A DNA stretch of 26,692 nt from a virus, in the IMG/VR virus record IMGVR_UViG_3300050821_001110, positions 1-26,692 of that record; one strand, 5' to 3'. The number at the start of each line of letters is the position of its first letter. The first letter of the stretch is position 1. Of this stretch, positions 1-26,692 are shown piece after piece. A program made the position numbers and the translations under genes. Under the pieces are notes generated by a model. It was not told the origin of the DNA. It saw only the letters and a list, made by a program, of their open reading frames with translations, and did not search any database.

Positions 1-50
1 TGCGCTACTTCGGCGTGTGGCTCCGATAGCGAAAGCAGTGCGGCGCAAAC

Positions 51-218
51 GTGGATAGCATCGTGCAGGACGGTCGCCTGACCTGTGATAAGTGCGGACG
101 CCGCCCACCGCACGAACAGGTCATGGCGCAAGTCACGACCGGCAAGACAACCGAGACGTTCTGTCTGCGATGCGTTGCCCTGTATGGAAGTGACATTAGC
201 AAAAAGCCCGCTCAGTAG
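51..218 (+). CDS. small zinc-ribbon protein (55 aa)
   Basis: Short plus-strand reading frame of 55 codons ending in TAG at 216-218. It has two CxxC knuckles, C12-x2-C15 (TCDKCG) and C38-x2-C41 (FCLRC), spaced as in a zinc ribbon that would bind one zinc ion; small phage proteins of this kind are usually nucleic-acid or protein binders. The frame is closed upstream by TAG at 27-29, so the start is probably GTG at 51 or GTG at 63; neither has a clear Shine-Dalgarno. The stop codon lies inside the loop region of the terminator at 203-228, so this is the last gene of a plus-strand operon converging on the late operon. The cysteine pattern is seen directly; the exact function is unknown. Confidence 0.6.
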   Translation: MDSIVQDGRLTCDKCGRRPPHEQVMAQVTTGKTTETFCLRCVALYGSDISKKPAQ

Positions 219-228
219 AGCGGGCTTT
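203..228. terminator. bidirectional rho-independent terminator
   Basis: Perfect 11-bp stem (203-213 pairs with 218-228, core AGCCCGCTC/GAGCGGGCT) with a 4-base loop. Read on the plus strand it ends in TTTCTGTTT; read on the minus strand it ends in TTTTTGC. It sits between the convergent ends of the zinc-ribbon gene (stop at 216-218) and the last late gene (stop at 233), so it should stop both transcripts. Confidence 0.92.
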
Positions 229-232
229 CTGT

Positions 233-694
233 TTACTTGACCCTAGTGTTATCGGGTCGTATGTACGGGTCGAGCCACGATGCGGCGGGTTTCGGGGTGA
301 ACCCGGAGAGGTCCGTGCCCGATTCCTTATGAGCCACAAAGCCAGCAAGCCTAGCTCTGTCCACGCTTGCGATGCTGGTATTGGCCTTCATACCGAGAGC
401 GCGCATCGCTTGCTGCGTGTACTGCTGCGTGTCATTCGCCCCCGGCGGTGCGTACTTCTTGACGAACTGCGCCAGTGTCAGGTTGCGGGACTGGTCAAGT
501 GCAAGCTGGTCGTGCAGGGCTTGCGCGCCCGCGTCCGGCGTGGCGAAGCGAGCGAAGCCCTTCTCCCCCGGCATCGCCCCCGGCTGGTTGGCATACTGAA
601 GGTTGCCGGGATTGTTGTTCTTGTACGCCAACTGCGGGTCGCCACTCGGCTGTGGGTTGAGTGGAATTTGCAGTGTAGGATCGACCGGCGGCAT
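233..694 (-). CDS. small virion protein, P5-like, possible lytic role (153 aa)
   Basis: Last gene of the late operon. The first convincing start is ATG at 694, one base after the TAA of the upstream gene; a longer in-frame extension to 820 would overlap that gene by about 125 bases and encode an unlikely Leu/Arg-rich leader. The N-terminus is proline-rich. Residues 25-60 hold the NNNPGN motif followed by KGFARF and a repeating Ala/Gln stretch; residues 73-105 read TLAQF...YAPPGANDT. This pattern is common in phage structural or tail-associated proteins annotated 'structural protein P5' and often thought to act on peptidoglycan. No classical catalytic dyad can be named from sequence, so the enzyme role is inference. 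Placement after the ejection proteins fits a virion-associated entry protein. Confidence 0.8.
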   Translation of the reverse strand: MPPVDPTLQIPLNPQPSGDPQLAYKNNNPGNLQYANQPGAMPGEKGFARFATPDAGAQALHDQLALDQSRNLTLAQFVKKYAPPGANDTQQYTQQAMRALGMKANTSIASVDRARLAGFVAHKESGTDLSGFTPKPAASWLDPYIRPDNTRVK

Positions 695-695
695 C

Positions 696-2915
696 TTACT
701 GTTGCTGCGGGTTGAGTAGCCGGGGAAGGTTAGCACCGATAACAGGAGCCAAAGGAGCAGCAACCGGCGGCGCAGTAGGAACGTTAGCGCGCCCCTGAAA
801 CTTCGCAAGAAGGTCATCAATAGCTGGCGTTCCCCGCGTCATAAGCGCACGTCCTGCCTGTTCAGACTCGGCGCGCAGCACGCTCGCCTTTGCCATGCGT
901 GCCGAAGCACGTATGATTGCAGACTGCGCAAGGTGCGGAGCCGAGGCAACGTTCGTGGACATAGCTTGGAGGCCCATTTGCATGGGGTTTATGCCACCTT
1001 GGGCGTTGCCGCGAAGGACAGTGGTGGAATTGCCCGTAGCACGCCGAAGTTGCGACATGGTGTATTCAAGGTCGGCGCGCTTCATAAACTGGTCAAACAC
1101 ATCCTTCGAGCCGAACATCGTCTGAAGCTTATCTTGAAGGGCGCTTCCCGGCGTCTGCAACTGCCGCGCCATAGCCACACCGTTCTGGCCGCGAAGTTTC
1201 TGCGTGAGTTCGGACGCCATGCCGTAGCGGTAGTTCTGCTTGTCAGTATCACTCATTTTTGCCATGACCTGCTTTATGCCGCGACTCTCGGGATCGGTCC
1301 ACGCATCAACACCAGCTTCGGTGGCTTCGATGCCACCCATCTTCGCGGCATACTTCGAGTTCACGTCAGAGAAGCCGGGGAGATTTTCGATCAGATGATC
1401 CTTCAGTTCTCCCTGTGCCTCTTTGATAGAGTTCCCAAGCCCGCTGGCACCACGATCAAACGCCTGTCCAGCAAGATCACCAAGACGCGAGTTCATGTGT
1501 ACGAGCTTGGATGTGGTGGCGGCTTCGGCGGGGGAAACGGGCACGCCGTTGAGTCCCATTTGAGTGGCTTCGCCAAGGACTTTCTGCACAGTGGGCTTCT
1601 GAAGATACTGCGCAAAAATTTGTTCGGTCGGATTCAATTGCGGCATGAGTGCATCGGCCTTCGCCTTCATCGCATCCAGCGACTTCTGCACAGCAGGAGA
1701 AGGGTTGTCGCCCACTACTGCCTTGGCAGACTCGTAGGTTGCCTGCGCGGCCTTGGCTTCTGCGGACGGTTCCGGCGAAGCGAACGTAGTGTTTGCGGGG
1801 GTTTCCGGCAGACCGCCGTAGCCCTCTGGTCCCTTGGCCCAAGTGCGTAGTGCGGCTTCGTCGGCACCAATCTTACCAGTACCCGGAACGAATGGGCGAT
1901 ACTGCTGGCGTCCACCGGCAAACGGAAGCTCCGCATTCGGGTCCGGCGGCACGCTAGGATCGGCGCTGAAGAGTTCGCCCAGATCATTCTGCATGCGCCC
2001 CGGCTTGCCCTGCTCGCGTGCGAGCGTGGCCTTGTCCATCGCCATGTTAACGTCAGGGCTTTTGTTCGCCACGAAGTCTGCCGCCGCACCGAGGCGCGGG
2101 TCCAGATCGGCAAGTCGTACATCGCCACCGCGATTCCCTGCGGCGAAGTCGGCGTTCTTGGCCTTCAGTTTGTTGTAGCCGATTTCGTCCAGAAGTTTGC
2201 CAATAAAGGAATTGGAGCGTGTTTCCGGATTGCGCACGAAGTCGAGTGCGTGACCCCCCGCAGCAAGCCCCGCGCCCAGTAGCCCAGACGCACCAGCGCC
2301 CAACGCCACATCGCCACCAGAGACGCCGTTTGGATTCATACTCTCAGAGCCGACCGTAGCGGCGGTGCCCTGTGCAGCGGTCTTGGCACCCGTATTCAAC
2401 ATCTTAGCGCCAAGACGCGCGCCGCCCTCTTCCGCGCCGACCTCTGGTGCGAGCAGGCTGGCTCCGACCATACCGGCACCGTTGGCTAGGAAATCTGCCG
2501 CCGGGTGTGCTTCCTGAAACAGTTTGTTCTTTAGCGCAATGCTCTGTCCGGTCTGTTCGTTGCCGCCCAGAAAGCCCGAGACCTTACCAATCAAATGCGC
2601 AGCCAGCGCCCCGGCCTTTCCCGCACCAGAGAATCCCGGCATTGCATCCATAGTGCTGCCCGCTATATCATACGCGGACTGCGGCGCTTCACCGCTGGCA
2701 AGAGCAGGAAGAAAGTTAGATGTGGCACCTTCGGCAAAGCTACGCCCAAGGTTACGAAGACTCGTATCCGTAATGTCTTTGAGGCTGTACTTGCCCTTAG
2801 ATTCATCTTTGATATACGCATCAATATCCGAAGAAGTCAGAGGATTTTTTGCATCCTCCGGACTGTTCTTCGCTTTGACTACGTTGTCCCAAATGGCCTT
2901 CAGGTCTGGGTTCAT
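696..2915 (-). CDS. large internal virion / DNA-ejection protein (739 aa)
   Basis: Large protein near the end of the late operon, where podoviruses keep the proteins that leave the capsid with the DNA and form a channel across the cell envelope. The N-terminal 100 residues are charged. Residues about 140-225 are glycine/alanine-rich and hydrophobic (motifs such as GAGMVGASLLAP and GAGASGLLGAGLAAGG), which suits membrane insertion. The middle is proline-rich and the part before the C-terminus is helical with many Glu/Lys/Gln. A segment containing FGSKDVFDQFM and RRATGNSTT resembles the C-terminal region of other phage ejection proteins. The ATG at 2915 directly follows the preceding TAA with no gap. 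The assignment rests on size, composition and position; no transglycosylase motif was recognised. Confidence 0.72.
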   Translation of the reverse strand: MNPDLKAIWDNVVKAKNSPEDAKNPLTSSDIDAYIKDESKGKYSLKDITDTSLRNLGRSFAEGATSNFLPALASGEAPQSAYDIAGSTMDAMPGFSGAGKAGALAAHLIGKVSGFLGGNEQTGQSIALKNKLFQEAHPAADFLANGAGMVGASLLAPEVGAEEGGARLGAKMLNTGAKTAAQGTAATVGSESMNPNGVSGGDVALGAGASGLLGAGLAAGGHALDFVRNPETRSNSFIGKLLDEIGYNKLKAKNADFAAGNRGGDVRLADLDPRLGAAADFVANKSPDVNMAMDKATLAREQGKPGRMQNDLGELFSADPSVPPDPNAELPFAGGRQQYRPFVPGTGKIGADEAALRTWAKGPEGYGGLPETPANTTFASPEPSAEAKAAQATYESAKAVVGDNPSPAVQKSLDAMKAKADALMPQLNPTEQIFAQYLQKPTVQKVLGEATQMGLNGVPVSPAEAATTSKLVHMNSRLGDLAGQAFDRGASGLGNSIKEAQGELKDHLIENLPGFSDVNSKYAAKMGGIEATEAGVDAWTDPESRGIKQVMAKMSDTDKQNYRYGMASELTQKLRGQNGVAMARQLQTPGSALQDKLQTMFGSKDVFDQFMKRADLEYTMSQLRRATGNSTTVLRGNAQGGINPMQMGLQAMSTNVASAPHLAQSAIIRASARMAKASVLRAESEQAGRALMTRGTPAIDDLLAKFQGRANVPTAPPVAAPLAPVIGANLPRLLNPQQQ

Positions 2916-4220
2916 TTATTTGTTGAGCCTTCCGCGAACCTTGTTCGCACCACCAATCGCATCGTCAATCGCGGGCTTGCTAGCACTGTTGGGCAGGTTG
3001 AAGATATCGGCAGTGAGGGGAATCATGTTTTCCATGCGCGGGTTCTGTTTCACTGCGCCCGCACGCCGCTGTTCGTAGTAGTCGGCGTTCTGTTTGTGCG
3101 CCGTGTCTACCATCTGCTCCATTTGATCAATGACCTTTGTGGGAAGAGTGCCGGATGCCATGCGCTGCATGGCGATATTCCAGCGGCCCTTTACCGAAGG
3201 GTCAACGTCCTGAATCATCTTGATAACATTGCCACGAAGCTGCGCGCCTTGATCGACAGCACCCGCGTAGTTGATAAACGCTGGTTCAAACGCCGCCGAG
3301 TTGCCCGCGCGCAACTGCGTGATTGCATTCTTGACGTTCGCGTACTTAGTAGCTGAACCCATAAGTTGAGCGTTCGTTGTCTGAAAGCGGTTAGCCTGTC
3401 CCTCAGCCATACGGTTCTGAGAATCATTTTCCACCGAATCCGCAATCGCCTTTGCCTGTGCGAGACGTTCCCCAAACTCTGCCTGCTGGTCGGCGGAAAG
3501 ACCCTTTGGCAGTTTGCCATAGAGCGCACCACTTACCGGGTCGCGCACTTCAAGATGGTCGCCAAGGTCAACGTATTTAAGTTCGCGAGCAGGCTGCTTG
3601 GGGACGCTAGCTGTCTGCTTGACTACTTCTCCCATCTTCCCAATCATATCCGGATCGCCACCGAGGCGAACCATGTCCGCGTACATAGACTGCAACTGTG
3701 CGTTGCGCTGGTCCTGTGAGGACGACATGGGGTCGAGCGACGGGTATTTCTGCGCGATGTACTGGTTGACTTTCTGGTATCGCTGCGCAGTGTTAACGCC
3801 CATCGCAATCTGGTGCATCTGGATAATGTGATCCAGATTCTGCTGGTACTGCTGCGTCGGCCCCGGACGGTTGCCGCGAAAGATCGCCTGCAACAGTGAA
3901 GGCCGCGCCTGTTGCATTTCCTGCGGCGTGAGCAGCGCGTCATACCCGGCGGGGGTATTTCCGCCCGTAAGTGCGTCATGCACCTTGGATAGAATCGACT
4001 GCTTCTGCTGCGGTGGGGGAATCAAGTTGTCGAGCGACGGCACGAAAGGAGCCGACCCCGGTGTATTGGGGTCAAGCTGGTTCGTGACAGAATTCGGAAG
4101 CGGGAGTAGACCCTGATCCTGCATTCCGTTCTGAATGGGGATGCTGGTCGGAGGTCCGCCCTGTCCCTGAACCGTAATCGGGTTCTGGCCTTCGTCGTCG
4201 TAGTCGTCAAAGAAAGACAT
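2916..4220 (-). CDS. internal virion protein, ejection-type (434 aa)
   Basis: Starts MSFFDDYDDEG with an acidic, then Gln/Pro/Gly-rich N-terminus (residues 1-80). Helical, Gln-rich sequence follows (residues about 95-330), including QRNAQLQSMYADMVRLGG and a conserved-looking block GAQLRGNVIKMIQDVDPS and RMASGTLPTKVIDQM. The end is basic. No enzyme motif or membrane segment is visible. It lies between a MNPY-type ejection protein and the large ejection protein, with one base between it and the former and none between it and the latter, so the three were probably made together as components of the internal core or ejectosome. The function is inferred from context and composition; the family was not identified. 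Confidence 0.65.
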   Translation of the reverse strand: MSFFDDYDDEGQNPITVQGQGGPPTSIPIQNGMQDQGLLPLPNSVTNQLDPNTPGSAPFVPSLDNLIPPPQQKQSILSKVHDALTGGNTPAGYDALLTPQEMQQARPSLLQAIFRGNRPGPTQQYQQNLDHIIQMHQIAMGVNTAQRYQKVNQYIAQKYPSLDPMSSSQDQRNAQLQSMYADMVRLGGDPDMIGKMGEVVKQTASVPKQPARELKYVDLGDHLEVRDPVSGALYGKLPKGLSADQQAEFGERLAQAKAIADSVENDSQNRMAEGQANRFQTTNAQLMGSATKYANVKNAITQLRAGNSAAFEPAFINYAGAVDQGAQLRGNVIKMIQDVDPSVKGRWNIAMQRMASGTLPTKVIDQMEQMVDTAHKQNADYYEQRRAGAVKQNPRMENMIPLTADIFNLPNSASKPAIDDAIGGANKVRGRLNK

Positions 4221-4221
4221 A

Positions 4222-4869
4222 TTAGCCTCCGAAGTAAACCGAACCGTCTCCGCTCGCAGTGTTCGTCTGGCCCGTGGTGCCGACCGGAAGACCGTTGTAT
4301 CCCTGCTTCAGCATTTGCAAGAGCCACTGTTGCGCGCTCCCAACACCGCCCATGCCGAGGGTGGCGTTTGCACCAGCGGCGTTGGAACCCATATTGGCAA
4401 GCGTGCTGGCCTGCCCCATCGCGTCGGTATAGCCCTGCGAAAGCAGTCCTGCGGTCTGCGTATTCTGCGCGAGGTTGTTCGCGGAAAGCACGGCACCGTT
4501 CTGGATCGCTGCGCGCGAGCCGCCGAAGGCACCAGCAGCGGTGGCGTTCGCGTTGCTCGCGTTGATATCCTGCGCGTTGGTGTTCTGCCACTGTGCGTTG
4601 TTCGCCCCAATAACCTGCGTCATATAGGGGTTCATCAACTGATTGACGGCAGTAGGATCGCCAGAAAGTGCGCTAGTGCCAACCTTGCCCGCTGCCTGCT
4701 GGTTGTTGTACGTATCCGCTGCCCCGGTAACAAGAGGCGAAGGCCCGCTGCTACCCGCGCCCTGTGCGGCGGACATGATCTGCCGAATCCACGCCTGATT
4801 CTGTGCGTTAGGGCCGCTACTCGTAGTAGTCCCGCTCGCAGAGGCGCTTACTTTTCCCGCCGCTATCAT
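4222..4869 (-). CDS. MNPY/AGAFGGSR virion protein (215 aa)
   Basis: Start chosen as ATG at 4869, which overlaps the TGA stop of the upstream gene in an ATGA junction; an upstream extension to 4935 would lie inside that gene. Rich in Ala, Asn, Gly, Ser and Gln. Two motifs are diagnostic of a family of podovirus internal or tail proteins: MNPYMTQVIG at residues 79-88 and AGAFGGSR at 112-119, followed by helical Asn/Gln/Ala repeats. The C-terminus is glycine/serine-rich and ends VYFGG. In related phages this family sits beside ejection proteins and is annotated as an internal virion or tail protein. There is no catalytic motif. The family recall is reasonable; the exact role is not established. 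Confidence 0.7.
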   Translation of the reverse strand: MIAAGKVSASASGTTTSSGPNAQNQAWIRQIMSAAQGAGSSGPSPLVTGAADTYNNQQAAGKVGTSALSGDPTAVNQLMNPYMTQVIGANNAQWQNTNAQDINASNANATAAGAFGGSRAAIQNGAVLSANNLAQNTQTAGLLSQGYTDAMGQASTLANMGSNAAGANATLGMGGVGSAQQWLLQMLKQGYNGLPVGTTGQTNTASGDGSVYFGG

Positions 4870-5249
4870 AGTGCTTTCTCCAAAGTATACAGTGTTGGCT
4901 CCCACCCCTGACGAGCCATGAATGTGCGCTCCCACCCTCTACGTCCAGTCAGGGTGGCAGCAGTGCAACCTTGTTCTTTACCCCACTCGCAAATGAGCGG
5001 AGTGCATGCTTCCATTTCTGCTAGGTTTCCAACTGCAATGAAGAAGTGCAGAACCTTCTTGTTCGGGTATTCAAGAATCTGCGTGATCGCAGCAGATTCT
5101 TTTCCCGGCCAGAACTGTGCTTCATTGCGTTCAACCATCTTTACAACATCGGCGTAAGTGTACTCGCCGCGCCCATACGTCAGAAGTGCCGATTCAATCT
5201 GCGTTTTGAATGCCGAAATATCCGGCACTTCTGCCGTTGGTACGTTCAC
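4866..5249 (-). CDS. GNAT-like small phage protein (127 aa)
   Basis: A short protein with a conserved-looking core: QFWPG, then YPNKKVLHFF, then EWGKEQGC, then LTGRRGWER. This order resembles a small phage family whose fold is often compared with GNAT acetyltransferases and which sits beside tail or ejection genes in podoviruses. I do not see a clear acetyl-CoA pyrophosphate loop (Q/RxxGxG/A), so activity is doubtful. The preferred start is GTG at 5249, one base after the TAA of the preceding gene; the alternative is GTG at 5297, which would overlap that gene by 47 bases. No in-frame ATG exists near the start. Downstream it overlaps the next gene by ATGA. Substrate unknown. Confidence 0.6.
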   Translation of the reverse strand: MNVPTAEVPDISAFKTQIESALLTYGRGEYTYADVVKMVERNEAQFWPGKESAAITQILEYPNKKVLHFFIAVGNLAEMEACTPLICEWGKEQGCTAATLTGRRGWERTFMARQGWEPTLYTLEKAL

Positions 5250-5250
5250 C

Positions 5251-6093
5251 TTACGCGAATTCCCAGATAACCATGAGGCCAGCACCACCAGCGCCACCAG
5301 CTACGCTCGCGCCACCGGAGAGGATCAATCCGCCCGACCCGCCAGCACCGTAGTTTCCGCCAGCAATACCAGCGCCCTGAGCAACCTTGCCCAGTCCGCC
5401 GCCACCGCTGAGACTTCCGGAACCGTTACCGCCATTGCCGGAAATTGCCTGAGCGGCAGCAAGAGCAAGTCCATACTCGCCTGCGTTGCCATCAAGCACA
5501 ATGTCACCAAGGCCGCTGGCCGAAGCACCACCAGCCCCGCCCGCCCCCGCAACACGCGGACCAGCCGCGACGGTATCTGCACCACCACCCGCACCACCTT
5601 TGGCGAGTACGAGGTTTGGGCCAGTGCTAAACGAGGTATCGCCACCAGCGCCACCAGCGTTTGCCCCCGCCGAACCGGCTGCGCCCGCTGCACCGACCGC
5701 AATCGTGATCGGAACCGTAAGAGCGGAAAGAGTTGCCCCGCTGATGAAGGCTGCGGAGAAAGCACCACCACCGCCGCCACCCGCCGCGCCCGCGTTAGTC
5801 GCCGCCGTAGCAACACCACCGCCCGCCCCACCACCGCCGATTGCCTGCACGAAGATTGACGCCACGCCCGTACCCGGCGTGTAGGTTGTAACCCCAGCCG
5901 CGAATTCGCGAATGTTCTGAAGACGATAATCCGCAGTGGTAGTTCCACCGAAATACACCAACTTTCCATTGCTGTCGATAGCCGCGATGCGGTTAGTCAC
6001 GCTATCCATAAACATCTTGATCTTGTTCGCGACCGGAGCTTTTTCATTCGCTGCCGAGTTGCGTCCAATGAGTTCTACTTTACGTCCAATCAT
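5251..6093 (-). CDS. glycine-rich tail fibre / tip protein (280 aa)
   Basis: The N-terminus (residues 1-85) has a short mixed domain containing NRIAAIDSNGKLVYFGG. From about residue 88 to 275 the chain is dominated by glycine and alanine, with blocks such as GGGGAGGG, GAAGGGGGG and GGAGGAGLMVIWEF. This is the composition of the glycine-rich domains at the ends of phage fibres and adhesins, where poly-glycine-II-like sandwiches bind receptors or close the fibre. It ends in an aromatic cap (IWEFA), as such domains often do. It follows the large repeat fibre and the coiled-coil protein in the operon. The specific receptor is unknown. The repetitive DNA makes this region prone to recombination, and long antisense frames here are composition artefacts. 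Confidence 0.75.
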   Translation of the reverse strand: MIGRKVELIGRNSAANEKAPVANKIKMFMDSVTNRIAAIDSNGKLVYFGGTTTADYRLQNIREFAAGVTTYTPGTGVASIFVQAIGGGGAGGGVATAATNAGAAGGGGGGAFSAAFISGATLSALTVPITIAVGAAGAAGSAGANAGGAGGDTSFSTGPNLVLAKGGAGGGADTVAAGPRVAGAGGAGGASASGLGDIVLDGNAGEYGLALAAAQAISGNGGNGSGSLSGGGGLGKVAQGAGIAGGNYGAGGSGGLILSGGASVAGGAGGAGLMVIWEFA

Positions 6094-6094
6094 G

Positions 6095-6556
6095 CTATGC
6101 TCCTTGTACTTCCGTTGACCCTTCCGCGTCAGCGGGGGTTACACGATCACTTGGCGGCGTATCGTTGCCGGGGGTCACGGCCTGATTGGCGGGGTATCTA
6201 AGATAGTGAGTGTCGAGTGATTTGTTCATTTCAAGTGCGTACTTGTCAATCTGGAACGCCGTATCCGTCAGAGCTTCGAGTGCAGCGATAGCATCAGTTG
6301 CTTGCTTCTCTGCTGCTGCGATACTGTTCTTAAAGCGGTTGAAGAAGCTGTGCGCGTACTCGGCGTTCTCGGTGCGGTCCGCGGCGCGAAGGTCGCGCTT
6401 CATCTGTCGCAACTTGTCTTCCAGATGCTCGACCGCCGTATGGAGCGGTTCGATCATTGCATACAGCGTATCCGTATGGGCGGTGCTTTCGCGCCCGACC
6501 GGGGGAGTCAGTTTATCCAGAAGGGTCTGGGTCTCGGGAGCAATCGGTGGACGCAT
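6095..6556 (-). CDS. coiled-coil virion protein (153 aa)
   Basis: Helical, charged protein. Residues about 25-115 look like a long coiled coil (LHTAVEHLEDKLRQMKRDL, then AEKQATDAIAALEAL). The C-terminal 35 residues are proline-, threonine- and acid-rich and probably disordered. No enzyme motif, signal peptide or membrane segment is visible. Its ATG at 6556 overlaps the TAA of the 947-residue fibre gene (TAATG), so its translation is tied to the fibre. It could be a fibre assembly factor, chaperone or trimeric connector; these are guesses from position and composition. The family was not recognised. Confidence 0.7.
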   Translation of the reverse strand: MRPPIAPETQTLLDKLTPPVGRESTAHTDTLYAMIEPLHTAVEHLEDKLRQMKRDLRAADRTENAEYAHSFFNRFKNSIAAAEKQATDAIAALEALTDTAFQIDKYALEMNKSLDTHYLRYPANQAVTPGNDTPPSDRVTPADAEGSTEVQGA

Positions 6557-9399
6557 TATACAGTCGCCTGTGTATTGGCCGGTAGATAGGTGATACTGAA
6601 AGAACGGAAGCGCGCATCGTCCGCGCCACTAATGTTAATTCCAACAATCAGAGAAATCCCCGCCATAATACGGTTGCCGGTTGTGTTTGTGCTTAGCGAG
6701 GCATTTGGGGCGGAAAAGGCAGCAGTATTGGCAGCAGTTACCGAGGCAACTGGCCCGGCGGCAAATATGTCCGTTCCCGGTGCAGCAACGTATAATAGTA
6801 CTGAACTGGCGGCGTTTGCGGTAAAACCGTTGAGATACAAGTCACCAGAAAGAGTAAGTATTGTAGCTGCTTTTGGGAGGGCCAAATCAGCAGTGAAGAA
6901 AATCTGGTAAGCCGGTATAGTTGGCTGACTAGCACTTCCTACTGATTGTATATAGTCGTTTGTTGGGCTATATACCGCAGTATCACCACTAGCCACTACG
7001 CTGTTAAACCGCAGTAGACTTCCTACTGAGTAAATTGCAGTTTTAGTAGCAGAAAGACTTTCGCGCGTAGCCTGTTCACGATAAAATAGTCCCGTGACCA
7101 CGGCATGCGTATCAATTGTTATAATAGTAACGAATACCGTATCGCCCAAATTAAGAATCACACCGAGGTCGGATACAGAAAACGGTGAACCACCTGTTAC
7201 GGAAGTACCGCCACTCGCTACAGCCGCTTGGGTTGGATACGAACTTATACTAGCAAGCCATTTTATACTAGCTATGTTATCGGGCGTGTTCACCACCATC
7301 GACGCTTTAGCAGTTTGATCGGTAGAAGATTGATTATTACCAATCACAATAGCTAGTGTCGGGGTCGCTTGCTGGTCCGCCTGCGCGGTATACCAAGTAC
7401 CAAATGCCGCCGAGTGTGTAGCGTCGGAACCAGATACAAACTTGGCAAAACCCCCACCCTGAAAAGCATCGCTAAGAGTTGCAGTAAACTGCACGGGAAT
7501 ACCAAAAGTGAATGTAATAGCTGATCCAGTCGGAACCACACTTGACGAATGTGTGTCGTCGTGTAGTGCATCTAGGCCATTCCAAGAAACAGTACACCCC
7601 ATTGTGCTTAGCTGAGAGGTGGGGTCGAGAAGTTGCGCAGTAAACGTTACTGTGGTAGCTGTACTAGATATTTGTGAAAACTCAAACGCCAAAACTCCTA
7701 GTTCGGCGTTAGAAGCAAACCAAGTTGCAGTTGCGGCAGCGTGCGTACTATCGCCCCCAGATACGAACTTCACTGCCCCCGTGGTAGAAAAAGGTCCGCT
7801 AAGTGTGGCAGTAAACGAGCGTGTATTTCCAATAGTAGCCGTATAGGAATATCCACTACTCGGGACACTTACCGAAGCATCATTATCAAATAGCGATCCT
7901 ATTCCGTTCCATGATACAGATACCGTTTCTGTAGTTAGTTGAATCGTAGGGTCGAGAAGTGTTACTGAAAAAGTAACAGTATTTGATGTAGCTGTTACTT
8001 GTTCTAAATCAAAATGCAGCGCCCCAAGCGCCGCCGCTGAAATAACCCAAGTTGCAACAGCAGCAGCATGCGTAGCATCAGCAGCCGAGACAAACTTGAT
8101 TGAACCGCCGCCCTGAAATGGAGCGCCAACGGTCGCGGTATATGTGACCGGAACACCTACTGTATAACCAGTGAGCAGTCCTGTGTTTGGCACAGCGATA
8201 GAGTGTGTATCGTCGTGTAAACTTGTAAGTCCGAGCCAAGAAACCGTGGTGTTAACTAGGGTGAGTTGTCCTGTTGGGTCCAATAGAGTAGCAGTAAAAC
8301 TCATGGTTGTAGGCGTTACGGCTGTCTGCAAAAACTCAAAATATAGCCCACCAAGACTTGCTGCTGGGGCGAACCATTGCCCGAAGCCTTCGAGCGCATC
8401 CGAGCGGGTTGCCGTGAACGTTACATTGCCCGCACCCTGAAATGCACCGTTCAGAGTGGCATCAAACGTGTACGGCGTTCCGAGAGTCGCAGTAAAGTTC
8501 GCGGCTGGAATGCCAAGCGTTACATTCTGAAGTGCAATCAGTCCGAGTTGTGTGAGCGCAACCGCCGCCGTGCCACTCAGAAGTCCGGTTGGGTCTACCA
8601 CCGTCATCGTGAACGTAGCGTCAGTGTTGGCGGTCGAAACTGCCTGAATAATGACTGAGAGCGAGGTCTGGTTAGCACTTCCGGCGAACCACACTCCATA
8701 CCCGGTTGAAGCGCCCGCCAATGTAGCAGTGAAACTAACTTGGTCGTTGCCAAGGAACCCGTTGGTATTCTTGGTGTCGTGGAAGTGATATGTCACACCA
8801 ATTGTAGCACTGAAGTTTGCGAGCGGCAAACTCAGCGTATCGTTGGTAATGGTACCGTGCCCGGTTTCGTTTACCGTAACTGCAACCGCGCCTGAGAGTG
8901 TGCCCGTTGAATCGACAATCGTAACTGTGAATGAATCAACAAGATTTGTCGTGGCCGTATTGGTAATGACGACTTCGAGCGCCGGAAATCCGGTAGCGCG
9001 AGTAATCTGAGTGGTGAATAGCGAACTACGCGCGCCAGTGCCGCCCAGACCAGAATACGAAAAGGCCGAAATGTACACCGTAGTCCCGAATGAATACGGG
9101 CCGGGGAAATCGAACACTACCGAAGTCCCGTTAGCTGCAACTGTCACTTCAACATCGGCGGCGGAAGGGAATGCGCTGGTGCTAACCGCAACCTTAATCG
9201 ACGCGCTGGCCGTATTCGCCACGACCGTCATCTGCACCGAACTATCCGGCTTGAAGAATGGTACAATAGAAGTAATCAGCGGGAACGGTGCGACCGCAGT
9301 CGATACCGCAGTGAGCGCCTGAGTAATCTGGGCGCGCATCTGCGCTTCGTTTTCCGGATCATACTGCTTAGATACGTTCGGAAGAGTCGGAATTGCCAT
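6556..9399 (-). CDS. large repeat fibre / adhesin protein (947 aa)
   Basis: The largest protein in the window and probably a tail fibre or surface-binding virion protein. Residues 1-35 are helical and resemble a virion-attachment segment (residues 16-30 are acidic and Gln-rich). Residues 40-135 look like a beta-sandwich. Residues 138-676 hold five tandem repeats of about 106-109 residues, with recurring FTATLLDP, VSWNG, LHDDTHS, FQGGG and KFVS..DATHAA. Residues 680-947 form a different beta-rich C-terminal region. The repeats look immunoglobulin-like, but that fold is inference. Base composition changes inside the gene: below about 8350 it is clearly more AT-rich than above, suggesting that part was acquired from elsewhere. 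It overlaps both neighbours by TAATG. Confidence 0.8.
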   Translation of the reverse strand: MAIPTLPNVSKQYDPENEAQMRAQITQALTAVSTAVAPFPLITSIVPFFKPDSSVQMTVVANTASASIKVAVSTSAFPSAADVEVTVAANGTSVVFDFPGPYSFGTTVYISAFSYSGLGGTGARSSLFTTQITRATGFPALEVVITNTATTNLVDSFTVTIVDSTGTLSGAVAVTVNETGHGTITNDTLSLPLANFSATIGVTYHFHDTKNTNGFLGNDQVSFTATLAGASTGYGVWFAGSANQTSLSVIIQAVSTANTDATFTMTVVDPTGLLSGTAAVALTQLGLIALQNVTLGIPAANFTATLGTPYTFDATLNGAFQGAGNVTFTATRSDALEGFGQWFAPAASLGGLYFEFLQTAVTPTTMSFTATLLDPTGQLTLVNTTVSWLGLTSLHDDTHSIAVPNTGLLTGYTVGVPVTYTATVGAPFQGGGSIKFVSAADATHAAAVATWVISAAALGALHFDLEQVTATSNTVTFSVTLLDPTIQLTTETVSVSWNGIGSLFDNDASVSVPSSGYSYTATIGNTRSFTATLSGPFSTTGAVKFVSGGDSTHAAATATWFASNAELGVLAFEFSQISSTATTVTFTAQLLDPTSQLSTMGCTVSWNGLDALHDDTHSSSVVPTGSAITFTFGIPVQFTATLSDAFQGGGFAKFVSGSDATHSAAFGTWYTAQADQQATPTLAIVIGNNQSSTDQTAKASMVVNTPDNIASIKWLASISSYPTQAAVASGGTSVTGGSPFSVSDLGVILNLGDTVFVTIITIDTHAVVTGLFYREQATRESLSATKTAIYSVGSLLRFNSVVASGDTAVYSPTNDYIQSVGSASQPTIPAYQIFFTADLALPKAATILTLSGDLYLNGFTANAASSVLLYVAAPGTDIFAAGPVASVTAANTAAFSAPNASLSTNTTGNRIMAGISLIVGINISGADDARFRSFSITYLPANTQATV
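7372..8988 (-). repeat. five tandem ~107-residue protein repeats
   Basis: Units at protein residues 138-243, 244-349, 350-458, 459-567 and 568-676 of the 947-residue fibre. Each starts with a hydrophobic strand, continues with FTxTLLDPT.QL or a variant, then VSWNGL..L, and ends in a W/F-rich strand (ATWxxSAAxL). Units 3-5 share KFVS..D.THAA and resemble each other more than units 1-2, which carry FTMTVVDPTG and LSG instead. Confidence 0.8.
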
Positions 9400-11018
9400 T
9401 AGCGTTTGCTTGTCTGAATTGCGCCCACGCGCATTGTGCCGATACGCCAGTTGCCACTGTGAACCGGCGGCGCTGTCACTGTACCCGCACCATCAGAACT
9501 GAAGTTTGCCACACTGTTGCGCGTGTACGTTGCCTGCGTCATAGCATCACCGAGCGAGTAGTGAAAGAGAACTGTCGGCCCAAGCAGAAGCGACGGGTCA
9601 TACTGCGAGAAGCGAAGCCGAACCTGTCGCGCCTTAACGCGAACATTGGCGGGTTCGTTCTTCATAATGAATGGCCCGTGCGTTGTCTGTGCGCCCATCG
9701 GGCGATTCTGCGCATACACAGTGAGTAGCACGTCTCCCAGATTATCTTCATCTGGAACAAGACGTTCGATGTTCATTAGCGTATCGCCATCACCGATTTC
9801 GGCGGGGCCGCTTTCGACAAAGGGTGTTGGCGAGCCGCTACGGCTGGTGCCCGTTTCGTGATCGTAGACAACGCCGTTGGCGTCAACGAGAACCGGCACC
9901 GTGCCGGGGAGTTCAATTGGCACGCCACAAGTGCGCGAAAGTGACCCGAAGACCCAATGGTTTTCAATATAGTTGTAAGTCACGTAGCTATCAATTTCGG
10001 TCGCTGTGGCACTGGGGTAGAACCACGTTACTTCGTGGTACGCCGGATTCGAGAGCGCCCAGATTTTCCGCGCTAGGGACATATTGATGTTCCCAAACAC
10101 GTAGTCCTGCACTTCACATGGCAGCGGAGTCGTATAGCCGTTGTACTGGAAGAACCCATTCTGTCCCATCCACATCGCCACAGAGTCGAGCGTCACCGCT
10201 GCACGGCTACTAATTATGCCGCATTCATCTCCAACCTTATTGAAGCTGTAGAGCAGGATGCCGCCGATGTACGTCATCAGATGCAAGTCTACGTTGGTCC
10301 AAATCAACGTACCGCCGCGAATGCGCGCCCCGGCCATACCCGCACCTTCTGTAGCGAGCGGAAACGATCCGGCTGAGTTGGTGACAGCGGGAATCCACGT
10401 ATCGGTAGTTTCCTGACTGGCCCAGTACACCGTGCGCGAAAGCGGTGGCGTGTTGGTCGGAGTAACCGGATCATACACCCCGTTCGGATCGTAGCCGCCA
10501 ATCTGAACAAGGAACCGTTCCGGCGTCGTAACAACAGCACGTCCGGCGGGGGGTGCGCCAGAGGCTGCAACGGCGGCTGCGGTCACATCACCCGTCCAGA
10601 CATACAAATGTATATTGATCGAAAAATCACCCTCTACAATTGGTTGGGCGACAAGATAGGAGCCGAATACATCAAGCGTCCAAGTGCGCGCGGCGTTATT
10701 AGAAGGAAAGCCAGCAGGCGTAATATCATGTACGACTCCACTCACAACCACGTACAAATTTGATGTAGTGGCAATCGCGAGAATAGGTGTCTGAGCTACG
10801 GTGCCTGTATCTGGCGTCCAAGCAATCGCAGCACTTGGCGTGCCAACTATCGACGCACCCGAGAGCGTGCGCGGGAGCCAACCACCGACAGGCTGAATGT
10901 TGCCCTGAAAGAAACGCACCAGATTACCGCTGTGCCAACGGCCTTTCGTCTGGTAGACGGTGCCGTTGTTAGCGTAGCCGGGGGGCAATTTCAAAGGAAC
11001 CAGCTTCATGTCGGGCAT
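9399..11018 (-). CDS. podovirus tail hub / stabilization-type protein (539 aa)
   Basis: The N-terminus is characteristic: LKLPPG, then YQTKGRWHSGNLVRF, then PVGGW. This matches the large tail hub or head-tail connector proteins found after the adaptor in many environmental podoviruses; the rest is beta-rich, with repeated W-containing strands (RTWTLDVFG, YLVAQ, AIAWTPDTG), compatible with a propeller-like ring closing the connector. No catalytic motif is evident. ATG at 11018 follows the TAA of the previous gene with no gap; an internal ATG three codons later is an alternative. It overlaps the fibre gene by TAATG, so hub and fibre are translated together. The family call is by recall of the N-terminal pattern, with the structural role inferred from gene order. 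Confidence 0.75.
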   Translation of the reverse strand: MPDMKLVPLKLPPGYANNGTVYQTKGRWHSGNLVRFFQGNIQPVGGWLPRTLSGASIVGTPSAAIAWTPDTGTVAQTPILAIATTSNLYVVVSGVVHDITPAGFPSNNAARTWTLDVFGSYLVAQPIVEGDFSINIHLYVWTGDVTAAAVAASGAPPAGRAVVTTPERFLVQIGGYDPNGVYDPVTPTNTPPLSRTVYWASQETTDTWIPAVTNSAGSFPLATEGAGMAGARIRGGTLIWTNVDLHLMTYIGGILLYSFNKVGDECGIISSRAAVTLDSVAMWMGQNGFFQYNGYTTPLPCEVQDYVFGNINMSLARKIWALSNPAYHEVTWFYPSATATEIDSYVTYNYIENHWVFGSLSRTCGVPIELPGTVPVLVDANGVVYDHETGTSRSGSPTPFVESGPAEIGDGDTLMNIERLVPDEDNLGDVLLTVYAQNRPMGAQTTHGPFIMKNEPANVRVKARQVRLRFSQYDPSLLLGPTVLFHYSLGDAMTQATYTRNSVANFSSDGAGTVTAPPVHSGNWRIGTMRVGAIQTSKR

Positions 11019-11396
11019 TTACTTTACGGGGTCCACAATCTGCAAGATGAATGTCGAGACGGTCTGAAGACTCTCCATGAACTGATTAAAGGCAGTGTGC
11101 GAGTTGTCAATCGCGTTGTTCTCGCGCGACATACCGAGCAGTACGCACCCCTTTGTATCGCGTGCGAAATTGCCCCAGTGAATCTCAACGTCTTCGCGAT
11201 CTTTGACGCCCGTGATCCAGAACAACTTCATGTTGTGTACTGGCGAAAAGCGCAGTTCACAGAGATAGGTTCCGGCGGGGATGCACGATTTGTCTTTCAC
11301 GTTGTTTTCCCACGGCAGTTCTAGAGTCTGCCACTGCCCGAGCGTCCCGAGCGTGCGAATCGCGTTCTGGTCGTCGCGCTGAAGCGTAAGCTGCAT
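11019..11396 (-). CDS. DUF5675 protein, L,D-transpeptidase-like motif (125 aa)
   Basis: Start taken as ATG at 11396, overlapping the previous stop as TAATG; an upstream extension to 11474 would overlap that gene heavily. The sequence fits the DUF5675 family: ELPWENN, SCIPAGTY, then DVEIHWGN at residues 69-76 and DTKGCVLLG at 80-88. The pair of H73 and C84, inside HWGN and KGC, resembles the His and Cys arrangement of YkuD-type L,D-transpeptidases (HG...S.GC). A peptidoglycan-related enzymatic role is therefore plausible, but I infer it from motif similarity only. The neighbour upstream is a holin-like membrane protein, which supports a lysis or cell-wall module placed among connector genes. 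No other obvious endolysin is in the window. Confidence 0.75.
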   Translation of the reverse strand: MQLTLQRDDQNAIRTLGTLGQWQTLELPWENNVKDKSCIPAGTYLCELRFSPVHNMKLFWITGVKDREDVEIHWGNFARDTKGCVLLGMSRENNAIDNSHTAFNQFMESLQTVSTFILQIVDPVK

Positions 11397-11614
11397 TAGT
11401 GCTTTCGCGCAACGAGCGCCGCAATCGCTGTTACTACGAAGCTTATAACGGTACTTATGGTGCCACCGAGCCACAAAATCGCACGGCGCTCGCCACGCCG
11501 CTCTGCGAGACTCTCCTTGATTTCGGTTATGTCATCCTGCATGGCCTTCTGCCCTACCAGAAGGTCACGAATAGCCGCGTTGTGCTCACCGAGCGTGAAG
11601 ATTTGATCTGGCAT
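11396..11614 (-). CDS. XhlA-like holin-associated membrane protein (72 aa)
   Basis: Small protein with a helical, charged N-terminal half (residues 1-45, probably coiled coil: DDITEIKESLAERRGERR) followed by one hydrophobic segment at about residues 46-68 (ILWLGGTISTVISFVVTAIA) and a short basic tail (RKH). This layout matches XhlA/haemolysin-type holin partners and similar phage membrane proteins. It could help form the lysis pore or anchor the adjacent DUF5675 protein at the inner membrane. It overlaps the genes on both sides by TAATG. The holin role is inferred from topology and neighbour; no lysis motif is diagnostic. Confidence 0.65.
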   Translation of the reverse strand: MPDQIFTLGEHNAAIRDLLVGQKAMQDDITEIKESLAERRGERRAILWLGGTISTVISFVVTAIAALVARKH

Positions 11615-12240
11615 TACTGAAACACCACGGGAAGCCGGATACCGCGCACGCTTGCGTTATACTCTTCGCGGTCGCGCACATCGTTCAGTTCATCAATTGC
11701 ATTGTCAAAGCCCGTCTGCCAAACCGGAATGCGCTCGTCGTGTTCCAAGAACACCGAGGCCGCGAGCAGTGCGCCAAAGAGATAGGCGTCCGGGGCGGCG
11801 GTGAGCACGATGTTGGTCGTGTTCGTGTTGGACAGCGGAATGAGCGACTGAAAGTATATGATTTCGGCGGTGTAGGTGGCATCGGGCGGCTGTGTCACGA
11901 CGATCTGGCCTGCGATCATGGACACCCAGCGTGGGCGTCCGATAGCGTTTCCCTGCATCGCACGCATTTCTGCCAGCACTTCGGGCGAAACAAGCGTCAG
12001 GGGTCGGTCCAAGTCCGGCTGTCCCGTAATGAGCCGAATGGAGCGCAGTTCAACCATGTCCGCCGGGGGCGCGGTGGTGTCGGAACTAATCGTGATAGTC
12101 GTGCGGACGCTAGTGCGGCGCAGTTTCCGCTTCATCTTGGCTTCCGCTAGTGCGATGAAGTCTGGAATCTGCGCAACCAGATCGGCGCGGTTAAGCCAGT
12201 CCGCAATCGACGCTTGAAGCTCTCCGTAATTGGTCAGCAT
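11614..12240 (-). CDS. head-tail adaptor protein, SU10 type (208 aa)
   Basis: Begins LTNYGELQASIADWLNR, then IPDFIALAEAKMKRKLR, the N-terminal signature of phage adaptor (gp11/SU10-type) proteins that bind below the portal and receive the tail. The middle is beta-rich with conserved-looking PADMVELRSI, PRWVSMIAGQI and YTAEIIYFQ; the C-terminal part is helical (AASVFLEHDERIPVWQ). Length fits the family. It is the first recognised connector gene after the glycosyltransferase, in the usual place between capsid and tail hub. The start ATG at 12240 directly follows the TAA of the glycosyltransferase gene. Confidence 0.82.
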   Translation of the reverse strand: MLTNYGELQASIADWLNRADLVAQIPDFIALAEAKMKRKLRRTSVRTTITISSDTTAPPADMVELRSIRLITGQPDLDRPLTLVSPEVLAEMRAMQGNAIGRPRWVSMIAGQIVVTQPPDATYTAEIIYFQSLIPLSNTNTTNIVLTAAPDAYLFGALLAASVFLEHDERIPVWQTGFDNAIDELNDVRDREEYNASVRGIRLPVVFQ

Positions 12241-12927
12241 TTATACGTCCCCGCCGTTCTGTTCTTTCCATGCTTCGCGAATCACGTTCGCGTGCTGGTA
12301 CTTGTAGGTGAATTCGCCCAGATGCCCAATTTCTTTCGACAGGTCTAGATCAACAAAGGTGGGAATTCCGGCGGTGCGAGCCTTACGGCAGAAGAACACG
12401 TCTTCGCCCTCGTAGTCTTCAAACTTGGCGCTAAAACCAAGCGCGAACCACGGAGCGGGCATGTTGCGGAACACGTCTACATCGACCAATAGAAGTCCGA
12501 AGCCGATATGCGCAACTTCGAGTACGCCGCCATCCGTTTCGTCCATGAATGCGGGCATACCTTTAAGGTCAGTTGCGGTCGGCAGGATCGGCGTGCGGCG
12601 CATTGGATAGTTCGCCCCGACGATCTTTAGGTCGCGATCCAGCAGTCGGATCAAACTGTCCTTGGGGAAACGCATGTCGCTGTCGATCCACAAAATGTGC
12701 GTTGATCCCGACTGGATCGCTTCCTTCACCAACGTCATGCGTTGCTGCGGCAGATATGTGCCGCGAACGACAGACGTGCGAAAAGCGATGTTGGGATGAT
12801 TCTTCGCCACGTCCGCAACGAGCAACGCAAGGTCAAGTGCGAACCCGGTGGCGACTTGATCTTGCGCTGGAATGGCAATCGTGACTTTGTACTGTTTCTC
12901 GCCGCTCGCGTTGAGCAATGCTGGCAT
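12241..12927 (-). CDS. GT-A-type glycosyltransferase (228 aa)
   Basis: Predicted nucleotide-sugar-dependent glycosyltransferase of GT-A fold. It begins with a beta strand typical of GT2-like enzymes (YKVTIAIPAQDQ). The metal/nucleotide-binding DxD motif is D82-S83-D84 in HILWIDSDM. A later GEDVFFC (E175, D176) fits the catalytic-base region and IGHLG (H202) fits the third metal ligand. No membrane segments or signal peptide are seen, so it acts in the cytoplasm. It is embedded in the structural operon between a small conserved protein and the adaptor, overlapping the former by TAATG. Likely substrates are a virion protein, host surface precursor or modified DNA base; none can be chosen from sequence. 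Small glycosyltransferases are known in this genomic position in environmental podoviruses. Confidence 0.82.
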   Translation of the reverse strand: MPALLNASGEKQYKVTIAIPAQDQVATGFALDLALLVADVAKNHPNIAFRTSVVRGTYLPQQRMTLVKEAIQSGSTHILWIDSDMRFPKDSLIRLLDRDLKIVGANYPMRRTPILPTATDLKGMPAFMDETDGGVLEVAHIGFGLLLVDVDVFRNMPAPWFALGFSAKFEDYEGEDVFFCRKARTAGIPTFVDLDLSKEIGHLGEFTYKYQHANVIREAWKEQNGGDV

Positions 12928-13247
12928 TAGATGCGACCGGGGCGCGTTCTGAACATCCGGTTCTCAGAGGCATTGAGCCAGACCTTCATGCGGTCGGGGT
13001 CATCGTAGATGCCGTCTGCTTTGAGTTGCTGTACAACCACGTCCGGTATCGTCGCAACGTGATTCCACTCACCCTTAAAGCCATGCGAAGCCTTGAAGCG
13101 TTCGTGGTTGAGTTCTAGGATCGGCTGAATATCCGTCTGTGTCTGGATGACGAAAGAATCGTCGTCCGGGTTGTAGTGGAAGTATTCAGCGGTGCCCGTC
13201 TGTTCATCGTAGTCGAACAGACGAGCATCCGAAACTGACCTGCTCAT
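12927..13247 (-). CDS. conserved phage protein of unknown function (106 aa)
   Basis: Acidic N-terminal half with FDYDEQTGTAEYFHYNPDDD and a C-terminal half containing WNHVATIPDVV, then DDPDRMKVWLN and NRMFRTRPGRI. The pattern 'tyrosine-rich opening, WxHVAxIP, then RAFRTRPG end' is recognisable from many podovirus genomes, where it is conserved but uncharacterised. No membrane segment or enzyme motif is evident. It precedes the glycosyltransferase with a TAATG overlap, so the pair may be functionally linked. The function is unknown. Confidence 0.72.
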   Translation of the reverse strand: MSRSVSDARLFDYDEQTGTAEYFHYNPDDDSFVIQTQTDIQPILELNHERFKASHGFKGEWNHVATIPDVVVQQLKADGIYDDPDRMKVWLNASENRMFRTRPGRI

Positions 13248-13250
13248 GCG

Positions 13251-13643
13251 TTACTTCGCGACCGGAGTAGCGGGCGCGGAAACCTTAGCGACGGGGGCCG
13301 GGGTCGGCGCGGGGGTCGAAGGCTTCGAGAGCAGAAGGTGCGTAACCTGTGAGGCCACAAAGGTCAGAACTGCCTGAACCGCCGTGGTGTCGATGCCTGC
13401 GAGGCTGGTCGGCTGAAAGCCGGGGATAAGATTGCCAAGCTGCGGGAGGACGAACGAAAGCGCCGCGAGAACAATAACGTGGACCTGCGGAGCGAGATTG
13501 TCAACGAACGTCGAAGCACGCTTCACCGCAGCGTACACAGGCGAAACGAGCGCGCCGACGACCGCCGGGAGAACGAGACTCAGGAGCGGGCTAAGAATGA
13601 AAGACGGCAGCGCAATCGCGGCTGCGATAAAGAGGAAGTGCAT
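13251..13643 (-). CDS. hydrophobic membrane protein, holin candidate (130 aa)
   Basis: Two to three hydrophobic segments: about residues 2-22 (FLFIAAAIALPSFILSPLL), 24-42 (LVLPAVVGALVSPVYAAV) and 52-68 (QVHVIVLAALSFVLP). The region between is short and the last 35 residues are Pro/Ala/Thr-rich and basic (TPAPTPAPVAK), probably exposed. The size and topology fit a holin, and the gene follows the capsid gene across a 128-base gap with a strong hairpin. I do not recognise a named holin family; it could instead be a membrane virion component. Its own upstream gap suggests expression partly separate from the capsid message. Confidence 0.6.
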   Translation of the reverse strand: MHFLFIAAAIALPSFILSPLLSLVLPAVVGALVSPVYAAVKRASTFVDNLAPQVHVIVLAALSFVLPQLGNLIPGFQPTSLAGIDTTAVQAVLTFVASQVTHLLLSKPSTPAPTPAPVAKVSAPATPVAK

Positions 13644-13676
13644 TATTGGGTCCGTGGTGTATCCGGTGGGTCGAGC

Positions 13677-13718
13677 GGTTTGGTGGGTGGGCTTACAAGT
13701 TCAACCACCCACCGAACC
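13677..13718 (-). terminator. 14-bp hairpin after the capsid gene (attenuator or mRNA-protecting)
   Basis: Inverted repeat 13677-13690 / 13705-13718 (GGTTTGGTGGGTGG against CCACCCACCGAACC), 13 matched pairs and one mismatch that can form a G-U wobble when read on the plus strand, with a 14-base loop. It lies about 55 bases downstream of the capsid stop. There is no T-run after it on the minus strand, so full termination is unlikely; it more probably protects or attenuates the capsid message so that capsid protein outnumbers the downstream products. Confidence 0.6.
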
Positions 13719-13771
13719 ACTTTGATAACCGTAGGAATCGAAATGTTGATCCTAAACGGTATTTTCACTGC

Positions 13772-14731
13772 TTACGGCGTGAGGTCTGCCACAAGGCCGA
13801 GCGCCTTCTCGTTCTTCACGCGGAGACCGAATTCCACAATCAGCATGCGCTTTTCAGCATCGCCGGTCTTGGCAAGCGGTTCCTGCTTGAACGGACGGAG
13901 GTAATCAACCTGAATGAAATCCCAGTCGAGAACGAGACCGTCGCGCGAACGCATGAAACGGTTCGGAACCACGGCGAGAGTGCCGAAGTCCGACACATAC
14001 GCATCGGCAGCGCCGATGATTGCCGTCACTTCCGGCGAGGTCTGCTGCATGATCTTCTCAGCAATACCGGAGAATCCAGAAGTAACCTGCTTACCGAGCG
14101 CGCCAACCATCAGCGTCTTCGGGTTTCCGCCCTGCGTCCACGCAAGCTGAATCACGTTCTTAAGGATTGACTCAGTGAACGAACGCTGAGTTCCATCAGT
14201 ACGAGTTCCAGTCGGCGTGCTGGTGTACGAAGGGTCGGAACCACCCGCACCCTTGTCGGTGTTCGTCTTGATAAACGCAAGAATCGAACCCGTGACGCGC
14301 GCGGCGCTGGTGCTACCGGCGGACGCGCCGACATTGGCCGTGAGGGCCGTTTCCATGTCGCGCTTCAGTTCCTTACCTTTCTTCGCAAGCTGGTAGGAAA
14401 TTTCCGACTTACGACCGGCCTTATCGACAACCTCTTCGGTGTCCGAGATAATGACCGTCTTGCGCGCGATGTTCGTGTAGTTACCCAGACGAACGGTCGG
14501 CGTCACCGCATCGAAGGACGAAATGTCGTCACCTTCAATCTGCTGGTTGGTGGTAACGGCGCTCGCAAGCGTATCCGTCTGCCACTCGAAAAACGTGTTC
14601 TGAACCTTCCCGCGTGCGGCATTCTGAAGGAAAGGGCACTCAGTCGGAGCGACATTGTAGATAATGTCCGACAGGTCTTCCCTTACACCGATTGCCTGAA
14701 ACTGCTGGAAGGTATTGGCGATAATCGTCAT
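13772..14731 (-). CDS. major capsid protein, SU10/DUF5309 type (319 aa)
   Basis: HK97-fold major capsid protein by family resemblance. The N-terminal half has the typical order: FQAIGVREDLSDIIYNVAP, then PFLQNAARG, then NTFFEWQTDTLAS, then RLGNYTNIARKTVIIS. This is the pattern of the SU10 major head protein family (DUF5309). A central helix (SYQLAKKGKELKRDMETAL) fits the spine helix, and the C-terminus (VEFGLRVKNEKALG) fits the family end. It has a strong ribosome binding site: AGGAG at 14738-14742, six bases before ATG at 14731. The protein is followed by a hairpin at 13677-13718, and it is preceded by the scaffold gene. No obvious N-terminal maturation peptide is present. Confidence 0.88.
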   Translation of the reverse strand: MTIIANTFQQFQAIGVREDLSDIIYNVAPTECPFLQNAARGKVQNTFFEWQTDTLASAVTTNQQIEGDDISSFDAVTPTVRLGNYTNIARKTVIISDTEEVVDKAGRKSEISYQLAKKGKELKRDMETALTANVGASAGSTSAARVTGSILAFIKTNTDKGAGGSDPSYTSTPTGTRTDGTQRSFTESILKNVIQLAWTQGGNPKTLMVGALGKQVTSGFSGIAEKIMQQTSPEVTAIIGAADAYVSDFGTLAVVPNRFMRSRDGLVLDWDFIQVDYLRPFKQEPLAKTGDAEKRMLIVEFGLRVKNEKALGLVADLTP

Positions 14732-14755
14732 ACCTTTCTCCTATGGTTTGATCGT

Positions 14756-15787
14756 TTAGTCGATCAAATGTGCAATTGCAGCGGCAGCGTCATCAACGCT
14801 ACCAGACTTCGCGACCCGCGCCTTAGCGCGCTGTAGCTTCGTTCCCTTCTGTGGAGTTGTAGTCCGGGTTGAGCCGGGGGTTGCTTCAACAAGAACCTTG
14901 TCGATCTTGTTCTGAATCGTTGGCTTCGCTTCCGCCTGTTTGTCCAACTGGCGAGCTTTGTCCAGAACCAACAGAACGCGGTGGTCAACAATCGAACCGA
15001 TTTCGTTGTCCGAGAAACCAAGCTTCCGAGCGTAATTCACAAGTTCTGTGCGCCCTTCGCGACCCTTAACCGGGTCGCGCCACTCTGGTTTCGCCGTAAG
15101 CAACTTCTCATTCTCGGCTTCGACGTACTTGCCAAACTCTTGATTGAGGTCTTCAGACCGCTTCTTATCGACCGCAGCACGTTCCGCCGCAACGGCGTCC
15201 GCCTGTTTAGTCGCTCTGTCGTGATCTGCCCACGCCGCCGCGAATACGTCAGCCGGGACTTCTGAACGAAGTTTATCCCAGTCAACCTTCGCGGGGCGAA
15301 CAACATCTTCCAACTGCTTCAGGTACGTAGCGTAAAGCTCGCGTTCCTTTCGGACTTCAGCAACTTCCTTTTCCTCAAAGGTTTTGCGTTCCTCTGCAAG
15401 TTTCTGAGTCTTTTGGGTGTAGTCCTTCGTGCGAAGATAGCCGCCCTTCAGGTCGTCTTCCGTTACCTCTAGTTCCTCGTCACCAACTTTGACTTTGAAC
15501 TTCTGAGGCGGAACCGTACCTGCGGGTTCGTCGTCTTCTTCGTCAGACTGTTCCGGGGTTTCGGGAGTCTCCGGGTCAGGAGTTTCCTCGGTTTCCTCCG
15601 GGGTCTGAGATTCCTCCGTCTCGGTTTTCACCGAGGTTTTGGGGTCGGGAGCGGGAGTTTTCTCAGTGGGCGTCTCGGAAGCCTTAGGTGCTTTCGTCGG
15701 AAAGATAAGGGTTTCGATACGTTTAGCAGCCGTCTCTAGGGAATTGTCCGGGGACGTGATTCCCAACTCGGGGCTGGTTTCAGACAT
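14756..15787 (-). CDS. capsid scaffolding protein (343 aa)
   Basis: Position between portal and major capsid gene, composition and predicted helicity all fit a scaffold. Residues about 35-95 are a low-complexity Glu/Pro/Thr segment (TPEETEETPDPETPETPE). Residues 95-130 contain a short folded-looking piece (KFKVKVGDEELEVTEDDL and GGYLRTKDYTQKTQ), which many phage scaffolds share. Residues 130-240 are a charged coiled coil. The C-terminus is basic (TKLQRAKARVAKSG), as needed to bind the inside of the capsid. A GGAGG lies about 12 bases before ATG at 15787, slightly farther than usual. No protease motif is visible. Confidence 0.82.
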   Translation of the reverse strand: MSETSPELGITSPDNSLETAAKRIETLIFPTKAPKASETPTEKTPAPDPKTSVKTETEESQTPEETEETPDPETPETPEQSDEEDDEPAGTVPPQKFKVKVGDEELEVTEDDLKGGYLRTKDYTQKTQKLAEERKTFEEKEVAEVRKERELYATYLKQLEDVVRPAKVDWDKLRSEVPADVFAAAWADHDRATKQADAVAAERAAVDKKRSEDLNQEFGKYVEAENEKLLTAKPEWRDPVKGREGRTELVNYARKLGFSDNEIGSIVDHRVLLVLDKARQLDKQAEAKPTIQNKIDKVLVEATPGSTRTTTPQKGTKLQRAKARVAKSGSVDDAAAAIAHLID

Positions 15788-15832
15788 GGTAATTTAGTGC
15801 CTCCACGGCGATTTGTCCAGTGGGTAGATCGT

Positions 15833-16105
15833 TTAGCGGATAGTCCGCTTCTTACTTTCGGCTGCAAGAGCGACCTTTGCCGCGTCCGCAATACCGCCAA
15901 CAATACGAAATTCGTTTTCCCATTCGTCAAGCACTGCGGCCTTGGCCCATGCTCTAACGCGCTTCTCAGAGGTATCGCTGGCCTTGAATTCCTCGTAGAA
16001 CTTGCGTTCCAGTTTGGTCATAATCCCGGCGATAAGTTCGTCTTTCAGGAAATTGTCAAGTCGCAAACCATCTGCAACCTTCTGTTCATGGCTCTTTTCT
16101 GGCAT
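15833..16105 (-). CDS. small conserved phage protein between portal and scaffold (90 aa)
   Basis: Small helical protein, rich in Lys, Glu and Ala: RLDNFLKDELIAGIM near the N-terminus and RAWAKAAVLDEWENEFR in the middle. Small proteins of this size with a similar 'A.VLD.FENE.R' core are frequent between portal and scaffold genes in podoviruses, with no known role. No motif supports an enzyme. The ATG at 16105 overlaps the portal stop as TAATG, so it is translated with the portal. Function unknown; a head-assembly role is inferred from position. Confidence 0.62.
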   Translation of the reverse strand: MPEKSHEQKVADGLRLDNFLKDELIAGIMTKLERKFYEEFKASDTSEKRVRAWAKAAVLDEWENEFRIVGGIADAAKVALAAESKKRTIR

Positions 16106-18528
16106 TATGCTCCCGTGGAGTCACCGCCGGTATCGTCACTCGAATTGTCCTGCTCCATCTGAGCCTGATCCATCGCATGACTATGGGCCTGATCGACCGT
16201 GGCTAGAGCCTGATCGTGGGCCTGTCCTGCCGCCGCGAGGCCGTGGGCCGCAATCGCGGTGTGCGCTGCAATCGTCGCGTCCGTCTCAGCGATTTCGCGC
16301 TTCACATCATCATCCATGTTCGCCTGCGTGTAGTCCATGTGGAACTGAGCATGGATAGCATACCGCTTCAACTCGGCGTTCACAGCGAGTTCGCGAAGCT
16401 TAAACGCATGGTCCAAATCCATCTTCTTTTCTTCGAGCGCCAACTGATCCTTCTTAACCGCAAGGTCTTTTGTCGCCTTCATGTTCTCAATCTGCATCTG
16501 TGCCTGAGCCTGAACCTGCTCTGGGGTCGGCTGCGGGGACGGTGGCGCGGGCGGTTGCCAGTTCGGATCAACCTGCTTGAAGTAAGCGTCGGCGTTGGGG
16601 AGGCCGCGATACTTTAGCATTTGCGCGAGCGTGTCGCGATACTGCGCCACCGTGACCATCGGATTGTTTGGTCCATAGGTAGTCAGAATATCCTTCTGCT
16701 CTGCCGCGACGGCCAGCAGCGCCGACACCTTGTTGTCGATGAACGTGGTCCCAAGACCGATGTTCACCGTCACGTCCATGTCCGCGTCCCACGATTTCGG
16801 GTTCACTTCCGTCCACTGCCCGCGCAGTCGCACCATCTGGGCGCGCGGCTGATTCTCAATCAAGAGGCGCAGAATACCACGGAATAGCGGCTTGAACGCG
16901 CTCTCCGCGAAGATGCGCAGCATCATTTCCGTCTGCCCCTGCGCGGCGGTCAGCGAAGCCCCGACGCCTTCCTTCGTGGTAGACTGAAGCGCATCGGCGT
17001 CAAGCCCCTGCGCGCCCTTCTCCTGTCCGGTGCGGCGTTCGATCACATCCTGCATGAAACTCAGGACCGGCATCGCTTCCTTGCCGATGAACGGCGTTTC
17101 GAGCGTGCGAACCGCGCCACTGACGCGCTCGCGAATCGGAGCGCCGACAGCAGTGTTCATAATGTCCGCCACGCTCGCCTGCCCTTCAAGATAGGCCGTG
17201 CGCGGGAAGATCGACGCCGAAAGCGAGTCGAGCATACCACGAACGAGCATCGACGTAATGCGCTGCATGTCCATGAGGCGGTCGCCCCACGAACCACCAA
17301 TCAGTGCGTGCGGTTCCGGGTCCGGCGTGAAGATCGCGAACGGACGCTCTGACACCGGATCGTTCTTGATCGGATAGTATGTCGGCCCGAGCGTGCAGAC
17401 CTTGCGCAGTTCCGCAATGCCGTCGCCGTCATAGTCCATCGTGATATACGCTTCGCAGTAGAGAATCTTGCGGTTCGCTTCGCCCATTTCTGGGTCTTGC
17501 GTGAAGCCATAGCCGACCACGCGACCGATACCAGCAACATCGCGACGAGCGATTTCTTCAGCGTTGGCCTTTAGTGTAACATCAACGTCACCGCCCATAC
17601 CGCCATACTCGTCGATATCTTCCTCGTCAACGCCCATAGCAATAAGCTCTCCGCGCGTTTTATCCGTGCGGTGAGCCACAAGAAGGGCGGTGTCGATGCT
17701 ACGCGCTTCGCGGTTGAAGATAAACTCTTCCGGAGGAAGTGTGTAGATTTTGACGCGACCACCTTTGATGGTGCGCGTAAGCTGAACGTCATGTAGTTGA
17801 ATGGGTGGCGGCGGTGGTTGCGGCGCGGGCGGCGTTTGCGCTCCGGGTTGCTGCGGCTGTGCTGCCATAGCCGCGTGCTGCTTCATCATGTTGGCAAACT
17901 GCGTCTTCGCGGCTTCGTAGTCGGCAGTCGCCTGCTTCGTCGGCGGGAGTTTCTTGACTTCCTTCAGATCGACTTCATCATCAGCGGCGAGGTCTTCAAC
18001 CTGCTCTTTGGTGAGGTTCTGAAGTTTATACGCCTTGGTGTCTTCGGACGTGTCCCACACCCACTTGTAAATGCCGAGCTTACGAATCAGGCCGTCTTTG
18101 ATGACCGAGAGCGCCTGCAAGAAACCCGCATTCTGCTCTTCAACCACATAGCGAACGTAATCTGTCGCTTGTGCCGCTGCGTCCACTCCCTTAGCGTTAT
18201 TGGGGACAAACTCAACGACATGATCGGCCCCAAAAAGAACACGTAGGAACGAAGGTAGAGCGCCAGACACCGCATCGCGAAGCTCCGTCATAATCGCCTG
18301 TGAGCGCCCCTCTTCCTCGTTGCCGAAGGGCTTGCCGAGATACATTTCTGTGGCGCGAGCGCGCTCGTAGCTCAGTTCCGTATCGACAAACTGGACGCTC
18401 TGCGACATGGCTTCCATGACGATAGAGTTGAAATCCTCGTCGTCCATGATGCCTTCGCCCTTACGCCCAAGAGACTCCGGGGGAATCGCCGGACTCTCGG
18501 ACTTGCTCATTGTATACCCGTAGGCCAT
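16105..18528 (-). CDS. portal protein, P22-like (807 aa)
   Basis: Large portal forming the DNA entry ring of the capsid. Recognisable pieces are an N-terminal region with LRDAVSGALPSFLRVLFG, the beta-rich wing (RVKIYTLPPEEFIFNREA), PFAIFTPDPEPHALIGGSWG, then DMQRITSMLVRGMLD and a helical region (KEGVGASLTAAQGQTEMML) that belongs to P22-type portals. The C-terminal 150 residues are helical and Gln/Ala/His-rich (HTAIAAHGLAAAGQAHDQAL and onward), matching the long barrel of P22-like portals. Length is in the range of this family. The start overlaps the peptidase stop as TAATG; a second in-frame ATG six codons later is possible. Confidence 0.87.
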   Translation of the reverse strand: MAYGYTMSKSESPAIPPESLGRKGEGIMDDEDFNSIVMEAMSQSVQFVDTELSYERARATEMYLGKPFGNEEEGRSQAIMTELRDAVSGALPSFLRVLFGADHVVEFVPNNAKGVDAAAQATDYVRYVVEEQNAGFLQALSVIKDGLIRKLGIYKWVWDTSEDTKAYKLQNLTKEQVEDLAADDEVDLKEVKKLPPTKQATADYEAAKTQFANMMKQHAAMAAQPQQPGAQTPPAPQPPPPPIQLHDVQLTRTIKGGRVKIYTLPPEEFIFNREARSIDTALLVAHRTDKTRGELIAMGVDEEDIDEYGGMGGDVDVTLKANAEEIARRDVAGIGRVVGYGFTQDPEMGEANRKILYCEAYITMDYDGDGIAELRKVCTLGPTYYPIKNDPVSERPFAIFTPDPEPHALIGGSWGDRLMDMQRITSMLVRGMLDSLSASIFPRTAYLEGQASVADIMNTAVGAPIRERVSGAVRTLETPFIGKEAMPVLSFMQDVIERRTGQEKGAQGLDADALQSTTKEGVGASLTAAQGQTEMMLRIFAESAFKPLFRGILRLLIENQPRAQMVRLRGQWTEVNPKSWDADMDVTVNIGLGTTFIDNKVSALLAVAAEQKDILTTYGPNNPMVTVAQYRDTLAQMLKYRGLPNADAYFKQVDPNWQPPAPPSPQPTPEQVQAQAQMQIENMKATKDLAVKKDQLALEEKKMDLDHAFKLRELAVNAELKRYAIHAQFHMDYTQANMDDDVKREIAETDATIAAHTAIAAHGLAAAGQAHDQALATVDQAHSHAMDQAQMEQDNSSDDTGGDSTGA

Positions 18529-18839
18529 TAGCCGAACCGCTCGCGCATTCTGCCCGTTGCAATCATGTCACACAGCATTTCTACTGTGTTATCATCGAAG
18601 AGATTCTCAATACCCGAATCGGCCAGCATTGCGTGGGCGACTTCGTGATAGAACACTCTTCGTGCATGTTCTGGCGTAGCGCCAGAGTCAATCGTGATCG
18701 TGCGGGTTGATTCATCCCAGAGTCCCCAGCACGCTTTTCCTTCGTAAGTCAGTTCAGCTTGGCGAACAATCTTAATCATACCACCGGCCCCCATGATCTT
18801 TGAGGGCAACTTCGGATACCGAGTGGCCTGCTCGTTCAC
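18528..18839 (-). CDS. HExxH zinc metallopeptidase-like protein (103 aa)
   Basis: The metal-binding motif H65-E66-V-A-H69 (FYHEVAHAML) is clear; E87 in NTVEMLCDM is a good candidate third ligand 18 residues on. Size and motif resemble small phage relatives of ImmA/IrrE or SprT-like peptidases. The N-terminal half is a short beta region (MIKIVRQAELTYEGKACWG) that often precedes this active site. The start is GTG at 18839; ATG at 18794 or 18779 would leave the motif intact. It lies between TerL (three-base gap) and portal (TAATG overlap), a place where head-maturation proteases occur, so a role in capsid processing is possible but not shown. Substrate unknown. Confidence 0.78.
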   Translation of the reverse strand: MNEQATRYPKLPSKIMGAGGMIKIVRQAELTYEGKACWGLWDESTRTITIDSGATPEHARRVFYHEVAHAMLADSGIENLFDDNTVEMLCDMIATGRMRERFG

Positions 18840-18842
18840 GTA

Positions 18843-20273
18843 TTACACTATCCCCTTTATCTCCCGTTTGAGTGGAGTGTTCCACGACTTACTGGCTTTG
18901 TTTCCGTACAGTGCTGTCGAAGCGGGAGCGGCGAAGGTCAAGATGAAAGCGTCGGCGCGGTCGGGCGACGGCATGCGCTTGCGCAACTGGTCCTTGCTCT
19001 CAATGACAATCTTGCCCGAGGACTCTGCGGCCTTGTAGCCGACCGCCCCAAGTTCCTCCGCAAGATCGGTGTCACCACTCAGATTGCAGTCGCGCATCGA
19101 AAACCACTCGCGCCCCAAGAACCAGAGTTCGGCTTTCAAGTTGCGGTAGAGTGGGCGCAGCGCCGGAAGCTCCGAAACGTTCACCGCGAACGCGGGCAGT
19201 CCCATTTCTTGCAGTCGCGAGGCAACGCCCGCACCAAGACCAATCGCATCCACGTAGATTCCTTCCGGACGTTCTGAATCACGCGCCATGTCCCACTCAA
19301 TCTTGATCTGCCCCACCAACTGCATCGTGTCCAGTCCGGCCCAAGTGCGCACGCGCTCCTGAAGCACGTTGCCTTTGCGCTTCGCCAGCGCCGACTTGTC
19401 CTGTCCCGCACCGGCTACGTCCACGCCCCACACGGGGCGCGCGGAGTTCGCTTGCACATCGCGCATTAGCGCCATCTGAAGCAACTCGTAGGGGATTACC
19501 CGGTCATCTTCCGCCTTGGGGAATTCGCCCAGTACGCGCACACGGAAGGCGTTTGAATCCTCGCCGTAGCGACGGCGCATGTCTTCGATGAAGTCCGGAG
19601 AAATGCGCGGGTGGCCGACGCACGAAATATGCATCGTGAACCACATATCCTTCAGCTTATTGTGCGTGTCAAAGAATAGACCGCTCGTTCTAACCGGGTT
19701 CCCGGCGAGAATCGTGCAGGCGTTGTGCCCCGACATGGAACCAGATGCCGCTTCATACACGGCTTCCGGAATACCGCTGGCTTCGTCGCCAATCAGCAAC
19801 ACCCAACCCGGCGAGTGAACACCGGCCAGTGCTTCCGGCGTCTCGGGGCGGCTGGTCTTAAACGCAATGAACGACTCTTCCGGCGCGGAGATAAGCGAAA
19901 TGCTATCCGTCTTGATTTCAAAGAGTTTGAACAAGTCGGGTGGCAACTTCTTCATCCACGTCACAGTCTCGGCGGCAAGAGCGTCGAAGAGTTGTCCGCT
20001 CGTCGGTGCCGTGGAGACAGTCTTCTGCGGGAACTTACAGACAATATGCCAGACGATGATCCACGCGAGTACGGTCGTCTTGCCGACTCCGTGGCCTGAT
20101 CGCACGGAAATACGCCGCTCCCCGCGTGACACCGCGTCCATCAGAGCGCGCTGGTCGTCATCAATGGTGTGCAGCGCATCGTTGCCGTCCATGCCGAGAA
20201 CATCTTCTACGAAACGCGCGCAAGCGTTGGCGTAGAGGTCTAGGAACTGCTCAAACGGATTCTGGGTCGGCAA
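18843..20273 (-). CDS. terL: terminase large subunit (476 aa)
   Basis: ATP-driven DNA packaging motor and headful or site-specific nuclease. The Walker A motif is at residues 58-67 (RSGHGVGKTT), Walker B at 158-164 (VLLIGDEA, D163/E164), and a coupling motif follows (TILAGNP, about 187-193). The nuclease domain shows the three acidic positions expected for an RNase H fold: D285 (GVDVAG), D342 (YVDAIG) and D438/D441 (PDRADAF). Length is normal for the family. The only suitable start is TTG at 20273, immediately after the TAA of the preceding gene, with AAGG about 12 bases upstream; the next Met is residue 28, too late. TerS lies far upstream, separated by three fibre/virion genes. Confidence 0.93.
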   Translation of the reverse strand: MPTQNPFEQFLDLYANACARFVEDVLGMDGNDALHTIDDDQRALMDAVSRGERRISVRSGHGVGKTTVLAWIIVWHIVCKFPQKTVSTAPTSGQLFDALAAETVTWMKKLPPDLFKLFEIKTDSISLISAPEESFIAFKTSRPETPEALAGVHSPGWVLLIGDEASGIPEAVYEAASGSMSGHNACTILAGNPVRTSGLFFDTHNKLKDMWFTMHISCVGHPRISPDFIEDMRRRYGEDSNAFRVRVLGEFPKAEDDRVIPYELLQMALMRDVQANSARPVWGVDVAGAGQDKSALAKRKGNVLQERVRTWAGLDTMQLVGQIKIEWDMARDSERPEGIYVDAIGLGAGVASRLQEMGLPAFAVNVSELPALRPLYRNLKAELWFLGREWFSMRDCNLSGDTDLAEELGAVGYKAAESSGKIVIESKDQLRKRMPSPDRADAFILTFAAPASTALYGNKASKSWNTPLKREIKGIV

Positions 20274-21449
20274 TTAGGCTCTCGCCTTGGCGCGCATGTA
20301 ATCCATCGTCTGAATGCCCTGTTCGATGTGAACGTGCGTCAGACCATGAAATCCAGCATTGGACGTACCATCGCCGTTGACGGTAAGAGTCAAGATATTC
20401 TGGGTCCAAGTAGGGTCCGGAGTAATGCCGCTCACTGTTGAAACGGTTTCGGCGTCTCCATTGATAGAAATACCCAGTGTTGGAATGCCGGTTGTATCAA
20501 GGGTGGCGCGAATTTCTACTACATCATTAAATGTAGCAATGCGGCCTGACTGTTCGGTGGTTGTCGTAGTTGCGTGGTTATAGAAACGCGCAGCAATTTC
20601 GCCTAGCCCACCCGAGATAATCAGGAAGGTGTTTGCTATCGACGCGCCTCGTCCGAGTCCTATAATGTGCCCATTGAATGCGCCAACTTCTGTAGTACCA
20701 AGATTAATAAACCGAATATATAGCGTTAGTGGCAGTGTCGGGGTGGCGGGGAATGTCAATGAATCGGGGTTACGGTTCTTGGGCGTGCCGACGGTAATAA
20801 TCGGACTAGTGGGTAGGGATTGGTTGGGTTCAAGTTGCGCGTGATGCAGAATGGCCGCTTGACCATTCACAAAACTACCAGACGGATATACGAAGACTTC
20901 GCGTGGGTTTCCCCCGCCGCCAATACCAGATGGGTTGCCAGTGGCATTTGCCCAGACAAGCCACCGCGTATCGTCTAGCTGAACTGCACCATGAAGACCG
21001 CCACCACTCGCGTTTGTAGTGACGTGTGTAGCCCAGTTAAAATCAATTGAATTTACCGGACCACCCCCGCCACTCGTATCGTAGATGCCCATACGCATTG
21101 TAGTAGCAGGCATCGTCGGATCATTCTCTACAATCACGTAGAACGTATCGGTCTGTCCGTTTACAAAAGTACCTACCGTCTGCGCACGGAAATTCAAACC
21201 GCTACTATCTCCATTGTTAAGATGCCGAGTAGCTGTTTGCCCCGCGACTATACTCGGCGCTGGGGTCAGAACGAAGTGGTTTGGATTTTGCCAATATGTT
21301 CCGTCTCCGAACAGGTTTGACCCGAGTGCCAAGTTGGTACTGCCGCCTTCGAGCAGCACACACTTCTCAAACCCCTGTGTCTGGTTTGAGAAGGCATAGT
21401 GACTATCACGAATGACGCCAGCGGCGGCGGGGGTGATTGGGTAGATCAT
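20274..21449 (-). CDS. fibre / adhesin with lectin-like domains (391 aa)
   Basis: Start set to ATG at 21449 (MIYPITPAAAG), one base after the TAA of the upstream gene; the longer frame would need a TTG inside that gene. Residues about 45-235 look like a carbohydrate-binding sandwich, closing with HAQLEPNQSLPTSPI and then NRNPDSLTF, a recurring motif of phage tail-fibre lectin-like domains. Residues 240-370 look like a second, LamG/concanavalin-A-like domain (LYIRFINLG, VVEIRATLD, ILTLTVNGDG). There is no catalytic motif. Its DNA is more AT-rich than the neighbouring packaging genes. Placement between TerS and TerL is unusual for a fibre gene. Probably a receptor- or glycan-binding virion protein. 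Confidence 0.7.
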   Translation of the reverse strand: MIYPITPAAAGVIRDSHYAFSNQTQGFEKCVLLEGGSTNLALGSNLFGDGTYWQNPNHFVLTPAPSIVAGQTATRHLNNGDSSGLNFRAQTVGTFVNGQTDTFYVIVENDPTMPATTMRMGIYDTSGGGGPVNSIDFNWATHVTTNASGGGLHGAVQLDDTRWLVWANATGNPSGIGGGGNPREVFVYPSGSFVNGQAAILHHAQLEPNQSLPTSPIITVGTPKNRNPDSLTFPATPTLPLTLYIRFINLGTTEVGAFNGHIIGLGRGASIANTFLIISGGLGEIAARFYNHATTTTTEQSGRIATFNDVVEIRATLDTTGIPTLGISINGDAETVSTVSGITPDPTWTQNILTLTVNGDGTSNAGFHGLTHVHIEQGIQTMDYMRAKARA

Positions 21450-21450
21450 T

Positions 21451-23115
21451 TTATTGAGTAGCCCAGCCGACAACTACCCATCCTACACTTGCGCTCAAAG
21501 AAGGCTGATAGCGAACTGTAGTCGGGGTCGCATCATTCCTATAAGCCCACGCAGTACGGATATCGGCAGAAACAACAGTAAAGCCGGTAGCTGCGTAGCC
21601 GTTTGCTGACCCATCGCCATCGGTCATTACAAAGAATGCTGAGAACTGATTATTGCCGCTTCCGGTGAAGCTTCCAGAGTCACCCGTGGTACCCGTTCCG
21701 ATCTGGGTTGGATTCACATTCCCAACATCGTAAGGGGAAACAGCATCCGGGCCAGTTTCGATCAGATACGCACCGCGAATTGTATTGCTATCGGCGTTCG
21801 TGACCGTGATAGTCCCGACTCCTGCGCCCGCAGCAAGTACATTTTTCGCCGCAAATACATACGCCTGATTGCCGCCCGGAGAAACTATTCCAGAAGTGCC
21901 GATTGGTTTTAGCGCTGTATTCGTTGTGCCGTTGTTATAAACAACCGTGACCGCGCCGCCACCACCAATGCGTAGTCCGACACGCATATACGCTCCCGCT
22001 GGAACGGCTGAAGCAATTGTAGTAACAGACGTTGGTGTATTGACTGTTAGTGTGGCAGACGAACTAAACGCTTTTGCAGCCGGAGTCGTAACCGGAGCGA
22101 TTGCGGCGGGTTGAACTGGAAATCCGTCACCCACCCATGCCCGCCCGAGGATACTCGCAATTGGACCAGCAGGCAACTTGCAGTAGTTCATGCCGAGTGC
22201 GAGTGAGAAGCCACTACTGTTGCTAAGGGCCGTAGTGCCAGTAAACGAACTGCCGGGACGCTTCTTGCCATTCACCCACAGGCGCATATGACCGTTTGTA
22301 CCGTCCCAGAAATACCACGTTGTTATGCGCACAAACACCCCGTCTCCAAAAGGGATGCCCGTCGCTTCAAGCAACGAGAGCGGGGCGAAGTCAATCTGCG
22401 TATTTAGCGTAGTCAACCCGCCACCGGGGTAATCTGTCCCGGGGCCAAAAATATAGCCGCCCGGTTCGACATTCCCGACACGGGTAAGGTGTAGTTTTAT
22501 TTGGGCCGTGACATTTGCAATTGTAGCACTAGGAAGCGTGTATACCGCATCCGTGTAAATGCCGTTTGTACCTGATACAGAAAACGGTGCGGAGTTTAGT
22601 TGTACCCCGGTCACATCTGTTCCCGTCACCGTCGAACTGCACTGTACCGCGTGACTTCCGCGCCATGCAGCGGCGGGTCGCACCACGGCAGTAACACCTT
22701 GCAGACTTGGGTTTGCGGCAAAAGCCCCGAAAGAGCCTTCTTCTGGTAGAGCCTCGCTAATAATTGTGGTGGACGCGGGCAGATATTCCAGCGCAGCAGT
22801 CAGTGTTGCACTGCCCTTGCTGTTGGCTACCACAATATCGTAACCCGCATTTGCTGTTTTTGCCGGGGCCGTAAACGTCAGGCTATTTAGCGATTTTGCG
22901 GTGATACTAGCGGACGTGCCCCCTACCGTGACTGTAGTTGAGGCATCGTTTAGGTGATTTCCTGTGATTGTGATGGGATCACCACCCGCCGCAGACGAAG
23001 TATCCTGACTCGGCTGAGACGTTGAATTTATCACGTCAAGACTAGGTGCTACAACGCCGCCACTGCCGCTCGCGTTTGACCACGGGTAGAGCAACGGAAG
23101 ATAATCAATCAGCAT
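21451..23115 (-). CDS. TIG/LamG-type fibre protein (554 aa)
   Basis: After a short attachment-like N-terminus (MLIDYLPLLYPW), residues about 28-112 fit an IPT/TIG immunoglobulin-like domain (GGDPITITGNHL, then TVTVGGTSASI, then YDIVVANSKG). Residues 120-345 look like a LamG-like sandwich (VFVRITTWYFWDG, then HMRLWVNGKKRPG). The C-terminal 190 residues are beta-rich with glycine loops (VGLRIGGGGAV) and end VGWVVVGWATQ. Such modular architecture is typical of phage tail fibres and side-fibre adhesins. ATG at 23115 directly follows the preceding TAA. The fold assignments come from pattern reading and need structure prediction to confirm. Confidence 0.7.
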   Translation of the reverse strand: MLIDYLPLLYPWSNASGSGGVVAPSLDVINSTSQPSQDTSSAAGGDPITITGNHLNDASTTVTVGGTSASITAKSLNSLTFTAPAKTANAGYDIVVANSKGSATLTAALEYLPASTTIISEALPEEGSFGAFAANPSLQGVTAVVRPAAAWRGSHAVQCSSTVTGTDVTGVQLNSAPFSVSGTNGIYTDAVYTLPSATIANVTAQIKLHLTRVGNVEPGGYIFGPGTDYPGGGLTTLNTQIDFAPLSLLEATGIPFGDGVFVRITTWYFWDGTNGHMRLWVNGKKRPGSSFTGTTALSNSSGFSLALGMNYCKLPAGPIASILGRAWVGDGFPVQPAAIAPVTTPAAKAFSSSATLTVNTPTSVTTIASAVPAGAYMRVGLRIGGGGAVTVVYNNGTTNTALKPIGTSGIVSPGGNQAYVFAAKNVLAAGAGVGTITVTNADSNTIRGAYLIETGPDAVSPYDVGNVNPTQIGTGTTGDSGSFTGSGNNQFSAFFVMTDGDGSANGYAATGFTVVSADIRTAWAYRNDATPTTVRYQPSLSASVGWVVVGWATQ

Positions 23116-23664
23116 TTAGGCGCGGTGGAAGGTCAACTCGACGCTAAAGTTCTGCCCAGAGGTCGGCGTGGCACCATTCTCGACCACCAGAACCCCGTAG
23201 ATGGCATCATCGCCGTTCGGCTGGACCGTTGCGGCTACCTCATAGGCAAAGGGCTGTGGAAGGGCAGCTTCGACGTAGGCACCAGTAGAATTGGCACCGG
23301 AGTCGTCATTTGCCATTGTGCCAACGTCGATGTAACCGAGGCGCGCAGCGCGGTCGGCGTAGATTGTGGTCATCAGGGCAGCATCGGCGGGGATGCTCAC
23401 GCCGGTCTCATTCAGGTTGTACAGGTAAAGCCGCATCTTGCCAGTCCAACTCTTGTTGTCCGTAAAGATACGCACTTTGGTAATGTACCCGCCGCGACCG
23501 GCACCGTAGCCGGATGCCCGCGAAGCATTCGCGAACTTCATCATGTGGGTAGTCGCACCATCGGAAATGACCTGCCCAGCTGTATAGGCGGTCGTGTTGG
23601 CGGCGCGGGTGAAGTGCGCCTCCGCAATTTTGATGGTATCGGTAAAATAGGCACGCAACGACAT
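23116..23664 (-). CDS. virion protein, possibly decoration or fibre base (182 aa)
   Basis: First gene of the structural operon. Beta-rich protein without enzyme motifs: TAYTAGQVISDG near residue 25, GGYITKVRIF, KMRLYLYNLNE, then ARLGYIDVG. This layout, with an 'RLYLYN...P....DNA' core, resembles small phage structural proteins found next to lectin-type fibres, sometimes called decoration or accessory tail proteins. It has a strong ribosome binding site, AAGGA seven bases before ATG at 23664. The unusually long structured leader upstream (23665-24050) would lead this gene and probably all late genes. The family is not firmly identified. Confidence 0.65.
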   Translation of the reverse strand: MSLRAYFTDTIKIAEAHFTRAANTTAYTAGQVISDGATTHMMKFANASRASGYGAGRGGYITKVRIFTDNKSWTGKMRLYLYNLNETGVSIPADAALMTTIYADRAARLGYIDVGTMANDDSGANSTGAYVEAALPQPFAYEVAATVQPNGDDAIYGVLVVENGATPTSGQNFSVELTFHRA

Positions 23665-23721
23665 TTCGATTTCCTTCTCTGTTCCGGTGTCCGGATCGAC
23701 GGGGTGGCCCCGAGAGGCAGA

Positions 23722-23786
23722 TTAGCAGGGGCGGTGGGAGACGCGATCTTTTGGGTGTGGTCTACAACCGCCGCGCGCCCTGCTAA
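23722..23786. repeat. 12-bp interrupted inverted repeat in the leader
   Basis: TTAGCAGGGGCG (23722-23733) is complementary to CGCCCTGCTAA (23776-23786), with one extra G in the left arm and about 42 bases between the arms. In the minus-strand transcript it would form a long stem starting some 60 bases before the first structural gene. Confidence 0.75.
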
Positions 23787-23852
23787 CCAGAATGCCCAAA
23801 ATTTTTTCGGGGGAGGGCTACCCGTGTATGGAGGGAAAATTTTTCCTGACGC

Positions 23853-23863
23853 CGTAATATAGC
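23853..23863 (-). promoter_or_regulatory. shared CGTAATATAGC element, copy 1
   Basis: Eleven-base word identical to 25456-25466; flanks also match partly (15 of 18). On the minus strand it reads GCTATATTACG, with a -10-like TATATT. Both copies face leftward, upstream of a late gene (23664) and the small gene (25347). It may be a phage promoter element. Confidence 0.4.
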
Positions 23864-23885
23864 GGATTGTCAGCCGTGTAGCTAT

Positions 23886-23933
23886 CCCCCCCCGGTGGCA
23901 AACGCCGGGGAGAGCCTAGGATTTCAGGGGGGG
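23886..23933. repeat. C8/G7 outer arms enclosing a CCCCGG hairpin
   Basis: Eight C at 23886-23893 and seven G at 23927-23933 can pair; inside them CCCCGG (23890-23895) and CCGGGG (23905-23910) form a second stem with a 9-base loop. The two share C residues, so only one can form fully. Homopolymer runs of this length stand out in the window. Function unknown. Confidence 0.7.
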
Positions 23934-24023
23934 TTCGGTTTTTCTTCGTCCTCCTTTCCCTGACAAACAGACCCCGAACCTTTGCAAGTATCGTGCCAAC
24001 TCACTCAGGTTTACATAATGTAT

Positions 24024-24029
24024 ATTATA
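24024..24029 (-). promoter_or_regulatory. candidate late promoter -10 box
   Basis: Minus-strand TATAAT at 24029-24024, preceded by TGCG; a convincing -35 box at 16-18 bases is not seen, so it may be a weak, activator-dependent or extended -10-like promoter. It lies just after TerS and about 360 bases before the first structural gene. The near-palindrome GTATA-TATAC around it could also be an operator. Confidence 0.3.
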
Positions 24030-24040
24030 CGCAGTCAGAT

Positions 24041-24070
24041 TGCTAAGTGATTAGTGCTCAATCACTTGCA
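24041..24070 (-). terminator. stem-loop across the TerS stop codon
   Basis: AAGTGATT (24045-24052) and AATCACTT (24060-24067) are perfect inverted arms with a 7-base loop; the outer TGC/GCA pairs extend it to 11 bp with one bulged T. The TerS stop codon is inside it. No T-run follows on the minus strand, so it may protect or attenuate the terS message. Confidence 0.5.
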
Positions 24071-24638
24071 CATCTTCAGGTGCGACCGTGGTTTCGTTGG
24101 ATGCTTTGGCAGTCGGCAGCATCGTTACACTAGTAGCGGCACTAGCTGTCATCGCTGGTGCAGCTTGGCGCGCTCGCAGTGCGTCTAAGTGCAAGCTACC
24201 AATAGAGATAGTCACGTTGTTGCCCTTCGTGCTACCGTAGGTGTCGCGGTTCCACGTCGAAGCTAGCCACTGCCGGGACTTAGAGCGGTCCCGCGCGCGA
24301 GTCACGTCTACCATGTTGTCGGCGGGTTCATCTAGCAGCGTAACGCTTTCCTCTGCCAGTACATGAGACGCGCGGGTACGTGCGTTTGCTAGCCGTGTGT
24401 CGCTCTCAGTGTCCCCGAACATATTGCGCAGCAGGTTAGGGATAACCGCGCGCTCTATCGGTATCCTCAGCTTCGCTTCTAGCTCTTTCGCGAGTGCAAT
24501 AAGTGTGCCGCCGCTTTCGATCCAATCAACTACATAGTCTAGGATCGTTCGTCCCTCGCCTTCATTCTCGTCAAACCGGGCGCGCGTTCGCCGCTCTAGT
24601 TCAGCTATGATTGTCCGGCGCTTTGGCTGTCCTGCCAT
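24051..24638 (-). CDS. terS: terminase small subunit (195 aa)
   Basis: DNA-recognition subunit of the packaging motor. Residues about 30-60 form a predicted helix-turn-helix (RTILDYVVDWIESGGTLIAL and the ALAKELEAKL that follows). The core RASHVLAEESVTLLDE, then DVTRARDRSKSRQWLAST, is typical of phage small terminases of the DNA-packaging type. The C-terminus is disordered-looking and ends in an acidic tail. The start ATG at 24638 has a TGGGGGT-like ribosome binding site. It lies upstream of three fibre/virion genes and not next to TerL, which is a rearranged order. The region around it is the usual neighbourhood for pac or cos sites. Confidence 0.82.
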   Translation of the reverse strand: MAGQPKRRTIIAELERRTRARFDENEGEGRTILDYVVDWIESGGTLIALAKELEAKLRIPIERAVIPNLLRNMFGDTESDTRLANARTRASHVLAEESVTLLDEPADNMVDVTRARDRSKSRQWLASTWNRDTYGSTKGNNVTISIGSLHLDALRARQAAPAMTASAATSVTMLPTAKASNETTVAPEDVQVIEH

Positions 24639-24892
24639 CCAACCCCCACAGTAACCGCCGTAGATGCACCCAAACGCCTAGGAGGCGATTAGAGGCCCGA
24701 ACGTGTTAGGATGTTCGGAATACTAAGTCGTGTATTTACACTGACTTAGTTAAAACTGTCCGTTTTTGCGTACCCTAACCGCCCGAAAAGGCCGCAGTCG
24801 ATTAGAAGCGATCCTAGCGTGATTGCGGGCCAATCGACCGTAGCCCCTGATTCGGTATTTATTCGGGTGCTACGGTTTCGGCGTTCGTTCGG
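24639..24892. promoter_or_regulatory. 254-base intergenic region with several inverted repeats
   Basis: No gene seen. It contains a near-perfect 13-bp inverted repeat at 24722-24750 (ACTAAGTCGTGTA against TACACtGACTTAGT, one bulged T), a CGCCT-AGG-AGGCG hairpin at 24675-24687, GTCGATT/AATCGAC arms at 24797-24803 and 24832-24838, and CCGTAGC/GCTACGG arms starting near 24837. The repeat at 24722-24750 sits about 85 bases before the TerS start and is a good operator candidate; it could also fold in the leader RNA of terS. Confidence 0.6.
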
Positions 24893-24930
24893 TTAGTGGT
24901 GTTTGCTTGAATGCTCAACCGGGAGCGGTT
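24886..24930 (-). repeat. direct repeat, copy 1 (with 25121-25166)
   Basis: The stretch 24886-24930 and the stretch 25121-25166 are similar: 22 of 26 bases match at 24905-24930 versus 25141-25166, and both start with CGTTCGGT. They cover the 3' ends of the two small genes and the start of the intergenic sequence. Confidence 0.75.
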
Positions 24931-25120
24931 CGTGTCCTGCTTCCTTGTGTCCAAAGTTCTTGGCGAACACTACCCGCTTTTCCAGCGCGGTATTGTGCGT
25001 GCGCTTTGCGCGAGCTTCAGCCGCGTTCAGCTTGGCCGCACCAATCTTCCGATCCTGCTTGACGCCTAGCTCTTTGTGGAGTAGCCCACGATGGCTGGGC
25101 TTGATTAGCGGCTTTGCCAT
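24893..25120 (-). CDS. small basic phage protein with PLP-EHSS-HH tail (75 aa)
   Basis: Lys/Ala-rich protein. The N-terminus (PLIKPSHRGLLHKELGV, then KIGAAKLNAAEARAKR) resembles short phage proteins that begin PLIKP..RG.LH..LG, which have no known function. It ends in a histidine-rich tail, EPLPVEHSSKHH, whose last part is almost the same as the end of the next gene upstream (IKPLPFAHSSSHN). The start sequence ACGATGGCAAAG is also shared with that gene. No membrane segment or enzyme motif is visible. The Shine-Dalgarno is weak. Confidence 0.65.
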   Translation of the reverse strand: MAKPLIKPSHRGLLHKELGVKQDRKIGAAKLNAAEARAKRTHNTALEKRVVFAKNFGHKEAGHEPLPVEHSSKHH

Positions 25121-25166
25121 CGTTCGGTCTAGTTGTGCGAGCTTGAATGCGCAAACGGAAGCGGCT
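25121..25166 (-). repeat. direct repeat, copy 2 (with 24886-24930)
   Basis: Second copy of the repeat described at 24886-24930; it contains the end of the 72-residue gene and abuts the start codon of the 75-residue gene. Confidence 0.75.
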
Positions 25167-25347
25167 TGATACCAACGCCACCCGGAGCATGCGCGCTGCC
25201 TTCTGGGCGAGCATGAACAAACTTACCGCCCCCGATGTTGGGCTTTGCCGTCTTTCCCATTACTGGCGCCTTGGTTACGCTCTTTACCGTGGCGGCTGGC
25301 ACTTCAGCGCCCTTCACCTTTCCAAACATCTTATTTCCCTTTGCCAT
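25129..25347 (-). CDS. small basic phage protein with PLP-HSS-H tail (72 aa)
   Basis: Start taken as ATG at 25347 because ACGATGGCAAAG there matches the start of the neighbouring gene; an ATG at 25362 lacks a ribosome binding site. The protein is Lys/Gly/Ala-rich and basic (KGNKMFGKVKG, then KPNIGGGKFVHARPEG), and ends with IKPLPFAHSSSHN. The middle is not similar to the neighbouring 75-residue protein, while both ends are. Function unknown; possibly a small nucleic-acid- or virion-associated protein, but nothing in the sequence shows this. Confidence 0.6.
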   Translation of the reverse strand: MAKGNKMFGKVKGAEVPAATVKSVTKAPVMGKTAKPNIGGGKFVHARPEGSAHAPGGVGIKPLPFAHSSSHN

Positions 25348-25368
25348 CGTCCTAAGTCCCATACTGCC

Positions 25369-25380
25369 AGTTAGCTAACT
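25369..25380. promoter_or_regulatory. 12-bp palindrome AGTTAGCTAACT
   Basis: Perfect 12-bp palindrome 22 bases upstream of the likely start of the 72-residue gene. The position and perfect symmetry suggest an operator for a dimeric regulator; no regulator is identified. Confidence 0.4.
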
Positions 25381-25939
25381 CACGTTGCCAAACTGCCCGT
25401 ATGGGCTTCATTGGCTAATTTGGATGCGCTTTAGTGCAGCGCACTATATAGAAGGCGTAATATAGCTGGTTCGGGTTCCTTTCGGTAGCTCGTAAGTATC
25501 GTAAGTATGCTCGCAAACGTATCCGTAAGTATTATCTCTATATGCCGCAATGACTTGCAAGCATACAAGCGTTTTTCCCGGTTCACATCCGCTATCCTAC
25601 GTCCCCCAGCCCCGGCGTTCAGTACAAGTAGTGTGTACTCCTTTAGTAGTAGATATAGAATAGAATAACAAACATTACTTACATACTTACATTACTTACA
25701 AGTGCTTATATACCAATGACATAACAAAAACATGACATTTACCAAATGCTTACCAATACTTACGAGTAGTGTCGATCTGGCTACCTGCCTTTCGGGGTTT
25801 GTACGGTTTAGGTAAAACGCAACGATCCTCGCACAATGCGGAACGAAGATAAACCGAAGTAACTGGGCAGAATGCAATACCACGGGCTAAAACGATGCTT
25901 TGAAACTGTGGCACGGCACTTGCAAGGTATCTGGCTGTC
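25381..25939. other. AT-rich control region with repeated GTAAGTA/TACTTAC words (no gene)
   Basis: No convincing gene in about 560 bases between the leftward and rightward operons. GTAAGTA occurs at 25492-25498, 25501-25507 and 25525-25531; its complement TACTTAC occurs at 25676-25682, 25684-25690, 25693-25699 and 25757-25763. The stretch around 25620-25780 is strongly AT-rich. This layout resembles an iteron-type origin or a cluster of operator sites; without a replication protein gene in the window neither can be chosen. Confidence 0.55.
25456..25466 (-). promoter_or_regulatory. shared CGTAATATAGC element, copy 2
   Basis: Second copy of the 11-base word; about 110 bases upstream of the start at 25347 on the minus strand, which fits a promoter for the rightmost part of the leftward operon. 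Confidence 0.4.
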
Positions 25940-26195
25940 GCCGCTCTCCACTCAGGCGCCCCGCTCCGAACGGTCAGTGTTCGGTCACTTCAAGAGAGAT
26001 TTTGAAGGGCTATGTACTCGCGGTATCGCTTCCGGCCTAGGTTCCCTAGGCGACACTCCAAAGAGAGCGGCACTGTTGACGGTTCGCGAGTGACATAGCG
26101 CAGAGGGAACGCCGGGAGTGCCTAAGCTAGCGGATGCTGAGGCAAGACGCTACACCCCGGCGTCTAATGCACAGCGCGAGTCCCAAGTCTCGCGC
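25940..26195 (+). ncRNA. candidate structured non-coding RNA / 5' leader
   Basis: A dense series of perfect stems in the plus-strand sense: CCGAAC/GTTCGG (25966-25971/25979-25984); CTTCAA/TTGAAG (25988-25993/26002-26007); a 14-bp helix (26009-26022/26085-26099, one bulged G) enclosing GCCTAGG-TTC-CCTAGGC (26035-26051); ACGCCGGG/CCCGGCGT (26109-26116/26156-26163) with nested TGCCT/AGGCA; and GCGCGAG/CTCGCGC (26174-26180/26189-26195). In addition GCCGCTCTC (25940-25948) pairs with GAGAGCGGC (26063-26071) and competes with, or makes a pseudoknot with, the 14-bp helix. It ends 27 bases before a ribosome binding site and ATG at 26223. No known class of RNA was recognised; either strand could carry the transcript, and DNA hairpins are another reading. 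Confidence 0.45.
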
Positions 26196-26208
26196 ACACC
26201 CAAACGGC

Positions 26209-26215
26209 AGAGAGG
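26209..26215 (+). promoter_or_regulatory. ribosome binding site AGAGAGG
   Basis: AGAGAGG seven bases before the ATG at 26223; a close match to the anti-Shine-Dalgarno, and the main support for the start of the partial plus-strand gene. Confidence 0.7.
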
Positions 26216-26222
26216 CAACTAT

Positions 26223-26692
26223 ATGGAAAGAAAGGTAGAAGACGTTGCGGCAATCGCGGCGGCGCTGTGTGACATTCCGCTAGCGAGCGGTGCGCACACA
26301 GAAGCGCAAGGCGAGTATTGCGCGCTCGAAGCAGTGGCAAAGGTAACGAAACAGAAGCACAGCGACAACCCACCCAATGTCCCGGCATCTTTGGCGGCAG
26401 CGGGGCGCGCATGGAACGATGCGTTACAGACGGCAGAAGAACGCGCAAGGCTTTTGCGCCCGGTGCTTCCGCTGTTTGTGGGAGCCAGCAAAAGCAAGCG
26501 CGCGGAGAGCCGCCGTGGTTACATGGCGATTGACTGGACAGTACGCACGTTCCTTCCGGCGTTTCTTGACGTTGCGGGGCTGGGCGAGCATGCAACCGCG
26601 TTGCGAAAGCTGAAGGTCATCACGTCGCTTGCGCTTCTGCAAGCGGCACAGAAAAAGATTGAAGCTGCGGATTCGGCTGCGGATTCGGCTGC
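26223..26692 (+). CDS. partial early gene: Ala-rich repeat protein with DW-R-FLPAFL motif
   Basis: Plus-strand gene open to the end of the window, so its C-terminus is missing (at least 156 residues). ATG at 26223 follows a good ribosome binding site (AGAGAGG, 26209-26215). Residues 1-75 are Ala/Glu-rich and helical. Residues about 98-125 contain RRGYMAIDWTVRTFLPAFLDV and AGLGEHATALRKL, matching a recurring 'DW.VRT..PA.L.LAGL..HA..LR' pattern in phage and bacterial hypothetical proteins that go on into Ala-rich repeats. The last residues are AADSAADSA, encoded by a 12-bp tandem repeat, and may start such a repeat region. It is the first gene of a rightward (probably early) operon. Function unknown. 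Confidence 0.68.
   Translation, partial: MERKVEDVAAIAAALCDIPLASGAHTEAQGEYCALEAVAKVTKQKHSDNPPNVPASLAAAGRAWNDALQTAEERARLLRPVLPLFVGASKSKRAESRRGYMAIDWTVRTFLPAFLDVAGLGEHATALRKLKVITSLALLQAAQKKIEAADSAADSA
26664..26692 (+). repeat. 12-bp tandem repeat encoding AADS units
   Basis: GCTGCGGATTCG is repeated at 26664-26675 and 26676-26687, and starts a third time at 26688. It encodes alternating Ala-Ala-Asp-Ser. The window ends inside the repeat, so its full length is unknown. Confidence 0.85.

Follow-up and report, generated by a model that had tools for sequence, protein, structure and literature searches.

The region between positions 25940 and 26195 of a phage genome was described in a preliminary way, from its letters, as a dense multi-stem element that might act as a two-state switch or as a pseudoknotted non-coding RNA, and the question it raises is which kind of RNA stands ahead of the first rightward gene. 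The window, i.e. the whole stretch of DNA that was analysed, is a linear IMG/VR virus record of 26,692 bases. Very probably the element forms the 5′ leader of the gene that opens the rightward operon in a LUZ24/SU10-like podovirus, and a functional type-P5 twister ribozyme lies within it. This explanation is based on sequence, fold, family match and position, from which we infer activity, transcription, the stability of the products and a role for a hairpin lying upstream.

Setting of the element

The leftward genes of the record encode the terminase, an SU10-type portal, the major capsid and an adaptor protein. The nearest named relatives of the capsid include Sinorhizobium phage phiM5, the annotation of which mentions LUZ24-like phages. 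On the opposite side of the element lies the following gene.

26223 to 26690, plus strand: first rightward gene, ATG at 26223, incomplete at the end of the stretch, codon score +0.19

Its codon score is within the range of the phage's own genes (+0.13 to +0.61). An ORF of 73 codons at 25872–26093, which overlaps the element, scored −0.28 against the same range and was ruled out as a coding gene by this value, so that the earlier statement that no plausible gene overlaps the element holds. A relative of the first rightward gene, 33% identical over 110 amino acids, is encoded by MT835534.1; a linkage of the ribozyme to this gene family was sought in the 20 kb around the relative, and no Rfam match was obtained there. 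The rightward operon is probably early, by analogy with the divergent layout of PaP3. A promoter scan gave candidate sites only at about the chance number. The divergent intergenic region contains, at 25489–25770, three copies of CGTAAGTAT together with TTACTTACA on opposite strands, which may be operator or origin sites.

A second record, IMGVR_UViG_3300021406_000053, is identical over the region, and a single genotype is known for the ribozyme region (identical records L083 and L088). No DNA relative of the intergenic region was found among the named phages searched. A search for a continuation past 26692 returned the known identical record and one record lacking the gene and any ribozyme above the cut-off. 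Both records of the region end in a 12-nt tandem repeat within the first rightward gene (26664–26692 here; 10801–10904 in L088), probably an assembly break.

Identification of the type-P5 twister

The cmscan search placed the Rfam family Twister-P5 at 26099–26192 with 38.6 bits, only 1 bit over its gathering score of 37.6, and with E-values of 7e-5 (whole stretch) and 3.5e-6 (sub-region). It was the sole Rfam family in the whole stretch, and in the element region nothing else appeared up to an E-value of 5, neither a known aptamer class nor a second twister upstream; Twister-P5 was matched in none of 14 control genomes. The earlier statement that no known RNA class was recognised in the element thus does not hold, a family being present above its gathering score. 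The alternative suggestion, a non-coding RNA with a pseudoknot in front of the first rightward gene, proved right in kind, since twister RNAs are defined by a double pseudoknot, although it missed the known self-cleaving class. The parts of the ribozyme are the following.

26099 to 26195, plus strand: type-P5 twister self-cleaving ribozyme, Rfam RF02684, from the cmscan match, core and stems
26100 to 26107, plus strand: GCAGAGGG, one P2 strand and internal loop L1, from the sequence and the P2 pair probabilities
26100 to 26102 with 26168 to 26170, plus strand: stem P2, GCA with UGC, pair probabilities 0.70–0.72
26109 to 26163, plus strand: stem P1 of 8 bp (26109–26116/26156–26163) with an apical insert of 39 nt
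26119 to 26152, plus strand: candidate H-type pseudoknot in the P1 loop (26119–26123/26140–26144 and 26128–26132/26148–26152, 5 bp each)
26165 to 26166, plus strand: predicted cleavage site U26165/A26166 in the UAAUGC motif, from its sequence position, U-A next to P1
26174 to 26195, plus strand: stem-loop P4, GCGCGAG-UCCCAAGU-CUCGCGC, 7 of 7 pairs canonical, holding the conserved L4 loop
26166 to 26222, plus strand: 57-nt leader left on the mRNA after the predicted cleavage, from the sequence and the fold of the 3′ product

All the conserved core positions are present in 26099–26195, and the core GCAGAGGG...UAAUGC-ACA...GUCCCAAGUC is identical to the commonest forms among 154 phage copies. The order of the strands is that of type P5 (GCAGAGG, P1 hairpin, UAAUGC, P4): the P2 strand with L1 (GCAGAGGG) is followed by the P1 hairpin, by UAAUGC and by P4 with the loop UCCCAAG, the conserved L4, at 26181–26187. 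The optional fourth P2 pair is absent. The sequences of GGG 26105–26107 and CCC 26182–26184 allow the pairing proposed, after the family model, as pseudoknot T1. The pair closing P1, A26108-C26164, is non-canonical and adjoins the active site. The two helices in the P1 loop were spotted post hoc, such a pair occurring in 0.8% of dinucleotide shuffles of the loop.

In the unconstrained minimum free energy fold of 25930–26230, P1, P2, P4 and the upstream hairpin form together, with pair probabilities of 0.70–0.75 for P1 and P2 and 0.41 for the outermost P1 pair; P4 is part of the minimum free energy structure for the entire leader as well as for the 3′ product. Twister cleaves at the U-A adjoining P1, and its cleavage persists without P1 (PMC5408937). 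The 57-nt leader would carry, in order, a 5′ AAUGC, the P4 hairpin and the Shine–Dalgarno sequence GAGAGG at 26210–26215.

Within the lineage of the phage the ribozyme lacks conservation, since none of 46 records with related capsids had a match over the cut-off; seven loci of the capsid relatives contained no Rfam family.

The upstream hairpin

Folding energy below that of dinucleotide-shuffled sequence, named beforehand as a sign of a structured RNA, was found for the whole element (z −2.4, 3/200; z −2.5, 1/150 in a second run), and its described richness in stems is borne out by 11 inverted pairs of 7 bp where 2.8 were expected (p 0.006). The excess stability comes from 26009–26100 (z −3.6) and 26099–26195 (z −3.3), and none from 25940–26008 (z −0.8). 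Upstream of the ribozyme the features are these.

26009 to 26099, plus strand: upstream hairpin of 14 bp with a bulged G26092 (arms 26009–26022/26085–26099), the 3′ arm ending directly at the ribozyme core
26035 to 26041 with 26045 to 26051, plus strand: GCCTAGG hairpin of 7 bp in the loop of the upstream hairpin, exact
25940 to 25948, plus strand: 5′ arm of a 9-bp long-range pairing with 26063–26071, exact, near chance level

The GCCTAGG hairpin and the 9-bp complement were both as described beforehand; the 14-bp closing helix exists too, but the perfect stem claimed for it does not, owing to the bulge. Its pair probabilities in the unconstrained fold of 25930–26230 are mostly 0.94–0.98, with one of 0.50. 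The 14-bp hairpin is not due to chance, a helix of this length being reached in 1 of 200 shuffles (p about 0.005); no flush helix of at least 14 bp was found upstream of 154 other phage twister-P5s, where the maximum was 11, or at 1000 random positions of the stretch. An HDV-like double pseudoknot, suggested for the upstream part by the order of strands alone, was discarded, as no such Rfam match was obtained.

The 9-bp pairing arises in 4.5–13% of shuffles, has zero probability in the nested ensemble and, when forced in the nested model, costs about 9 kcal/mol. It had been thought to conflict with the 14-bp helix, with which it has no base in common; because 26063–26071 lies in the loop of that helix, both could coexist as a pseudoknot. 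An H-type pseudoknot of this kind, together with the 14-bp hairpin that is not due to chance and a 3′ end that ribozyme cleavage would define, could make 25940–26098 a non-coding RNA in its own right, pseudoknotted, which the ribozyme would release and stabilise. This is unlikely: the segment has no Rfam match and no DNA relative among the named phages, the pairing is near chance level and 25940–26008 is no more structured than shuffles.

It is similarly unlikely that the upstream inverted repeats are DNA sites, operator or origin, of the divergent regulatory region and that the RNA fold is incidental. The similar z values of the hairpin on the two strands (−3.6 and −3.8) and the TTACTTACA and CGTAAGTAT repeats in the same region agree with such sites, but the end of the hairpin coincides exactly with the ribozyme core, and a helix as long was met at none of the 1000 random positions.

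Twister-P5 copies in other phages

Exact-core scans of IMG/VR, the exact-letter pattern of which misses diverged copies, gave 9 and 106 stretches; after simple checks of P1 and P4, 140 copies were kept, i.e. about 140 further twister-P5s in phage contigs. When ORFs of at least 60 codons were considered, 91 of 132 copies (69%) had the first base of the ribozyme between −6 and +2 relative to a stop codon, against 98 of 2800 controls (4%). A ribosome binding site with an ORF followed within 9–60 nt in 84% of copies against 14% of controls, the median distance to the next start codon being about 29 nt. The present copy agrees with the others in its position before the ribosome binding site, its start codon lying 35 nt after CCCAAG where the median is 29. 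Unlike in most phage copies, no gene ends directly upstream.

Copies within one locus are on the same strand, up to 20 per record by the covariance model, and in 23 of the 44 intervals that separate one copy from the next, exactly one ORF fills the space. Same-strand series, commonly with one ribozyme per small gene, were observed in L189, L136, L171, L155, L084, L104/L112/L090 and L334; that of L155 belongs to a leftward small-gene operon divergent from the terminase and portal genes. The occurrence of copies at many gene boundaries along one strand suggests that phages use twister-P5 to cut long messages into single-gene pieces, which would amount to a processing of polycistronic mRNA.

The permutations scanned were types P5 and P1. 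The type-P1 pattern, of similar gap widths, gave as many stretches as the P5 pattern; its 50 validated copies occupied 47 loci, nearly all singly, and none lay within −6 to +2 of a stop codon. Applied to the genomes of bacteria and archaea, the P5 pattern gave only 32 stretches, which, by a rough estimate of its chance rate, need not be real. A succession of cores resembling twister, accompanied by a long stem of P5 type (AGTTGTAAT / ATTACAACT), was noticed by eye in L086 at about 10250–10338, minus strand, with no Rfam match over the cut-off. L242, a virus contig fetched by the type-P1 pattern, contains two type-II hammerheads above the gathering score (11555–11622 and 12400–12466, minus strand).

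For covariation, the present copy was aligned with 67 other phage copies that share its L2/P4 spacing (68 in all), and P1 and P4 were assessed, the letters of P2 being fixed by the search pattern. P1 and P4 are supported by covariation in the family, being canonical in 84–100% of cells with many pair types. The present copy, canonical at 5 of 6 P1 and 6 of 6 P4 positions tested, conforms except for the A-C first P1 pair. With one known genotype, the present copy itself, its hairpin and its P1-loop pseudoknot offer no covariation.

The marginal score, the A-C first P1 pair and the long P1 insert might also be those of a decaying, inactive relic that has kept its core letters and cleaves poorly. 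This is rather improbable, considering that all the conserved core letters are intact, as are the 8 bp of P1 and the 7 bp of P4, that the first P1 pair is non-canonical also in about 18% of the 154 phage copies, and that twister cleaves even without P1.

A two-state switch, in which the upstream hairpin or long-range pairings would exchange with the ribozyme and toggle cleavage or translation, is very improbable and without support, since the upstream hairpin co-folds with P1, P2 and P4 without competition and the 9-bp pairing has its energetic cost. In its favour, the 3′ arm of the hairpin and the 5′ arm of P4 have the 7-mer CGCGAGT in common, 25940–25947 can pair with the Shine–Dalgarno sequence, and in some folding windows the unpaired probability of the latter is 0.25–0.37 before and 0.73–0.77 after cleavage. 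Sequestration by 25940–25947 was nevertheless rejected, as the effect depends on the folding window and is mostly lost when more 3′ sequence is included, and as 12 of 60 shuffles of the upstream segment attain it.

Comparison with known systems

The functional twister preferred here agrees with RF02684 in core letters, strand order, stems P1, P2 and P4, U-A cleavage motif and a match above the gathering score; it differs by the 39-nt P1 insert able to form an H-type pseudoknot, by the A-C first P1 pair and by the flush 14-bp hairpin upstream. The class is already known, and the present copy is a further twister-P5.

The closest precedent is the HHphage hammerhead of haloviruses HF1 and HF2, which precedes their first early ORF by 13 nt; the 5′ end of the transcript was mapped there to no more than 3 nt from the cleavage site (PMC3088659). 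In both cases a self-cleaving ribozyme stands in a phage leader, close to the ORF with which a polycistronic early transcript begins, whereas the ribozyme class and the host domain differ, the predicted cleavage site here is 57 nt before the start codon, and it is predicted from sequence, while the halovirus transcript end was mapped. Tandem hammerheads flank genes in prophage-like operons, for example Agrobacterium ardA (PMC3088659). They resemble the phage twister series in that one polycistronic RNA carries several ribozymes between its genes, and differ from the present stretch in class and in number, three copies against one twister. In Pseudomonas phage PaP3 (L338) a core resembling that of a hammerhead, CTGATGA...CGAAA, was observed at 44076–44106, minus strand, in the leftward operon, where it separates orf67 from orf66 and has a stem II of 5 bp; it may or may not be the active intergenic hammerhead reported in this phage (PMC3088659).

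Proposed mechanism and significance

Upon transcription of the leader, the stems P1, P2 and P4 would fold together with both pseudoknots and the RNA would cut itself at U26165|A26166. The 3′ product would be the mRNA with the 57-nt leader, beginning with a 5′-OH and the P4 hairpin, and the 5′ product a non-coding leader ending in the P1 hairpin. The 14-bp hairpin, abutting the 5′ end of the core at the place of the P5 stem, probably stacks on P2 and stabilises or insulates it.

Twisters and hammerheads are reported to cluster with one another and close to genes of Mu-like phages (PMC10085705), and their bacterial and phage roles are considered unknown or largely speculative (PMC10085705; PMC5408937). 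No description of twister series at successive phage gene junctions was found in a limited search of the literature, and an earlier one is possible. By analogy with the many phage twister-P5s at gene junctions, their general role may be to divide phage transcripts into individual mRNAs, the ends of which are protected by hairpins. A further idea, which falls somewhat short of probable, is that type-P5 twisters punctuate the small-gene operons of many phages, with about one per junction at most, as a protein-free mRNA processing, and that the present leader is a version in which the flush hairpin replaces P5. The P5 permutation would be favoured because its topology predicts that each end created by cleavage is protected by a hairpin: the upstream mRNA would terminate in P1, and the downstream one would carry P4 close to its 5′-OH.

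The dense twister series of other phages, a by-product of the analysis, are of more interest than the present single copy. A twister in the leader of a phage's first rightward gene, together with series elsewhere that run from stop codon to ribosome site, leads to the testable proposal that self-cleavage processes phage mRNA.
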